A DNA stretch of 64,000 nt from Pseudomonadota bacterium (GTDB taxonomy: Bacteria > Pseudomonadota > Alphaproteobacteria > Rhizobiales > Aestuariivirgaceae). A model generated the notes under the pieces. The model had not been told where the DNA came from, searched no databases, and saw only the letters and a list, made by a program, of their open reading frames with translations. The translations under genes and the position numbers were made by a program. The stretch covers positions 395,729 through 459,728 of the forward strand of contig JAIUNJ010000003.1 of NCBI GenBank assembly GCA_020161855.1. Direction: 5' to 3'. This document shows positions 1 through 64,000 of the stretch, in pieces. Position 1 is the stretch's first letter. Each line of letters starts with the position of its first letter.

Positions 1-1
1 A

Positions 2-1849
2 GGCCATGTGCTTCCTGTGCAACGCTGGCAGGCCAAGGCCGCTGGCCTGAAATGGCGATCAGAGAAATGGAAAACGAGGCGTGGTCATCTGTTTTTGGTG
101 CCTGGCGACAGTCCTGTGGGCTATCGGTTGCCGCTGGGCACATTGCCTTACGTTCCGCCGGCCCAGTATCCTTACGTTCACATCACCGACCCCACCGTGC
201 CGCGTGCGTCACTTCCGGAGTATCCCGCTGTTGCAGCGGCTCCCGATACCACTCACGACCAGCCGATCGCGCAAATCACGGCGGGCTCCGAGGTGCAAAC
301 CATTATAGAGCAGGAGTTGGGAAGCGACGCCGTGCGTACCGCACTCTCAGCCGAACCACGCGACGGCAGACTATGCGTTTTCATGCCACCGGTTGAATCA
401 CTTGAAGACTATCTTGAGCTTGTTGCCGCCGCAGAGTCAGCAGCCGACGCCGTTGGCTTGCCGGTTCATATCGAAGGCTACGCACCACCCCACGATCCGC
501 GGCTCAACGTTATTCGCGTGGCCCCTGATCCGGGTGTATTGGAGGTCAACATCCACCCGGCGGCAAGCTGGGACGACTGCGTCGCCATAACGACAAGCGT
601 CTATGAAGAAGCGCGTCTTTCGCGCCTTGGCGCCGACAAGTTCATGATCGATGGCAAGCATGTCGGCACTGGCGGCGGCAATCATGTTGTTGTCGGCGGG
701 GCGACCACGCTTGATTCACCATTTCTGCGCCGCCCGGACCTGCTGCGCAGTATTGCTCTGCACTGGCTGCGGCATCCTTCCCTGTCATATCTCTTCTCTG
801 GCCTCTTCATCGGACCAACGAGCCAGGCCCCACGCATTGATGAAGCCCGCCATGACTCGCTCTATGAGCTTGAGATTGCCCTGTCGCAGATACCTAATCC
901 CGGCGAGGCAACCCCTCCCGCCCCATGGCTGGTTGACCGGTTGCTACGCAACATCCTGATCGATGTCACAGGCAACACGCACCGGGCCGAGATTTGTATC
1001 GACAAGCTCTATTCACCGGATGGCCCCACAGGGCGGCTTGGGCTCATTGAGTTTCGCGGCTTCGAAATGCCTCCGGATGCCAAGATGAGCCTCGCCCAGC
1101 AGGTGCTCATACGCGCCCTCGTGGCACGCTTCTGGAAGTCGCCCATCAAGGGCGCGCCGGTGCGCTGGGGGACAGTTCTCAGCGACCGGTTCATGCTGCC
1201 ACATTTCGTCTGGTCTGATTTCATGGATGTGTTGCGAGATCTTGGCGACCATGGCTTTGCCTTCCGCTCGGAATGGTATGAGGCACAGGCAGAATTCCGC
1301 TTCCCCTTCTGCGGCGAGGTTGAATATGAGGGCGTACATCTTGAATTGCGCCAGGCCCTGGAACCATGGCATGTTCTTGGAGAACGCGGCACCATTGGAG
1401 GCACTGTGCGCTACGCGGACAGCTCAGTGGAACGCATGCAAGTCAAACTGACCACGACCAACCCCGAACGCTACATCGTGACCTGCAACAAGCGCAGCGT
1501 GCCGCTTGCCAACGCGGGTACAAGCGGTGTCAAGGTTGGCGGTGTGCGCTTCAAGGCATGGCAGCCATCAGAGGCTCTGCACCCGGTTTTGCCTGTCAAT
1601 GCACCGCTCACTTTCGACATCTTTGACATGTGGTCAGGCCGCGCTCTGGGCGGCTGCACCTATCATGTGGCCCATCCCGGCGGGCGCAACTACGAGACAT
1701 TTCCGGTCAACGGCAATGAAGCCGAAGCACGCCGCCTCGCGCGCTTTGAAAAGATGGGGCATACGCCGGGCACCTTCTGGCCTTCGCCGGACGCGCCTCA
1801 CCCGGAATTCCCCATGACGCTCGACTTGCGGCGCCCGGTTGGACTTTGA
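2..1849 (+). CDS. Transglutaminase/DUF2126 protein, C-terminal part (5' end outside window)
   Basis: The reading frame is open from base 2 and runs off the left edge, so the in-frame GTG at 8 is not a real start. The visible ~615 residues look like the C-terminal DUF2126 region of large bacterial proteins (~1100 residues) whose N-terminal part is a transglutaminase-like domain. Recognisable blocks are [10 protein letters not shown] at the edge, [11 protein letters not shown] near residue 217, [10 protein letters not shown] near 350 and [15 protein letters not shown] near 455. DUF2126 has been proposed to be an amidoligase-type domain; this is family knowledge and is not shown here. The stop is 4 bp before the start of the ATP-grasp/alpha-E gene, and a second transglutaminase follows, the usual conserved trio. 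The role is probably peptide or protein modification; the substrate is unknown. Confidence 0.85.
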
Positions 1850-1853
1850 ACAC

Positions 1854-4256
1854 ATGAACGGCCAAGCAAGGGCACAGCTTGAAAGCAGCTTGCAGTTTCT
1901 GCAGAGCTACAGGCCACCAATTGGTGTTACCGACGAGTTGCTGCAAAGGGACGGTAGCCTTCGCCCCGTCTGGCGCCCATTGATCGAGTTGCTGGCGAGC
2001 CAGTCGCCTGAAGCCATGGCGCGCCGTATGGCTGCGGGAGATCAGTATCTCAATGATGCCGGAGTCTATTTCCGCCAACTCGCCCAGGGCGCTTCCACCG
2101 AGAGGGCGTGGCCTTTAAGCCACATCCCCGTCGTCATAGCGGGAGCAGAATGGCAACAGCTTGCAGAGGGTATTGCCCAGCGCGCCGAACTCCTCGAACA
2201 GGTCATGGCAGATCTCTACGGCCCTGCCCGGCTGGTGCGTGAAGGACTATTGCCGGCCGAACTCATCGCACGCAACTCGGAATGGCTGCGGCCACTTGTT
2301 GGCGTACAGCCGCCGGGCGGCCACTACCTGCATTTCCTGGCCTTTGAGATCGGGCGTTCACCAGATGGCGGCTGGTTTGTTCTGGGTGACCGCACCCAGG
2401 CGCCATCCGGCGCCGGCTTTGCGCTTGAAAACCGCATGGCCACATCGCGCGTCTTCTTTGATCACTATCCCAACGCCAATGTTGAACGGCTCGCCGGCTT
2501 CTTTCGCGGCTTTCGGGACGCACTGAATGACCTGCGCCAGGACATGGATGGCCGTGTTGCAATCCTGACGCCCGGACAGGAGACAGATACTTATTTTGAG
2601 CACGCCTATATCGCCCGCTATCTCGGCTTCATGCTCCTGGAAGGAGAAGACATAAAGGCGGAGCGCGGGCGCCTGAATGTCCGCACGATCTCAGGGCCGG
2701 AACCCATCAGTGTCATGTGGCGCCGGCTGGACTCTCGTTTCGCTGACCCGCTCGAACTGGATGAGTCATCGGCCATCGGAACACCCGGAATGGTTTCCAC
2801 GCTGCGCGATGGCGCTGCCACGATAGTCAACGCCTTGGGCTCAGGCGTCCTTGAAGCCCGTGCGCTTCTGGCCTTCCTCCCACGCATTTCCCAGGTGCTG
2901 ACGGGAGCTCCATTGAAGTTGCCCAACATTGCAACGTGGTGGTGCGGCCAGCCGCAGGAGCGCGCCTACGTGAAAAGTAATCTGGCGCGCATGATAATCG
3001 GCCCTGCGCTCTCGACCCAGCTTCCATTTGACGCCGACTCCGCGACATTCCTGGGTGGCTCGTTCCGAACGGCCGCACGGCCATCGATTGAAGAGTGGCT
3101 TGTCAGCGATGGTGCCGGCCTCGTTGGCCAGGAGTCCGTATCACTCTCGACGACGCCCGCACTCGTCAACGGCAGCCTCGTACCTCGGCCCATGACAGTC
3201 CGCGTTTTCGCGGCCCGCACATCCAAGGGCTGGATCGTCATGCCGGGCGGCTACGCCCGTATCGGCCAGAGTGATGACCCCACCGCCCTTTCCATGCAGA
3301 AAGGAGGGTCAGTAGCAGACGTCTGGGTTATCGGAGAGAAGCCTGTTGTCACCGATAGCCTGTCGGATCAGCCTCAGGGGCCCTTTGTGCGCCGCATGCC
3401 GGGCATTCTTCCAAGTCGCGCTGCCGACAACCTCTACTGGCTTGGCCGCTACGTTGAACGTGCAGAAGGCGTGATCCGGCTGGTCAGGGCCTACAACCGG
3501 CGACTCGCTGAAACAGGTGATCCAGACCAGCCCCTGCTTGCGGCTCTCGCGCAGTTCCTTGACCGTTTTGGAACAGATGTCTCTCAGCCAGTACCGGAGA
3601 ACGTTCTCAACCTGCTGGACTTCGCGCAGAACTGTGCGGGGAAAATACGGGACCGCTTCTCGATCGATGGATGGTCGGCACTTGCAGATCTCTCGCGTAC
3701 AGTCCGCGACATGTCGCGAACAGCGCGAACTGGTGATGATGCGTCGCGCGCCATGTCCGTTCTGTTGCGAAAACTTGCAGGCTTCTCGGGCCTTGTTCAC
3801 GACAACATGTTCCATTTCATGGGGTGGCGCTTCCTCACGATCGGCCGTGCACTGGAAAGAGCTGATCGAACCTCGGCCTTCCTTGCCGAATTTGCTGACG
3901 TCGCAAGCCCACCCGGAGGTTTCGATCTCGCAGTCGAGGTCGGAGACAGCGTCATGACGCACCGGCGTCGTTATGCTGTCGAAACCAACCGCAGCACCGT
4001 GATCGATCTCCTTGCGCTGGACATCAATAATCCGCGATCCATCCTGTTCCAGCTTGAGCAGATCAGCCGGCAGGATGCCTACCTGCCAAAATCCACGGTC
4101 AACGGTCAGATGTCGCCCTTCTCCCGCACGGCACTGCGCCTTCACACCGAGCTTTCTGTGGCCACGCCCGATGAGGTCAATACCGCGCGTCTCTGGAATC
4201 TGCGCGACGAGATCGCAACGATGTCAAACGATCTGACTCATCTCTATCTCGACTGA
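1854..4256 (+). CDS. Circularly permuted ATP-grasp + alpha-E domain fusion protein
   Basis: This ~800-residue protein joins two families often encoded separately. Residues ~70-470 are a circularly permuted ATP-grasp (type 2) domain, with blocks such as GDRTQAPSGAGFALENRM, NVRTISGPEPISVMWRR, ALGSGVLEARALLAFLP and ATWWCGQPQERAYVKSNL. Residues ~480-800 are an all-helical alpha-E (DUF403) domain opening with RAADNLYWLGRYVERAEG. I place the start at ATG 1854, 4 bp after the upstream stop. An in-frame TTG at 1839 overlaps the upstream gene and is less likely. The gene is followed 1 bp later by a transglutaminase. ATP-grasp enzymes of this type are predicted carboxylate-amine ligases; with the flanking transglutaminases this suggests a peptide synthesis and cleavage module. 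The function is inferred from family and context only. Confidence 0.88.
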   Translation: MNGQARAQLESSLQFLQSYRPPIGVTDELLQRDGSLRPVWRPLIELLASQSPEAMARRMAAGDQYLNDAGVYFRQLAQGASTERAWPLSHIPVVIAGAEWQQLAEGIAQRAELLEQVMADLYGPARLVREGLLPAELIARNSEWLRPLVGVQPPGGHYLHFLAFEIGRSPDGGWFVLGDRTQAPSGAGFALENRMATSRVFFDHYPNANVERLAGFFRGFRDALNDLRQDMDGRVAILTPGQETDTYFEHAYIARYLGFMLLEGEDIKAERGRLNVRTISGPEPISVMWRRLDSRFADPLELDESSAIGTPGMVSTLRDGAATIVNALGSGVLEARALLAFLPRISQVLTGAPLKLPNIATWWCGQPQERAYVKSNLARMIIGPALSTQLPFDADSATFLGGSFRTAARPSIEEWLVSDGAGLVGQESVSLSTTPALVNGSLVPRPMTVRVFAARTSKGWIVMPGGYARIGQSDDPTALSMQKGGSVADVWVIGEKPVVTDSLSDQPQGPFVRRMPGILPSRAADNLYWLGRYVERAEGVIRLVRAYNRRLAETGDPDQPLLAALAQFLDRFGTDVSQPVPENVLNLLDFAQNCAGKIRDRFSIDGWSALADLSRTVRDMSRTARTGDDASRAMSVLLRKLAGFSGLVHDNMFHFMGWRFLTIGRALERADRTSAFLAEFADVASPPGGFDLAVEVGDSVMTHRRRYAVETNRSTVIDLLALDINNPRSILFQLEQISRQDAYLPKSTVNGQMSPFSRTALRLHTELSVATPDEVNTARLWNLRDEIATMSNDLTHLYLD

Positions 4257-4257
4257 C

Positions 4258-5136
4258 ATGAGCACGATGTACGACATCACCCTTTCGATCTCGTATCACT
4301 ACGACAGCCCGGCCGCCGTCAGTCACAACATGCTGCGCATTCTGCCGCGCACCCTCCCCGGACAACAACTCATCACTGGCTTGATCACGGCCGATCCGCG
4401 CCCCTCGTTCCGCCGGGACAGTCTCGACTTCTTCGGCAATGTCATCACCGAGATCGGCTATGATATGCCGGTTAAGGACGTGTTCTTTCGTTTTGCCGGG
4501 CGGGTGCGGCGCAATGTTGAAGCCTCAAATCTCGACCTCTCGCCGCAGGTCGGCAAGCTTGCCAGTGATCTCTCAGCCGCAGCAACCTTGGATTCGATCT
4601 CGCCACATCATTTCACTGGGCCCTCAGACCGGATCCACTTGCATCCAGAGATCGCCGCTTTTGCCCGACAACAAGCCAGTTCATCCATGTCGGTCGTATC
4701 TGCCGTGCAGGCCATTTCGCAAGCGATACACCGCGAGCTGATATTTGATCCGGAGGCGACGGAAGTTGCCACGCTGCCGATCGAAGCCTTCCGGGCCCGC
4801 CGCGGCGTCTGCCAGGATTTCACCCACATTATGATCACGGCGTTGCGAAGCCTCGGTATCCCGGCAGGCTATGTCAGCGGCTTCCTGCGAACCATTCCAC
4901 CAACGGGGCAAGAGCGGCTTGAGGGCGCTGATGCCATGCATGCATGGGTACAGGCCTGGTGCGGCATGGAAATGGGCTGGATGCAGATTGATCCGACCAA
5001 CAACATCGTCGTGGGCGGCGATCACATCGTCGTTGCTCTCGGCCGCGATTATTCCGATGTAGCCCCCATTAAGGGCGCCATACGAACTGTCGGCAAGCAT
5101 GAGACAGAACACGAAGTAAACGTCATTCCCTTGTGA
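4258..5136 (+). CDS. Transglutaminase-like cysteine peptidase family protein
   Basis: A 292-residue cytoplasmic protein with the bacterial transglutaminase N-terminal beta region (~5-85) followed by the transglutaminase-like core (~150-255). The catalytic triad is visible: Cys185 in RRGVCQDFTH, His228 in DAMHAWVQAW and Asp245 in MQIDPTNN. There is no signal peptide. It starts at ATG 4258, one base after the stop of the ATP-grasp/alpha-E gene, and is the last gene of the trio because the next gene is on the other strand. In this family the fold more often acts as a peptidase or amidase than as a crosslinker. Its partner substrate is probably the product of the two upstream ligase-like proteins; that is inference. 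Confidence 0.9.
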   Translation: MSTMYDITLSISYHYDSPAAVSHNMLRILPRTLPGQQLITGLITADPRPSFRRDSLDFFGNVITEIGYDMPVKDVFFRFAGRVRRNVEASNLDLSPQVGKLASDLSAAATLDSISPHHFTGPSDRIHLHPEIAAFARQQASSSMSVVSAVQAISQAIHRELIFDPEATEVATLPIEAFRARRGVCQDFTHIMITALRSLGIPAGYVSGFLRTIPPTGQERLEGADAMHAWVQAWCGMEMGWMQIDPTNNIVVGGDHIVVALGRDYSDVAPIKGAIRTVGKHETEHEVNVIPL

Positions 5137-5147
5137 CGCTGTAAAGC

Positions 5148-6110
5148 TCAGGCAGGAACACCAAGGCCCATGATGTGTGTGCCGCCAACAACAAAGGCAT
5201 GTGTGATGGTCCACAGGACATAGCCTGACTCCGGCGCGACAACTTCGCCGATGACTTGGCCGAAGGTGTTCTCGGCGATCGCCAGGACGGTCCCAGCGGA
5301 TACCCGTTGGCCAGCTTCGACCCTATAGCGGTAAAATCCATCCACCGGCGCCTCGAGCCAAAGGTAGCGTTCGACAATCTGCGGTTCTCGCCTCGGCGGC
5401 GGTGCGGACTCGATCATCCCGAGATATTTGGCCACACGCAAAACGCCCTCAAAATGAAAATCAACATTAGCTTCTTCGATCAGCCCGATGCGGCCCGCCT
5501 CCGAGAACGCGGCATGCTGTCCGCGCGTTGCGCGCCCTGTGCAGCTTCGTCCTGGCGCCTTGAGATGGCTCGGATCAAGCCTGACAATAAGTTCTGAGTC
5601 GAAACAGCAGGCGAGCGCCATATTGTGCGCGTCAAAGCCTTCATCCCCGATGGTCTGGCACACCGTAAAATGAGATACATTCTCGCAAAGGTCGCCACCA
5701 TGCATGTCGATCAGGCAGTCGGCGTCGGCAGCCCATTCGTCCAGAAGAGCATGAGCGATGGCTTCGGAAAATGTGCCGTCGGCCTTGCCCGGGAACGAGA
5801 AATTGATGTTCTTCTGGTCGAGAGGACATACGTACTGGGAGCGATGTGGCACGGCCGGCAGGTTCACAACCGGCATAATCGAAACGCGGCCCTTGAGTGT
5901 CTCCGGATCAAAGGCGCGCTGAAGACGGATGGCTGCCTCAATGCTTGAGGTTTCATTCACATGGACGCCTGCAATCACAGCGAGCCGCGGCCCAGCGTTC
6001 TTTCCGACGACATCGAAAACCGGAAACGACCAGTCTGCGAGTGCGGCATGACTGAAACGAACCTCATGAGTCGACATACCTGACTTCACCACCAGCATGG
6101 CCTCCTTCAT
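5148..6110 (-). CDS. Succinylglutamate desuccinylase/aspartoacylase family zinc hydrolase
   Basis: About 320 residues of the M14-like AstE/AspA family, which remove acyl groups from N-acyl amino acids. The zinc motif HxxE is present as HVNE in IAGVHVNETSSIEAA (near residue 50), where most members have HGDE or HGNE. The third ligand is probably the His of DMHGGD (near 137). The C-terminal ~70 residues resemble the biotinyl/lipoyl-like barrel found in many such proteins (EAPVDGFYRYRVEAGQRV). The start is uncertain: ATG 6110, TTG 6116 or ATG 6098. The last has an AAGGAGG only 3 bases upstream. It is divergent from the EhuB-like binding protein with a 66-bp gap. DoeB (N-acetyldiaminobutyrate deacetylase) belongs to this family and often neighbours ectoine transport genes, but the motifs are not close enough to call it DoeB. 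Confidence 0.8.
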   Translation of the reverse strand: MKEAMLVVKSGMSTHEVRFSHAALADWSFPVFDVVGKNAGPRLAVIAGVHVNETSSIEAAIRLQRAFDPETLKGRVSIMPVVNLPAVPHRSQYVCPLDQKNINFSFPGKADGTFSEAIAHALLDEWAADADCLIDMHGGDLCENVSHFTVCQTIGDEGFDAHNMALACCFDSELIVRLDPSHLKAPGRSCTGRATRGQHAAFSEAGRIGLIEEANVDFHFEGVLRVAKYLGMIESAPPPRREPQIVERYLWLEAPVDGFYRYRVEAGQRVSAGTVLAIAENTFGQVIGEVVAPESGYVLWTITHAFVVGGTHIMGLGVPA

Positions 6111-6127
6111 TGACAAGCTGTGGACGG

Positions 6128-6133
6128 TATAAT
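6128..6133 (+). promoter_or_regulatory. Perfect -10 hexamer upstream of the EhuB-like gene
   Basis: TATAAT lies 43 bp before the ATG of the EhuB-like gene, in the short divergent intergenic region. A TTGACA at 6110-6115 is only 12 bp away, too close for a standard -35, so the -35 element is unclear. Candidate only. Confidence 0.35.
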
Positions 6134-6176
6134 CTAGTGATGCACGTATTTGGTCCGAAAATTGCGGAGAACCTCC

Positions 6177-7058
6177 ATGACAAAATTGCGTGTGCCACGC
6201 CGCCAGGTGCTGCGTGGTGGCTTGTTTGCAGCAAGCGCCGTCTTCATGCCGAGCCTGGCACGTGCCGAAACCACACTGGAGAGAATTAAGTCCTCTGGAA
6301 CGGTTTCCGTCGGTATCGCCAACGAGAAACCCTATGGCTTTGTGGAAACCGATGGCAAGCTAGTTGGCGCCATTCCGGATATCATTTTTGCGGCACTGGA
6401 GCCTCACGGCCTCAAGGAAATGAAGGCCGAAATTCTGGAGTTCAACGCGTTGATCCCTGGCATCAATGCCAATCGCCTCGATATCATCGGCGCCGGCATG
6501 TACATCAGGCCGGCCCGTTGCGAGGCGGTTGCCTTCACCAATCCGGTTACGCGAGCAGGCTATGGCTTTGCAGCCCTGAAGGGCAATCCCAAGGGCCTTC
6601 AGAGCATTGCCGACGCTGCAAAGCATGCCGATGCGCTGGTCGGCACCCAGAACGGTTCGGCCCAGGTGGAAGAGCTGGCCAAAGCGGGCGTTCCCCAGGA
6701 ACGCATCGTGCTCTTCAGCAACGCCACTGAAGCCCTTGCCGGCCTCAAGGCTGGCCGTGTCGATGTGATCTACTTCCCCGGCCTGGAACTGGGCGACCTT
6801 CTCAAGACGGCCAACGATCCAGCATTTGAACGAGTCGATCCGTTCAATCAGGTCATCGGCGAGGACGGTACGCCACAATACGGCTACTCAGCGCTGGGTC
6901 TCCGCAAGGGCGATACTGATCTGAAGCAGGTTCTCGATGAAGAGATCGCCAAGATGCTCGCCTCGGGCAAGCTGCTGGAGATCATCGGCAAGTACGGTTA
7001 TGGCAAGGACGAGCTTCCGCTCACCACCGATACCGCCGAGCATTTGTGCAAAGCTTGA
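6177..7058 (+). CDS. ehuB: EhuB-like amino-acid/ectoine ABC transporter binding protein
   Basis: A 293-residue periplasmic binding protein of the polar amino acid family (SBP type 3). A Tat signal is visible (RRQVLRGG at residues 8-15, cleavage probably after LARA near 30). The mature start is IKSSGTVSVGIANEKPYGF, the pattern of the ectoine/hydroxyectoine binder EhuB. The start is ATG 6177 with GGAGA just upstream; a longer in-frame TTG at 6150 would bury the signal. Two permease genes follow directly. The substrate could be ectoine or another small zwitterion; the sequence alone does not decide it. The symbol reflects the family. Confidence 0.75.
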   Translation: MTKLRVPRRQVLRGGLFAASAVFMPSLARAETTLERIKSSGTVSVGIANEKPYGFVETDGKLVGAIPDIIFAALEPHGLKEMKAEILEFNALIPGINANRLDIIGAGMYIRPARCEAVAFTNPVTRAGYGFAALKGNPKGLQSIADAAKHADALVGTQNGSAQVEELAKAGVPQERIVLFSNATEALAGLKAGRVDVIYFPGLELGDLLKTANDPAFERVDPFNQVIGEDGTPQYGYSALGLRKGDTDLKQVLDEEIAKMLASGKLLEIIGKYGYGKDELPLTTDTAEHLCKA

Positions 7059-7064
7059 TGTCAC

Positions 7065-7721
7065 GTGTGGGTTAGTTTCGGCCCACCCTTCGATCTGATG
7101 CCGCAGCTCCTCAAAGGGGCTGCGGTTACGCTTCAAATCACCATGATGGCGGCCGTGCTTGCGCTAGTACTGTCCTTCATCGTGGCCTTCGGGCGCATGG
7201 CATCGAACAAGGCCGCGCGCATGGCATCGACAATATATGTCGAATTCCTGCGAGGAACCTCCGCCCTCGTACAGCTCTTTTATCTGTTCTTCATGTTGCC
7301 CGCCTTCGGCATCACGCTGGGCGCCATGACGACGGCGATTGTCGGACTTGCCCTCAATATGTCAGCTTACGGCGCCGAAATTGTCCGCTCGGCTATTCAA
7401 TCCATCGACAAGGGACAGCATGAAGCCGGTGCCGCACTCGGCCTGTCTCGCCTTAAGGTGCTGAGGCTTGTCGTCATTCCGCAAGCCTTCCTTCTGATGC
7501 TGCCATCGTTTGGCAATCTCTTGATCGAGCTGATCAAGGCAACGTCGCTCGTGTCCCTCATCACCCTCACTGAGCTTACATTCTCTGGCCGCCAGATGGT
7601 GGTAACAACAGGCCGGACATTCGAGGTCTGGGGACTTGTGCTGCTGATGTATTTTGCGATGGCCTATCCGCTGACATGGATCGTGCGCCTCGCTGAAAAC
7701 CGCGCTGCCAGATACAGGTAG
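7065..7721 (+). CDS. ehuC: EhuC-like polar amino acid ABC permease
   Basis: 218 residues with about five hydrophobic segments and the HisM/GlnP-type permease motif around residues 120-140 (IDKGQHEAGAALGLSRLKV, the EAA loop that contacts the ATPase). The start is GTG 7065, 6 bp after the binding-protein stop; the ATG at 7058 is out of frame. It pairs with the next gene to form the membrane heterodimer for the EhuB-like binder. The cognate ATPase gene is not nearby. Confidence 0.8.
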   Translation: MWVSFGPPFDLMPQLLKGAAVTLQITMMAAVLALVLSFIVAFGRMASNKAARMASTIYVEFLRGTSALVQLFYLFFMLPAFGITLGAMTTAIVGLALNMSAYGAEIVRSAIQSIDKGQHEAGAALGLSRLKVLRLVVIPQAFLLMLPSFGNLLIELIKATSLVSLITLTELTFSGRQMVVTTGRTFEVWGLVLLMYFAMAYPLTWIVRLAENRAARYR

Positions 7722-7728
7722 CGCAGCG

Positions 7729-8385
7729 ATGTTTGATTACAGCTTCGCGCTCAGCCTGCTACCCGAACTGTGGAAGGGTTTTGAGGTCACAGTCATTGCC
7801 ACAATCGGCGGCTTTCTCATTGCGCTGCTAGTCGGCGGAATTCTCGAGGCTGGGCGCCGCAGCGGCTGGCGCATCCTGAAGCATGTCAGCAATGGCTACA
7901 TCGCCTTTGTACGCTGCACACCACTCCTTGTTCAGCTCTATTTTGTGTTTTACGTCCTCCCGGCCTATGGCATCCGCTTCAGTGCGCTCACCACTGGCAT
8001 CCTCTGCTTGGGCCTGCATGTCGGCGCCTATCTGGCGGAGGTCTACCGGGCGGGCATCGACTCAATTGCAGTCGGGCAGTGGGATGCTGCAAAGGCCCTT
8101 GGCCTCCGCCGTCACGCAATCTGGCTCAAGGTTGTCCTGCCCCAGGCGCTTCCTCCCATGCTGCCGCCACTGGGCAATTTTCTGATCGGCCTCTTCAAGG
8201 AAACGCCTTTGCTGGCGGCGATCACAGTGATCGATCTCTTTGGCGCCGCCAACGCCATCGCCGGGCGCACGTTCAAATACAATGAGCCATATACATTGGC
8301 GGCGATCTTACTGCTGCTCGTCAGCCTCATTGCTGCCTATGGAGTACATCGGCTGGAGCGCCGGTTTGCGAAGGTCCAGCGATAG
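7729..8385 (+). CDS. ehuD: EhuD-like polar amino acid ABC permease
   Basis: 218 residues, same family and length as the preceding permease. The EAA loop reads AVGQWDAAKALGLRRHAIW near residues 110-130, followed by LPQALPPMLPPLGN. ATG 7729, 7 bp after the previous stop. This is the second half of the permease pair and the last gene of the transporter cluster; a SorC-type regulator begins about 180 bp downstream. No ATP-binding subunit is encoded between 5.1 and 8.5 kb. Confidence 0.8.
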   Translation: MFDYSFALSLLPELWKGFEVTVIATIGGFLIALLVGGILEAGRRSGWRILKHVSNGYIAFVRCTPLLVQLYFVFYVLPAYGIRFSALTTGILCLGLHVGAYLAEVYRAGIDSIAVGQWDAAKALGLRRHAIWLKVVLPQALPPMLPPLGNFLIGLFKETPLLAAITVIDLFGAANAIAGRTFKYNEPYTLAAILLLLVSLIAAYGVHRLERRFAKVQR

Positions 8386-8499
8386 CTGAGATGTACCGCT
8401 TGGCACGGCGAGCCATTTGGCGGCCCGCGGAGTCGTGATCCATTTACCAGACACGACACCGACCGTGCCCGCGCGGTTGCAGCGCAGCATCTATTTTCC

Positions 8500-8545
8500 T
8501 TGACGGCCAGTCCGATCTGAAAAATATTGCAACACAAGAAAAATA
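8500..8545 (+). promoter_or_regulatory. Candidate promoter and direct-repeat operator before the SorC regulator
   Basis: TTGACG (8500-8505), 17 bp, AATATT (8523-8528) resembles a sigma-70 promoter with a weak -10. GAAAAATA occurs twice in direct orientation (8519-8526 and 8538-8545), 19 bp apart, overlapping the -10. This would suit an operator for the adjacent regulator. The rest of the 180-bp gap shows nothing else. Confidence 0.3.
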
Positions 8546-8566
8546 ATTCATCAGGAATGGGACGCC

Positions 8567-9571
8567 TTGAACCAGCATGTTCTCGCTTTGCAGTCAGATG
8601 CCGAAGCCGCCTTGGCGGCCCGTGCGGCGTGGTTGCATTTCTCAGCGGGAAAGACCCAGGGCGAGGTTGCTGAGCTTCTCGGCGTGCAATCAACCAAGGC
8701 CCACAGACTGATCGCCCGTGCGCGTAACGAAGGCCTGGTGCGGGTTTTCGTCGAGGGACCGATTGCCGGCTGCATCGAGCTCGAAGAACAACTCAAGGAC
8801 ACCTTTGGCTTGGGCCATTGCGAAGTTGTACCAAATATCGACGATGGCCCCCTGCCCCTGAGGACCCTTGGGACGGCAGGCGCACGCTATTTGCGGAACC
8901 TCATCGAGAGCAACCGCTACAGCATGATCGGCATAGGTCATGGCAGAACCCTCGCGGCGGCCGTCGAACTTATGGCGAGCGTTGACGACTGCAAGACGCG
9001 CTTCGTGTCTCTCCTTGGCGGCCTGACGAGACGTTTTGCGGCAAGTCCTTTCGATGTGATTCACCGTCTCGCCGAACGTACGGGGGCCGAGGCCTATGTC
9101 ATGCCCGTTCCCTTCTTTGCCAACTCAGTGAAAGACCGGGAAGTGCTGGAATCGCAATATGGCGTCTCTGATGTCATCGGAATGGCGCGCAATGCCGATA
9201 TCTATATCGCTGGCATCGGCGAAGTGGATCGCAACAGTTTCATTGCCTCGGGCGGCATGGTCGAAGCCGAGGATGTTGACTCAGTCGTCAACTCGGGCGC
9301 CCGCGCGGAAATTCTTGGCCACTTCTTCCACGATGACGGCACGCACATGCCGCATCCTCTGTCGGACCGCGCCATGGCGCCGCGGCTTGCAGATCTGAGA
9401 GCGCACAAGATTGTCGCCCTTGTCGGCGGCACATCCAAGATTCAGGCCACACAATCCATTCTGGCGGGTGGACTACTGCACGGTCTGATTACTGACGAGG
9501 CGACGGCACGCCGTCTCGTCATTGCCAAATCCGGTCGAGGAACCGGCAACAAGAACGGGAAAGCCGCATAA
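8567..9571 (+). CDS. eryD: SorC/DeoR-family sugar-responsive regulator, EryD-like
   Basis: 334 residues. The N-terminal helix-turn-helix lies around residues 25-60 (LHFSAGKTQGEVAELLGV then STKAHRLIARARNEG), followed by a SorC sugar-phosphate-binding domain (~70-325) with GIGHGRTLAAAVE, FVSLLGGLTRRFA and PVPFFANSVKDREVL. These blocks match what I know of Brucella and rhizobial EryD, the repressor of erythritol catabolism. The start is TTG 8567, since no in-frame ATG precedes the HTH. It heads the polyol operon, 32 bp before the binding protein. It probably represses the operon until a phosphorylated polyol binds; that is inference. Confidence 0.8.
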   Translation: MNQHVLALQSDAEAALAARAAWLHFSAGKTQGEVAELLGVQSTKAHRLIARARNEGLVRVFVEGPIAGCIELEEQLKDTFGLGHCEVVPNIDDGPLPLRTLGTAGARYLRNLIESNRYSMIGIGHGRTLAAAVELMASVDDCKTRFVSLLGGLTRRFAASPFDVIHRLAERTGAEAYVMPVPFFANSVKDREVLESQYGVSDVIGMARNADIYIAGIGEVDRNSFIASGGMVEAEDVDSVVNSGARAEILGHFFHDDGTHMPHPLSDRAMAPRLADLRAHKIVALVGGTSKIQATQSILAGGLLHGLITDEATARRLVIAKSGRGTGNKNGKAA

Positions 9572-9603
9572 CGCCAACCAGGATACCATGGAGGATCCAA
9601 ATC

Positions 9604-11043
9604 ATGTACGATAAGGAAAAGGGACTCTTTGAAGCCTTTGTGGCCGGCAAGATGAGCCGCCGCGAGCTTCTGAGAGCCACCGGCAAGCTTGGCCTTAGCG
9701 CCAGCGCCGCTGGCATGTTGATCTCTTCGGCCCAGACCAAGGCCATGGCTGCCGACTTCGACTGGATGAAGTACAAGGGCACGAAGCTCAAGCTTCTGCT
9801 GAACAAGCATCCCTATGCCGACGCCATGATTGCCAACATCGAGACCTTCAAGTCGATGACCGGCATTGATGTGGCATGGGATATTTTCCCGGAAGATGTC
9901 TATTTCGACAAAGTGACGGCGGCTCTGTCGTCTGGCTCCGGGGAATATGATGCATTCATGACCGGTGCTTACATGACCTGGACCTATGGTCCGGCCGGCT
10001 GGATCGACGATCTCAACGAATACATCAAGGACCCGGCCAAGACGAACCCAACCTACAATTGGGAAGACGTTCTGCCCGGCCTGCGCGCCTCCACCTCATG
10101 GAACGGTGTTCCGGGTGGCGAACTCGGCTCCGCTGATGCAAAACAGTGGTGTACGCCTTGGGGCTACGAACTGAACAACATCTCCTACAACAAGGTGATG
10201 TTCGACAAGGTCGGTGTGCAGCCTCCGAAGAACATTGATGAAATGGTGGCAACGGCGGCCAAACTGACAAAGGATCTGGGTGGACCTTACGGCATAGGTG
10301 TGCGCGGTTCGCGCTCATGGGCCTCCATCCATCCTGGCTTCCTCTCCGGCTATGCAAACTTCGGAGAAAAGGACTTCAGCGTGACGGATGGCAAGCTCAA
10401 GGCGGCCATGAACTCCGCAGGCTCGAAGGACTTCCACAAGAAGTGGGTACAGATGATCCAGGAGTCCGGTCCGAAGGACTGGGCGAACTACACCTGGTAT
10501 CAGGTCGGCACAGACCTCGGCGCCGGCGCCTCGGCCATGATCTTCGACGCCGACATTCTCGGCTACTTCATGAATGGCGGCGACAACAAGGAGAAGGGCA
10601 ATCTGGGCTATGCACCCTTCGCGGCCAATCCGGCTGCGGCAGCGCCGACGCCCAACGTCTGGATCTGGTCGCTGGCTATGGCTTCGGCCGGCAAGCAGAA
10701 GGACGCCACCTGGTACTTCCTGCAATGGGCGACCTCGGTCGAACATGATCTGTTCGGTGCCCGCAAGATGGACTTTGTGAATCCGGTGCGCGCCTCGGTC
10801 TGGAAGGACGAGGAATTCCGTGCCCGTATCGACAAGTCCTATACGGGCTATCTGCATCAGCATGATGTGTCGGCCCCGGGTGCGAAGATCTACTTCACGG
10901 CTCAGCCGCTGTTCTTCGATCTCACCACCTTGTGGTCGGAAAACCTGCAGAAGATGGTGGCCAAGGAAATCCCGGTCGATGAGGGCTTGGACAAGATGGC
11001 AGCAGAAATGGACCAGAAGCTGGTGGAAGCTGGCCTCGGCTAA
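9604..11043 (+). CDS. Family 1 extracellular solute-binding protein (polyol ABC transporter)
   Basis: 479 residues. A twin-arginine signal is visible (SRRELLRATG at 18-27, hydrophobic run to ~40, probable cleavage near AMAAD at ~50). The remainder is a family 1 sugar-binding fold, with SGSGEYDAFMTGAYMTW near 110 and PNVWIWSLAMASAGKQKD near 350. ATG 9604 has GGAGG 7 bases upstream. A GC-rich hairpin with a T-tract follows the gene, as is common after binding-protein genes that need higher expression. The ligand is probably a polyol, judged from the EryA/EryB/EryD-like neighbours. Confidence 0.85.
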   Translation: MYDKEKGLFEAFVAGKMSRRELLRATGKLGLSASAAGMLISSAQTKAMAADFDWMKYKGTKLKLLLNKHPYADAMIANIETFKSMTGIDVAWDIFPEDVYFDKVTAALSSGSGEYDAFMTGAYMTWTYGPAGWIDDLNEYIKDPAKTNPTYNWEDVLPGLRASTSWNGVPGGELGSADAKQWCTPWGYELNNISYNKVMFDKVGVQPPKNIDEMVATAAKLTKDLGGPYGIGVRGSRSWASIHPGFLSGYANFGEKDFSVTDGKLKAAMNSAGSKDFHKKWVQMIQESGPKDWANYTWYQVGTDLGAGASAMIFDADILGYFMNGGDNKEKGNLGYAPFAANPAAAAPTPNVWIWSLAMASAGKQKDATWYFLQWATSVEHDLFGARKMDFVNPVRASVWKDEEFRARIDKSYTGYLHQHDVSAPGAKIYFTAQPLFFDLTTLWSENLQKMVAKEIPVDEGLDKMAAEMDQKLVEAGLG

Positions 11044-11059
11044 ACACCGCACAGGATGC

Positions 11060-11111
11060 GGGCGGCCCCTTCAACCTCCCTTTGGAGGCGCCGCCCCGTC
11101 TCTCTATTTTT
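11060..11111 (+). terminator. Hairpin and T-tract between binding protein and permease (attenuator)
   Basis: GGGCGGC (11060-11066) pairs perfectly with GCCGCCC (11090-11096). Inside, CCTCC (11075-11079) pairs with GGAGG (11084-11088). The stem is followed by a pyrimidine-rich run ending in TTTTT. It lies in the 91-bp gap of one operon, so partial termination that favours the binding protein is the likely role. Confidence 0.5.
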
Positions 11112-11134
11112 CAGACGCGAGGACGAGTGGATCC

Positions 11135-12061
11135 ATGGCAACAGGGACCGCGAAGACAGCACCAGCCGTGAAGCAAAGCCGACTCGCGCGGAAGGCACTT
11201 CCCTATTTGCTGAGTCTGCCTGCACTTCTCATGTGCATTGGCATCCTCATTCCATTCTTCACGGCGGTCTACTATTCGCTGTTGCGCTACCGGCTGAACC
11301 TGCCGGCCATGAAGGGGTTCATCTGGTTTCAGAACTACATCAACTTCTTCAGTGATCCGAAATTCTGGAACACCCTCAAGATTTCTCTCGTCTATGCCGG
11401 CCTCACGGTGATCGTCGAGTTGGTATTGGGCCTTATGATTGCGCTGCTTCTGCAGCGGCGCACGCGCTTCAACAATTTCGTTTCCATTCTCCTGCTTCTG
11501 CCGCTGATGACTGCGCCCGCACTTGCAGCGCTGATGTGGAAGCTCATGACCAATCCGAACTTCGGCATCCTGAGTTACCTTGTGTCGCTGCTGGGCTTCC
11601 CGGACATGAAGTGGGGTTCCGATCCGGCCACTGCGCTCTTCACGGTTACGCTGGTCGATGTCTGGGTCTACACGCCGTTCATGATGATCTTGCTGCTTGC
11701 GGGCCTGCGCTCTTTGCCGCCCGCCCCTTTTGAAGCGGCAGCACTCGACGGCGTGCCGCGCTCCTTTGTCTTCTTCCGCATCACGCTTCCAATGCTGATG
11801 CCGTATATTCTGACGGCAACGCTTTTCCGCCTGCTCGACTCAATCCAGCAGTTTGACATCATCTATGCGATGACCCAGGGAGGGCCCGGCGACAAGCTGC
11901 TCGTTTTCCAGGTGCAAGCCTATCTGGATTTCTTCCAGGCAACAAATGTAGGCCGTTCAGCCGCCCTCATGATCATCCTCTGGGCCATCACCTACGCCCT
12001 CTCGAATGTCTTCATCAAGCAGTGGCTAAAACTGCGCGAACGGGCTCACGGAGTAGCCTAG
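11135..12061 (+). CDS. Sugar/polyol ABC permease (MalF-type)
   Basis: 308 residues with six expected membrane segments. The EAA loop near residue 205 reads PFEAAALDGVPRSFVFF, followed by ITLPMLMPYI. The start ATG 11135 gives a short basic N-terminus before the first segment (LPYLLSLPALLMCIGILIPF). The frame stays open upstream to 10820 but there overlaps the binding-protein gene and is not coding. The end, GGPGDKLLVFQVQAYLDFFQ, is typical of the family. It forms the membrane pair with the next gene, 3 bp downstream. Confidence 0.85.
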   Translation: MATGTAKTAPAVKQSRLARKALPYLLSLPALLMCIGILIPFFTAVYYSLLRYRLNLPAMKGFIWFQNYINFFSDPKFWNTLKISLVYAGLTVIVELVLGLMIALLLQRRTRFNNFVSILLLLPLMTAPALAALMWKLMTNPNFGILSYLVSLLGFPDMKWGSDPATALFTVTLVDVWVYTPFMMILLLAGLRSLPPAPFEAAALDGVPRSFVFFRITLPMLMPYILTATLFRLLDSIQQFDIIYAMTQGGPGDKLLVFQVQAYLDFFQATNVGRSAALMIILWAITYALSNVFIKQWLKLRERAHGVA

Positions 12062-12064
12062 GTC

Positions 12065-12922
12065 ATGGACCATACATCTCCACTTGAGAAGCTGATACGT
12101 GCGGCCCTGCTCGCAATCGTCATCATCTTTTTCATGTTTCCGATTGCCTGGATCGTTCTCATGTCCTTCCAGACAAATGAGTCGATACTGCGCATTCCGC
12201 CATCGTTGATTTTCACGCCAACCATCGAGAACTATGTCGCCCTTATCACTGGGGAAATGCGCACGGCCGCGGGCAGCCTGAAGCTCGACTTCATGCGGAA
12301 CCTCTGGAACTCAGTCCTCCTGTCATCCGCCTCAGTGGCCGTGTCTTTGTTGCTGGGGGTACCAGCTGCCTATGCCTTTGCGCGCTTCAAATTCCGGCTC
12401 GGTGAAGATATCGCCTTCACATTGCTTTCTTTCCGCTTCGCACCCCCCCTGCTCGTGCTCCTGCCCCTGTCGCTTTATTTCAAGACACTCGGTCTCACCA
12501 ACACCTATATCGGCCTGATCTGGGTCTACCAGTTGATCTGCCTGCCGTTGATCCTCTGGATCGTTCGCGGGTACTTCGAAGACTTAAGCCCGGATATTGA
12601 GCATGCGCATCGCATTGCGGGCTACAACTGGTTTCAGACCTTCTGGAAGATCGCGATCCCGCTTGCACTCCCGGGCATCGCAGCCGCGGGCCTGCTCGCC
12701 TTCATCTTTGCCTGGAACAACTTTGTCTTTGCGCTGGTCCTCGCCTCGGCCGACAAGCAACCGGTCACGGTTGGCGCCCTCGCTTTTGTGACGGCATCGG
12801 GCATCCAGTATGGGCAGATCGCCGCGGCGATCATTTTCTCCATTATTCCGACCTTTGTGCTCGCCATGTTTGCCCAGCGCTATCTGGTTGAGGGCCTGTC
12901 TCTTGGAGCCGTCAAAGGATGA
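12065..12922 (+). CDS. Sugar/polyol ABC permease (MalG-type)
   Basis: 285 residues with six expected membrane segments. The EAA-loop region PDIEHAHRIAGYNWFQTFWK (near 178-197) departs from the usual EAA consensus, with H-A-H-R-I-A-G in place of E-A-A-x-x-D-G. It starts at ATG 12065 and its stop overlaps the ATG of the first ATPase by 4 bp. It is the second membrane subunit for the polyol transporter. Confidence 0.85.
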   Translation: MDHTSPLEKLIRAALLAIVIIFFMFPIAWIVLMSFQTNESILRIPPSLIFTPTIENYVALITGEMRTAAGSLKLDFMRNLWNSVLLSSASVAVSLLLGVPAAYAFARFKFRLGEDIAFTLLSFRFAPPLLVLLPLSLYFKTLGLTNTYIGLIWVYQLICLPLILWIVRGYFEDLSPDIEHAHRIAGYNWFQTFWKIAIPLALPGIAAAGLLAFIFAWNNFVFALVLASADKQPVTVGALAFVTASGIQYGQIAAAIIFSIIPTFVLAMFAQRYLVEGLSLGAVKG

Positions 12923-13998
12923 ACCAGCTCGCAATCAGATCACTGTCCAAGTCCTTTGGCGCTTTCAAGGTGTTCGAAGGCCTCAACCTCGCCGCCGATT
13001 CTGGTGAGATTGTCGTCATCTTTGGTGGCTCCGGTACCGGTAAAACCATTCTTCTGCGCATGATAGCGGGCGTAGAAGAACCGACGTCCGGTCACGTGGA
13101 AATTGCCGGGGAGAACGCCACCGATGTCGCGCCAGAACACCGCGGCATTGGTATGGCCTTCCAGAATTTTGCTCTGTTTCCACATATGTCTGCATCCGAG
13201 AATATCGCAGCGCCGTTGCGGGCAGCCCGGGCAGCGGAAGCAGAAGTCGAATCCGGTGTGTCGCGCGTCGCCCGGTTGCTGAAGATTGACCATGTGCTCG
13301 GCCATACGCCACGTGAATTGTCCAACGGGCAGAAGCAGCGAACCGCGCTCGCCCGTGCTCTCGCAGCGGAACCGAAGATCCTGTTGCTGGACGACCCTCT
13401 GCGTAACGTAGACGCCAAGTTGCGTTTCGAAATGCGGCTTGAACTGCCGCGCCTGCTCCGCCAGTCAGGCGCGACGGTGCTCTACGTTACGCAGGACTAC
13501 AAGGAGGCCATGGCCTTGGCCGATCGCATCGCGGTCCTGTCAGGCGGCAAGTTTGTCCAGGTGGCGGCACCCGAAGACATATACATGGCACCAGCCACAC
13601 TGACGGTGGCCAAATTGTTCGGTGATCCCTCCATCAACATGGTCGAAACGACAGTCAGAACGGCTGGAAAATCGGCAACTGTCGATATCCTGGGCGAGAG
13701 CGTAGAAATTCCGGCGAGCTATGCAGCATATGCCGGTCGCAAAGTGGCGTTCTGTGTTCGCCCGGAAGCCGTGTCTCTGGCTCACAAAAGTGATGGGCTG
13801 CACTGCGAAGTGCAGGCCGTAACACCGCTTAACGAACGCGTGGTTCTCCTTTTGAAATCTACGGGGGGATGGGAGTTCTTGTCATCGTTGCCGTCCTCAG
13901 CGGCAATACCAACAACCGGTGAGAAACTGCGCGCCAGCTTTGCCTCCAAAGGCACACATCTCTTCGATCTGGAAACGGGTGAGCGTCTCGATGGCTGA
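12919..13998 (+). CDS. ABC ATPase 1 of the polyol transporter, degenerate catalytic site
   Basis: 359 residues: nucleotide-binding domain (~1-235) plus a C-terminal OB/TOBE-like domain. Walker A is GGSGTGKT (36-43), the Q-loop Gln82 is intact (FQNFALFPHM) and the signature is LSNGQ (134-138). Two catalytic positions differ from the norm: Walker B ends LLLDDP with Asp159 where the catalytic Glu should be, and the H-loop reads YVTQD with Gln192 in place of His. It overlaps the permease gene by 4 bp and the next ATPase gene by 8 bp. The pair resembles the two-ATPase arrangement of the rhizobial glycerol transporter (GlpS/GlpT). Most likely the ATP-binding but weakly hydrolysing half of a heterodimer. 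Confidence 0.85.
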   Translation: MNQLAIRSLSKSFGAFKVFEGLNLAADSGEIVVIFGGSGTGKTILLRMIAGVEEPTSGHVEIAGENATDVAPEHRGIGMAFQNFALFPHMSASENIAAPLRAARAAEAEVESGVSRVARLLKIDHVLGHTPRELSNGQKQRTALARALAAEPKILLLDDPLRNVDAKLRFEMRLELPRLLRQSGATVLYVTQDYKEAMALADRIAVLSGGKFVQVAAPEDIYMAPATLTVAKLFGDPSINMVETTVRTAGKSATVDILGESVEIPASYAAYAGRKVAFCVRPEAVSLAHKSDGLHCEVQAVTPLNERVVLLLKSTGGWEFLSSLPSSAAIPTTGEKLRASFASKGTHLFDLETGERLDG

Positions 13999-15112
13999 AC
14001 TTGTCATATCCAACGTGGACAAGATCTATCGCCCGCGACGCAAGAAGCCTGTGCATGCGGTCAAGGACCTGAACCTGAGCGTAAACTCAGGTGAGATCGT
14101 CGCCCTGCTCGGTTCGTCCGGCTGCGGCAAGACATCGACCTTGCGTATGATCGCAGGCTTCGAGGATGTCTCGAATGGCAGCATCACCTTGGACGGCAAG
14201 GCCATACATACACTGCCACCATCCAAGCGTGGCGTTGCGATGGCCTTTGAAGCCTATTCGCTCTATCCGCCTCTGACCATCGGCGACAATATCGCCTTTG
14301 CCTTGAAATCCTCGTCTTTGCCCACGGTCGAGCAGCAAACTCGTGTCAAGGCCATGGCCGAGATGCTCGACATTGGCGGCATTCTCAACCGCTATCCATC
14401 CTCAGTATCAGGTGGCCAGCAACAACGCGCCAGCCTCGGCCGGGCGTTGGTGCGCGATGCTGGCCTGTATCTTCTGGATGAACCCATGGGCCAGCTGGAA
14501 CCGCAGTTGCGCGCCATTCTGCGCGGGCGCATCAAGGCCTATCTGCGTCAGCACAATTGCACCACCATTCTGGTGACACATGACCAGACAGAGGCAAACG
14601 CCCTCGCCGACCGGATTGCCGTCATGGAGGGGGGTATACTGCAGCAGTATGCAACACCGGCAGATCTGAAGGCGCGCCCCGCAAATCTCTTTACAGGCAC
14701 TTTTGTCGGTGAGCCACCGATGAACGTGTTTCCGGCAGAGGTCACTGCCACGACGAAGTCCGTAGCTTTCCGCATTGGTGAGCGAACCTCACTGACATAC
14801 CCGCGATCAGACTTCTCGTCGGAAGTCGTGCAGGCGCTGTCTTCCATCAAGAAGCTCGCTATCGGTATCCGGCCCTATGCCCTGCATGTTGGGAAGGGTC
14901 CTATCGCCGGGCAGGTCGTCGCATGCCAGTGGCTCGGCGACCAAACCCATGTGGCAATAGAAGTAGAAGGCAGAACGGTTGTCTCCGTTGCACACGAGCG
15001 CATCAAGGAGAAGCCGGGTAGCTCGCTTGCCCTTGAAGTTTCTGCCAGTGATCTGCACCTGTTTGATGCTGAGAATGGCAATGCAATTGCTCATGGCGGT
15101 CAACTGGCATGA
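13991..15112 (+). CDS. ABC ATPase 2 of the polyol transporter, catalytically competent
   Basis: 373 residues. Walker A GSSGCGKT (41-48), signature VSGGQ (139-143), Walker B YLLDEP with Glu164, and H-loop VTHD with His197 are all present. The Q-loop position is Glu87 (MAFEAYSLYPP) instead of Gln. A C-terminal regulatory OB/TOBE region follows from ~235. The start is ATG 13991 inside the end of the previous gene; the frame is open further upstream but overlaps it. It supplies the residues missing in ATPase 1, which supports an asymmetric heterodimer. Confidence 0.87.
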   Translation: MAELVISNVDKIYRPRRKKPVHAVKDLNLSVNSGEIVALLGSSGCGKTSTLRMIAGFEDVSNGSITLDGKAIHTLPPSKRGVAMAFEAYSLYPPLTIGDNIAFALKSSSLPTVEQQTRVKAMAEMLDIGGILNRYPSSVSGGQQQRASLGRALVRDAGLYLLDEPMGQLEPQLRAILRGRIKAYLRQHNCTTILVTHDQTEANALADRIAVMEGGILQQYATPADLKARPANLFTGTFVGEPPMNVFPAEVTATTKSVAFRIGERTSLTYPRSDFSSEVVQALSSIKKLAIGIRPYALHVGKGPIAGQVVACQWLGDQTHVAIEVEGRTVVSVAHERIKEKPGSSLALEVSASDLHLFDAENGNAIAHGGQLA

Positions 15113-16659
15113 CGAACGGCATCCTCATTGGCATTGATGCGGGCACTTCGGTCATAAAGTCCGTGGCCTTCTCGGTCGATGGTGTGCAACTGGCGTCGGC
15201 CGCAATTCCCAACCAGTACACCACGCTGGCTGACGGCGGCGCCGAACAGGATATGGCACGCACCTGGTCGGATACAGCAACAACGCTCCGCATGCTCGCG
15301 GACCAGATTCCCGATCTTGCATCTCGTGTCATCGCGCTGGCCGTGACCGGACAAGGCGATGGGATGTGGCTGGTCGACAAGAGTGGCATGCCCGTCGCTC
15401 CGGCATGGCTGTGGCTTGACGCACGCGCCGCCGATATCGTCGAAGAATTCACCTCGTCGCCCGACTATGCTGCTCACTATGAGCGCACGGGCACCGGCGT
15501 GAATGTTTGCCAGATGAGCGTGCAACTGACCTGGATGCTGCGCCACCGGCCGGAGGTTCTGGCCAAAGCCAGCCATGCTTTCCATTGCAAGGACTGGATT
15601 TACTTCAATCTGACCGGCGACCTCGCCACGGATCCATCCGAAGCGAATTTCACCTTCGGCAGCTATAAGGACCGCAGCTACAAGCCCGACATTCTGGATC
15701 AGTTGGGCGCTGGCAAAGCGAAATCGGTTCTAACACCCATCGTTGACGGCACGGCGGCATGTGGTCATGTCACCGAAGCTGCCGCCATGGCCACTGGCCT
15801 GAGGTCGGGAACACCCGTATGCCTCGGCTACGTCGATGTGCTCTGCACCGGCCTTGGTGGCGGTCTCTATGATCCTTCGGGCCGTTCAGGCTGCACCATC
15901 GTGGGCTCGACCGGGATGCACATGCGCTTGCAGCCGGATGCATCGAAGGTGCGGCTCAACGCGGAAAAGTCCGGCTACACAATGGCATTTCCCGCGCCAG
16001 GCACGGTGGCCCAGATCCAGTCCAACATGGCTTCGACGCTTAACATCGACTGGCTGCTTGATCTTGCCCGCAATCTCTTGCGGGAAGAAGGACTCGAACG
16101 TGGGCGGGCTGATATTCTGCGGGGGCTGGACGACAAGCTTATGGCGCGCCAGGCCGCCAAGATCCTTTATCATCCCTATATCTCGAAAGCCGGGGAACGC
16201 GGGCCTTTCATGGAACCCTCCGCCCGGGCCATGTTCAGCGGTCTGGATGTGACAGCAGACTACTACGACCTGATGCGCAGCATATTCGAAGGTCTGGCAT
16301 TTGCAGCGCGCGATTGTTACTCGGCGATGGGTTCAATCCCTGAAGAGGTTCGTATCACCGGGGGAGCCGCTCGTTCAAATGCCCTGCGTGTGATACTCGC
16401 AAGCGCTCTCAATGCCAGGGTGCGCAGCGTCTCTCGCGAGGAAGCAGGCGCCGCCGGCGCGGCGATGATCGCAGCCGTACAACAGAAGGTTTTTTCCGAC
16501 ATGACGGCTTGCGCCGATATCTGGGTTGAGCCCAATCTTGCAGCAACCACTGAACCTGATCTTCAGTTGGCCGAAACCTACAAAAAGGCCTTCCCCGCCT
16601 ACGTCGACGCCCGCAAGGCCATGCGTCCAGTCTGGCGTGAAATGGGAGCATTGTCATGA
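15109..16659 (+). CDS. eryA: FGGY-family polyol kinase, EryA-like (erythritol kinase)
   Basis: 516 residues, the full length of the FGGY kinase family. The N-terminal ATPase-fold phosphate loop is GIDAGTSVIKSVAF (8-21), the substrate region is AVTGQGDGMWLVD and AWLWLDARAA, and the C-terminal domain has RITGGAARSNALR and EEAGAAGAAM. GYVDVLCTGLGGG and STGMHMRL match what I know of EryA. The product would be a polyol phosphate oxidised by the EryB-like enzyme two genes downstream. It overlaps the preceding ATPase and the next dehydrogenase by 4 bp each, so translation is coupled. The substrate could be erythritol or a related tetritol or pentitol. Confidence 0.82.
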   Translation: MTNGILIGIDAGTSVIKSVAFSVDGVQLASAAIPNQYTTLADGGAEQDMARTWSDTATTLRMLADQIPDLASRVIALAVTGQGDGMWLVDKSGMPVAPAWLWLDARAADIVEEFTSSPDYAAHYERTGTGVNVCQMSVQLTWMLRHRPEVLAKASHAFHCKDWIYFNLTGDLATDPSEANFTFGSYKDRSYKPDILDQLGAGKAKSVLTPIVDGTAACGHVTEAAAMATGLRSGTPVCLGYVDVLCTGLGGGLYDPSGRSGCTIVGSTGMHMRLQPDASKVRLNAEKSGYTMAFPAPGTVAQIQSNMASTLNIDWLLDLARNLLREEGLERGRADILRGLDDKLMARQAAKILYHPYISKAGERGPFMEPSARAMFSGLDVTADYYDLMRSIFEGLAFAARDCYSAMGSIPEEVRITGGAARSNALRVILASALNARVRSVSREEAGAAGAAMIAAVQQKVFSDMTACADIWVEPNLAATTEPDLQLAETYKKAFPAYVDARKAMRPVWREMGALS

Positions 16660-17699
16660 TACGCAAGGTTGCAGTTATCGGTGATCGCTTCATGCTCTCG
16701 CAAATCTTTGCGGAAGCATTGCGAGAGCGCTGCAAGCTCTTTGACCTCGACATCTCGACCCATGATCTTCCCTGGCCAGATGAACCCATGGAACATGGCT
16801 ATGCCGTCAAAGGCATGGATGGCTTGAAGGAATACATGGGAACGGCAGAGGAAGTCATCCGGCTGACAGGCAACGCCGAGATTCTTGTAACACAACTGGC
16901 ACCGCTCTCAGCCACGATCATGGAGCAGCTGCCAAACCTGAAATTCGTGGCCGTCTCGCGTGGTGGCCCCGTGAACATCGACATGAAAGCCGCCCGGGAC
17001 AGGGGCACCATCGTCGTGAACACGCCGGGACGGAATGCGTCTGCCGTGGCTGAGTTCACCATCGGCGCGATCCTCGCCGAGACGCGAAACATCACAAGGG
17101 GTCACGACGCCTTACGGAAGGGCGACTACCGTGGAGATCTCTACCGGGCAGATGTGACGGGTCGCGAACTGCACGAGATGACAGTTGGCCTCATTGGATA
17201 CGGCGAAGTCGGTCGCCGTGTTGTAAAGCTATTGAAGGCCTTCGGTTGCCGCATCCTTGTGAGCGACCCCTATGTGCAACTGTCGGCAGATGATCTTCGC
17301 GACGGCGTAACACAGGTTTCTTTTGAAACCATCCTGGCTGAATCTGATGTGATCTCGCTTCATGCCCGCGTCACACCGGAGACCACACGCATGATCAACG
17401 AAGAAACTCTGCGCAAAATGAAGCCGGATGCGACCCTTGTGAACACGGCGAGAGGGCCGCTGATGGATTATGACGCTCTCACGCGTGTGCTGCAGTCAGG
17501 CCATCTTCGGGGCGCCATGCTGGAAACCTTCAGCATTGAGCCTGTTCCGGCGGATTGGCCTCTTCTGAAATTGCCGAACGTGACCCTCACGCCGCATATC
17601 GCTGGTGCGTCAGTTCACACGGTTCGCTATGCGGCCGGACTCGCAGCCGAGGAAGTGCGCCGCTACCTCGCGGGTGAGGGCCAATTGAACCGTTGCTGA
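16656..17699 (+). CDS. D-isomer-specific 2-hydroxyacid dehydrogenase family protein
   Basis: 347 residues with the NAD-binding Rossmann motif GLIGYGEVGRRVVKLL (near 178-193). The catalytic residues are visible: Arg in VNTARGPLMD (near 262), Glu in FSIEPVP (near 291) and His in LTPHIAGAS (near 310). The N-terminal half is the usual substrate-binding domain. It lies between the EryA-like and EryB-like genes with coupled start (ATGA overlap), where EryC might be expected. Its substrate is not evident; a four-carbon hydroxy or keto acid is a guess. It is an NAD(P)H oxidoreductase, not an isomerase, so it cannot simply replace EryC. Confidence 0.85.
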   Translation: MIRKVAVIGDRFMLSQIFAEALRERCKLFDLDISTHDLPWPDEPMEHGYAVKGMDGLKEYMGTAEEVIRLTGNAEILVTQLAPLSATIMEQLPNLKFVAVSRGGPVNIDMKAARDRGTIVVNTPGRNASAVAEFTIGAILAETRNITRGHDALRKGDYRGDLYRADVTGRELHEMTVGLIGYGEVGRRVVKLLKAFGCRILVSDPYVQLSADDLRDGVTQVSFETILAESDVISLHARVTPETTRMINEETLRKMKPDATLVNTARGPLMDYDALTRVLQSGHLRGAMLETFSIEPVPADWPLLKLPNVTLTPHIAGASVHTVRYAAGLAAEEVRRYLAGEGQLNRC

Positions 17700-17709
17700 T
17701 GGGGCCCCT

Positions 17710-19218
17710 ATGATGGATCTCGGCGAGGTTGATCTCGTTGTCATCGGCGGCGGCATAAACGGCACCGGCATAGCGCGCGATGCGGCGGGGCGCGGCCTCT
17801 CCGTCATCCTGTGCGAGAAAGGCGACCTCGGGGAAGGAACGTCTTCGCGGTCTGGCAAGCTCATTCACGGTGGATTGCGGTATCTCGAGTACTATGAATT
17901 CCGGCTGGTTCGTGAGGCGCTGATTGAGCGCGAGGTACTTCTGCGTGCTGCTCCCCACATCGTCTGGCCCATGCGTTTCGTTCTTCCGCATTCACCGGAG
18001 CAGCGGCCAGCATGGATGGTGCGTTTAGGTCTCTTTCTCTACGATCACCTTGGGGGACGCGGAAAGCTGCCAGGCTGCCGCCGCATCAATCTCCGGCGGG
18101 ATCCGGAGGGCGAACCTCTCCGGGACGAATTCAAGCTTGCCTTTGAGTATTCCGATTGCTGGGTCGATGATGCACGGCTCGTCGTTCTCAATGCGATAGA
18201 CGCTGCCGAACGTGGAGCAAAGATACTGGTGCGCACGGCAGCTCGCAGTGCGCACCGGGAATCCGGCCGCTGGATTGTTGAGTTTATCAGCGACGGGGGT
18301 GACGTTTCTTCCGTGCAGGCAAAAGCAGTGATCAACGCTGCAGGTCCCTGGGTCGACGATGTCGTCCAAGCTGTTGCGAGTTCCAACACGGCACGGCGTG
18401 TCCGCCTCGTAAAAGGAAGTCACATCATCACGCGCAAATTCTGGAATGGGCCACACGCCTACCTGCTGCAGAACACCGACAGGCGTGTCATTTTCGTCAA
18501 TCCCTATCAGGGAGACATGGCATTGATCGGCACCACAGACATTCCGTATGAAGGACGCGCTGAAGATGTCGCTATCACCGCGGACGAGATCGATTATCTT
18601 CTCGCAACGGTCAATCGCTACATGAAGGTGCAACTTTCGCGCATCGATGTGGTCTTCAGCTATTCTGGTGTGCGGCCACTCTATGACGATGCATCAGCGA
18701 ACCCGTCTGCTGTCACCCGGGACTATGTGTTCGATGTTAGCGGTACGCCGCCATTGCTATCGATCTTTGGCGGCAAGATCACCACGTACAGGAAGCTCGC
18801 CGAGCATGCGCTGGCAAAGCTTAAATCAAGCTTCCCGGCCATGCGACAGGAATGGACAGGCAACTCACCCCTGACCGGCGGAGACCTGCCAGACTCCGAT
18901 TTTGATGCATTCCTGGCGCGGATGCAGGCTGAATATCACTGGCTGCCGGAAGACCTTTGCCGCCACTACGCACGCCTCTACGGCACTCGCATGCCCAGGT
19001 TGTTGAGGGGTGCATCTTCTGTTGCACAGCTTGGTCGCCATTTCGGCGGCCTCTGCTATGCAGTGGAAGTCGTATACCTGCGCGATCATGAGTGGGCGGG
19101 ATCAGCGGAAGATATATTGTTCCGGCGGACAAAGCATGGCTTGCATCTGTCAGATGCTCAGAAGAATGCGGTTGCGATGTTCCTGAGCGAACAACGTGAT
19201 AATAGAGAAATTCTCTAA
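17710..19218 (+). CDS. eryB: FAD-dependent polyol-phosphate dehydrogenase, EryB-like (GlpD family)
   Basis: 502 residues. The FAD-binding motif VIGGGINGTGIARDAAGRG is near residue 11, followed by the GlpD hallmarks GTSSRSGKLIHGGLRYLEYY (45-64) and the FAD closing motif SIFGGKITTYRKLAEHAL (~355). The length and the segment KGSHIITRKFWNGPHAYLLQ fit EryB better than GlpD. It would oxidise the product of the EryA-like kinase, passing electrons to the membrane quinone pool. ATG 17710 is followed at once by ATG 17713. It is the last gene of the operon; about 197 bp of non-coding sequence separate it from the convergent binding-protein homologue. Confidence 0.82.
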   Translation: MMDLGEVDLVVIGGGINGTGIARDAAGRGLSVILCEKGDLGEGTSSRSGKLIHGGLRYLEYYEFRLVREALIEREVLLRAAPHIVWPMRFVLPHSPEQRPAWMVRLGLFLYDHLGGRGKLPGCRRINLRRDPEGEPLRDEFKLAFEYSDCWVDDARLVVLNAIDAAERGAKILVRTAARSAHRESGRWIVEFISDGGDVSSVQAKAVINAAGPWVDDVVQAVASSNTARRVRLVKGSHIITRKFWNGPHAYLLQNTDRRVIFVNPYQGDMALIGTTDIPYEGRAEDVAITADEIDYLLATVNRYMKVQLSRIDVVFSYSGVRPLYDDASANPSAVTRDYVFDVSGTPPLLSIFGGKITTYRKLAEHALAKLKSSFPAMRQEWTGNSPLTGGDLPDSDFDAFLARMQAEYHWLPEDLCRHYARLYGTRMPRLLRGASSVAQLGRHFGGLCYAVEVVYLRDHEWAGSAEDILFRRTKHGLHLSDAQKNAVAMFLSEQRDNREIL

Positions 19219-19415
19219 AATCCCACTTTGCGGCCGTGGTATCGTTAACCGTGTAGCTGGCCCAGTGCTTCTCACCATAAAGCGCCTCTGTGATCTTCTG
19301 GCTGACGCCGGGCATGCTCCTCGGCAGGGCGAGTTGAAATTTGGCCTAAAGCAATGCCCCCCAGATCATGACGACACCAGTCAGTCTTTCCGAAGCAGTC
19401 AAAATGATCACTTTC

Positions 19416-20618
19416 TTAGAGCCACGGCGGCAGCTCGAAAGGCTGCTCGATGTATGGCTCTGGTGCAATAAGGGCCGGCGATTCCCCGGGACTACGCAGT
19501 TGATAGAAGAGATGCGGTATTCCAAGCGATGGATCTTGCGTTGCATCCGGATAGGGTACCGCAGCCTGCCATGTCGGATGATAGTGAATCATGCCTACGA
19601 CGCTGCGGTAAGGAATATCGATCAATGCCTTTGCAATGCGGCGGTTGATTTCCCCATTGCCGGGTTCGCCCGTGCCTCCGGCAACCGCCGCCGCAATGGC
19701 ATAATGATGCAGCGAGGAGTAGGGCTGGCATCCGATTTCAGGAGTCGATAGCGGCCCGAAACGCGCCCGATAGTTCGCCGCGAACTTCTTGCCGATCTCA
19801 TCGCGCGGCAGGCCGATCACCGTGCAGGTGATAACGCCCCTCGCCTTCTCTCCCGTAATTTCCGAGAAAGCACTGTGCAGTGCGCCATACTGCAAATAGA
19901 GCAACGATGGCAGCGGCTTCTCCATGAATTGCAGATGAAATCGTGCCAGGTCACCGGCATGAAAATGCGTCATCGCAACGATGGCCGGATCATGAACACG
20001 AATCTTTTCAAGTGCCTCCCGCCAGTCGGCATTTGTCGGATGGATCTGCGGAGCAATTGGCAACTCCCAACCGAATTTCGGCGCAGAGACCGCCATCGCA
20101 TTGGCGATGACAATGCTGTAGGGCTTCGGACCCGAAATGATCGCAACCCGGCGGTTGCGCGGCCGCCAGCGATGGCTGTCGCGCAGCCACGACAGGAACT
20201 TGATGAAGCCCTGCCCGTACCAGTACTCGGCAGGATCGCCCATGAAACAGCCGAAATAGCGCGTCGGATCACTGGCAACTGTGTCGTGATGCTGCACCAG
20301 AGTATTGTGATGGATATAGATGATGCCGGCATCGGCGATTGGCTCGTACTCAGCATTTTGCGGACCGATATTGTAGCCATTGATGATGGCCGAGGCCCGG
20401 TGCTGATGGATAAGTTGCCGCGCGGCCCTCACAACCTCAACAGCGGACTGGTTTCCGGTGTCGACGAACTCAGCTTCGAGTCGGCGGCCAAGAATGCCTC
20501 CGCGTGCATTCACCTCGTCGATCGCCATGCTGAGCCCATTGCGGAACTCGCGCCCATCATTGGCCGATGTTCCCGTCAGCGGAACCATGCTGCCAATGAT
20601 GATCGGAGCCGTGCTCAT
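19416..20618 (-). CDS. Leaderless type-I periplasmic-binding-protein homologue (amide/urea type), probable cytoplasmic sensor
   Basis: 400 residues of the branched-chain amino acid/amide-binding fold (Peripla_BP_6), starting directly with the first beta strand (PIIIGSMVPLTGTSANDGRE) and carrying no signal peptide or Tat motif. The only upstream start within the gap is ATG 20618, 3 bp after the stop of the histidine kinase gene. The protein should therefore be cytoplasmic, like AmiC of Pseudomonas, which senses amides. It ends in PPWL, close to the RPSPWW end of the exported binding protein at 23293-24621, and shares motifs such as LYLQYG with it. The three-gene set with the kinase and response regulator suggests it reports the same ligand inside the cell. 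This is inference from context. Confidence 0.75.
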   Translation of the reverse strand: MSTAPIIIGSMVPLTGTSANDGREFRNGLSMAIDEVNARGGILGRRLEAEFVDTGNQSAVEVVRAARQLIHQHRASAIINGYNIGPQNAEYEPIADAGIIYIHHNTLVQHHDTVASDPTRYFGCFMGDPAEYWYGQGFIKFLSWLRDSHRWRPRNRRVAIISGPKPYSIVIANAMAVSAPKFGWELPIAPQIHPTNADWREALEKIRVHDPAIVAMTHFHAGDLARFHLQFMEKPLPSLLYLQYGALHSAFSEITGEKARGVITCTVIGLPRDEIGKKFAANYRARFGPLSTPEIGCQPYSSLHHYAIAAAVAGGTGEPGNGEINRRIAKALIDIPYRSVVGMIHYHPTWQAAVPYPDATQDPSLGIPHLFYQLRSPGESPALIAPEPYIEQPFELPPWL

Positions 20619-20621
20619 GCG

Positions 20622-22154
20622 TTAAGGCAACTCCGCCATGAGACCGGGCTCGAACAGCAGATTGTGCATGACAACGCGTAGCGAGGGTGGACTCACCGGT
20701 TTGATGAGCAAGGGAAAGCCCTGCGCACGGATTGAAGCGATCACCTCCGGGGCCGTATCGGCTGTCATGACAATCGCCGGGCATGGCTTGTCGAGAAGAT
20801 CGTTGAGTGTGCCCACAAGATCTGTGCCTTGAATGCGGCCACGCAAGCGGTAATCGGTGAGGATGATGTCGGGCTGACCGTCCAGTGTGCTGACGGCTTC
20901 AGCAACATGGTCAAAATCATCGATGGTGACGACCGTCATTCCCCAGCGCTCGAGCAGAGAGATGATCGCCTCCCGCAGTATTCTGTCGTCCTCCAGCACA
21001 AGACAACACAGGCCTGCGAACTCGCCGCCAATTCTTTCGCTGATCTCCGGTTCATCGCCACCGCTATGCCAGACATTGCCGATGGGGACATCGATGAAAA
21101 ACAGAGATCCTCTGCCCAACTCGCTTGTAAGCCCCAGCGTATGGCCAAGAATAGCCGAGAGGCGCTGCGCAATGTTGAGCCCCAGCCCGAGGCTGTGGCG
21201 GGCCTGAGCCTGCGTATCACTGACGCGATAGAACTCGGCAAAGATGGCGTCGTGATGCTCCGGTGCGACGCCAATTCCTGTGTCACCCACCATGATCCTC
21301 AGCAGGCGGCCATGCCGTCGGCAACCCACAAGCACGCGGCCAACCTCTGTGTAGTTGATGGCATTGCTGACAAGGTTGGAAAGAATCCGCTCGAGGAGCA
21401 CCCGGTCACTGACAACAGCGAGCTTGGAGGGAATGATCCGCAGGTCCAGTCCCTTTTCACGCGCCTGGTGCGCAAACTGAACCTGCAGCCTGGTGAGAAT
21501 GGCCGATATCTGGAATGTGGCCACCGAAGGCTCAATCTTTCCGGCATCGAGTTGGCCGATGTTGAGCAAGGCTCCAAGCAAATCCTCCATGATGGAAACG
21601 GAGACTTCCATTGCATGAAGCGCTTGTTTGCGATCAGCCTCTTTGTCTGCGACAAGGCAGGAATAGACAAGAATTTTCAGCGATGCGAGCGGCTGCCGGA
21701 GATCATGATTGGCGGCTCTCAGAAAGCGCGACTTGCTTTGATCCGCTGCTGTCGCCTTGTCTCTCGCCTGGACAAGCGCCATGGAATTGCGGCGGGCTTC
21801 GGTCACGTCAGTCAGCAGCGAGATGGCGCCACCAGAAGGCAGGGCTGAATCGATTGCAGAGAGAACACGCCCATCGGCACAGATCAGAAGCATACCGTGA
21901 AGGCGCAGCACCGGGGCGCCGTTCGGAGACTCAAAACCGATCAAGGTGCCCTGCCGCTTCGTGAACTCAAGCAGTTCGGACACATTCAACCCAACGAGAG
22001 CTGACTGCGGAACGCCGAAGCTCGCAGCGAAGGCGGAGTTGCAATATTCTAACTGGCCGCTGACGGACCAGATGCCGAGACCTTGCTGCAGGTGACGGAG
22101 CGCGGTGGCTTCATGGCTTGACTGATCTCCCTCCGGGCTCTCAGTGATTGCCAT
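20622..22154 (-). CDS. Soluble hybrid sensor histidine kinase (PAS-HisKA-HATPase-receiver)
   Basis: 510 residues with no membrane segment. A PAS-like domain spans ~18-120 (GLGIWSVSGQLEYCNSAF). The phospho-acceptor is His150 in AANHDLRQPLASL. The ATPase domain has the N-box NLVSNAINY (260-268), DTGIGV (291-296) and LGLGLN (322-327). A C-terminal receiver (~383-500) has acidic residues at 389-390 and phospho-Asp434 in IILTDYRL. It overlaps the response-regulator gene by one base and is 3 bp from the binding-protein homologue. Being soluble, it must sense a cytoplasmic signal, perhaps through its PAS domain or by contact with the neighbouring ligand-binding protein. Confidence 0.88.
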   Translation of the reverse strand: MAITESPEGDQSSHEATALRHLQQGLGIWSVSGQLEYCNSAFAASFGVPQSALVGLNVSELLEFTKRQGTLIGFESPNGAPVLRLHGMLLICADGRVLSAIDSALPSGGAISLLTDVTEARRNSMALVQARDKATAADQSKSRFLRAANHDLRQPLASLKILVYSCLVADKEADRKQALHAMEVSVSIMEDLLGALLNIGQLDAGKIEPSVATFQISAILTRLQVQFAHQAREKGLDLRIIPSKLAVVSDRVLLERILSNLVSNAINYTEVGRVLVGCRRHGRLLRIMVGDTGIGVAPEHHDAIFAEFYRVSDTQAQARHSLGLGLNIAQRLSAILGHTLGLTSELGRGSLFFIDVPIGNVWHSGGDEPEISERIGGEFAGLCCLVLEDDRILREAIISLLERWGMTVVTIDDFDHVAEAVSTLDGQPDIILTDYRLRGRIQGTDLVGTLNDLLDKPCPAIVMTADTAPEVIASIRAQGFPLLIKPVSPPSLRVVMHNLLFEPGLMAELP

Positions 22155-22852
22155 CAGCGACCGTCGTTCTTGGCAGAGCGATTGACGGCAAAGAGAATGG
22201 CCGCCTCACGGCTCTTCAGGCCAAGTTTTCGCATGGCATTGCCGAGGTGAACGCGAACTGTTTGCGCTGTGATGCCAAGCATTTCCGAGATATCGGGAAT
22301 GGCGCGCCCCTTGCCCAACAATCCGATGATCTCGTCTTCTCGCCTGCTGAGGCGCGGGCCGTCTGTCCGGTCTGGCTGAGGTGCATGTTCAGTTGCCACG
22401 GGCCAGGAGCGTGTGAGCAGTTCACGCGGAAAATAAACCTCTCCGCCAAAGATCCGTGTGAGTGCGCGGCGTATCTCCTCGGCATCGGCGGATTTCGGAA
22501 TGTAGCCGATGACACCATTCTGGATAGCCTGGCGCACATAATCCGGATCCTCGTGGATCGAAACAACGGCCACAGGAACACTGGGAAAACGCCGGCGCAA
22601 CAACTCAAGCCCCTTGAAGTCCTTTACGCCCGGCATGACGAGATCAACGAGAATGAGGCTGATGTAGGGATCGTGATCAAGGATCGTCAGGGCTTCCTCG
22701 AATGTCGCAGCCTCCTTGATGTCGATGCTGGCATCAATACCACGCGCCACCTGCTTCAGCGATTCACGCACGACCCAGTGGTCATCGGCAATGAGAATTG
22801 TGAAGGCTGGCAAAGGCTTGGGGAGAGGGGCGATCATCGGAGGCTCATCCAT
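22154..22852 (-). CDS. NarL/LuxR-type response regulator
   Basis: 232 residues: receiver (~17-140) with Asp23-Asp24, phospho-Asp70 in LILVDLVMPG and Lys in IPKSADAEE, then a LuxR-type HTH (~165-225) with LSRREDEIIGLLGKG and TAQTVRVHLGNAMRKLGL. It is the first gene of the minus-strand sensory operon and is divergent from the amide transport/dimethylformamidase operon, whose 440-bp upstream region is the natural target. Start ATG 22852; the frame contains no better start. Confidence 0.88.
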   Translation of the reverse strand: MDEPPMIAPLPKPLPAFTILIADDHWVVRESLKQVARGIDASIDIKEAATFEEALTILDHDPYISLILVDLVMPGVKDFKGLELLRRRFPSVPVAVVSIHEDPDYVRQAIQNGVIGYIPKSADAEEIRRALTRIFGGEVYFPRELLTRSWPVATEHAPQPDRTDGPRLSRREDEIIGLLGKGRAIPDISEMLGITAQTVRVHLGNAMRKLGLKSREAAILFAVNRSAKNDGR

Positions 22853-23085
22853 GACGGAGATTCGCGTGTTCGCTGTTCCTAGCCAAGCTTGTCTCTCATC
22901 GCCAGACCATCAGTCCACACCTTATTGAGGATGGGAAACGATCTCAGCGCTCAAAATCTGGCCTGACAGTAGCTTGATATTATCGTTATGTCTAGACTCG
23001 TCGGTAGATATGAGTTTTCTCTGTGTTCAATATTCTTTACCGACGTTCATGTCGTCTTTCCGCGATTAAACGTATGAAAAGTGCC

Positions 23086-23115
23086 CAAAAATCGCGCAAA
23101 TACGGGCTATTTTTG
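23086..23115. promoter_or_regulatory. Inverted repeat, candidate operator
   Basis: CAAAAAT (23086-23092) and ATTTTTG (23109-23115) are perfect inverted arms with a 16-bp centre, about 60 bp upstream of the -35 element of the transporter promoter. The position suits an activator such as the NarL-type regulator encoded next door. Confidence 0.3.
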
Positions 23116-23172
23116 ATGCTTTGTGCATGGGCTGCATCAGCATTTTGCTAGGTCAGTCTGTCTGAGAGCCGC

Positions 23173-23201
23173 TTGACAGCCTCCTGTCGCCAGCACATAC
23201 T
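23173..23201 (+). promoter_or_regulatory. Promoter of the amide transporter/dimethylformamidase operon
   Basis: TTGACA (23173-23178), a 17-bp spacer and CATACT (23196-23201). The -35 is perfect and the -10 is moderate. The first ATG follows about 90 bp downstream with its own GGAGG. Confidence 0.5.
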
Positions 23202-23292
23202 TTCATAAAAACAAGAGAAGGCCAACACGGAACTATGCGTTTAATCTAGACGTTTTATCCGGATTCGGTTCAAACTGGAGGAAGAGAAGAAA

Positions 23293-24621
23293 ATGACGCT
23301 CAAGAGCATTAACAAGGGTGTGCACTCATTGGCGGGCGTGCCGCTCACGAGGCGTACCGCTTTGAAGGCCGCGCTCGGTGGCGCCGCCTCAACATTGGCT
23401 GCGCCCAAGGTCATTGCATCTGGCAACGACAAGCTCATCATCGGTGTTCCGTCGTCACTCTCCACGCCCTACGGCGTCGCCGACGACACCGATCACCTGA
23501 ACGGAACCAAGCTCGCTGTTGAGGAGATCAACGCTGCGGGTGGTGTTCTTGGCAGGGAGATCGAACTCTTCGTGCCCGACATCGACAAGCTGTCGCCGGA
23601 AAGCTGCCGGCAGGCCATTGCAGCATGCATTGACAAGAAGGTGCATGCCATTTCCAACGCCTTCGTTTTCGCACCGGTCCCCGCAATGGATGAATCGGTG
23701 AAATACAAGTGCCCATACTTGCAGGGCAATACGCAGCGCGACGCGACGCTGGCCTTCAAGGCCGACCCGGTGAAGTACAGCCACGTCCTCCAGACCGATC
23801 CTTCTGAAGTGAACTATGGCTGGACCTATCCGCTCTGGCTGACAAAAATGGAAGAAACGGGCGTGTGGAAGCCCAAGAACCGGAAGATTCATATTGTTGC
23901 CGAACAGGTTGGCTACTGCCAGACCATTCTGAAAGCCGCGAAGGAGGCGATTCCGAAGTACAACTTCGAACTCGCCGCAGTCACCGACATCCAGTATCCC
24001 GTGAACGACTGGAGCCCGGTCATTCAGAAGCTCAAGGAAGTCGACGCAGCCGCGATCATGATCGATCACTGGGTGGCTGCCGAATATGCAGCCTTCTGCA
24101 AGCAATTCAGCGAAGACCCGGTGCCGGGCTCCATCGTGTATCTGCAATATGGTCCATCGCAACCCGAGTTCCTGCAGCTCGGCGGCGCGGCGACAGAAGG
24201 CTTCTGCTGGAGCACGGTTCTGGGCGTCTATGGCGATCAGACCGGCCAGGATTTCCGAAAGAAATATCTCGCCAAGTACCCCGAGTTCACTGGCAACATG
24301 GGCCTTGTTTACACTGGCAATGGCTACGACATCGTCCAGTACCTCAAGCGCGCCTGGGAGGCCACCGGCAAGCCGGAAGATTTTGCAGCAAACTGCAAGT
24401 GGATCCGCGAGAACCCCTATCGTGGCGTCTGCGGCATGATGGACATGAACAACGAATATCAGGAAGCCCTGCACTACCCGGACAACGGGTTTGGCAACCA
24501 GGCTGCCGAGCTCGAGAAGGGCATGAGCCAGCTCTTCGTTCAGGTTCAGGACGGAGAACACAAGATTATCTGGCCTGGCGAGATTGCTGAATCCAAGCTT
24601 CGTCCTTCACCTTGGTGGTGA
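23293..24621 (+). CDS. Amide/urea-type ABC transporter substrate-binding protein
   Basis: 442 residues, Peripla_BP_6 fold. A twin-arginine signal is visible (TRRTALKAALGGAAS from residue 19, cleavage near VIASG at ~43). The mature protein starts KLIIGVPSSLSTPYGVADDT. Motifs WVAAEYAAFCKQF and YLQYGPSQPEFL and the end RPSPWW resemble urea- and short-amide-binding proteins rather than leucine-type ones. It is the first gene of an eight-kilobase operon ending in dimethylformamidase-like subunits, so the ligand is probably a formamide or similar amide. The leaderless homologue at 19416-20618 probably binds a related ligand. Confidence 0.83.
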   Translation: MTLKSINKGVHSLAGVPLTRRTALKAALGGAASTLAAPKVIASGNDKLIIGVPSSLSTPYGVADDTDHLNGTKLAVEEINAAGGVLGREIELFVPDIDKLSPESCRQAIAACIDKKVHAISNAFVFAPVPAMDESVKYKCPYLQGNTQRDATLAFKADPVKYSHVLQTDPSEVNYGWTYPLWLTKMEETGVWKPKNRKIHIVAEQVGYCQTILKAAKEAIPKYNFELAAVTDIQYPVNDWSPVIQKLKEVDAAAIMIDHWVAAEYAAFCKQFSEDPVPGSIVYLQYGPSQPEFLQLGGAATEGFCWSTVLGVYGDQTGQDFRKKYLAKYPEFTGNMGLVYTGNGYDIVQYLKRAWEATGKPEDFAANCKWIRENPYRGVCGMMDMNNEYQEALHYPDNGFGNQAAELEKGMSQLFVQVQDGEHKIIWPGEIAESKLRPSPWW

Positions 24622-24637
24622 TTGGACGGTGCGGGCA

Positions 24638-25363
24638 ATGAAGTTCAAGTCCACGCCTATCTTCACGTGTGAGGGCCTGTCGCTCGACTTGGGCGGGCGG
24701 GAGGTCCTGCGCGACATTGGCCTTGAACTTCACCCAGGCGAAGTGCTCGGAATCATTGGCCCGAACGGCGCCGGCAAGACAAGCTTGCTGGAGATCCTTT
24801 CGGGCCGTTATCGTCCCAAGACGGGCAAAGTCACCTTTGAGGGACAGGACATTACCAGCCTGCCCCTGTTTGAGCGCGCCAGGCGCGGCATTGGCCGCAC
24901 TTACCAGACCCCGCTGGTGCCGGAAGACCTGACGGTCGGTGAAACATTCAAGGCGGTGCGGCAGGCCTTCCGCCCTTGGCTTACCCGCTTTGATGCCGAG
25001 TACGGCGCAAATCTCGTGCACTTTCGCACCCCTCACGACAAACCAAACTCTGGTCTCAAGACATTCGAGCGGCGCAAGCTGCTCTTGTCCTGCCTGCTGA
25101 TGCGGCAGCCGAAGGTGTTGCTGATGGATGAACCGGCGGCGGGACTGATCAACGCGGAGATAGACGAGATTGATCAGATCCTTCGCATGCTCTCCAAGGA
25201 AATGAACATGGCTGTTCTTATAGTCGAGCATCGCATCGAGCTTCTCGAGTCGATCGCCGACCGTGTCATCGTCATGGACGCTGGCGAAATCATCGCACGC
25301 GGTGAACTGGAAGAGATCATCGATAGCCCCGCAGTCCGTGCTGCATATTTTGAAGCGCATTGA
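24638..25363 (+). CDS. LivG-type ABC ATPase with degenerate signature motif
   Basis: 241 residues. Walker A is GPNGAGKTS (near 41-49), the Q-loop is RTYQTPLVPEDLTV and Walker B is VLLMDEPAAGL. The canonical signature (LSYGEQRRL or similar before Walker B) is not there: the aligned stretch reads LKTFERRKLLLSCLLM. The start ATG 24638 is 17 bp after the binding-protein stop; the longer frame from 24584 overlaps that gene. The H-loop is VEHRIELL. It pairs with the LivF-type ATPase that follows, which has an intact signature. Confidence 0.85.
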   Translation: MKFKSTPIFTCEGLSLDLGGREVLRDIGLELHPGEVLGIIGPNGAGKTSLLEILSGRYRPKTGKVTFEGQDITSLPLFERARRGIGRTYQTPLVPEDLTVGETFKAVRQAFRPWLTRFDAEYGANLVHFRTPHDKPNSGLKTFERRKLLLSCLLMRQPKVLLMDEPAAGLINAEIDEIDQILRMLSKEMNMAVLIVEHRIELLESIADRVIVMDAGEIIARGELEEIIDSPAVRAAYFEAH

Positions 25364-25371
25364 GGACAGCA

Positions 25372-26082
25372 ATGAACGAGGTTCTCAAGGTTGAAGGTTT
25401 GTCCGCAGGCTACGGTCCTCTGCGGGTCATCCACGATCTCGACCTTGTTGTGAATCCAGGCGAACGCGTCGGCATCGTAGGCCTCAACGGCCACGGCAAG
25501 ACCACGCTTTTCTATGCCATCGCAGGCCTCACCGGCTGGCAGCGCGGTTCGATTCTGCTGACCGGCAAGCAGATTGGCCGCACGCGCAGCCAGGGCCCGG
25601 GCCGCTATACCCACCAGATTGTGCGGCAGGGTCTCGCGATCATGCCGCAAGGCGATGAGATCTTTCAGGGCCTCACCGTCGAAGAGCACCTCGATTCAGG
25701 GGCTTTCACACCCGATGCCTGGCGAACCCGCAAAGAGCGGAAAGAGCGCGTACTCGATATCTTTGAACCTCTCCGCAAGCTGATGCGGATGCCGGTAGGC
25801 AGATTGTCGGGAGGCGAGCGGCGCATGGTGTCCATCGGCCGCGGCTTGATGACCGATGCCAAACTCTACCTTGCCGATGAACCTTCACTGGGGCTCGCAC
25901 CAAAGATCGGCATGGCTGTGATGGAGGCACTGCTCGCCATAAATCTCAAGGACAGCGCCATGTTGATCGCCGAGCAGAATGTCGCCCTGCTTGAAGGCAA
26001 GGTCGACCGCGTCATCGGCATGCATGCAGGAAAGCTGAAAGGCGAAGCCTCATCTTCATTCCGCTTGTCGGGAAATCGCTGA
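25372..26082 (+). CDS. LivF-type ABC ATPase
   Basis: 236 residues. Walker A GLNGHGKTT (near 36-44), signature LSGGERRMVSIGRGL (near 144) and Walker B LYLADEPSLGL are complete. The start is ATG 25372, 8 bp after the LivG stop; an in-frame TTG at 25360 overlaps it. It is the second cytoplasmic subunit of the amide transporter. Confidence 0.87.
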   Translation: MNEVLKVEGLSAGYGPLRVIHDLDLVVNPGERVGIVGLNGHGKTTLFYAIAGLTGWQRGSILLTGKQIGRTRSQGPGRYTHQIVRQGLAIMPQGDEIFQGLTVEEHLDSGAFTPDAWRTRKERKERVLDIFEPLRKLMRMPVGRLSGGERRMVSIGRGLMTDAKLYLADEPSLGLAPKIGMAVMEALLAINLKDSAMLIAEQNVALLEGKVDRVIGMHAGKLKGEASSSFRLSGNR

Positions 26083-26092
26083 GGACCAGTTC

Positions 26093-26995
26093 ATGGATAT
26101 AGCCTTCATCTTCGTCAACGCCATCACAGTCGCCGCGATCTACGGGCTCATCGCTGTCGCCGTATCGATCACGTGGTCCAGCCTTGGCCTCATCAACCTG
26201 GCCTATGGTTTTATCTATTCATTTGCTGGCTATTCAGCCTGGCTGGTGGCGACCTATGTCGCCCGCCAATACCTGGATCCAGCGCTGCATCCATTCGTGA
26301 TCGCCGCCACCGGCATCCTCGCGGGCGCGCTCGGAGGCATCCTCGTCTGCCTCGTGGTGTTTATCCCGCTGCACGACAAGCCTGCTTTCACCTCGCGCGG
26401 CATGATCGCCACCTTGGCGATCAGCCTTATCGGCAGCCAATTGCTCCTGATGGCGTTCGGCCCCACGGCAAAGTCCCTGCCTGAACTCTTCGGCCGCTGG
26501 CGCGTCAAGTTCATGGATATCACGCTGACCGCCGACAAGATCGGCATCGTCGTGTGCTCGGCGCTCATGCTCGCCGTCGTTGTCATGTGGATGCGCTCAA
26601 GCCGTCGCGGACTTGAGATCAGGGCGATGATGATGAACCCGCATGCTGCCTCGATTGTCGGCATCGGCATCCGCCGCACCGGAATCTACGTGATGGCGCT
26701 GACGGGTGCCATGGCGGGGTTGGCAGCAGTCTTGCTTTCACAGACTTACTTCATCTCACCATTCTCCGGCCTTACCCCTCTCATCAAAGGCGTGTCCATC
26801 GCCTTGTGCGGCGGCCTTGGCTCAATTCAGGGCGCGGTCATCGCCGCCATACTTCTTGGCCTTGTAGAGGCGCTGACCAACAAGTTCATGGGCGGTCAGT
26901 ATGTTCTGATGACCCAGTTCCTCTTCATCATCCTCGTACTTATCGTCAGGCCGCGCGGCATCTCGGGCCTGCTGGACAAAGCCCGGGAGCAATAA
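26093..26995 (+). CDS. LivH-type ABC permease
   Basis: 300 residues, normal length for LivH/UrtB permeases, with about eight hydrophobic segments. Motifs ITWSSLGLINLAYGF near the N-terminus and ALCGGLGSIQGAVIAAILLG near 240-260 are typical. ATG 26093 is preceded by GAGGAC. It overlaps nothing and is 3 bp from the LivM-type gene. Confidence 0.87.
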   Translation: MDIAFIFVNAITVAAIYGLIAVAVSITWSSLGLINLAYGFIYSFAGYSAWLVATYVARQYLDPALHPFVIAATGILAGALGGILVCLVVFIPLHDKPAFTSRGMIATLAISLIGSQLLLMAFGPTAKSLPELFGRWRVKFMDITLTADKIGIVVCSALMLAVVVMWMRSSRRGLEIRAMMMNPHAASIVGIGIRRTGIYVMALTGAMAGLAAVLLSQTYFISPFSGLTPLIKGVSIALCGGLGSIQGAVIAAILLGLVEALTNKFMGGQYVLMTQFLFIILVLIVRPRGISGLLDKAREQ

Positions 26996-26998
26996 GTC

Positions 26999-28657
26999 AT
27001 GAGTGACGCCACAACCCCAAAGACTTATCGCTGGAAAAATCCATTGTCGGCGTGGGAAACAACGACCGGCAATGATGAAGCAGATTCAATCACCGTTGCC
27101 GATCCCGCCATGCCGTGGCAGGCGAGCAAAGGTTTCAAAGTCGAAACCCATCCCGTCGGCCGGTTGAAGTATTTCGTTGTCTGGCCAGCACATGGTGCAC
27201 GTACATGGGACCGGGCACGCTGGTGGCCGACGCGGCGCAACTTTCTGAACATCAAGGGCCTCTATAATCGCAAGACAGCTGTGGCCGAGAAGAAGATTCT
27301 CGACCGGAAGCCGATCTATTGGTTGCTCTGCCTCATTGCGCTGGCTCTCGGCCCCATCCTCTTCCCCGAGAACCAGACGAACGCATTGCTGACGGCAGGT
27401 GCAACATTCGGAATCTTCGCCGCCATCAACGTCTGCTGGACCCTGATCATCGGGACCGCGTCGATCTTCTCGCTCGCAACCTATGCCGTCGTCGGCACAG
27501 CAGCTTTCGTCACCTCGTTCCTGTCAATCCAGTATGGCGTGCCGTGGTACTTTCTGATGCCTGCCGGGGCCCTCATCGGCCTTGCCTTTGGTGTGCTCAT
27601 TGCCATCCCGGCCCTGCGGCTTGACGGCTTCTACTACGCCCTCCTCACCCTTGGGCTGAACGAATTGTTCCGAGTGTTTTTCACCACATCAAAGCAGTTT
27701 GGCTCCGCTTCCGGAGGCCTCTATGGCGCCGATTCCTTCATCAATCCGGACTGGGAGCCGTTGACGCAATCCTATGTCGCTTACTACGCGGCATTCGGGC
27801 TTCTCGTCGCCAGCCTGTTTCTGTTTCGCTTCATCAATGGCAAGCGTCTCGGCCGCGTGCTGCGCATGGCGCCGGAGAAGCGAGAGGCCTTCGCCGCTGC
27901 CTGCGGCGTCGACTACAAGCGTGCTCGCATCACGATCTTCCTTGCAACGTCGACGGCCCTGGGCTTCATCGGCGGCTTCTACGCGGCACAGTACCGTGGC
28001 GTGGCCTATTCGATCTTCGACTTCCAGACGGTGTTGCTCGGCCTCGCCATGGTGACCATCGGCGGCATCGGACGGGCGGAAGGGGCAGTTCTTGGCACAC
28101 TGGTCGTGATCTTCCTGAGAGATGTGCTGATCGAGTTCGGTCCCATCCGCTATTTGATCATTGGTGCCGCCATGCTCGCCGTCGTCCTGTTCCTCAACAA
28201 CGGCTATTTCGGCATTCGCAAGCAGTTCAACGCGTGGCGCGCCAAGAAGCGCGGAGAATGGCGTTCAACACGCGCCGAGAAGGGCGGCGAACTGCTTCCG
28301 GAAGAGGCAACAGAGATCGATGACAAGGATCACCTCTACTTCCGCCGCTACGACAAGATGCAACGCGACTATCTGAAGACACTGATCAAGCCGGAGATCA
28401 TCGAAGAACATCGCCGCCAACCCCTTGGACAGCACTCGGAGGCCCTGGAACGCGTCCTGCTCTATTTCCGCCGCGCAAAAATGGAGGACAAATACGCCTT
28501 GCGCAGCGCAGGCCCTCACGGTCCCTACAAGATCATCGCCTTCTCCGGCACACGGGGCGTATCGCCGCGTCTGGTCGATGACCGTGAATTCGTGACGCTC
28601 GATGAAGCATACCACGGCGTATTCATGCGCCGCGTGCACGATCTTCTGGAAAGCTGA
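26999..28657 (+). CDS. LivM-type ABC permease fused to a dimethylformamidase small-subunit-like domain
   Basis: 552 residues, about 200 longer than an ordinary LivM. Residues 1-100 are a hydrophilic, Trp-rich N-terminal extension without recognisable homology. Residues ~105-400 are the permease, with FYYALLTLGLNELFRVFF and GLAMVTIGGIGRAEGAVLG. Residues ~441-551 are a soluble cytoplasmic domain homologous to the next gene product: both have IEEHRR about 30 residues in, an F/I-S-G motif in the middle, and the ending E-A-x-H-G-V-F-x-R-x-x-D-L. By eye roughly four in ten aligned positions are identical. There is no frameshift or stop between permease and domain. I know of no described permease with this domain. 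Confidence 0.85.
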   Translation: MSDATTPKTYRWKNPLSAWETTTGNDEADSITVADPAMPWQASKGFKVETHPVGRLKYFVVWPAHGARTWDRARWWPTRRNFLNIKGLYNRKTAVAEKKILDRKPIYWLLCLIALALGPILFPENQTNALLTAGATFGIFAAINVCWTLIIGTASIFSLATYAVVGTAAFVTSFLSIQYGVPWYFLMPAGALIGLAFGVLIAIPALRLDGFYYALLTLGLNELFRVFFTTSKQFGSASGGLYGADSFINPDWEPLTQSYVAYYAAFGLLVASLFLFRFINGKRLGRVLRMAPEKREAFAAACGVDYKRARITIFLATSTALGFIGGFYAAQYRGVAYSIFDFQTVLLGLAMVTIGGIGRAEGAVLGTLVVIFLRDVLIEFGPIRYLIIGAAMLAVVLFLNNGYFGIRKQFNAWRAKKRGEWRSTRAEKGGELLPEEATEIDDKDHLYFRRYDKMQRDYLKTLIKPEIIEEHRRQPLGQHSEALERVLLYFRRAKMEDKYALRSAGPHGPYKIIAFSGTRGVSPRLVDDREFVTLDEAYHGVFMRRVHDLLES

Positions 28658-28667
28658 GGCTGGCGCC

Positions 28668-29045
28668 ATGGTGAAGGCAAAGGCAAACAAGAGCGACGCC
28701 TCCGTTCCTCCGGCCGACAAGGACATCCATGTCCGCGATCACTTCGACCAGATGACCCGGAAGTACCTGTTGAGCGTGCTTTCCGACGAGTTGATTGAGG
28801 AGCATCGCCGCGGACCTTCGCATATGAGCGAGCCGCTTGCCCGGCTTCTCGCCTGGAGCCAGAGGCGGCCGCTTGCCGAACAATATGCCGTGAAGGCCGA
28901 GGGCGATGGCAGTTTCCGCCTGATTTCCTTCAGCGGCCTGCGCCACCGTAAACCGGACTACGTCGGCGATGAAAGCTTCGCCACACTCGCGGAGGCTCGC
29001 CATGGCGTCTTCCTCCGCCACATCAAGGATCTCACAGGGAAGTAA
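28668..29045 (+). CDS. dmfA1: N,N-dimethylformamidase small (alpha) subunit-like protein
   Basis: 125 residues, close to the ~130-residue light chain of bacterial dimethylformamidases. Features matching that family as I know it are DELIEEHRRGP (40-50), a central Tyr/aromatic strand (YAVKAEGDGSFRLISFSG), DESFATLAEARHGVFLRHIK near the end, and a charged N-terminus. It lies 10 bp after the LivM fusion gene and 2 bp before the large-subunit gene. The start is ATG 28668; a longer frame from 28602 overlaps the permease gene. Its closest visible relative is the C-terminal domain of the upstream permease. Confidence 0.8.
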   Translation: MVKAKANKSDASVPPADKDIHVRDHFDQMTRKYLLSVLSDELIEEHRRGPSHMSEPLARLLAWSQRRPLAEQYAVKAEGDGSFRLISFSGLRHRKPDYVGDESFATLAEARHGVFLRHIKDLTGK

Positions 29046-29047
29046 AG

Positions 29048-31369
29048 ATGGCTCAGCAAAAGATCTTCGGCTACGCAAACCGGATATCGGTCAAGCCCGG
29101 GGAAGAGATCACTTTTCATGTGAACTGTGATGGTGCGAGCGAGGCCAAGGCCCAGCTTGTCCAGTTGATCCATGGTGACACCCACAAGGACGGTCCCGGC
29201 CATATCGAACGCGAAGTCGACGGACCGGCCAACGGCACCTGGCAGGTCAAGAAGCAGTTCACGCAGCTCGGCAGCTTTCTCGAGGTTGACGATCCCCAGC
29301 AGAAGCTCGCAGTCACGGGCGCGCTTTCCCTCATGGCCTTCATCTGGCCAACCCGAACGAAGAAGGGAATCCGTCAGACAATTCTCGGTCGCTGGGATAC
29401 ATTCCGGAACGCGGGCTACGCCCTTGGAATCAATCCAGCCGGCCATCTTGAGTTCTGGGTCGGCGACGGCAAGGAAGTTGACTATGTCACCGCCGAACTG
29501 CCGCTGCTCGACAAGGTCTGGTATCTGGTCGGCGTCTCATATGACCCTGCAACGGGCCGCGCCGAAATCTACCAGGAAGGGGTACTGAACCGCTACAATT
29601 CTCTCATCGGCAAGGTGGTTCCCTATGAATTTGCCAGCCACACTTCGCAGAAATTCCGCTTCAAGCCCTCACATCTTCCGGCAACGCCGTTCCTGATCGC
29701 AGGCGCGCGCGACCAGCATGAGCTGCGCGGCCCCTTCGTCAGCGATCATTTCGCCGGCAAGATTGACCGGCCCGCGATCTGCATGCGTGCCCTGAGCCGC
29801 AAGGACTTTGATGAGTTGAAGCAGGGCGCTTTGCCGCCAAAAGACAGCGTGCTCGCCTACTGGGATACGGCAGCGGGCTACACGGCAGATGGTATCGGAC
29901 CCGATGTCATTGACACCGGTCCCCATGGTCTCACGGCAAGGGGTGTGAACCATCCCGTCCGCGCCATGACTGGCTGGAACTGGAACGGCAGAGATGACTG
30001 TTTCCGTCTTGATCCCTCGCAGTACGGTGGCATCGAGTTCCACCCTGACAGCGTCACTGATTGCCGCTGGGAGGTGACCAGCCGCATGACGGTGCCTGAA
30101 AATCTGCCAAGCGGAATCTATGCCATGCGCCTGCGCGTAGGTCCCGGCACAGGCATCGCAGAGGAATACATCGTCTTCGTCGTGAGGCCACGCACGCCCA
30201 AGGGCAAGCTGTGCTTCCTCGTCCCCTCGGCGAGCTATCTCGCCTATGCCAACGAGATGTTGAGCTTTGAAGCCCACATCATCCAGCCGATGACCGGCCA
30301 GCCGCCCGTCGTCACGGACCTGGATATCGAGACCTACGAGCACGGTGAATACGGCCTCTCGACCTACGATCATTTCGAAGATGGTGCTGGTGTTTGTTTC
30401 ACGTCCTATCTGCGCCCGATCATCAACATGCGCCCCAAGCACCGGATGTCGGGCATGAACGTGACCTGGCAATTCCCGGCTGACCTGTCGATCGTCGCCT
30501 GGATCGATCACATGGGATATGATTGCGACTTCATCACCGATGAGGATCTCCATCGTGAAGGACTGGACATTCTCACCCCCTATAATTGCGTGATCACGGG
30601 CACGCATCCTGAGTATGTGTCCGAGCGGATGCTGGACGCGCAGGAGGACTATGTGGCTGGCGGCGGGCGCCTCATCTATATGGGCGGCAACGGATACTAC
30701 TGGGCCGTAGGTTTCGCCGGGGACAATCCGGAATGCATGGAGGTTCGCAAACTCGATTCAGGCATGCGTGCCTGGGCCGCGCGGCCTGGCGAACACTATC
30801 TCCAGACAACCGGAGAAAAGAGCGGCCTTTGGCGAAATCGCGGACGCGCGCCCCAGAAGCTGACAGGCGTCGGCTTCATTGCTGAAGGCTTCGAAACGGC
30901 CGCACCCTACCGGAAGATGCCTGATGCCTGGCATCGCACTGTGTCCTGGATCACCAAAGGTGTGGAAGGCGAGATCATCGGCGACCAGGGCCTGGCCTAT
31001 GGCGCTGCTGCCGGCGTCGAACTCGACCGCTATGATCTCTCGCTCGGCACGCCACCGCACACCAAGATCATCGCGTCATCAGGCGGGCATTCGGATAACT
31101 ACGTGCTGGTCACAGAGGAGCTGCTGTATGCCTATGCAGGCCTCGTTGGTTCGCTAGATTATCGCATTCGCGCCGACATGACGTATTTCACGGCACCAAA
31201 CAATGGCGCTGTCTTCTGCACAGGTTCAATCGGCTACGGACAGGCGCTTCCGGCGAACGGCTTCGATAACTCGGCAGCCAAGGTGCTTGCCAACGTGGTG
31301 AACGCCTTCCTCAAATCCGAACGGCTGCCCGGGCAGCAATGGTCTCTGGAAGAGAAGCAGTGGCGCTGA
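29048..31369 (+). CDS. dmfA2: N,N-dimethylformamidase large (beta) subunit-like protein
   Basis: 773 residues, close to the ~760 of known large subunits. The N-terminal ~270 residues include a LamG-like jelly-roll (EFWVGDGKEVDYVTAELP, KVWYLVGVSYDPATGRAEIY). The C-terminal half is the catalytic region. Known dimethylformamidase uses a mononuclear iron held by two Tyr and one carboxylate. Plausible equivalents here are Tyr400 (SASYLAYANEM), Tyr440 (YGLSTYDHFED) and Glu522 (TGTHPEYVSE). The enzyme hydrolyses dimethylformamide to dimethylamine and formate; the exact amide substrate of this one is open. It is the last gene of the operon, and the convergent beta-helix gene ends 152 bp downstream. 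Confidence 0.8.
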   Translation: MAQQKIFGYANRISVKPGEEITFHVNCDGASEAKAQLVQLIHGDTHKDGPGHIEREVDGPANGTWQVKKQFTQLGSFLEVDDPQQKLAVTGALSLMAFIWPTRTKKGIRQTILGRWDTFRNAGYALGINPAGHLEFWVGDGKEVDYVTAELPLLDKVWYLVGVSYDPATGRAEIYQEGVLNRYNSLIGKVVPYEFASHTSQKFRFKPSHLPATPFLIAGARDQHELRGPFVSDHFAGKIDRPAICMRALSRKDFDELKQGALPPKDSVLAYWDTAAGYTADGIGPDVIDTGPHGLTARGVNHPVRAMTGWNWNGRDDCFRLDPSQYGGIEFHPDSVTDCRWEVTSRMTVPENLPSGIYAMRLRVGPGTGIAEEYIVFVVRPRTPKGKLCFLVPSASYLAYANEMLSFEAHIIQPMTGQPPVVTDLDIETYEHGEYGLSTYDHFEDGAGVCFTSYLRPIINMRPKHRMSGMNVTWQFPADLSIVAWIDHMGYDCDFITDEDLHREGLDILTPYNCVITGTHPEYVSERMLDAQEDYVAGGGRLIYMGGNGYYWAVGFAGDNPECMEVRKLDSGMRAWAARPGEHYLQTTGEKSGLWRNRGRAPQKLTGVGFIAEGFETAAPYRKMPDAWHRTVSWITKGVEGEIIGDQGLAYGAAAGVELDRYDLSLGTPPHTKIIASSGGHSDNYVLVTEELLYAYAGLVGSLDYRIRADMTYFTAPNNGAVFCTGSIGYGQALPANGFDNSAAKVLANVVNAFLKSERLPGQQWSLEEKQWR

Positions 31370-31475
31370 GCGGCCTGTTTTAGCTCTCAGAGGAATTGAC
31401 ACGCGCGGCTTTGCCCCCATAGTCCTTCCGTTGGGGCGGGCCGAGTTTTAGCGCGCTTCGATACGCAGCTGTGAG

Positions 31476-31504
31476 TTGCTCATCCCCACGTGCGCGGGGA
31501 ACAG
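31476..31504. repeat. Single orphan type I-E CRISPR-like repeat
   Basis: Bases 31480-31504 (TCATCCCC, ACGTGCGC, GGGGAACAG) match the common type I-E CRISPR repeat core at about 22 of 25 positions. The arms TCCCC and GGGGA form the typical hairpin. There is only one copy: nothing similar occurs about 61 bp to either side, and no cas gene is in the window. It lies in the 152-bp gap between the converging dimethylformamidase and beta-helix genes. It could also act as a weak hairpin terminator. Confidence 0.45.
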
Positions 31505-31521
31505 GTCCGGGCAGGTCAATA

Positions 31522-34362
31522 TCAATGTGCCTCAAAGGGCCCAAGATCGGCTGGCGTTGTGCGAGGCGTAGCATTCCAATCTTGCACTGCGTCCATCAGG
31601 AGCGCACCGGCGTCAAGGTAGGGCGACTTTGAAGTTGGGATGTACCCATTGACGTTGCCGGTGACAGAAGCCGGAAACGCTGCAAACCACTCGGCGCTGA
31701 ACTCCGGCATCTCGATCTCACTGCTGTTGGGGCTGCGTCCCTCGAGGTAGCCAGCGCCGTAAAAATTGGACCCGAAGACACTCTCTTTTGCCGTGTCATC
31801 CACTTCCATAAGCAGAGCCCTTGGCTCCTTGGCAGCTGTACCCGAATTGATTGTGACGCCGAGAAGCACGTTGTTCTTGAAAATGTTACGGCTGGAATTG
31901 TTGATGAACTGTACGGCATGTTTGCCGGAGGACAAAAACAGGTTGTGCAGTATGGCATTATCACTGGAGCCGAGCTTGGGATTCTCCGTCTCCTGCCAGA
32001 AGGACACATTATGACGGTTCTGTAGTCCGAAGACGTTGTTGCGTATGACGCTTCGCCTCAGGCTCGTGAAATTCGGGCCAACAGCATCGTGATGAAAGTG
32101 GTTGGCTTCGATTAGAAAGTAGTCACTGGCGCCGCGGCCACCCTCACCGGTACCAGCGTAAGCGTCACAAGAAGGGTCGTCCACTGCCACGCCGTCTTCG
32201 CTGCAGGTGGACATCGGATCAGCATTGATCTGAAAGCCACTTGATGCGTTGGAATGAGTCTCATTGAATCGAACAATGTTCCAATCACTGCCATTGCTTA
32301 TGTAGAGCCCATGCCCATCTCCATCCTGGGCATCGTAGGCGATGTTGTTTTCCCAGATGTTCCAGTCGGATTGCGCTGAAAAGAAGGGGTCCCGCTCCTG
32401 GCCATGACCACTGTTGTTCATCACCAGTATGCCTCGGGAATGCTGGCTGGCGTCATACCCCGAACCCACTGCGCGAACGCCGTAGACGCCGCCAATGAGC
32501 TCGAAGCCGCGGATGGCGACATAGCTCGCGCCCTCCAGATTGAAGCAGGTCTTTCGCTTGCCTGCCTCACAACTCATCTGGACACCAGGGCCCCCGTCAT
32601 CGGCGGGCTCACCCATGATGACGATTGGATCGTCGTAGCTTCCACTGGATTCTGCCGTCAGTTCCAGTCCGCCGGCATAGGTGCCTCGCAGAAAATGGAT
32701 CAAGGTGCCGGGCTTTGCGATGCGGAGTGCATCAGAAGCCGCCATGGGAGATTGCGGGCTTGAACCATCACCGCCTCCAGACGGACCAACAAACAATTGC
32801 ACAGACGGCACCCAGGAAGGGTCAGTATATGAACGATTGAAGGCCTCCTTGAAGCCCATGTAGGCTTCCCCCCTCGAAATGGCACGATCGATTGAGGAGC
32901 CTGCCGACGCAGCACTTGTTTCGACTGGAGAGGCGACTTGCTGTTCTACCGGCGCCGGCAAGGGCAACTGGGCATTCGCAGTGGTAGCCTCCGTTGAGTT
33001 GGCGCTGGCGGAAGGCGCGGCGCCGCCATCGAAAGGCGGCACCGTCGACGGATCGGCCGGCGGCAGATTGTCGGCAGCGAAGCGGATGAATATTGTGCCG
33101 TCACCATAGGTCTGCTGCACGCGCGACGATTCGACTGTGACAATAACCTTCTCACAGGGCGTGCTGGAACCGCAGGCAACGCCGAAGTCGGCATCCTTGG
33201 CGTTTCCCCAGAACACCGAGCTTTTGAAGCTGTGTTGATCCCGGGGGTTGATCTCACCATTTTCAATCATCACGCCGACCCCTGGCGCCTGGCAATCCAC
33301 GGAGAGAGCAAAGATATTTGTGATGTGGTCAAATGTGGATCGTGTTGGATCGGAGCCGTCCGGTCCACCGTCGAGCAGTATATTGCCGCCGCAGTTCTTT
33401 TCGTAGAAATCGTTGGTGACATTGCAGACGGCGCCATCGTCGCAGAAGAAGCCACCACCAGCGTTACCTGCGCGATTGCCACGAAAGACGTTGTCTGAGA
33501 GCGTTGCAGTGGTCGGTTGATTGCCCGCAGTATAGGCACCTACATAGAGACCGCCACCCCACTTGGTCACAGAGTTGTTGAGGAATGTGTTGCCGGAAAT
33601 CCGCAGCGTGTTACCAAAAAAGTAGAAGCCGCCTCCATGCGAGCTGTCAGGTTCTGTTCCGGCATTGCCTTCGACCCAATTGTTCTCGATAACCACCGCG
33701 TTCTTGTTCGTTGAATCATTCAGAAAGCCTGCGCCACCGCGCCCGCACTTGTTGTCATGGATGACATTGCCTGAAATCGTCCCGGAAATATTGACGAGGG
33801 CAAAAGCCGCACCGGCCAAGGCTTGGTCCGAACACACATTGTCATGAATGAAGTTGTTGGTGATATCGAAGCGCTGGCTTTCCCAGAAATCGCGGACAAT
33901 GGCTTGCGAGAAGCCGGAGATATCAAAGCCATCGACGGCTGTGAGTTGCTCTCCAGTGGGAGCAGGATCAACGACCCGAAGGAATATGCCACCATTGCCG
34001 GACAGTTTGCTAACGAACCGCGCGCTGTCCCTGACCTGAAAATTGCTGCCGGACTGGAAGCCGCCGGCGAGAGAGAAATACTTCTCTCCAGGAGCCAGCT
34101 GTTCCTGATAGATCCCCTCCGCCACGCAAATGACAGCACCGCTGGCGACGGCGTCGGCAGCTTCGGAAATGCGTTGCCATGGCTTTGCCGATGTACCGTC
34201 GCCCTGGCCTGGAACGTTGCCATCCACATAGGCCGTACATGCGGGCACTTCAGTTGCGCGGGCCACGGTTTGAGCTTTGGCAGCCGTCACCAGGCCGACC
34301 ACCAGAGAAAGCGCCCCCATGACAGTGACTCCCATAAGGGAGTGAATTCGCCGGCCTGTCAT
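31522..34362 (-). CDS. Exported protein with two right-handed parallel beta-helix domains
   Basis: 946 residues. The signal peptide (1-31) ends TAAKAQ. Domain A (~40-430) opens with YVDGNVPGQGDGTSAKPW and has many N-x-F/V-x-x-N rungs such as GNTFLNNSVTKWGGGLY. A Pro/Ala/Thr-rich linker spans ~433-510. Domain B (~525-930) opens again with LFVGPSGGGDGSSPQSP, and its rungs include WNIWENNIAYDAQDGDGHGL. The same opening in both halves points to an internal duplication. Beta-helix proteins bind or cleave polysaccharides or act as adhesins; no catalytic motif was recognised. The start is ATG 34362 with AGAGG upstream. It is the last gene of the exported-protein cluster, 23 bp after the previous stop. 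Confidence 0.8.
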   Translation of the reverse strand: MTGRRIHSLMGVTVMGALSLVVGLVTAAKAQTVARATEVPACTAYVDGNVPGQGDGTSAKPWQRISEAADAVASGAVICVAEGIYQEQLAPGEKYFSLAGGFQSGSNFQVRDSARFVSKLSGNGGIFLRVVDPAPTGEQLTAVDGFDISGFSQAIVRDFWESQRFDITNNFIHDNVCSDQALAGAAFALVNISGTISGNVIHDNKCGRGGAGFLNDSTNKNAVVIENNWVEGNAGTEPDSSHGGGFYFFGNTLRISGNTFLNNSVTKWGGGLYVGAYTAGNQPTTATLSDNVFRGNRAGNAGGGFFCDDGAVCNVTNDFYEKNCGGNILLDGGPDGSDPTRSTFDHITNIFALSVDCQAPGVGVMIENGEINPRDQHSFKSSVFWGNAKDADFGVACGSSTPCEKVIVTVESSRVQQTYGDGTIFIRFAADNLPPADPSTVPPFDGGAAPSASANSTEATTANAQLPLPAPVEQQVASPVETSAASAGSSIDRAISRGEAYMGFKEAFNRSYTDPSWVPSVQLFVGPSGGGDGSSPQSPMAASDALRIAKPGTLIHFLRGTYAGGLELTAESSGSYDDPIVIMGEPADDGGPGVQMSCEAGKRKTCFNLEGASYVAIRGFELIGGVYGVRAVGSGYDASQHSRGILVMNNSGHGQERDPFFSAQSDWNIWENNIAYDAQDGDGHGLYISNGSDWNIVRFNETHSNASSGFQINADPMSTCSEDGVAVDDPSCDAYAGTGEGGRGASDYFLIEANHFHHDAVGPNFTSLRRSVIRNNVFGLQNRHNVSFWQETENPKLGSSDNAILHNLFLSSGKHAVQFINNSSRNIFKNNVLLGVTINSGTAAKEPRALLMEVDDTAKESVFGSNFYGAGYLEGRSPNSSEIEMPEFSAEWFAAFPASVTGNVNGYIPTSKSPYLDAGALLMDAVQDWNATPRTTPADLGPFEAH

Positions 34363-34385
34363 AAGGGACCTCTTCTTAGCGATAA

Positions 34386-34970
34386 CTATTGAACCGCAAG
34401 CTTACAGTCCTTGGGGAATGTATCGATGACCAAGTCTGCACCAGTAGGTGTTTTCACATCGACATAACGCCGCTTGATTTCCACAATCACATCTGTGGCA
34501 CCATTTTCCCCCGGCCAGATCCCAAGCCGCACCACAGCAGCCGTCCGCACGCCTTCGGCGCTGAGCTTTGCCTTTGGCGCGCAACTCATGATCGACACGG
34601 CTTCCATATCTGCATCGCCCTTGAATTCGGGCTGCGTCGATGCCGCCACGCAGGCGAACACATCGGCCACGTCAGGCATGGCCAGCGCTGCCTCGCCTGA
34701 GCCATTGATGTCTATGACGCTCACTTGCTGGCCATCGATCTCCGTGGTTCGTTCAGACATCGAGGCGGGGATTATAAAATCGACGTGATCCGACTTGACC
34801 GAGATCTCTCCCTTTGGCCCACCTGAATAGGATACGGAAAGCGCACTGTCCCAGCCGGGATGAATGACGTCTTCATCTGCACAGCTGGCAGTGATTGGTT
34901 CGGCACTGGCCGGCAGAGACGAGGAGAAGCCGGTGGCGAGGAAGACAAGACAAAGGATTTTCAGTTTCAT
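34386..34970 (-). CDS. Exported hypothetical protein
   Basis: 194 residues with a signal peptide (MKLKILCLVFLATGFSSSLP, cleavage near ASAEP at 24). Mature part ~170 residues with four Cys (CADEDV, VFACVA, IMSCAP, DCKLAVQ), which suggests two disulphides in the periplasm or outside. I do not recognise the family. Its ATG overlaps the OmpA-domain gene stop (ATGA), so the two are translationally coupled and probably work together. Confidence 0.7.
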   Translation of the reverse strand: MKLKILCLVFLATGFSSSLPASAEPITASCADEDVIHPGWDSALSVSYSGGPKGEISVKSDHVDFIIPASMSERTTEIDGQQVSVIDINGSGEAALAMPDVADVFACVAASTQPEFKGDADMEAVSIMSCAPKAKLSAEGVRTAAVVRLGIWPGENGATDVIVEIKRRYVDVKTPTGADLVIDTFPKDCKLAVQ

Positions 34971-35977
34971 TGTACAACCAGTTCGACGCGTCTGTTCTTG
35001 GAGCGGCCCTCTTCGGTATCGTTGGATTCGATGGGGCGGGAAAGACCGGCTCCTTCGAATGTCAGGCGCGCGGGATCAATCCCGTAGCCACCCGCCAGCG
35101 CCGCAGACACATTGGCGGCACGGCGTGTCGAAAGATCAAGATTATAGGCTTCTCCGCCCTGATTATCGGTATGCCCGATGATCTTGAGATGCAGAGACGG
35201 ATTGCCGCTGAGCACGGCAGCTATTTCGTCAAGGGCGGGCTTCGATTCCGGCTTCACGGTGTCCTGATCGTAATCGAAGAGAATGCCGTACACATTGGCG
35301 CTGCCTGTTTTGGTCAGCGACTCGGACAGGTCTTCGGCAGGCGGGGCGGCTGCCTGGACCTGATTTGACTCCATGGCCTTCTCTTCCAGAATGCGCAGGA
35401 ATGCGACGGCGACGTCCTTGTCTTCGCCCACCAGGATGCTTGCGTGAACGCTGCCTTCGGGGCCCTTGCGCTCAGCAAGCAGATAGCGCGCGTGATCAAA
35501 ATAGGCAGTCGAGAGGCCGTTGGAGGGGTCGAGCAGTTCACCCATCACATACAAGTCTTTGAACGAGCCACTCAGGCATTCCTGGTCATTGCAGGCGAAG
35601 GTGACCTGAAAGCCCTTCGCAGTGAGATCCGCCTTGTAGTTGGCGATCACTTCCAATGATGATCGATTGGCCGGCAACTGGTAGCGGAATTCCGATGCCT
35701 TGCCCTGAAGCTTGATCCATTCCGGTCCCGACTTGTCCGTCGTGGCGTTACGCGCGAGCAAAGCGCCATAGTCGACGGGGGCCCGCATGAAGGCGAGCTC
35801 GTCAAACTCCTTGACCTTGCAGTAGGCGATGGTTGAGCCGGTGAAGCGGCCGACCACCTGACTGTCGACGCAACCCTCAGCGTCCTGGGCCTGCGCTGGC
35901 GTTGCAACCGAAATCAGCAGTCCGAGCGCCGCGCCGGCCCAGGCCAAGCCTGTCCGATTAATCAGGAACACACTCAC
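34967..35977 (-). CDS. Exported OmpA-domain protein
   Basis: 336 residues. The signal peptide ends PAQAQD near residue 31. The middle (~35-200) resembles DUF4892-type domains found before OmpA modules (FRYQLPANRSSLEVIANYKA, LTAKGFQVTFACNDQECL). The C-terminal OmpA domain (~225-336) has the peptidoglycan-binding residues in LDLSTRRAANV and SKNRRVELVV. It should anchor to peptidoglycan from the outer membrane side. It begins at GTG 35977, 20 bp inside the end of the Cys-rich gene. Within the cluster it is the natural cell-wall anchor. Confidence 0.85.
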   Translation of the reverse strand: MSVFLINRTGLAWAGAALGLLISVATPAQAQDAEGCVDSQVVGRFTGSTIAYCKVKEFDELAFMRAPVDYGALLARNATTDKSGPEWIKLQGKASEFRYQLPANRSSLEVIANYKADLTAKGFQVTFACNDQECLSGSFKDLYVMGELLDPSNGLSTAYFDHARYLLAERKGPEGSVHASILVGEDKDVAVAFLRILEEKAMESNQVQAAAPPAEDLSESLTKTGSANVYGILFDYDQDTVKPESKPALDEIAAVLSGNPSLHLKIIGHTDNQGGEAYNLDLSTRRAANVSAALAGGYGIDPARLTFEGAGLSRPIESNDTEEGRSKNRRVELVVQ

Positions 35978-36644
35978 GGTTCACCTCTCCGTTGTCATCG
36001 GTGACGTCGGCTTCGTGGAAGCCTGGCTTGCAGGGGACGCATCTGCCCTTGGCCGGATCGAAGTGATCGTTGTGCGAACACGAGAAACCACCGCCTGTGT
36101 TCTGGCCCGAATTCTGTCCCTCAGGACCATCCTCGATCTCGGGGAATTCTGACTTCTTGGGAGCCTTTGGTGGGCGGCACTTTCCACTCCTGAATTCGGT
36201 GCCTTCAGGGCAAGACTTCTTGCTCTTGCTGTTTTTCTTGTTCGGAACACATCGATCGCCTTCCACATGGAAGCCGGCCTTGCAGGGCACGCATCTGCCC
36301 TTGGCCGGATCGAAGTGATCGTTGTGCGAGCACGAGAAGCAGACTCCAGAATTGGGATCGCGATTTTGCCCGGGCGGGCAGCTACCGGCCTTTTTCTTGA
36401 GCTTCTTCTTTTTCGTCTTTCCTCCTGAGTTCTTTTCTCCTGAATTGATCTGGAGCTTGCCGGGGCCGATCTGGATCTCAATCGTTGCAGCGAGTTGCTC
36501 GAAGACCGGACCGGCCGCTTGATCCTCATATGATGGTGCAATGCTCATCATCGGTTGACTTTTTGCCGCTGCGGTATGCGGCGTGAAAGCCGCCGAAATC
36601 ATCACAGCTAGAAGAACGACAGCGAGCTTGTATGAGCGTCTCAT
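35958..36644 (-). CDS. Exported Cys-rich repeat protein
   Basis: About 228 residues from ATG 36644, which has GGAGG upstream; the longer frame to 36665 lacks this. Signal peptide (RRSYKLAVVLLAVMISAAF, ending TAAAKS). A Lys-rich stretch follows (KKKKLKKK near 80). Two nearly identical modules, CSHNDHFDPAKGRCVPCK then GFH, lie near 103 and 192. Between them is CPEGTEFRSGKCRPPK, the same motif type as the C-terminal repeats of the adjacent giant protein. The DNA repeat is at 36017-36086 and 36269-36338. The modules look like small disulphide-bonded, EGF-like units. Function unknown. Confidence 0.75.
   Translation of the reverse strand: MRRSYKLAVVLLAVMISAAFTPHTAAAKSQPMMSIAPSYEDQAAGPVFEQLAATIEIQIGPGKLQINSGEKNSGGKTKKKKLKKKAGSCPPGQNRDPNSGVCFSCSHNDHFDPAKGRCVPCKAGFHVEGDRCVPNKKNSKSKKSCPEGTEFRSGKCRPPKAPKKSEFPEIEDGPEGQNSGQNTGGGFSCSHNDHFDPAKGRCVPCKPGFHEADVTDDNGEVNRECVPD
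36017..36086. repeat. 70-nt repeat, copy 1
   Basis: Pairs with 36269-36338 with only about four differences over 70 nt. It encodes the CSHNDHFDPAKGRCVPC module. The third positions are conserved too, so the duplication is recent or kept by gene conversion. Confidence 0.8.
36269..36338. repeat. 70-nt repeat, copy 2
   Basis: Second copy of the repeat at 36017-36086, same orientation, 252 bp apart start to start. Confidence 0.8.
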
Positions 36645-36668
36645 GCAAAGGCCTCCCGGTAACATGCC

Positions 36669-39600
36669 TCATCTGACGATGGGATAGCACTGCCCATCAT
36701 CACTCATCCGTGTACCCGAGGGACATTTCGGCTTCTCAGGCGCGGCTGGGCCTGGCACCGGAATGATCTCGCAGTACGCACCATATTTGTTCGGCTTGCT
36801 GAGTACTCTGTAGCCATCAGGGCAGCTGCGCATGACCGGCTTGTCGTCCGGGCATTGCGTATACTTGCCGATCACAACCGAGCCATCAGGGCAAGTCTTC
36901 CTGACTGGTCCTTGGTCATTGTTCTGCTCAGGCTGCTGCTGCCGGTCGCGACGGCACTTGCCCCGGGCAAACGAATACCCATCCGGGCAGCAGTTGGGAT
37001 AAACGCCGTTGGGGCGATCACCCTCGCAGAATTTCTGCTGCTCCGGCTGCTGCTGGCGCGGAGGCCGGCACTTGCCGTTGCGGAACTCGTAGCCGTCCGG
37101 GCAACAGTTCGGATACTGGCCGTTTGGACGGTCGGCCGGGCACACCTTCTTCTGTTGCTGCGGCTGCTGTTGCTGGCGCGGCAGGCGGCACTTGCCGTTG
37201 CGGAACTCATAGCCCTTCGGGCAGCAGTCCGGGTATTTGCCCACGGGGCGGCCAGCCGGGCAGACCCTGGGCTTCACGGGAGCGGGCGTGGTCTTCTGTG
37301 GCGGAGGCTCTGCCGTATCGGGAATGGGTGCTGACATATTGGAGCCGCCGGTTCCTTGTCCGGCGCACTCCTTGCCATTCCACTTGGTATTCTCGGGGCA
37401 TGCGCACAAGCCACTGCTCGCCAAGACCATGCCGAACTTGCAGGCTTGGGCCGGCGGCGTCAAAACGGGCTGGGCATCATCAATTGGCTTCGATGTATTG
37501 AAGCCACCAGTGCCAGTGCCTTGGTCTTTACAGGTCGGGCCGCCCCCAAAAGCGCCGGCAAGACAAGCGTCGGCCTTGAACGGCGGTGGTTCCACCTTGG
37601 CAATGGGAACTGTAGCGCAGGCGGTGGCGCGGCCAGGCCGCACCCCTTCAAGCGTGGCGCAGTTCTTGATCTCGGTGGCCGTGCCTGCCGAACCCGGCTG
37701 CGGCTGGACGCCGACTGACATGAGGAGCGAGGCGCCAGGTGCCAGCGGCCCTGGATGCGTGCAGGTCATGCCGGGTGCTGCAGATGACAGGCAATACCAG
37801 GGCGCTTCCGGCTCGATCACCAGATTGGCCTGGGTCGTCGGCTGGCCGTTAAAGCTCTGCACATCATAGAGCGTGATGGGGCCTTTGGCCTCTCCGTTGC
37901 CCTGATTGGTGATTGCCACTTCAAACGTGCAGGGCGTCTTGGCGTCATCACACTGGGCCGATGTGGCCCGCTTGGTGATGGCAAGCTGCGGTTCACCAGC
38001 GGTCTCGAGGGGCGTCGAGCACAACGGGGAATCGATGCTCGCGGAGGCCAAGGCATCGAAGCTCTGGCCTGCCAGTGGGCCTGCATCGAAGCTGAGCTGT
38101 GCCCGGTTGCTTACCGTGCAAGCGCCAGGCCTCACCAGGCTTTCAGGAATATGGGCCGTAACCGACATACGCACATTGCTGCCCACAGGAATGCTGATGA
38201 ACGGATGCGTGCATTCCTTCACATTACCAGTTCCGGTGCAGCCCCAAGGCGCCGATACTTTCACCAGCTGTGCACCGGCGGGAAGCGTCTCCGTGATCTT
38301 GAGCGGCCCATGGAACGGATCGGGACCCATCGACGTCACGTCGATATCGTACGAGCAATCAAATCCATCGCCTGCCTTGGCGCAGATCTGCGGATTGGCC
38401 ACCTTCGTCAACTGCAGCGAAGGTGGATCACACGGAACCTCGCCGTTCGGACCAACGACCATTGGAATGCGCGCGAAGGCTAGGGAAAGATCATCCTTCG
38501 GATCGAAATTCAAACTGGTCATCGAGTCGGGCTTCGATATCCCCGCAAAGTTGATGGCCTTGCAATTCTCCGGCCTTGGGCTCGGTTGGGAAACTTCAAA
38601 AGCGAGATCAATTTCGAGCGGCGCGCCAAAGGGCTCCATGACAACTTCAGCGTTGGTTTTACAGCTAACGCCCATGGCACCTTGGCCCTCAAGTTCAGGT
38701 GCCATTTCCTTTTTCGTACACGACCAAGGACCTGGGGAAGGCTGGGAGAACGACAAGAATTTTGCTCCCGGCATATTGATACTGTCGCTGACCTCCAGAA
38801 CACCCTTGAACGGATTTGCAGACGGGTTCGAAACCGAGAGCTTGAAAGTGCAGATATGATTGCCAGCGGCATTCCGGGCGCAATCCGGTGCTGCAGTCTT
38901 TGTGATCGCAAGATTGACGGGTGGAGCGCAATCCGGGTTGGGAACAATGGCTGTGGCGGTGCCAAGGCGACTTGAACCGAAGCCGTCATCTGCATTGCCC
39001 GATGCTGCCGGAGGCTCCTTCAAGCTTGCTACATTGAGCACGACACATGCGTTTTTCATGTCGGTGGGGACGGTCACTGTTATGGGCAGCGTGATAGACG
39101 CACCGGCATCAATGGAAGCATCGCGATTTTCACAGATCCGGCTTCCGTTGAGCGGATCCCCTTCCGATGGGCACGACCAGGGGATGCCGGCCGTGAAACC
39201 AACCTTGAGACCGTCGGCCAGGGGTGTCTGATCCGCAATCTTGACAGGGCCTTTGAAAGGGGCCGTGCCCACATTTGTGACCGTGATCAGGAAATTGCAC
39301 TCGAATCGTCCCTTGGCGTCGTTCCTCACACAGGGATCGGCCCGCTTGGTGAGCTTCAGATCGGCGCCCTGCGGAGCGGGTTTGAGCGGAACAGTGATAC
39401 AGGACCTGGCGGCCGTAGCATCACCGTTCTTCAACACGGCGCAGTTCTCCATCGATTGAGCGGTCGCGTCTCTTCCAGGCGTAACCGAGGCGGAAATTGA
39501 AATGGTACCGCCAACGGGCACGGGGCCGGGATGGGTACAGGTTGTCTGTTGCCCCGGGGCGCAAACCCACGGCGCAAGCGGCAAAATCTTGAAGCCGCCG

Positions 39601-42395
39601 GCAAAGTCTGCGGAAATTGCCCCGAGCTCTGCTCCGCCCTTCGGAAGCGCCAGATTGCCCCCGTCTGCCGCTCTTGGAACATCAGTGATGACGATCGGGC
39701 CCTTGATGTCGGCCGCAGTCGTATTCTTGATGGAAATGGTGAACAGGCAAGCCCTGCCGGCTTCACATTTAAGTCCGGCCCCAAGGGGCCTCTTGGAGAT
39801 TTCCAGCCCATTTGCCGCCTTTGCAGGTACCTGGTCCTTCGCCGGCTTTTTCAGGGGCGCGGTCGCGCATGACGCCGCATTCTCATCCAGAACTGCACAA
39901 TTGGTGAGCGTTTCCGCAGCTGCAGCATCCACAAGTTTCATATTCATTGTGGCAGTCAAGGCTGCACCGGCGGCAACAGGGCCTGGGTGCTTGCATTCAA
40001 ATTTGTCCAACTCGTCTCTTAACGTACAGGTCCAAGGTGCATCTGGCCCGGAAGTGATCTCGGTTTTGAAGGGATTCGGCACCTTGCCGATCTCCCCTGT
40101 CAGTTGTTCAAAGAAGCTGATTGGTCCCGCGATTTCAGCATTGGTCGTGTTCTTCACGGTGATCCGGAAAACGCAACCGTCCGCCGTGCAGGCGCCCGGG
40201 ATGATCTGCTTGGTGACCTCCAGACCGTTGGCTGCCTTGGCAGGTTTGCCATCGACCGGCTTTTCTGCGACGGGCGCCGGTTCATCTTCTGCAGGTTCTA
40301 CAGGTGGGTTGGCATCATCGATGGCAACCGTCGCGCACTGCTCCGGCGCCGGTTCCTGCGCTTGTCCGCCACCAGCGCCACCGCCGGCATTTCCAGCATC
40401 ACCACCTTTGGCTTTGACCTCGGCCCTGCATTCCGCCACGACCTTCCGCATCGGCTCCTTCAGCTTTTGAAGAGCGTCCGAGGTAAACAGGGGCGTGTTT
40501 TTCATGCACTCCTGCTTGATTGCTTCTTGATCCAGGTTGGCTGGAACTGCCGCTTTGGCGGCGCAGTCAAGTTTGCTGATTTCCCCAAATGTAATGAACT
40601 TTTCCTGGGCAAAATCGCCGCAGAACGTATCGTTTGCTTTCGCAGCCAAAGCAGCATCCGCTGCGGCCTTGTCTTTTGCGGCTCGGTCCGCCTTGCAATC
40701 ACTCAGCTGTATTTCCATCTGCTTTGCGAACGGGTCGATGAGATCGGGCCGTTTAACGCACGTTCCTCTGACATCGCCCAATTTGTCATTGGACGCGAAA
40801 CAATTGAGACCGCGAATTTGCTCTTGAATGTCATTCATTGACTTGGCGAATGCATCGCATTGCCCCTCAGTCACTTGGCAGGCAAAGTGGCGATGAGCAG
40901 CGATGCTACGGAAAGTGGCCTTTGCGCCGTCTTTGCCAACCGTGGTGCCAAAGGCCTCGCCATTTGCATCCATGTCGCCGACGTAGTGGCCGACGTTTCC
41001 ATTGTCCCAGGCCACTGTAAGATCAAAATGCAGACCGTCGAATTTTCCGGTGACGTTGCCATTCATTGTGCCCGCGCCATTGGGGTGGCGCGCACGTCCG
41101 GTCACATTTCCAAGGCCGTCCCTTGTAAGCGATACAAACGAAACTGGAATATTGTTGCTCTGCTGGACCGAGAAGCCGCCACCTGCTCCTATCCACTTCC
41201 AGTTTGCACACTTGTTGTTGATACCCCCGATGTTACCACCCGGATCATCAACGAAGTGCAGAAGGCTGCTGCGCTTGCCTATCGATTGAGACCGAAACGC
41301 CGCCTTGCTGAACATCTGGGGTTCTTTGGCAGGGACGAAAATCTCTGCCTTCTTCGCCGGTGGAGCCAGCGGTCCCTTCACGATCGCGCAGTTCTTGAGC
41401 GTCTTTGTGCCGGGGGGAAGCTTGGGCGCAAAGGAAAGTGTCAGATCAACGGCTGACTTGGGCGGCAGCGGCCCGGGATGGGTGCAGGTAAAGGGCGCTG
41501 CCTTGCTGCATTGCCATGGCGCATTCGGCTCGCCCAGCAAGGCGGCGCCAGGCGCATCAAGCTTTTCATCGATGACAATCGGCCCAGCCACGACCTGGTC
41601 GGTGGTGTTCTGTACCGAGATGCTGAATGTGCAGGGACCATCGGCCGTGCATTTCGACGCCCCCTTCTTCGAAACAATGATCGGGCCTGATTGCACAGGT
41701 GCATTCGGATCAAGCGGAATCGTTGCGCAAACGGGAGCAGCCGCTTCCTTGCCTGCTTCAACCGCCTGAACGGCACAGTTTTTGATCTCCTTGGCGTCCG
41801 CAGCGAGGTTGGGCGCGAAGACCACACGCATGTCGAGCTTGCCATTGGCAGGCACAGGACCTGGGTGCGTGCAGACGAACGGTGCTGCCTTGCTGCATTG
41901 CCACGGTGCGTTGGGCTCGCCGGTCAAGACTGCGTCTGGAGCCTCAATCAGCTCGTTGACAACGATGGGGCCCTTGACCTCGCCGCCATCATTGCGAACT
42001 TCGATGTTGAAGGCACAACCGCCCTTCGGATTACAGACAGGCACCGTGGCAGTCTTTGCCAGGGTGAGATTGCCGGGCCTGGTCTTTCCGCCGCCGCCTT
42101 GTTCGACGTCCGGGAAACCACCACCGCCGCCGCCTTGTTCAACACCCGGAAAGCCAGGAGCACCACCACCTCCGCCGCCAGCCTCCAGGCCGGGGAAGCC
42201 GGGATTGCCGCCATCAGCAACGGCCGGGAAGCCATCGGCCCCGGTACAGGCCATGAGAGCGGCAACAGCGCCCACATGACCACGGCCGAGAAGATTGTCT
42301 TGTTCCGGGCTCAGGGGCAGAAAATCAGCGGCCGCAGCGAGGCCGGGCGCAGATTGGAACTGGTTCACGGGGCCGATTTGCAGGCCATGCGACAC
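36669..42395 (-). CDS. Giant DUF11-like repeat protein with Cys-rich C-terminus (probably the larger part of a split gene)
   Basis: 1908 residues from GTG 42395. A Gly-rich stretch lies near 60-105. Eight DUF11-like units follow (consensus L-x-I-T-K, C-x-F-x-I-x-V-x-N, GP-I-V, PW-x-C, C-T-H-PGP, NCA). Two come before and six after a ~340-residue insert with His, Cys and charged helices. The C-terminal ~250 residues hold Gln-rich spacers and repeats of the type YPNCCPDGYEFRNGKCRPPR. The GTG start has no ribosome-binding site or signal peptide, although the protein looks extracellular. It is in the same frame as the upstream exported protein with a single TAG and 14 codons between, so the two are probably one ~2,350-residue exported protein. 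Confidence 0.75.
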   Translation of the reverse strand: MSHGLQIGPVNQFQSAPGLAAAADFLPLSPEQDNLLGRGHVGAVAALMACTGADGFPAVADGGNPGFPGLEAGGGGGGAPGFPGVEQGGGGGGFPDVEQGGGGKTRPGNLTLAKTATVPVCNPKGGCAFNIEVRNDGGEVKGPIVVNELIEAPDAVLTGEPNAPWQCSKAAPFVCTHPGPVPANGKLDMRVVFAPNLAADAKEIKNCAVQAVEAGKEAAAPVCATIPLDPNAPVQSGPIIVSKKGASKCTADGPCTFSISVQNTTDQVVAGPIVIDEKLDAPGAALLGEPNAPWQCSKAAPFTCTHPGPLPPKSAVDLTLSFAPKLPPGTKTLKNCAIVKGPLAPPAKKAEIFVPAKEPQMFSKAAFRSQSIGKRSSLLHFVDDPGGNIGGINNKCANWKWIGAGGGFSVQQSNNIPVSFVSLTRDGLGNVTGRARHPNGAGTMNGNVTGKFDGLHFDLTVAWDNGNVGHYVGDMDANGEAFGTTVGKDGAKATFRSIAAHRHFACQVTEGQCDAFAKSMNDIQEQIRGLNCFASNDKLGDVRGTCVKRPDLIDPFAKQMEIQLSDCKADRAAKDKAAADAALAAKANDTFCGDFAQEKFITFGEISKLDCAAKAAVPANLDQEAIKQECMKNTPLFTSDALQKLKEPMRKVVAECRAEVKAKGGDAGNAGGGAGGGQAQEPAPEQCATVAIDDANPPVEPAEDEPAPVAEKPVDGKPAKAANGLEVTKQIIPGACTADGCVFRITVKNTTNAEIAGPISFFEQLTGEIGKVPNPFKTEITSGPDAPWTCTLRDELDKFECKHPGPVAAGAALTATMNMKLVDAAAAETLTNCAVLDENAASCATAPLKKPAKDQVPAKAANGLEISKRPLGAGLKCEAGRACLFTISIKNTTAADIKGPIVITDVPRAADGGNLALPKGGAELGAISADFAGGFKILPLAPWVCAPGQQTTCTHPGPVPVGGTISISASVTPGRDATAQSMENCAVLKNGDATAARSCITVPLKPAPQGADLKLTKRADPCVRNDAKGRFECNFLITVTNVGTAPFKGPVKIADQTPLADGLKVGFTAGIPWSCPSEGDPLNGSRICENRDASIDAGASITLPITVTVPTDMKNACVVLNVASLKEPPAASGNADDGFGSSRLGTATAIVPNPDCAPPVNLAITKTAAPDCARNAAGNHICTFKLSVSNPSANPFKGVLEVSDSINMPGAKFLSFSQPSPGPWSCTKKEMAPELEGQGAMGVSCKTNAEVVMEPFGAPLEIDLAFEVSQPSPRPENCKAINFAGISKPDSMTSLNFDPKDDLSLAFARIPMVVGPNGEVPCDPPSLQLTKVANPQICAKAGDGFDCSYDIDVTSMGPDPFHGPLKITETLPAGAQLVKVSAPWGCTGTGNVKECTHPFISIPVGSNVRMSVTAHIPESLVRPGACTVSNRAQLSFDAGPLAGQSFDALASASIDSPLCSTPLETAGEPQLAITKRATSAQCDDAKTPCTFEVAITNQGNGEAKGPITLYDVQSFNGQPTTQANLVIEPEAPWYCLSSAAPGMTCTHPGPLAPGASLLMSVGVQPQPGSAGTATEIKNCATLEGVRPGRATACATVPIAKVEPPPFKADACLAGAFGGGPTCKDQGTGTGGFNTSKPIDDAQPVLTPPAQACKFGMVLASSGLCACPENTKWNGKECAGQGTGGSNMSAPIPDTAEPPPQKTTPAPVKPRVCPAGRPVGKYPDCCPKGYEFRNGKCRLPRQQQQPQQQKKVCPADRPNGQYPNCCPDGYEFRNGKCRPPRQQQPEQQKFCEGDRPNGVYPNCCPDGYSFARGKCRRDRQQQPEQNNDQGPVRKTCPDGSVVIGKYTQCPDDKPVMRSCPDGYRVLSKPNKYGAYCEIIPVPGPAAPEKPKCPSGTRMSDDGQCYPIVR

Positions 42396-42437
42396 GCGCG
42401 ATTGACCAAGCGCATCAGCAGAGGCCAGCAGCGTTCC

Positions 42438-43718
42438 CTAGCACGACGAGAGATCCAGGGTTCCGTCCGGCTTGTAGGCATATTGCAGGGCGACACCACC
42501 GCTGGCATCGCGGTGTTCGGGAGCGTTGCCGGTGCCATAAAATTCCGCATCCGGCAGCCAGGCAAAAGGTGTCTGCGGATCATCCGGCGATTCAGGCGTG
42601 AAGCGCATCACATCGGAAGGGCCGCTTGCAGTCAGGGCGACAAAGTCGCCGGTGTTCTGCGGCGCATTACGAATGGCCAGCAGCATGCGGCCTTCACCGT
42701 CAAAGGTGATGGCCGTGACCGTGCCAGGCAGGAGAAGAGGAACCGCAAATTCAATGCGTGCGTCTTCCTGAAAGCCCCCATCAGGCCCCAAACCAACAGA
42801 CCAGATCTCCGGGCCGTCGGCGGCGGCGTAGTAAAGCCTGCCGCCATGCACGGCGAGCGCATCCACGCGGCGTTCAATCTGCGTGGAGCCCCAGGTTGCC
42901 GGATCGGCGGAGTTGAATTGGGGTGACGAGATGTCAAGCAGACGCCCGTCATCCGGCACCGCAGTCTTGCCTCCGAGCGGTCTCGCATCCACGCCGTGAT
43001 CAAACTGGCCCAGACCATTGCCTGTGGCGGCACCGCCCAAATGAACGATGACCCCCGTATCCAGATCCGAGGCATAGAATGTGCGGCTCGCCGGATCGAA
43101 GGCGAGACCGCCGAGACCCGGGCCACTATTCTTGATCTCAGCGTAGAGGCTCAACTGGCCTGTCGCCTGATCAATCTTCCAGATGGCCCCGGCGCCACCA
43201 TCAGCGGATGGGCCAAACTGGCCTTCCATGAAGCTGGCTCCGGGCGCCCCTGCCGAAATCCGGTCGGGCATGCCGTCCTCGTCACCATCAGGTCCCACAA
43301 TGTTCAGACCGAAAGCCGATGTGGCGCCAGCATAAAGCCCGGGTGTGCCACGTTCGTCAGGTGGCAGCATGTCATAGGCGAGAGGAAATACATGGCCGAG
43401 CTGCCTGGCGGTGAAGTTCAGGCGCATGGGCAGATTCAATTGCGTGCCCGCACCTGAAAGAGGTACATTGGCAGCATTGAAGATCGTCAAGGTTATGCCA
43501 TCGGGATCAATGACGGTCTTGGTGACGGGATCAACATTTGGCGGAAGGGCTTCCGTCTGAAGCTTTACGCCAGCAAAACTGGAAACTGCCACATCGCCCG
43601 GCAAAAGCACATCTTCAGCTTCGGCAGAAGCAAACTGCAGTGGATGCAGCAGTAACGCCGCGCAAACAAGGGCGGCCTTCCTCGCCTTGGACCAGAGTGG
43701 ATGAACCCGCGCGTGCAT
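42438..43718 (-). CDS. Exported beta-propeller-like protein, N-terminal part of a split giant protein
   Basis: 426 residues from ATG 43718, which has GGAGG upstream; the frame extends to a TTG at 43766. The signal peptide ends QFASAEA near 34. The remainder looks like a six- or seven-bladed propeller of the type that reports numeric values (LGGLAFDPASRTFYASDLDT, VDALAVHGGRLYYAAADGP, VTAITFDGEGRMLLAIRNA). It ends abruptly at a TAG after TLDLSSC. The frame continues on the other side of the stop with coding-like sequence into the DUF11-repeat protein. First gene of the exported-protein cluster. Confidence 0.75.
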   Translation of the reverse strand: MHARVHPLWSKARKAALVCAALLLHPLQFASAEAEDVLLPGDVAVSSFAGVKLQTEALPPNVDPVTKTVIDPDGITLTIFNAANVPLSGAGTQLNLPMRLNFTARQLGHVFPLAYDMLPPDERGTPGLYAGATSAFGLNIVGPDGDEDGMPDRISAGAPGASFMEGQFGPSADGGAGAIWKIDQATGQLSLYAEIKNSGPGLGGLAFDPASRTFYASDLDTGVIVHLGGAATGNGLGQFDHGVDARPLGGKTAVPDDGRLLDISSPQFNSADPATWGSTQIERRVDALAVHGGRLYYAAADGPEIWSVGLGPDGGFQEDARIEFAVPLLLPGTVTAITFDGEGRMLLAIRNAPQNTGDFVALTASGPSDVMRFTPESPDDPQTPFAWLPDAEFYGTGNAPEHRDASGGVALQYAYKPDGTLDLSSC

Positions 43719-44420
43719 GAGGCCTCCGCTGCCAATAGCAAAACTGCAAGTAAACCACGGAATCAAACCATGATTTTGCAGTCACTACTATGAAGTACCC
43801 CCACGCACGAACCACTATAGCCTGGGAATTCGGGAGGGCAAGGTATTAGTGCGCGCGGCCGAGGAAGAGGGATGCGGCGCACAAATAAAACGGCATCGCC
43901 ACTCCCAGCAAGCATCTAGTGAACTGATGAGCTCACATTAATGTAAGTTTTCTGTTTGGCTTCCAGGCATCTGACTTCACTCTCCAGGCCCGCTGTTGCC
44001 ATTTCCCTTGTCGGAGAAACAAACATGAAAACACGAAGAGGCAAACCTACTGCATCGAGTATATGGGCTGCCCGAAGATATAAATCCCGTTTCGAGAAAC
44101 ACCGACCAAAAGAACTTGCCGACTGCTGCGGGTAGTCAACGCTGCCATGTCTCATCATGGAGATTCTTCCATAGCTACAATGACGCTGATGGCTCCTGCG
44201 AGGCGCGCCGGTTCGCTGCTGGTGGCAGGCGCACATGTTTTGCATGTTTATCTTTGAAGGTGCGGGCATCGGCAGAATGCTTTGGCATTTCGCCAGATGA
44301 GTTTCGATGTTGTCAAATCTGCTTGGCTCGACCGGTTCGTCTATCGCAGGCAAGAATAAAGCCACCGAAAGCGGACCTTTTGCAAAGGATCGCAGAAACC
44401 TGGCCCGCCACAGAACTGCC
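43719..44420. other. ~700-bp non-coding stretch with IS remnant
   Basis: No intact gene. Bases 43719-43910 are the upstream region of the exported-protein cluster. They are AT-richer and contain an ACTGCAA/TTGCAGT inverted pair near 43743 and 43774. Bases ~43916-44330 hold a transposase-like fragment on the minus strand. The tRNA-Ala 3' end is at the right border. Confidence 0.6.
43916..44330 (-). pseudogene. Decayed IS5-like transposase fragment
   Basis: The minus-strand translation contains HILDAVGLPLRVFMFVSPT, which resembles the IS5-family motif H-x-x-x-D-A-x-G-x-P-x-R followed by V-T-x-G-T. Just upstream is CHQQRTGAPRR, resembling the R-A-H-Q-H-x-x-G-A stretch. The catalytic D-D-E set is not complete and no clear terminal inverted repeats were seen. 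It lies beside the tRNA 3' end, a common insertion site. The call rests on one short motif match. Confidence 0.35.
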
Positions 44421-44496
44421 TGGTGGAGCGAAGGGGGATCGAACCCCTGACCTCGGCATTGCGAACGCCGCGCTCTCCCAACTGAGCTACCGCCCC
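44421..44496 (-). tRNA. tRNA-Ala (anticodon CGC)
   Basis: The minus strand reads GGGGCGG, TA, GCTC-loop-GAGC, then an anticodon arm with loop TTCGCAA giving CGC, which decodes GCG. The T arm is AGGGG-TTCGATC-CCCCT. The acceptor carries the G3:U70 wobble that marks alanine tRNAs. CCA is encoded (44421-44423). Body 44424-44496 is 73 nt. Confidence 0.95.
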
Positions 44497-44603
44497 TTCC
44501 ACGAAGGCGTCTGGCTTTTAGGATTGCGCCCCTGCCCCGTCAAGAAGCCCGCCTTGCGTGAAAGGCCCGGCCCGCCTACATCTTGAGGCCGAAGGAGACC
44601 TCC

Positions 44604-44891
44604 ATGGAAGCTTTGATCTGGCTCATCAATACGTTGTTCTCGATCTATTGGTGGCTGATCCTGCTCACCGTGATCATGAGCTGGCTCCTCGCCTTCAACA
44701 TCGTCAATGTTTCGAACCCCTATGTCCGCCAGTTCAGTTATTTCCTGCGGCGCGTCACTGATCCTGTGCTGGAACCCATACGCCGCCTCCTGCCTGACCT
44801 GGGCGGCATCGACATTTCACCGATCCTTGTCCTGATCGGCCTCGAATTCCTGCGGCGCATCATTGTCAGCCAGCTCATCGCCTTCCTGTGA
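44604..44891 (+). CDS. yggT: YggT family membrane protein
   Basis: 95 residues with two hydrophobic segments (LLTVIMSWLLAF and SPILVLIGLEFL) and the conserved RRVTDPVLEPIRRLLP loop of the YggT/YlmG family, linked to cell division or membrane protein organisation. ATG 44604 has GGAG 8 bases upstream; the longer frame from 44583 lacks a site. The stop overlaps the next gene start, as is usual for the yggT-yggU pair. Confidence 0.9.
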   Translation: MEALIWLINTLFSIYWWLILLTVIMSWLLAFNIVNVSNPYVRQFSYFLRRVTDPVLEPIRRLLPDLGGIDISPILVLIGLEFLRRIIVSQLIAFL

Positions 44892-45184
44892 ATGGTCCCC
44901 TGCGCTTCACGCCAAAGGGCCTCTTCCTTGACGTGAAGGCGACACCCAAGGCGGCACACGACGAGATCGCAGGCATCCGCAACGGCGAACTTCTGGTCAA
45001 GATCACGGCCGCCCCTGACAAAGGCAAGGCCAATGCAGCGGTCTTGGCCCTGCTGGCAGAGAAAACCGGCGTGCCGAAATCAGCCTTCGAGCTCGTGAGC
45101 GGAGAGACGGCCCGCAACAAGGTGTTCCGGCTTGCCTCCCATGGTGAGGCAGTCCAGAATTGGCTCTCCACACTGAAGGACTGA
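44888..45184 (+). CDS. DUF167 (YggU) family protein
   Basis: 98 residues beginning at GTG 44888 (GTGA overlap with yggT). It has the family pattern: VKATPKAAHDEIAG, then ITAAPDKGKANAAVLALLA, then SAFELVSGETARNK. Small basic cytoplasmic protein of unknown function, commonly adjacent to yggT. Confidence 0.9.
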   Translation: MNGPLRFTPKGLFLDVKATPKAAHDEIAGIRNGELLVKITAAPDKGKANAAVLALLAEKTGVPKSAFELVSGETARNKVFRLASHGEAVQNWLSTLKD

Positions 45185-45187
45185 CCC

Positions 45188-45790
45188 ATGATGCTGCGCC
45201 CGCTTGCACTCCTCACGGCCATGCTGGCCTTGTCGCTTTCCGCGTCTGCGGAAAACACAAGCACCTACACGACTTATGATCTGGACAAGTGCCGCGTCAT
45301 CTCCGAGCCGGCGCAGGATGAGGAGTTTGCGGGCACCTGGGGCTGTGCCGGCTATCAGAACAAACCGGACTATCAGATTGTTTTTTCGGAGGGCGATCTG
45401 CGCTCGCTCGTCTCCTTCGGCAAGGATGGGAAAACCCATTGCGCCGCCAGTGAAACCTTCGGCGGCTTCAACAGTGTCAACAACACGGTGGAATGGCGCG
45501 CGAAGGATGGAAAGCCCTTCGCCGCCATCCAACGCTGGCGCGTGTCCTATGATCCGGATGACTCAAGCAAGATCCGCGAGTGGCTGGTGGTGACGCGCAT
45601 CGAGCCCGGCAACTCGTGCCACATCGGCTATGTTCTCGGCGCCCTGCCCAAGGCCAATGAGCTTGCGCGCACGCTTGCGGATTCCGTTGCCGCCACGACA
45701 AGCTGCATGGCAGCCGAGCGCGTCGTTCTTGGTTTCGCAGGCCGCGACTGGTCGGAAACGCCGGGCGGTCCGGCCTGCCCGCAAAACTAG
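45188..45790 (+). CDS. Exported hypothetical protein
   Basis: 200 residues with a signal peptide (MMLRPLALLTAMLALSLSAS, cleavage near ASAEN at 22). It contains six Cys (CRVIS, WGCAGYQ, THCAAS, SCHIGY, SCMAAE, ACPQN), so three disulphides are possible. Family not recognised. It starts 3 bp after the DUF167 stop and is probably co-transcribed; it converges with typA, with 14 bp between the two stops. Confidence 0.7.
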   Translation: MMLRPLALLTAMLALSLSASAENTSTYTTYDLDKCRVISEPAQDEEFAGTWGCAGYQNKPDYQIVFSEGDLRSLVSFGKDGKTHCAASETFGGFNSVNNTVEWRAKDGKPFAAIQRWRVSYDPDDSSKIREWLVVTRIEPGNSCHIGYVLGALPKANELARTLADSVAATTSCMAAERVVLGFAGRDWSETPGGPACPQN

Positions 45791-45804
45791 CGGCCAGTCA
45801 GGCC

Positions 45805-47631
45805 TCAGGCTGCTGCTTCCTTGGCGCGGCTGATGCGCTTGCGCTCGTGCGGATCGAGAATGGCCTTGCGCAGCCGGATCGATTTCGGCGTCACTTCCAC
45901 ATATTCATCCTCGCCGATATAGGCGAGCGCCTTCTCAAGCGACATCCTTATGGGCGGCGTCAGGATCATGGCCTCATCCTTGCCCGAGGCGCGCACGTTG
46001 GAAAGCTTCTTCTCCTTGAGCACATTGAGCTCAAGATCGTTGCCGCGCGTATGCTCGCCCACGATCATGCCGGCATAGACCCGCGTGCCCGGATCAATGA
46101 ACATCGGGCCACGGTCCTGCAGGTAGAAGATAGCATAGGCCACCGCTTCGCCTTCGGCGTTCGAGATCAGTGCGCCGGTATGGCGCGTGGGAATATCGCC
46201 CAGATGCGGCGCATAGTCATGGAACAGCCTGTTGAGGATCGCCGTGCCGCGCGTATCCGAGAGCAGTTCCGACTGGTAGCCGATCAGGCCACGGGTGGGT
46301 GCGTGGAACACGAGCCGCTGGCGTCCCGTGCCCGAGGGCCGCATGTCGCGCAGTTCGCCGCGGCGCTCCGAAACCTTCTGCACGACAACGCCTGAATAGG
46401 CCTCATCGACGTCGATGATCACTTCCTCGATGGGCTCAAGCTTCTGGCCTGTCGCCTCGTCGGTCTTGAACACCACGCGCGGGCGGCCCACGGTCAGCTC
46501 AAAGCCTTCACGGCGCATGGTCTCGATCAGGATGCCGAGCTGAAGTTCGCCACGGCCGGCCACCTCGAAAGCGTCGGTCTCGGTTTCAGATGGCGTCACG
46601 CGCAGCGCGATATTGCCCTCCGCCTCGCGCATAAGCCGGTCACGGATCACGCGCGACTGAACCTTGTCGCCCTCCTGTCCGGCCAGCGGGCCGTCATTGA
46701 TGCGGAAGGACATGGCCAGCGTCGGCGGATCGATTGGTGTTGCTGCGATCGGCTCGGTTACGGCCGGATCGCAGAACGTGTCGGAAACGGTCGCCTTGAT
46801 GAGACCGGAAATGGCGACGATGTCGCCGGCCTGGCCTTCATCGATCGGCTGGCGCTCAAGCCCGCGGAAAGCCAGCACCTTGGAAACACGGCCGGTTTCC
46901 ACCACGCTGCCGTCGCGCGCCAGAACCTTCACGGCCTGGTTCGCCTTGACCGAACCCGAGCGGATACGGCCCGTGAGCACACGGCCGAGGAAGGCATTGG
47001 CCTCCAGCGTCGTTGCCAGCATGCGGAACGGACCTTCTTCTACGGCGGGCGCCGGCACATGCTGCACGACGAGGTCGAACAGGGCCTCCATGTTGTCCTG
47101 CGGCCCTTCCGGCTTGGCTGCCATCCAGCCATGCTTGGCAGAACCGTAGATGATCGGAAAATCGAGCTGCTCCTCGCTTGCATCGAGCGCCGCAAAGAGA
47201 TCGAAGACCTCGTTCACCACCTCGATGTGGCGCTCGTCCGGCCGGTCGATCTTGTTGATGCAGACAATCGGGCGCAGGCCAATCTTGAGGGCCTTCTGCA
47301 GCACGAACTTGGTCTGCGGCATCGGTCCTTCTGCGGCATCGACCAGCAGAACGGCGCCATCGACCATGTTGAGAATACGCTCCACCTCGCCACCGAAATC
47401 GGCGTGGCCCGGCGTGTCGACGATGTTGATGCGGGTGTCTTTCCACATCAGGGAGGTGACCTTGGCCAGGATGGTAATGCCGCGCTCCCGCTCCAGGTCA
47501 TTGGAGTCCATGACGCGTTCGCCAACCTTCTGGTTGTCGCGGAAGGTGCCGGACTGGGTCAGCAGCCGGTCGATAAGGGTCGTCTTGCCGTGGTCGACGT
47601 GGGCAATGATCGCAATGTTGCGCAGATCCAT
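45805..47631 (-). CDS. typA: Ribosome-associated GTPase TypA/BipA
   Basis: 608 residues, the normal length (~605-615). G1 [12 protein letters not shown] starts at residue 9, G2 region RERGITI, G3 [10 protein letters not shown] and G4 [10 protein letters not shown] are intact. EF-G-like domains III and V and the TypA-specific C-terminal domain follow ([12 protein letters not shown] near the end). ATG 47631 is the true start; the frame remains open to 47784 but that part lacks family similarity. A translational GTPase binding 70S ribosomes, important under stress and cold. Confidence 0.95.
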
Positions 47632-47759
47632 GGAGGGCGCCTGACTTTCTCGGACGTTGTGGAAATCAGGGGCCGCGTTAGCACATGCAGCATGGATTTG
47701 GCAATTTATCTGCCATTGAGGATTTTCCCCTATGAAACCGGGCCCGGATTGGAGTGACC

Positions 47760-48215
47760 ATGTTTGAAAACGCCCCCCCGCCACGCGCCCTGGTTGCTAT
47801 CACGCTGGCGGACAAGTCCACGCAGATCGCCAGCGTCAGACTGCCCCTCTCCGGGCGCCTGGTCGACCTTCTCAATGGCACAGATCGCTTTCTGGACGCC
47901 GTTTCGGGCGATGGCGAGCAATTCTACATTGCCAAGGCGCATGTCGTCCGGATGGCCGTCACCAACCCACCCAAGGCGTCCCTCAACCTCAACCGGCGCT
48001 CCTCCGACCGCAGCCACTTCAATCCCTATGCGGTTCTGGGCGTCGACCGTTCGGCCAGCCCAGAGGAGATCAAGCAGGCCTATCGCCACCAGGTGAAGGC
48101 CTACCACCCGGACCGCTTCGCCAATCTCGACCTTCCGCAGGAAATGAAGGACTATGCCGAAGCCATGCTCACCCGGCTCAACATCGCCCATGAACAGCTG
48201 ATGGCCGGTCGCTGA
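47760..48215 (+). CDS. J-domain (DnaJ-like) protein
   Basis: 151 residues. The N-terminal ~80 residues are uncharacterised (DFLAG-like beta-rich sequence including IAKAHVVRMAVTNPPKA). The C-terminal J domain (~85-150) has NPYAVLGVDRSASPEEIKQA and the essential HPD in KAYHPDRFANL. It lacks the Gly/Phe and zinc regions of true DnaJ. The start is ATG 47760 with GGAG 5 bases before it; an in-frame GTG at 47754 is also possible. Probably a specialised Hsp70 co-chaperone. Confidence 0.85.
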   Translation: MFENAPPPRALVAITLADKSTQIASVRLPLSGRLVDLLNGTDRFLDAVSGDGEQFYIAKAHVVRMAVTNPPKASLNLNRRSSDRSHFNPYAVLGVDRSASPEEIKQAYRHQVKAYHPDRFANLDLPQEMKDYAEAMLTRLNIAHEQLMAGR

Positions 48216-48224
48216 GCAGGCCGC

Positions 48225-49166
48225 TCAGTTCGGTTTCACATCGAGATAGCTGTCGAGGGCCGCAAAGAATTCGGCCCGGATCATGCTGCGCTCCATGAGA
48301 ATCTCGTGCAGCGCATCGCGGATCATCACGAAGGACATGCCCGGAACATGCTTTGAAAAGCCGAGCGTTGCGGTGTTGTCGACCACGCGGTCCCGCCCCG
48401 CCAGCACCATAAGCACCGGGCATTTCGGGCCTTTCGGCAGATAGACACTCTGCATCCGGTCAATGCTTTCCATGGCGGCATTGAGCCAGCCCATGGTCGG
48501 CGAGCCGATGCCCAGCTGTGGCGTCCGCTCCAGCGTCTGCATGTCCCTGATCCAGCGGTCCCGGTCGCTTGTCAGCGGATTGCCGTCAAAGTCATCGCGC
48601 GTCATCGGCCCGCGGCGCATGCCGGGCAGGCGCACCCAGGAGAAGCCGCCACGCACGAATGTGTACGACAGAAAGCGCGCGACCCAGCGCGGCCAGGCAC
48701 CATAGTTCAGTTCCATCAGCGGCGCCGTGACAATGCACTTGGAGAACCAGGCATCGCGCACGATGTTGCGCAGAAGCACGTGGCCACCGGTCGAGTGGGC
48801 CAGCGCATAATAGGGGCCAGGGCAATGGGCCCGGACCAGTTGCTCCATTGCCGTGCGCAGGTCTTCATCAAAATACTTGAAGCTGGTGACATGGCCGCGC
48901 ATCGGATCGTCGAGCAGCCGTTGCGAGCCGCCCTGTCCGCGCCAGTCGAAGCTGGCGACGCAGAAGCCGCGCGACACGAGATCGCGCATGGTCTCGAAAT
49001 AGCGCTCAAGATAGTCGGCGCGCCCGTTCATGAGCAGGATTGTGCCGCGGCCGGCACCCGAACCGCATTTCATGGCCCTGAGGGTCAGGCCATCGCCCGT
49101 CCGCAAGGCCATGACCTCGGCCTTGTCCGGCAGGCGATTCTCAAGTGTCGGGTGAAGTTCCATCAT
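48225..49166 (-). CDS. Alpha/beta hydrolase (serine aminopeptidase S33/lysophospholipase type)
   Basis: 313 residues. The nucleophile elbow is AHSTGG with Ser125, the acid is Asp in LAGRDRVVDN (near 260) and the base is His in DALHEILME (near 288). FDWRGQGGSQRL near 73 is typical of PldB-like lysophospholipases and monoglyceride lipases. No signal peptide. It converges with the J-domain gene, with 9 bp between stops. Confidence 0.88.
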   Translation of the reverse strand: MMELHPTLENRLPDKAEVMALRTGDGLTLRAMKCGSGAGRGTILLMNGRADYLERYFETMRDLVSRGFCVASFDWRGQGGSQRLLDDPMRGHVTSFKYFDEDLRTAMEQLVRAHCPGPYYALAHSTGGHVLLRNIVRDAWFSKCIVTAPLMELNYGAWPRWVARFLSYTFVRGGFSWVRLPGMRRGPMTRDDFDGNPLTSDRDRWIRDMQTLERTPQLGIGSPTMGWLNAAMESIDRMQSVYLPKGPKCPVLMVLAGRDRVVDNTATLGFSKHVPGMSFVMIRDALHEILMERSMIRAEFFAALDSYLDVKPN

Positions 49167-49209
49167 CCTGCCCGCCTCTTAACATGTAAGGCGGGAGGGG
49201 CAAGTATGG

Positions 49210-49323
49210 CTGCAGCAGCCTGCCTTCGGCCAATTGCGAGCAATCGACCTGCACAGGCTGCTGCAGTCCATGGGATTAAGGGAACCTTCGCATCTTGCAT
49301 TCACAGGTGTCGCCACCTGTGAA
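49210..49323. repeat. Two hairpin-forming inverted repeats
   Basis: CTGCAGCAGCCTG (49210-49222) and CAGGCTGCTGCAG (49254-49266) are perfect 13-bp inverted arms with a 31-nt loop. TTCACAGGTG (49300-49309) and CACCTGTGAA (49314-49323) form a perfect 10-bp stem with a TCGC loop, 10 bp past the stop of the next minus-strand gene. Neither has a T-tract. The second is probably a terminator-like or mRNA-stabilising hairpin. Confidence 0.5.
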
Positions 49324-49332
49324 CGGGATGCA

Positions 49333-50214
49333 TCAGTTCACCTTTTTGACGTCCGTGATTTCCCCGGTCGCGGATGACAAAGTGATAAGATAGGCATTCT
49401 GGGCCCGCTTCGCGTCGTAAGTGAAGGTCGTGCCCGTGCAGGCCTTGGGCTTCACCGAAGAAAAGCCGTAGCCGGTAATGATATCGGCACCATTGGTGCA
49501 GCCAATCTTCTGGCCAGAAGGCTTGGCCACGGATGCTGTCTGGCTCGCCGTCTTTGGCTCGCCATTGACGGCTGGCTTGCTGCCCAGAGATGCAACTTGC
49601 GAATCCGTCTTCACAGCAGGCTTCGCTGCCAGGTTGGTCTTCGGCGCTGTTGCGGCCTGGGCGCTAGACACCGTCACAGAAGATTTCTTGACGGTGTTGC
49701 TGGTGGTTCCGCTCGCCTGCTGCTGCACCGGCTTCTTCACGGCCGACGACAGGCCGGTTGGAGCCTTCGCCGTGGTGGTTCCGGCCACAGGTGCCTTCTT
49801 GGCGGCCTTGGCAACATTCGGCTTCTTGGGCTTCTTCACGGCTGGCTGCTCGTCATAGAGCGGCACCCAATCGTCAAGGGTCTCGTCATAGACCATGCGG
49901 CCACGCATGCGCTTGCGCGGCACCCACTCTTCAAGATCGTCGTCATAGACATAGCGCTTGCGCAGGGCCTTGCGCGGAACCCATTCGTCGAGGTTCTCGT
50001 CATAGACCATCTTGCCGCGGCGCTTGATGAAGACCTCATCGCTGTCGCGGTCATCCTCATCATAGACGCGATAGTGGCGCTCACGTTCCGGATAATAGAC
50101 GCGCGGCATCACCAGCTGGAAATCCCAGCCGTCACCCGCCTGCACGGCAGGGCCACCGAAGGTGGCTGCCAGAAGGGCAAGAGCGGAAGCAGCGGTCAGG
50201 GAACGAAAACGCAT
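49333..50214 (-). CDS. Exported protein with three 20-residue repeats and a shared C-terminal domain
   Basis: 293 residues from ATG 50214, which has GAGG upstream; a longer frame to 50247 exists. Signal peptide ends AVQAGD near 27. Residues ~66-122 are three tandem repeats of the form MVYDENLDEWVPRK. A long Lys/Ala/Thr-rich low-complexity stretch follows (~128-235). The final ~55 residues (IGCTNGADIITGYGF to ITDVKKVN) are a small domain shared with the next two minus-strand genes. That domain resembles a PepSY-like beta unit with a Cys pair. Possibly a cell-envelope protein; function unknown. Confidence 0.75.
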   Translation of the reverse strand: MRFRSLTAASALALLAATFGGPAVQAGDGWDFQLVMPRVYYPERERHYRVYDEDDRDSDEVFIKRRGKMVYDENLDEWVPRKALRKRYVYDDDLEEWVPRKRMRGRMVYDETLDDWVPLYDEQPAVKKPKKPNVAKAAKKAPVAGTTTAKAPTGLSSAVKKPVQQQASGTTSNTVKKSSVTVSSAQAATAPKTNLAAKPAVKTDSQVASLGSKPAVNGEPKTASQTASVAKPSGQKIGCTNGADIITGYGFSSVKPKACTGTTFTYDAKRAQNAYLITLSSATGEITDVKKVN

Positions 50215-50284
50215 CGGAAACCTCGAAGGTTGAAGGATCCGCCGCATTCACGGAGAATGCGGCGGCATTGCTGTAGGCAGCTGA

Positions 50285-50692
50285 CTACCTGCGCGATACC
50301 GACATGTTGCCGGTGCGCGAGTTCACGCTGATGAAATAGCGCTTGCCATGCTTGCGCGCCTTGAAGCCGTAGGTCTTGCCTTCGCAATCAATGGCGGTCA
50401 CGGCATTGAAACCACGCTTGCGGATCTGCTTGCCGGCCGAATAGCACGACAGGCGCCGCGAACCATAGTTCTGATAGTAACCATAGTCATCGTTGTAGAA
50501 ATGGCGCTTGTGATGATGCGGGCGCAGCATCGGCCCGCCAAAGCAGCGGTAGCGGCCGCCGGTCCAGAAGCAGTCGTCGCTGTAGGACGGACCGCCAAGA
50601 TAGAGTCTCACATCGACATCGGCCTTCGCGGCCGGCGTGAAGCTGGAGATGGAAAGGGCGGCAAGACCCGCCACAAGGAATGAACGCAACAT
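50285..50692 (-). CDS. Small exported protein, family member 2
   Basis: 135 residues. Signal peptide (LRSFLVAGLAALSISSF, ending PAAKAD near 25). A His/Tyr/Gly-rich middle (GGPMLRPHHHKRHFYNDDYG) is followed by the shared C-terminal domain: LSCYSAGKQIRKRGFNAV, IDCEGKTYGFKARKHGKRY, ISVNSRTGNMSVSRR. It lies between two paralogues on the same strand. Confidence 0.75.
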   Translation of the reverse strand: MLRSFLVAGLAALSISSFTPAAKADVDVRLYLGGPSYSDDCFWTGGRYRCFGGPMLRPHHHKRHFYNDDYGYYQNYGSRRLSCYSAGKQIRKRGFNAVTAIDCEGKTYGFKARKHGKRYFISVNSRTGNMSVSRR

Positions 50693-50844
50693 TGTAGTGC
50701 CCTCCGGTACTGCCAGAACCCGGTAAGGTTCTGTCTATGGAGGGATGATGGCAGAATGTTGCTGAACGTTAACCGACAATGCCGTTCATCTGCCGTTCAG
50801 CTTCACGGCAGGAATGGGGCAAGCACCGGAAAAGACAGGAAAAA

Positions 50845-50872
50845 CAAGGGGCACGCCGCAGCGTGCCCCTTG
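50845..50872 (-). terminator. Rho-independent terminator
   Basis: A perfect 12-bp stem (CAAGGGGCACGC with GCGTGCCCCTTG, loop CGCA) lies 10 bp past the stop of the minus-strand gene 50883-51266. On the minus strand it is followed by a T-rich tail (GTTTTT). Confidence 0.85.
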
Positions 50873-50882
50873 CAGGATCGAT

Positions 50883-51266
50883 TTAGAGCATGTTCACGGA
50901 GATGATGTTGCCGGACCAGCGGCTCACCGTCACGATGTACTTGTTGCCGAAGCGCTTGCCGACATAGGTGAACTTGGAACCGTAGCATTCCTTGGTCTTC
51001 ACGTTCTTGTAGCCGGCGCTCTTGGTGATCCAGCGGCCTTCGTTGCAGCTGATGCCAGACTTCACATAGGGCTTCTTGTAGCCATAGCCGTAGCCCGGGC
51101 CAACATAGCCGTAGCCATAGCCGTGGCCGCCACCGACGTAGACGCCAGGTCCGTCAAGCATGACGCCGAGGCCGATGTTGACGTCGACACCTGCCTTGGC
51201 AGGGGTGGCAGCGATGCCGGCGGCCGAGAGGGAGATGACGGCGGCGGTGATAAGGGACTTCATCAT
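50883..51266 (-). CDS. Small exported Gly/Tyr-rich protein, family member 3
   Basis: 127 residues. Signal peptide (MKSLITAAVISLSAAGIAA, ending PAKAG near 25). A GYGYGYVGPGYGYGY low-complexity stretch follows at ~48-63. Then comes the shared C-terminal domain: ISCNEGRWITKSAGYKNV, KECYGSKFTYVGKRFGNKY, VTVSRWSGNIISVNML. It has its own strong terminator, so it is a separate transcription unit. Confidence 0.78.
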   Translation of the reverse strand: MMKSLITAAVISLSAAGIAATPAKAGVDVNIGLGVMLDGPGVYVGGGHGYGYGYVGPGYGYGYKKPYVKSGISCNEGRWITKSAGYKNVKTKECYGSKFTYVGKRFGNKYIVTVSRWSGNIISVNML

Positions 51267-51439
51267 GGGGTAGCTCCTGTTTGATCGTTTGACGGCCCCT
51301 ATTGGCCATCGTTGAAACAGAAACTAGCCGCCCCAACTTGAACACCACCGGAAGGGCAGGTTCATCAGGCATTCATTTTTCCGGCCATGCCCCCTTGAAA
51401 GCGGGGAGGCTCCACCTACTTAGAAAGCGTGGCCGCCAA

Positions 51440-51516
51440 TCGGGGCCATGTTCCGGAAAACCCGGCCATTCCGGCGGGTTGGAAGAGATTGCACATTGCT
51501 TCATGGAGAGTGTGAG
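51440..51516 (+). promoter_or_regulatory. Candidate ROSE-type RNA thermometer in the hsp20 leader
   Basis: Just before the start, TTGCT (51496-51500) is followed four bases later by GGAG (51505-51508), the order and spacing of the conserved ROSE hairpin in which the UYGCU motif masks the ribosome-binding site. Upstream the leader can fold: AACCCG (51459-51464) with CGGGTT (51475-51480), and alternatively CCGGAA with TTCCGG. ROSE elements control small heat-shock genes in rhizobia. Confidence 0.45.
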
Positions 51517-51966
51517 ATGTTTGACTATACCCCTTTCTATCGTTCCAGCGTTGGCTTTGACCGCCTGTTCCGTCTGCTCGACGAGGCCGCCAACGGCGAG
51601 ACCCCCACCTATCCGCCCTACAATATCGAACGCCTGAGCGAGAACGCCTACCGCATCAGCATTGCTGTTGCAGGCTTCAGCCCCGCAGACCTCGCCATCG
51701 AGGCCAAGGGCAATACCCTGACCGTCTCCGGCAAGAAGGGCGACAAGACCGATTCGAATGTCGAAGTCCTGCATCAGGGCATCGCCGGCCGCAGCTTTGA
51801 GCGCCGCTTCCAGCTCGCCGACTATGTCGAGGTAAAGGGTGCGGATCTGGCCAACGGCCTGCTCCACATCGCCCTTGAGCGCGTTGTGCCCGAGGCCATG
51901 AAACCCCGCCAGATTGCCATCGGCGGCGGTGACAAGCCCAAGGTCCTCGAAGCCAAGGCTGCCTGA
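51517..51966 (+). CDS. Small heat-shock protein (Hsp20/IbpA family)
   Basis: 149 residues. The N-terminus MFDYTPFYRSSVGFDRLFRL is typical of rhizobial class A Hsp20. The alpha-crystallin domain spans ~35-130, with PPYNIERLSENAYRISIAVA, the conserved GLLHIALER near the end, and a C-terminal tail. ATG 51517 follows GGAG by 8 bases; the frame upstream to 51448 is leader RNA. It should hold unfolding proteins during heat stress. Confidence 0.92.
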   Translation: MFDYTPFYRSSVGFDRLFRLLDEAANGETPTYPPYNIERLSENAYRISIAVAGFSPADLAIEAKGNTLTVSGKKGDKTDSNVEVLHQGIAGRSFERRFQLADYVEVKGADLANGLLHIALERVVPEAMKPRQIAIGGGDKPKVLEAKAA

Positions 51967-52001
51967 CCAGCCCGGCTACTGATCCCCTGCTTGGTTTCTC
52001 C

Positions 52002-52029
52002 GGGGCGTCGCCAGCAATGGCGGCGCCCC
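52002..52029. terminator. Hairpin between hsp20 and the MFS gene
   Basis: GGGGCGTCGCC (52002-52012) pairs with GGCGGCGCCCC (52019-52029) over 11 bp with one G-U pair and an AGCAAT loop. It lies between two converging stops. No T-tract on either side, so its strength as a terminator is uncertain. Confidence 0.45.
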
Positions 52030-52036
52030 ATCCATG

Positions 52037-53185
52037 TCAGCGCAGTGCGTGCGCTTGCGCCTGGCGGAACGTCAGGACGATGATCGAAAGTGCCACCGCG
52101 GCCACAAGGGCACAGGCAGCAAAGACAGCGCCGAGCGAATACTGCGCCGCCAGTACACCCAGAATCCATGGCAGGACGATGCGTGGCGCACCGCCAATGG
52201 CAAGCACATAGCTCATCGCAGCGGCCCGGCCCTCGGGCACGAGCCTTCCGGTCAGTGACAGGAGGCAGGGGAAAGTGATCGACAATCCAAAGCCGACGGC
52301 CGCAAATGCCAGCACCGAAATCCAGAAGCCTGGCGAAAGCCCCAGCACGGCAAAGCCCGCGATGGCGCTGAAGAGACAGGGCAATAGAAGGTTGAAGTCC
52401 CCGAAACGGGTGCGCAGCCGGTCACCCAACAGGCGCATGGTGCCACCGCAGATCCCGTAGAAGGCCACGCCAAGGCCGGAGATCGCGGCAAGTTCGGGCG
52501 AGACCGTCACCAGCAATTGTCCCGCCCAGTGAATCGCAGCCACCTCGCAGGCGACATTGAAGCCGACGGCAAGCCCCAGGAATGTCAGAACCCGATGCGG
52601 CAGAACGGTCGTCTTTCGCGTCCCGTCTTCATGGCGGACGGCCCGGTGCGGCACGTGCTTGTAGATCGCACCCCAGGCCAGCATCAGCATGGCGCCCGCA
52701 AAGACCAGGCAGAACCACGGAGCCAGCAGGGCCGAGACGAGGCTTCCGAGAATGGCAAAGGCGGCAACACCCAGCGAAGCGGCTCCATGAAAGCCGCTGA
52801 ACACGGATCGGCCCACGTCCTGTTCCACCACTGAGGCCTCGGCGTTCATGAAGATGTCGAGAATGCCAAGCCCGAAGTTGAACAGCACGAAGGAGGCCAT
52901 GAAGGCCAGAACCGACTGAGCCAGCAGCGCAAAACCAAGAAGCACAAAGAGCACCGGCACGATCATGAGCAGCACGCTGCGATGATCGGCGTGGCGGTTG
53001 ATCCACCCGCCCAGCCCCATGGCGATAATGTTCGCCAGCATGGCAAGCGTACCCGCAACGCCAAATTCAAAGGGCGTGATCGCAGAGGCCTTCACCAGAA
53101 AAGGCAAGGCGCCCACCTGGGCGCCAAGCGTCGTGCCGAATGCCGCAAAGACCAGGAGAATGGTCTGCCGTGTCGAAAGGGTCAC
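52037..53185 (-). CDS. Major facilitator superfamily transporter
   Basis: 382 residues, strongly hydrophobic with about twelve expected membrane segments. The first cytoplasmic loop GGWINRHADHRSVLL fits the MFS consensus between segments 2 and 3. It resembles the small fucose-permease-like MFS proteins. The start is GTG 53185, 4 bp after the SDR stop. Last gene of the sugar-acid operon, so probably the uptake system for its sugar or sugar acid. Confidence 0.8.
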   Translation of the reverse strand: MTLSTRQTILLVFAAFGTTLGAQVGALPFLVKASAITPFEFGVAGTLAMLANIIAMGLGGWINRHADHRSVLLMIVPVLFVLLGFALLAQSVLAFMASFVLFNFGLGILDIFMNAEASVVEQDVGRSVFSGFHGAASLGVAAFAILGSLVSALLAPWFCLVFAGAMLMLAWGAIYKHVPHRAVRHEDGTRKTTVLPHRVLTFLGLAVGFNVACEVAAIHWAGQLLVTVSPELAAISGLGVAFYGICGGTMRLLGDRLRTRFGDFNLLLPCLFSAIAGFAVLGLSPGFWISVLAFAAVGFGLSITFPCLLSLTGRLVPEGRAAAMSYVLAIGGAPRIVLPWILGVLAAQYSLGAVFAACALVAAVALSIIVLTFRQAQAHALR

Positions 53186-53189
53186 CCGA

Positions 53190-53930
53190 TCATCCCCGTC
53201 CGACGAAGGGCATCTTTGTCGCCATCACCGTCATGAAGAGCACATTGGCATCGAGCGGCAGGCTCGCCATGTGGACGACAGCATTGGCCACGTTGCGCAC
53301 ATCCATGGTCGGCTCCGGCCGCAGCTCGCCATCGGCCTGCGGCATGCCGGTCGACATCTTCGAGGTCATGTCCGTCCCCGCATTGCCGATGTCGATCTGC
53401 CCGCAGGCAATGTTGTACTTGCGGCCATCGAGCGAGGTGGATTTGGTCAGGCCGGTGATGGCATGCTTTGTCGAGGTATAGGGTGCAGAATTGGGCCGCG
53501 GCGCATAGGCCGAGATCGACCCGTTGTTGATGATGCGCCCGCCCATCGGTGATTGCGCCTTCATGATCTTGAAGGCTTCCTGCGTGCAAAGGAATGGCCC
53601 GGTGATGTTTGTATTCACAACGGCTGTCCACTGCTCGAAGGTCAGGTCCTCGAGCAGGATTGTCCCCGGAGCACCCGTCCCTGCATTGTTGAACACCACG
53701 TCGAGCCGTCCGAAGGTCTCGACAATCTTGGCGAAAAGCGCCTTCACGCTTGCCGGATCGGCAATATCCGCCGCAACAGCAAGAGCCTTGCCCTTGATTT
53801 GCGCTTTCGTCTCTTCAAGCTTGTCGAGGCGGCGCCCCGTCAACACCACGGCATAGCCTGCTTCTCCAAGCGCTATGGCCGTGGCCCGGCCGATGCCGGA
53901 GCCTGCGCCTGTCACCAATGCTACTTTCAT
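53190..53930 (-). CDS. Short-chain dehydrogenase/reductase
   Basis: 246 residues. The NAD(P) motif TGAGSGIG is at 7-14, NNAG at 81-84, and the catalytic Ser138, Tyr151 and Lys155 are in place ([11 protein letters not shown]). ATG 53930 is the natural start; the frame runs on to 53999 without similarity. In an operon with a lactonase, an AraD1-type protein and a deoxy-galactonokinase it is probably the sugar dehydrogenase making the lactone. That is inference. Confidence 0.85.
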
Positions 53931-54022
53931 GTTGTCCTGCCCATAATCTGTGACGTGTTTTCGGTGCCCTGCCGCCGTGGCGGCACGCCCTTCTTTCATG
54001 TTCCGGGATCGAATGCCACCCG

Positions 54023-54916
54023 TCAGACGATGCCAGCCGCCGCGCCGATCGCATGCAGGCCATGCACAATGGCAAGGGAATCGCCAAAGCGGGCTTCGAC
54101 CCCTGCAATGGCAAGTGCCGAGACATAGGCGCCACCTATTCCGCGCGAGGCCAGCACGACGTAACCGGCCTTGGGATCGCGCGTCATCAGGGCATGGGCC
54201 ACCTCCGCCCCGACGATGAGGCCCGACATGTATGACGCGATCTTGTCTCCCGGGAGTTCATTATAGAGGCCGAGGCTCCGTGCGGAGAACAACACATGTG
54301 ACAGGCCTGCAGGATCGGCGAGCGATTTCTCCACGCCGTGCCGGAAGGCTCCTTCGTCCGGTGCATCACCGGTGATGAGCCGGCCGAGCAGGCTGTGCGC
54401 CTTCATCACCGCAAAGAGCTCACCCGTCACATAGGTTGAGAAGCGCGTGATGCGCCCCTCCTCCACATCGATCCACTTGGAATGCGTGCCCGGGGTGATG
54501 AAATGCCTCGCACCCGTTGCAAGCGCACCGAAAACCTGCGTCTCCTCGCTGCGCATGACGTCATGCCCGAGTGACGGGCTGAGAAAGTGCAATCCGGTCG
54601 AGAAGTGAACGACGCGTCCTGACTTCATCTCATGACGGTGCAGGGCTCGAGCCATGTCGGCGGCCCCTGCCGGGCAATCGAGATAGGGCAGTTCGATCCA
54701 CCCCTGGCGGCTGGTGATCATGCCCGCTGCCAGGATCGGCAGTGACTTGTCCCAGGCCCCGATGTGCCGCTCGAGCGCGCTGTCGAAATCGCCGTCCTTG
54801 ACCGAAAGGATACCCTCGGAGGCCGCGATGTCTTCGACGGCCTTGCCGCTTGCATCGATACGGTAGGCGCGGAACGAGGTCGTTCCCCAGTCGACAGCGA
54901 TGAATGGCCGTGACAT
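54023..54916 (-). CDS. dgoK: 2-dehydro-3-deoxygalactonokinase
   Basis: 297 residues with the family start [35 protein letters not shown] near 60-78, [17 protein letters not shown] near 140 and a C-terminal [11 protein letters not shown]. It phosphorylates 2-keto-3-deoxygalactonate in galactonate breakdown. The ATG overlaps the stop of the AraD1-like gene by one base. The aldolase DgoA, needed next in that route, is not in the window. Confidence 0.88.
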
Positions 54917-55911
54917 CAGAGCGCCTTCACGGCTCCGGGCTTGTGGTCGGGCTTCATCACCTTCAGCGGATTGCGCAACGGCGCACCGAAAGCCGGGGCC
55001 TCGATCTCGAAGATGTCGCCGTCTTCCGTGGCAATCCCGTCGGCAATCGAAAGCGTGGCCGTGCCGAAATAATGGACATGCACGTCACCCGGCTTGCGGA
55101 AGGGCTCATACTTGAAGTGATGATATTCAAGATTGGCCAGCGTGTGGGACATGTTGCCCTCACCGGTCAGGAAGGGCTTCTCCCAGATCACCTTGCCCTT
55201 GCGGATGATGCGGCTCTTGCCTTCGACGTGGTTTGGCAGAGCCCCCGTGATCATTTCGGGCCCGATGGAACTGTGCCTCAGCTTCGAACGGGCCAGGAAG
55301 AGATAGTTCTGCCGCTCCGTCACATGGTCGGAATATTCATTGCCGAGGGCGAAGCCCACACGCACAGGACGGCCCTTGCCGTCGATGAGATATAGGCCCG
55401 CCACTTCCGGCTCCTCGCCGCCATCGAGCGCGAAGGACGGCTTGGGCAGGGGCGCGCCCGGAGCCACCAGCCAGCGGCCGTCGCCTTTGTAGAACCATTC
55501 CGGCTGCACGCCGGCGGCACCCTTGGCAGGCTTGCCGCCTTCAAGGCCCATCTTGAACATCTTGAGTGAATCCGTGAGGCTCTCTTCGCCTGCATCGAGC
55601 TTTTTGTGCATGGAGTCGCGGGCCGAGGCCGAGCCCAGATGGGTCAGGCCTGTACCGGTGACGATGCAATGTGCCGGATCGGGATGATCGAGCGGAACGA
55701 GGGCCCGCTTGTCCTTGAGCACGGCGGCAAGGCTCTCGCCCTTGCTTCCGGCCAGGGCACCGGCAAGCGATGCCAGAGATTTGCCGTCCTTGAGCGCCTT
55801 CTGCGCCAACGCATAGGTGGTGGCGACGGATTTCAGACGGAAGATCTGCCCGTCTTTCACCACGCCGACACGGCGGGCCGACTTTTCATCAAGATACTGG
55901 ATGAGGTTCAT
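54916..55911 (-). CDS. AraD1/GguC-family protein (fumarylacetoacetate hydrolase fold)
   Basis: 331 residues from ATG 55911 (MNLIQYLDEKSARRVG). Characteristic blocks: DPAHCIVTGTGLTHLGSASA, KMFKMGLEGG, GVQPEWFYKGDG, GGEEPEVAGLYLI (probable Mg ligands), TERQNYLFLARSKL and GDVHVHYFGTATLS. The family is linked to sugar uptake loci in rhizobia and Agrobacterium (GguC) and to dehydration of 2-keto-3-deoxy sugar acids. It lies between the SMP-30 lactonase and dgoK, which supports a role in sugar-acid catabolism. Confidence 0.88.
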   Translation of the reverse strand: MNLIQYLDEKSARRVGVVKDGQIFRLKSVATTYALAQKALKDGKSLASLAGALAGSKGESLAAVLKDKRALVPLDHPDPAHCIVTGTGLTHLGSASARDSMHKKLDAGEESLTDSLKMFKMGLEGGKPAKGAAGVQPEWFYKGDGRWLVAPGAPLPKPSFALDGGEEPEVAGLYLIDGKGRPVRVGFALGNEYSDHVTERQNYLFLARSKLRHSSIGPEMITGALPNHVEGKSRIIRKGKVIWEKPFLTGEGNMSHTLANLEYHHFKYEPFRKPGDVHVHYFGTATLSIADGIATEDGDIFEIEAPAFGAPLRNPLKVMKPDHKPGAVKAL

Positions 55912-55925
55912 GGAGTCTGGTCCTT

Positions 55926-56828
55926 TCAATGGCCGAAAGCATGTTTGGGCAATCCGGAGATGCCCGGGTCGAAGCAGAACAACCCGCCCTGCAATGGATG
56001 GCGGGCGTGGGAGTCCGAAGGGAGAAGCGCGCGCGACGAGGTGACATACATTACATCCATGCGCGGGCCTCCGAAGCAGACGCAGGTGGGCCGTTCCGCA
56101 GGCATCGGCACCACGCGGTCGATGCGGCCCTCGGGATCAATCCGCAGCACGCAAGCCCCCTGCCAGCGCGCACTCCACACGCAACCTTCCACATCAACGG
56201 TGGCCCCGTCGGGATAGCCGTGGTCCTTGCTGTCATTGAAGACGCGCCGGTTGCTGATCACGCCATCATCAACATCGAAGTCATAGGCGAAGATCACCTG
56301 GTTCCTGGAGTCAGCGAAATAGAAAGTCTTTCCGTCCGGCGACCAGCACGGCCCGTTGGATACGCCAACGCCCGTTTCCATCGCCTGTGATGAACCGTCT
56401 TCGTCCACACGATAAAGCACGCCCGAGTTTCGCGTGATCGGCAGGTCTTCCATGGCCGGGCCGATGTTCTGCTGCATCGTGCCGATCCACAGCCTGCCTC
56501 TGGCATCGCAGGTGCCATCATTGAAGCGATTGCCGGGCCTGTCCTTCTCGGGAAAACAGAAGGGCGTGATTGCGCCCGTCGCAGGATCGAAGAAATAGAC
56601 GCCATCCTCGCCGCCGAGAACAAGGCCGCCCCGCCGCAAGGCCGCCGTCGTCACCAGCAGCGAAGATTGCCACGTGCGATGCGCGCCGCTGGACGGCTTC
56701 AACCGGTGAATGCGCGAGGGCCGTGCGATATCGATCCACCAGACAGACTGGCTCTCCGCATCCCAGAGGCATCCTTCCCCCAGGCTGTCGCGGCAATCGG
56801 CCAGGCACGTCACAGGCGTATTCATCAT
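55926..56828 (-). CDS. SMP-30/gluconolactonase family lactonase
   Basis: About 300 residues from ATG 56828 (alternatives 56825 and 56852; the frame is open to 56921). It is a six-bladed propeller with the metal ligands of SMP-30: Glu in DSLGEGCLWD, Asn in GVSNGPCWSPDG and Asp in GYPDGATVDVEG. It hydrolyses sugar lactones to acids. First gene of the minus-strand sugar-acid operon; a perfect 14-bp palindrome lies about 140 bp upstream. Confidence 0.88.
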   Translation of the reverse strand: MMNTPVTCLADCRDSLGEGCLWDAESQSVWWIDIARPSRIHRLKPSSGAHRTWQSSLLVTTAALRRGGLVLGGEDGVYFFDPATGAITPFCFPEKDRPGNRFNDGTCDARGRLWIGTMQQNIGPAMEDLPITRNSGVLYRVDEDGSSQAMETGVGVSNGPCWSPDGKTFYFADSRNQVIFAYDFDVDDGVISNRRVFNDSKDHGYPDGATVDVEGCVWSARWQGACVLRIDPEGRIDRVVPMPAERPTCVCFGGPRMDVMYVTSSRALLPSDSHARHPLQGGLFCFDPGISGLPKHAFGH

Positions 56829-56967
56829 ACAAATGCGAATAGCCCGGCCCATGTCCAAGTCCAAGGGGGAGCCTGTGCAAAGATGACGATTCTTTAATCT
56901 GGCGCCGCCTTGAAAATCCACATTCGCCTCACATCTCCTTGAGGACGGTGCCGGGCCCCTCTGGCAT

Positions 56968-56998
56968 CGGTATCATTGTGCTTTGCACAATGATACCG
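56968..56998. promoter_or_regulatory. Perfect 14-bp inverted repeat, probable operator
   Basis: CGGTATCATTGTGC (56968-56981), TTT, then GCACAATGATACCG (56985-56998). It lies in the divergent region between the lactonase operon and terC, 46 bp before the terC ATG. No T-tract follows on either strand, which favours a protein binding site over a terminator. The TTGTGC-TTT-GCACAA core could suit a GntR- or LacI-type regulator; none is encoded nearby. Confidence 0.55.
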
Positions 56999-57044
56999 GT
57001 GCGATGTCGGAACCTTCGACAAGCAATAAGCATCAAGGCCCCGC

Positions 57045-58034
57045 ATGGAACTTCTCAGCGCTCTTCTCTTTGGCAGCTTTCTTGGCACGCCCGGATATTT
57101 CTGGCTGATCTTCATCGGCCTTGTCGCGACACTGCTCGCCTTTGACCTCGGTGTTCTGCATCGTGGCAATCACGAGATTTCAGCCCGCGAGAGCTTCATG
57201 CTCTATGGTGGCTATGTGGCCGTTGCCGCCGCCTTCGGCGCCTGGGTCTGGTGGTCGCGCGGCGCCCAGGCCGGCCTTGAATTCTATACGGGCTATATCA
57301 TCGAGCAGTCGCTCGCGATGGACAACATCTTCGTCATCGCAACGATTTTTGCGTATTTCTCCATCCCACGCATCTACCAGCATCGCGTGCTTTTCTGGGG
57401 CATTCTCGGCGCCATCATCATGCGCGCCCTGATGATCGGCCTCGGCGCGGCTCTGGTCATCCAGTTCAACTGGATTCTCTATCTCTTCGGTGCCTTCCTT
57501 GTGTTCACCGGCTACAAGATGTTCAGCGCCGGCGAGGGCCACGCCGACCTCGACAACAACATGGTTCTGCAATGGCTGCGCCGGCATTTTCCGATCACAC
57601 GCGAAATGCATGGCGAGCGCTTCACCGTGCAGCAGCCCCACCCCAAGACCGGCAAGATGGTCACCTGGCTGACGCCGCTTGCCGTGGCGCTCATCCTCGT
57701 TGAAGTGGTGGACCTGATCTTTGCCGTGGATTCCGTGCCGGCGATCTTCGCCGTCACGCTTGATCCCTTCATCGTCTACACCTCGAACATCTTTGCCATT
57801 CTTGGCCTGCGTTCGCTTTATTTCGCGCTCGCCGCCGCCATGCACCGCTTCAAGTATCTCAAGGTTTCGCTGGCCGTGATCCTGATCCTCGTCGGCATCA
57901 AGATCTTCCTCGTGCCGATGGGTGTGAAGATTGACACGCTGCTGTCACTGGTCGTCACGATCGTCATTCTGGCTTCCGGCATCCTCTATTCGCTGTGGAA
58001 GACGCGCAATGAACCGGCAGAAAGCCAGGCCTGA
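57045..58034 (+). CDS. TerC family integral membrane protein
   Basis: 329 residues with about nine hydrophobic segments. Family motifs EQSLAMDNIFVIATIF (near 86) and EVVDLIFAVDSVPAIFA (near 222) carry the conserved acidic residues in membrane segments. TerC/Alx proteins are linked to manganese export and metal or tellurite stress. ATG 57045. I saw no yybP-ykoY riboswitch pattern in the short leader. Confidence 0.9.
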   Translation: MELLSALLFGSFLGTPGYFWLIFIGLVATLLAFDLGVLHRGNHEISARESFMLYGGYVAVAAAFGAWVWWSRGAQAGLEFYTGYIIEQSLAMDNIFVIATIFAYFSIPRIYQHRVLFWGILGAIIMRALMIGLGAALVIQFNWILYLFGAFLVFTGYKMFSAGEGHADLDNNMVLQWLRRHFPITREMHGERFTVQQPHPKTGKMVTWLTPLAVALILVEVVDLIFAVDSVPAIFAVTLDPFIVYTSNIFAILGLRSLYFALAAAMHRFKYLKVSLAVILILVGIKIFLVPMGVKIDTLLSLVVTIVILASGILYSLWKTRNEPAESQA

Positions 58035-58096
58035 AGGCGCAGGCCTTGCCTTTGCAGGGACCAGCGCTAAAAGTCGGGGCTGAAAGCGGGGAAGTA

Positions 58097-58642
58097 ATGA
58101 AGCCAGCAGTGCCGAAAGCCAGCAAGATGGCGGAACGGGCCATTGAACGTATCATCATGGGATCGCGCTGGATCCTGGTGGTCTTCTACCTCGGACTCAC
58201 CGTTGCATTGGCGCTCTACGGCATCTCCTTCCTCTACAAGCTCTGGGATCTGCTCCTCAAGGTGAACGAGATCGGCGAGACGGATGCCATTCTCAAGATT
58301 CTGAGCCTCATCGATGCCAGCCTTGTTGCCAGTCTGGTCGTGATGGTCATCATCTCGGGCTACGAGAATTTCGTCAGCCGCTTCGACGAGGCTGACGCCC
58401 AGAACGCCGAGCTGTCCTGGCTCGGCAAGCTCGATGCCTCATCCCTCAAGATCAAGGTGGCCTCGACCATCGTCGCGATTTCTTCGATCCACCTGCTGCA
58501 GGTCTTCCTGAACTCGAACCAGTACGACAACATCAAGATCATGTGGCTCACCGTCGTCCACATGGCCTTCGTCGTGTCGGCCCTGCTGCTTGCCTATATC
58601 GACAAGATCATGGCCGGCACGAAGAAGAACAAGGATATCTAG
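58097..58642 (+). CDS. UPF0114 (YqhA) family membrane protein
   Basis: 181 residues with three to four membrane segments. The pattern AERAIERIIMGSRWILVVFY, LIDASLVASLVVMVIISGYE and SWLGKLDASSLKIKVASTIV is characteristic. ATG 58097 follows GGGGAAG; the frame is open to 58046 but without a site. Function unknown. It converges with the glutamine-synthetase-like gene, 10 bp between stops. Confidence 0.88.
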   Translation: MKPAVPKASKMAERAIERIIMGSRWILVVFYLGLTVALALYGISFLYKLWDLLLKVNEIGETDAILKILSLIDASLVASLVVMVIISGYENFVSRFDEADAQNAELSWLGKLDASSLKIKVASTIVAISSIHLLQVFLNSNQYDNIKIMWLTVVHMAFVVSALLLAYIDKIMAGTKKNKDI

Positions 58643-58652
58643 GCGGGGCGGC

Positions 58653-60035
58653 CTACACCGCCCGCAGATACCACTCGAAGTCGCGGGCCGTCGGCTCGGC
58701 GTAGAAGCGGTCGGCCTCCACTTCCTTCAGCGTGCAGTAGGTATCGACGAACTGCTTGCCGAAATATTCCTTGAGGATCGAAGCGCGCCAGAAGGCGTCG
58801 ATCGCGTCGAACCAGTTGCCGGGAATATACTTGGCCCGCCGCTCGTAGCCGTTGCCGGTCACAGGCGTGCCGGGATCTTCCTTCTCGCTGATGCCATAGT
58901 GCATGCCGGCCATGATCGCCGCCATCACCAGGTAGGGATTGGCGTCGGCACCCGATGGCCGGTGCTCGATATGGCAGGTGTGGGCCGCACCCGCCGGAAT
59001 GCGCAGGCTCACCGTGCGGTTGTTGATGCCCCAGTTCGCGGCCACCGGTGCATAGGAGTTGCGGCGGAAGCGGCGGTATGAATTGGCATTGGGCGCAAAG
59101 ATCAGCATGGATTCCGCCATGGCTGCCTTGAGGCCGCCGATGGCATTGAGGAGAAGCGGGTTCTCCGTGGGGTCGGCCGCCGCAAAGAGGTTCTTTCCTT
59201 CGCCATCGGCAAGGCTCACATGCACATGCATGCCCGAGCCCGTCCACTGCGAATAGGGCTTGGCCATGAAGGTGGCACAAAGGCCATGCTTCTCGGCCGC
59301 CGCCTTGATCACGCGCTTGAGCATAATGGCCTCGTCACAGGCCTTGAGCACATCGGACCGGTGGCGGAGGACGATCTCCATCTGGCCGGGCGCATATTCC
59401 GAGATCAGCGTCTTGGCCGGCAGGCCCTGCACATCGCAGAAGGCATAGAGGTCCTTGAAGAACGGGCCGAAATCATCCGTGTCTTGAAGATAATACGCCT
59501 GATAGTGCTGCGGCCGCGCCTCGTTGATGAGGGATTGCGGCGCCAGCGGCTTTCCGGCTAGCGCCGACTTGCGGTCCATGAGGAAGAATTCGAGTTCAAC
59601 AGCGCCAACAGGCGTCATGTTGAGATCCTTGGCAAACCGCTTCACCAGCATGTCGAGGGCATTGCGCGGATCGGCGTAATGCGGCTCGCCGTTCAGGTCA
59701 TGGACATGGGCAATATACTGCGCCGAAGGCACTTCGAGCCAGGGAATGCGCTTCAGCGTGCCGCTCACCGGCCAGAGCAGCACGTCACGGTCGCCTTCAT
59801 CAAAAACCAGCCCTGTTTCCGGCACATCCTGCCCGGTCACATCGAGCACAAGTGCCGAGATCGGAAGAAAGCGGCCGTCGTTCCAGGCCGGAACCACTTC
59901 ATCGCGCCGCAGCACCTTGCCGCGCTGCACGCCGCAGAGGTCGGTCCAGACCACATGGATGCTCTCGATGTCCGGATTGGCATCGAGAAAGGTCTGGGCT
60001 TCGGTCCCCATGCGCGGGGTCACATACTTTGTCAT
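58653..60035 (-). CDS. Glutamine synthetase family protein (PuuA/gamma-glutamylamide synthetase type)
   Basis: 460 residues. The N-terminal beta-grasp has DIESIHVVWTDLCGVQRGK. Metal and substrate sites: ELEFFLMD (near 145), SEYAPGQMEIVL (near 212), GSGMHVHVSL (near 267) and NRTVSLRIPAG followed by IEHRPSGADANPYL. It lacks the Tyr adenylylation loop of GlnA-I and resembles gamma-glutamylputrescine synthetase-type ligases. Genes upstream on the same strand (class III aminotransferase) and nearby (GMC oxidoreductase, D-amino-acid transaminase) suggest amine or amino-acid catabolism. Confidence 0.88.
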   Translation of the reverse strand: MTKYVTPRMGTEAQTFLDANPDIESIHVVWTDLCGVQRGKVLRRDEVVPAWNDGRFLPISALVLDVTGQDVPETGLVFDEGDRDVLLWPVSGTLKRIPWLEVPSAQYIAHVHDLNGEPHYADPRNALDMLVKRFAKDLNMTPVGAVELEFFLMDRKSALAGKPLAPQSLINEARPQHYQAYYLQDTDDFGPFFKDLYAFCDVQGLPAKTLISEYAPGQMEIVLRHRSDVLKACDEAIMLKRVIKAAAEKHGLCATFMAKPYSQWTGSGMHVHVSLADGEGKNLFAAADPTENPLLLNAIGGLKAAMAESMLIFAPNANSYRRFRRNSYAPVAANWGINNRTVSLRIPAGAAHTCHIEHRPSGADANPYLVMAAIMAGMHYGISEKEDPGTPVTGNGYERRAKYIPGNWFDAIDAFWRASILKEYFGKQFVDTYCTLKEVEADRFYAEPTARDFEWYLRAV

Positions 60036-60046
60036 TCTTGTCTCCC

Positions 60047-60066
60047 GCTTCCCCGCGTGGGGAAGC
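60047..60066 (-). promoter_or_regulatory. Perfect 8-bp hairpin in the aminotransferase/glutamine-synthetase-like gap
   Basis: GCTTCCCC (60047-60054) and GGGGAAGC (60059-60066) with a GCGT loop fill the 34-bp gap between the two genes, directly before the GGGAG ribosome-binding site of the downstream gene. It may set the relative expression of the two genes. No T-tract. Confidence 0.4.
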
Positions 60067-60069
60067 CTG

Positions 60070-61425
60070 TCATGCTGTCAGTTCGGCGATGCAGCGGTCA
60101 AGTCCGCTGATCAGTGTGTCGACCTGGGCATCTGTTGTTGCCGGGCAGATCAGCATCATGTTGTGGAACGGGGTGATCACCACGCCGCGATTGAGAAGAT
60201 AGTGATGAATGGCTTCATCAATCGGCTGATGGATCAGTTGCGATGCCTCGAAGCCGTTTTTCGGCGGCCTGGGGCAGCACATGAACTCCACGCGGGCGCC
60301 CACGCGGGTCACATGCCATGGCACGCCATATTTGATGATGACATCCGCGATCCCCCGCTCGAGCCGCTTGGCCCGGGTAATCAGGGGTGCGAAAGCCTCC
60401 TCTGTGAAGAAAGTGGTGAGAACAGCCTTGATCAGGGCAAGCTGTATCTTGGATCCCGAAAGCGTCGTGCCGATGCCGGAGCGGCCCTCGCCGCGGTTGC
60501 GGAGATAGGCCTGGATGCGCGTTGCCGCTGCCTCGGAGAAGCCATAGGCCGCTGCCGGTATGCCGCCCGCGATGGGTTTTCCGAAGACCAACGCATCCGG
60601 CTTCAGGCCCATTGCCCCGGCATAGCCACGAGGCCCGGAAGAAAGCGTGTGCGTTTCATCGAGGATCAGCAGCGTGCCATGCTTTTCCGTCAGCATACGG
60701 AGTTTTTCGAGGAAGCCTGCTTCCGGCAATACCATGCCGACATTGGTCATCACCGGCTCGGCCAGGACACAGGCCACATCGCCAGGCGCCAGCGCCTGCT
60801 CAAGGGCCGCGACGTCGTTGAACTCGACCACGCGTGTAAAGGCCGTCAGGTCTCGCGGCTCGCCGACGAGCCCCCCGACCATCTTCACTGCGCCATGATC
60901 GGCGGTGACGAAGGTGTCGTCGACGCAGCCGTGATAGCAGTGATTGAATACGAGAATGGTCTTGCGGCCCGTGATCGCCCGTGCCCAGCGCAGCACGGCG
61001 CGATTGGCATCCGATGCCGTTGCGGTGATCTGCCAGAACGGCAGGCCGAAGCGGTCCTCCAGCAGTTCGCCCACTTCAGCTGCATCGACGGAGGGCAGCA
61101 TGGCTGTGAAGCCGTTGGCGCCTTCTTCCTCCAGGGCCTTCACGACGGCAGGCGGCGAATGCCCGAACATGGCACCCGTGTCACCGAGGCAGAAATCCGC
61201 ATAGCTGTGGCCATCGGCATCGATCAGAGTGGCGCCCTGCGCCTTGCTCACGAAAAGAGGAAAGGGCGTGCCCCAATCGACCATCCAATGCATGGGCACG
61301 CCGCGCAGCCAGTTGCGTGCTGCCTTTTCGGCGAGCGCCTTTGATGCGGGATGACGCTGGGAAAACAGGTCTTTTTCTCGGCGGAGCAGGGCTTCGACAG
61401 CCTTGCCCGGGATCGATGAAGTCAA
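60070..61425 (-). CDS. Class III PLP-dependent aminotransferase
   Basis: 451 residues of the class III family, nearest in style to glutamate-1-semialdehyde aminomutase-like members (DFCLGDTGAMFGHSPP). PLP sites: Asp256 in LILDETHT and Lys283 in VFGKPIAGG. ATASDANRAVLRWARAITG binds phosphate. The start appears to be TTG 61425, as no in-frame ATG precedes the conserved N-terminus. It heads the two-gene unit with the glutamine-synthetase-like gene and diverges from the D-amino-acid transaminase gene with 106 bp between. Confidence 0.87.
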   Translation of the reverse strand: MTSSIPGKAVEALLRREKDLFSQRHPASKALAEKAARNWLRGVPMHWMVDWGTPFPLFVSKAQGATLIDADGHSYADFCLGDTGAMFGHSPPAVVKALEEEGANGFTAMLPSVDAAEVGELLEDRFGLPFWQITATASDANRAVLRWARAITGRKTILVFNHCYHGCVDDTFVTADHGAVKMVGGLVGEPRDLTAFTRVVEFNDVAALEQALAPGDVACVLAEPVMTNVGMVLPEAGFLEKLRMLTEKHGTLLILDETHTLSSGPRGYAGAMGLKPDALVFGKPIAGGIPAAAYGFSEAAATRIQAYLRNRGEGRSGIGTTLSGSKIQLALIKAVLTTFFTEEAFAPLITRAKRLERGIADVIIKYGVPWHVTRVGARVEFMCCPRPPKNGFEASQLIHQPIDEAIHHYLLNRGVVITPFHNMMLICPATTDAQVDTLISGLDRCIAELTA

Positions 61426-61531
61426 GATATACCTGAACGCTGTTGACGTTGACCCTTGCCTTAGCGGGGTTTAAGGGGGCCGAACAACCCCTTCATATTG
61501 CAGCGCACAAGATTCGCATCGCAGAGAACTC

Positions 61532-62374
61532 ATGACCCGCATTGTTTACGTCAACGGTGAATACGCTCCCGAAAACCAGGCCAGGATCTCGGTCTTTGAC
61601 CGCGGCTTCCTCTTTGCTGACGGCGTCTATGAAGTGACGCCGGTGATCAACGGCAAGCTCGTGGATTTCGGTCCCCACATGGAGCGTCTCGAGCGGTCGC
61701 TGAAGGAGCTGCGCATGGCATGGCCTTGCACGCTCGAGGAACTGACCAGGGTTCACGAGGAGATCATCGTGCGCAACGCGCTCAAGGAAGGCATCATCTA
61801 CATGCAGGTGACGCGCGGCGTTGCCGACCGCATGTTCAACTTCCCCAAGGAGACGCAGTCCTCGCTTGTCGTCTTCCCGCAGGTGATGACGCTTGTCGAC
61901 ACAGCCAACGCACGGACCGGCGTCAAGGTTGTGACCACGCCGGATATCCGCTGGCTGCGCCGTGACATCAAGACGGTGATGCTGCTCGCCCCCGTACTGG
62001 GCAAGCAGGAGGCAGTGGAAAAGGGCGCCAACGAGGCCTGGATGATCGAAGATGGCCATGTCACCGAGGGCACCTCGTCCAATGCCTATATCATCAAGGA
62101 CAATGTCGTGATCACACGGCCGCTCTCAAACCGCATTCTCGCAGGCTGCACGCGCCGCGCCCTGTTCCGGCTGGCAAAGGAACACAATGTGAAGATCGAG
62201 GAACGCACCTTCACGCCCGAGGAAGCCTATGCCGCAGACGAGGCGTTCCTGACCTCCGCCTCGCAGTTCGTCATGCCCATCGTCGAGATCGACGGCCGGC
62301 GGGTCGGCGGCGGCCAGCCAGGCCCCATCACCCGCAAGCTGCGCGAGATATTCCTGCAGGAAGCACAGGCCTGA
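61532..62374 (+). CDS. D-amino-acid transaminase (class IV)
   Basis: 280 residues with the class IV fold. It has YVNGEYAPENQARISVFDRG at the N-terminus, PLP Lys147 in RRDIKTVML, EGTSSNAYIIKD (near 177-188) binding the cofactor, and LAGCTRRALFRLA. The RDIK context and the length match D-alanine transaminases better than branched-chain ones. ATG 61532. It converges with the GMC oxidoreductase gene, 9 bp between stops. Confidence 0.88.
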   Translation: MTRIVYVNGEYAPENQARISVFDRGFLFADGVYEVTPVINGKLVDFGPHMERLERSLKELRMAWPCTLEELTRVHEEIIVRNALKEGIIYMQVTRGVADRMFNFPKETQSSLVVFPQVMTLVDTANARTGVKVVTTPDIRWLRRDIKTVMLLAPVLGKQEAVEKGANEAWMIEDGHVTEGTSSNAYIIKDNVVITRPLSNRILAGCTRRALFRLAKEHNVKIEERTFTPEEAYAADEAFLTSASQFVMPIVEIDGRRVGGGQPGPITRKLREIFLQEAQA

Positions 62375-62383
62375 TGGTTTCGC

Positions 62384-64000
62384 TCAGCGCTGGCTTGTCC
62401 GCCACTTCGGATTGATCCAGGGCTCCAGGTTGGATGGTGGAAGCGGGTCGCGGCCGAGGATGTGATCGGACGCTTTTTCGCCGATCATCAGCGTCGGGCC
62501 GTTGAGGTTGCCGTTGGTCACTTGCGGCATGATCGAGGAATCCGCCACGCGCAGGCCTTCGATACCGATTACCCGGCATTCGGAATCGACCACCGCCATG
62601 GGGTCGCTCGCAGCCCCCATCTTGCAGGTGCCGCAGGGATGATAGGCACTTTCCACATGCTGGCGTAGAAAAGCGTCGATCTCTTCATCCGTCTGCACCT
62701 TGTCGCCGGGCTGGATTTCCTCGGCGCGGAATGGCTCCAGCGCCTTCTGGGCAATGATCTCGCGGGTCAGGCGCACGCAGGCGCGGAATTCCTTCCAGTC
62801 GTCCGGCTGTGACATGTAGTTGAAGAGGATGCGCGGGCTGACCTGCGGATCATTGCTCCGTACCCGGACAAATCCGCGTGACTTCGTCCGCATTGGCCCC
62901 ACATGCACCTGGAAGCCGTGGCCCGGGAAAGCTGCCTTGCCATCATAGCGGACCGCCGCCGGAATGAAGTGATACTGGATGTCCGGATATTCGATCCCGG
63001 CTGCCGAGCGGATGAAGCCGCAGCTCTCGAAGTGGTTCGTTGACCCGAGGCCCGACTGGAACAGCATCCATTCAGCGCCGATCATGCCCTTGGAAAGGAG
63101 ATTGAGTTTGCCGTTCAACGTGATCGGCTGCGTGCATTTCACCTGGAAATAGACTTCCAGATGGTCATGCAGGTTTTCTCCGACGCCGGGCAAGGCATGC
63201 CGCACCGGAATGCCCGCCTCCTTCAGCACATCGGCAGGACCGATGCCTGAAAGCTGCAGCAGCTTCGGTGAATTGATGCTCGAGGCCGCGACAATCACCT
63301 CGCGCCGCGCCTTCGCCACCAGTGTCTTTGCGCCCCGGCGGTATTCAACGCCCACGGCCCGCTTGCCGTCCAGCATGATGCGCTGGGCATAGGCGTGCGT
63401 CACGAGCTTCACCTTGCGGCTCTTGGTGGCTGGACGCAGATAGGCATTGGCGGCCGACCAGCGGAAACCGTTGTGCACGGTCATTTCCATGGGGCCGAAG
63501 CCTTCCTGCTGGTGGCCATTGTAGTCGTCGGTCACGGGATAGCCCGCCTCGCGGCCCGCATCGATGAAGGCCTGGTAGAGCGGATTGAGGCGGCTGCCCC
63601 GCTTCATGTGCATTGGGCCGTCGGTGCCGCGCCAGCCATCTTCGCCGTCCTTGGAATTCTCCATGCGCTTGAAGTAGGGCTGCACGTCGGCAAACGACCA
63701 GCCGGTGGCACCTTCGTCGGCCCAGTGGTCAAAATCGCACGCATGGCCGCGCACATAGACCATGCCGTTGATGGACGAAGAACCACCCAGCACCTTGCCG
63801 CGCGGTGTGGCGAGAACGCGCCCGCCCAGATGCGGTTCGGGCTCGGAGTGAAACCCCCAATCGTAGAGGCTCATATTCATCGGGATCGACAGCGCCGACG
63901 GCATCTGGATCAGCGGGCCGTAGTCGGTGCCGCCGTGCTCGATGATGATGACGCTGTGCTTACCATCTTCCGACAGACGATAGGCCATGGCGCAGCCGGC
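62384..64000 (-). CDS. GMC family oxidoreductase (choline dehydrogenase-like), N-terminus outside window
   Basis: The frame runs off the right edge; the codons just inside read [12 protein letters not shown], the end of the usual GxGxxGC FAD-binding motif, so only about 15-20 residues are missing. Visible: [20 protein letters not shown] (GMC signature 1), [17 protein letters not shown] (signature 2), the active-site His in [10 protein letters not shown], and [17 protein letters not shown] near the C-terminus. BetA-type choline or alcohol dehydrogenase is most likely; the substrate is not certain. Confidence 0.88.

Follow-up and report, generated by a model that had tools for sequence, protein, structure and literature searches.

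Our analysis points toward an ABC importer of the Liv type that carries part of an enzyme. The LivM-type permease of this importer ends in a domain which, judged by homology, is the small (alpha) subunit of dimethylformamidase (DMFase), and the catalytic large (beta) subunit encoded in the same operon probably docks on this permease-borne alpha, giving an importer-hydrolase complex. The operon lies in the window, a stretch of 64,000 nucleotides of contig JAIUNJ010000003.1 (assembly GCA_020161855.1) from an alphaproteobacterium of the family Aestuariivirgaceae.

Operon layout and the fused permease

The 5' part of the operon encodes a binding protein, two ATPases, and a LivH-type permease ahead of the LivM-type permease, and the Liv-type importer set (one binding protein, two ATPases, and two BPD_transp_2 permeases) is complete in this one operon (Table 1). 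By eye, ATG starts at 24638 and 25372 are likelier for the LivG- and LivF-type ATPases than the starts of their longest ORFs. A gap of 10 nt (28658 to 28667) separates the permease stop from the start of a free alpha, and beta starts at 29048, two bases past the stop codon of the latter, just as the initial annotation had the free copy directly preceding the large subunit. A 946-aa protein with a right-handed beta-helix region adjoins the operon (31522 to 34362, minus strand) and is apparently unrelated to it.

Table 1. Features of the operon and of the divergent gene set in the window
Feature	Position	Strand	Evidence
Binding-protein-fold receptor, probably cytosolic	19416..20618	-	Peripla_BP_6 from residue 5; 3h5l_A E 2.2e-108
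Hybrid histidine kinase	20622..22154	-	PAS_7, HisKA, HATPase_c, Response_reg; homologues in L145, L150, L151, L154, L155
LuxR-type response regulator, divergent from operon	22154..22852	-	Response_reg and GerE; homologues beside related operons
Periplasmic substrate-binding protein	23293..24621	+	Peripla_BP_6 E 1.7e-28; nearest PDB entry 3h5l_A E 4.9e-41
LivG-type ATPase, longest ORF	24584..25363	+	ABC_tran E 4.9e-25, scanned from 24611
LivF-type ATPase, longest ORF	25360..26082	+	ABC_tran E 2.1e-27, scanned from 25375
LivH-type permease	26093..26995	+	BPD_transp_2 E 1e-28
LivM-type permease with N-terminal arm and C-terminal predicted DMFase alpha, 552 aa	26999..28657	+	BPD_transp_2 residues 136-396, E 1.1e-19
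N-terminal arm of permease, ~residues 1-104, up to first hydrophobic segment	26999..27310	+	
Linker of permease, residues 407-440, basic then EKGGExLPEEATE-like	28217..28318	+	
Fused predicted DMFase small-subunit (alpha) domain, residues 441-552	28319..28654	+	43% identity to free copy; 6lvb_B E 9.6e-10
Free alpha, 125 aa, apparent derived duplicate of tail	28668..29045	+	6lvb_B E 1.4e-6; alpha tree and AU test
DMFase-type large subunit (beta), 773 aa	29048..31369	+	DMFA2_C E 4.2e-90; 6lvb_A E 7.1e-175

The likeness of the permease C terminus to the free protein, put at about 40% by eye in the initial annotation, amounts to 43% identity between the last 112 residues of the permease and the free 125-aa protein over 108 positions (82.4 bits; E = 1e-26 in a single comparison). 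Both proteins match the DMFase small subunit 6lvb_B of the PDB (Table 1), the permease from residue 424 onward, and the suspected kinship of the tail with DMFase light chains is significant by this match. A Pfam scan returned no family for the permease tail or the free alpha. On the strength of these similarities, permease residues 441 to 552 are identified as a DMFase alpha domain. Past its last hydrophobic segment, whose end is near residue 406, the permease has a basic stretch and a linker. In our alignment, this linker is conserved in the proteobacterial rows, with EKGGExLPEEATE nearly invariant; conservation is weaker in the two actinobacterial rows. Basic stretches flanking the membrane core suggest that the N-terminal arm and the tail both lie on the cytoplasmic side.

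In seven nearby pairs, synonymous change in the tail was far above nonsynonymous change. An artefact of assembly or reading frame is ruled out by this excess of dS over dN and by the presence of the same fusion in 60 other loci, and a common LivM tail unrelated to the enzyme is ruled out by the match to 6lvb_B and by the beta gene downstream in every readable fused locus.

The fused permeases also have an N-terminal arm of about 45 to 105 residues with a conserved basic block, which was present in 58 of the 60 fused loci; the contigs of the other two start inside the core. Within the order of the window, the arm was found in 14 of 297 genomes (with up to 15 candidates scored per genome), each of which also had an equally long open frame that matched the fused tail. 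Two fused genomes of the order are outside these 14: one (G179) is cut by a contig end, and in the other (G439) the arm is present in the locus fetched from it (L063). Plasmid records with the arm numbered 26, and their genus counts (Agrobacterium, 21; Rhizobium, 3; Ensifer, 1; Aminobacter, 1) equal those of the 26 best tail records. A search of all other ORFs of 149 loci, which included the unfused LivM-like proteins of L069 and L149 and own-genome paralogues, gave no arm match up to an E value of 10 beyond the fused permeases. Hence, arm and tail behave as one trait, and the arm was found only with the tail.

Distribution of the fusion and gene order

One pattern scan with the tail over 84,980 species genomes gave 33 loci: the tail was joined to LivM in 27, one contig started inside the tail, and five had an unfused alpha only. 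Genome searches with the tail alignment, source genomes counted, matched 8/69 genomes of the window's family, 51/397 of its order, and 28/385 of its class, as well as 11/394 genomes in the class of an actinomycete (L025) and 8/399 in the order of L014, a record titled Burkholderiales. The weak matches of the family, order, and class searches were free alphas beside beta in the loci that were fetched. Among plasmids, 35 records matched, 26 of them at 60 to 80% identity to the tail. After removal of five own-genome loci and eight refetched copies, the fused set comprised 60 loci, 54 of them distinct by their last 300 residues, which answers the call of the initial annotation for a survey of other genomes; three of the 60 came from plasmid records, and the remaining fusion-bearing plasmid matches are outside the set. 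The named records with the fusion belong to the Alphaproteobacteria, the Betaproteobacteria, and the Actinomycetota, and one is titled Oceanobacillus. This last locus (L012, Oceanobacillus sp. HTM 045) has an operon of the dual type, with a fused and a free alpha, and its tails group with alphaproteobacterial ones although the title of the record points to the Bacillota; its placement reflects either transfer or a wrong label.

A beta gene follows on the same strand in all 58 readable fused loci (the contigs of L028 and L070 end too early), and a tail without a large subunit nearby, which would have spoken against a link to the enzyme, was not among them. No alpha gene lies between permease and beta in 42 of the 58, and 16 have a free alpha there, as in the window. 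In 41 of the 42 fused-only loci, the beta match begins 6 to 127 nt past the permease. The exception is L133, with 1288 nt; a 388-codon ORF, porin-like by eye, lies there between the fused permease and beta (L133:1926-3089). No further alpha was seen within the available stretches of the 42 fused-only loci, 12 of which have at least 5 kb downstream. The operon of Methylocella silvestris (L024) is also of the fused-only kind.

Counts over whole genomes bear on which alpha is available to beta. The genome of the window carries a single fused alpha, a single free alpha, and a single beta. Scoring covered every first-look candidate in Bradyrhizobium nitroreducens TSA1 (G829, the genome of L023) and in the metagenome-assembled actinomycete of L025 (G826); either genome has a lone alpha match, the fused one, and a lone beta. 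In a genome listed as 100% complete (G296), 10 of the 28 alpha candidates were scored, giving a single alpha match beside a single beta. If beta depends on alpha as in the solved enzyme, and the sole alpha is fused, beta must use the permease-borne alpha in these three genomes. Many fused genomes carry further alphas and betas elsewhere (e.g., G827, G206, and G176), and their enzymes would not all be tethered.

An unfused counterpart exists in other genomes, where unfused Liv-like genes adjoin free alpha-beta pairs (e.g., L069, L071, and L077 to L080). Free alpha-beta pairs lie directly 3' of Liv-type ATPase genes in L074, L077 to L080, L119, L139, L141, and L142, an unfused type of importer-DMFase operon. 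Sinorhizobium meliloti (L033) has two tandem alpha-beta pairs behind a long ORF with two ABC-ATPase matches. In L128, one short frame combines the start of an alpha with part of a beta, and a further part of beta follows; this is probably a decayed alpha-beta pair. An apparent archaeal fusion in Halalkalicoccus jeotgali (L143:8779-9321, named inner-membrane translocator) was ruled out, since it is a free alpha of 180 aa, perhaps named after fused permeases. Long open frames around alpha in L085, L095, L108, L127, and L129 were likewise rejected as fusions: they have no LivM match and alpha is only their last part. They were counted as free alphas, their lengths being those of the open frames.

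Origin of the free alpha

The initial annotation had spoken of a small-subunit-like domain on the permease and of a free subunit. The careful alpha tree (93 rows, 113 columns, many weak forks) reverses the order of copies that this wording implies. Rows below 40 bits or 75 residues, including the truncated fused L028 and L070, had been dropped before, followed by six identical fused copies and 24 long or distant free rows. In the tree, one set (support, 100/99) unites both copies, fused and free, from the 17 dual loci (16 and the window) and also takes in the free copy of the truncated L027; this set stands apart from the other fused tails and from the outgroups, and a quick tree with the 24 long or distant free rows kept gave the dual clade again, with an SH-aLRT of 99. 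A tree constrained to separate the 53 fused rows, as one group, from the 18 duplicates plus 17 outgroup alphas was 34.6 log units worse (p-AU = 0.00017), and the free copy as ancestral subunit is rejected. Without outgroups, fused and duplicate rows are already split on two sides of one branch, and the order therefore rests on where the outgroups attach. Since long branches would pull the duplicates toward the outgroups and not in among the tails, the tree argues for the fusion coming first and the free copy being released later. We infer that the free alpha is a later and faster-evolving duplicate of the tail.

Rates and residues tell the two copies apart as well. Over the 136 pairs of dual loci, mean identity was 75.6% for the fused and 44.6% for the free copy, with the fused pair more alike in 136 of 136. 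In four pairs, dN was 0.017 to 0.093 for the tails and 0.083 to 0.278 for the free copies, and dS was of the same order in both, which points to stronger purifying selection on the tail. Residues R491, K498, G520, and R545 are present in 53/53 tails. Among 47 alphas that do not belong to dual loci, they occur in 42, 41, 44, and 45, respectively, and among 17 free duplicates in only 5, 2, 10, and 1 (the loss of G520 is partial). By these marks, the alpha of canonical type is the permease tail, and it is the free copy that deviates. Thus, the earlier claim of a small-subunit-like domain on the permease stands as regards its homology to DMFase alpha, but not as regards its being an extra copy beside the real subunit: the tail keeps the residues and evolves more slowly, and the free copy is the later one. 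Three alphas without a permease (L147, L030, and L085) fall, weakly placed, among the fused rows, which suggests that tethering is dispensable in some lineages.

Large subunit, sensor set, and substrate

The window beta scores 303.3 bits with DMFA2_C, the curated cut-off being 27. According to PMC7686228, the iron of DMFase is bound by two tyrosines and one glutamate (Y399, Y440, and E521), H519 is essential, and N547 and E657 are proposed to act in catalysis. Numbered through DmfA2 of Paracoccus aminophilus (Y399 to Y400, Y440 to Y440, H519 to H520, E521 to E522, N547 to N548, and E657 to E658), the window beta keeps all six tested catalytic residues: Y400, Y440, H520, E522, N548, and E658. 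The pocket residue F693 is replaced by tyrosine at position 694 of the window beta, as in all 14 readable dual-type betas including that of the window (3 of 17 are unreadable there), an exchange that would bear on the substrate and not on family membership.

Two loci depart from this pattern. In G293 (L065; G293:C1:2732880-2738332), the fused permease is followed by a beta with Y399F, then by a free alpha that resembles the tail profile closely (167 bits), and then by another beta, perhaps from another, separate duplication. On a plasmid of Aminobacter sp. MDW-2, a second beta lies directly behind the first (L144:11841-14204) and has alanine at both E521 and E657; this extra beta may be a noncatalytic partner.

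Divergent from the operon lies a set of receptor, kinase, and regulator genes. The receptor has no signal sequence, its binding-protein fold starting at residue 5, and it probably reads the substrate in the cytosol. Upstream regions were examined at length in nine other fused loci (six fetched regions and the plasmid loci L144 to L146): the whole set is present in five (L150, L151, L154, L155, and L145, whose receptor runs off the end of the stretch), whereas the other four do not have the full set. A homologous regulator was seen in 13 of the 22 loci of L001 to L026 with sequence upstream of the binding-protein gene, which covers only about 1 kb.

As substrates, DMF-like amides are plausible. 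However, for the binding protein, the closest structure (3h5l) is named no more precisely than putative branched-chain amino acid ABC transporter, one enzyme related to beta acts as an N-acetyl-beta-phenylalanine acylase, and a second dmfA1-dmfA2 pair of P. aminophilus had no link to DMF use (PMC4543880). Ten downstream ORFs of eight loci shared no family that would give a clue to the substrate.

A possible importer-hydrolase complex

For the solved DMFase, an iron amidohydrolase of the alpha2beta2 type, PMC7686228 describes beta alone as inactive and alpha as required; a cavity leads to the active site between alpha and beta, with alpha helping to form the entrance, and the N-terminal helix of alpha is wedged between two betas. 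The permease linker joins alpha at its N-terminal end, which is the end of this wedging helix. In our model, which extends to docking, stoichiometry, location, and local capture of substrate, beta would dock on the alpha at the end of the LivM permease, and enzyme and importer would form one complex at the cytoplasmic face. In the ancestral form, still found in most relatives, no other alpha lies beside beta, so that the alpha-dependent activity would be at the membrane. In the lineage of the window, the tail would have been duplicated into the free alpha, which then diverged; the free alpha may fill the second alpha site of the beta dimer, in which case one importer would carry one enzyme dimer, or it may make up a soluble pool. 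Given the part that alpha has in the active-site entrance of the solved enzyme, the tether would place this entrance near the pore exit and favor immediate hydrolysis of the imported substrate.

Docking is strengthened by the 42 of 58 loci that lack an alpha between permease and beta. Counting against it are the steric demand of a 200-kDa enzyme dimer (PMC7686228) placed beside two ATPases by a linker of about 34 residues, the Y399F beta of G293 with a free alpha and a second beta following, and the extra beta of L144 without E521 and E657. A local hand-over, in which cargo is hydrolyzed by the importer on leaving the pore, uptake is made practically irreversible, and the released tail copy allows mixed dimers of one tethered and one free alpha, is a tentative extension that we hold somewhat doubtful. 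Strict channelling is possible, but a receptor that probably reads the substrate in the cytosol would imply that it gets into the bulk cytosol, which counts against such channelling. If the set senses the imported compound there, capture at the pore cannot be complete; the set may be an overflow sensor.

Regulatory proteins are known to dock on transporters, as EIIAGlc does on MalK and GlnK on AmtB, and the permease alpha could similarly bind beta to tune transport to the supply of enzyme, without kinetic coupling of substrate. The anatomy would be the same as in our model, and a probably cytosolic receptor suggests that free substrate is expected in the cytosol; we nevertheless consider this unlikely, since a beta with no other alpha in between at 42 of 58 loci, together with the need of alpha for activity (PMC7686228), makes the tail probably more than a regulator. 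Slightly less probable still is that the permease-alpha chain is a polyprotein, cut in the conserved linker to release a soluble alpha-beta enzyme, so that the fusion serves stoichiometry and timing only. The near-invariant proteobacterial EKGGExLPEEATE would fit a cleavage site and free alphas do occur in relatives, but binding of the linker to beta or to the ATPases accounts for its conservation equally well, and a tandem gene, common in the family, would serve equally.

That beta works without alpha, with the tail a relic or a general binding domain, is imaginable, since beta also matches the related N-acetyl-(R)-beta-phenylalanine acylase (8huy and 8i5a), for which the list of sequence matches shows a single kind of chain. 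The strong purifying selection on the tail, its linkage with beta in 58 of 58 loci, and the loss of DMFase activity without alpha (PMC7686228) make this highly improbable. Docking of beta on the permease-borne alpha remains the reading that we favor.

Relation to known systems and significance

ABC importers are usually taken to discharge their cargo to the cytosol for chance encounters with soluble enzymes. With the Liv- and urea-type importers (LivKHMGF and UrtABCDE), the window operon shares the binding protein, two ATPases, and two BPD_transp_2 permeases; unlike theirs, its LivM carries an arm at the N terminus and an enzyme subunit at the C terminus, and the NCBIfam models of LivM and UrtC gave 61.5 and 48.2 bits with it, far under their cut-offs of 366 and 296.2. 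The acylase mentioned above is homologous to the window beta (E = 8.1e-108) but farther from it than DMFase (364.9 versus 586.7 bits), and we know of no fused permease for it. In amide sensing of the AmiC-AmiR and FmdD types, a receptor with binding-protein fold and without signal peptide lies beside amide genes. The receptor of the window also lacks a signal sequence and lies beside amidohydrolase-type genes; unlike those systems, it has a hybrid histidine kinase and a LuxR-type regulator as partners. With the Paracoccus DMFase (6lvb; DmfA1-DmfA2; PMC7686228), the window shares homologous alpha and beta subunits, the iron ligands, and the other tested catalytic residues. In P. aminophilus, the alpha gene precedes beta, as in the window. 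The differences are that alpha of the Paracoccus enzyme is a free protein, whereas the conserved alpha of the window is the C terminus of a permease with a whole ABC importer in its operon, and that F693 stands against Y694. In the literature searched, mostly without subscription papers, we found no description of an importer permease joined to a DMFase alpha, and none of the titles listed by wider searches for fusions of transporters with enzymes was relevant; within these bounds, the parts are known, and what appears new is the joining of importer permease and enzyme subunit.

In sum, a subunit essential in the solved enzyme is a domain of an importer's permease in at least two phyla. Current annotation hides this fusion: among the best 26 of 35 plasmid matches, the name branched-chain amino acid ABC transporter permease is given to 24, and the other two are unannotated at the site. 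The unfused, fused-only, and fused-plus-free operons offer a natural series for studying how a complex arises and loosens, and the formation of an importer-hydrolase complex and the local passage of substrate become directly testable. The fusion suggests that the pump and the enzyme that degrades its cargo may be one machine at the membrane.
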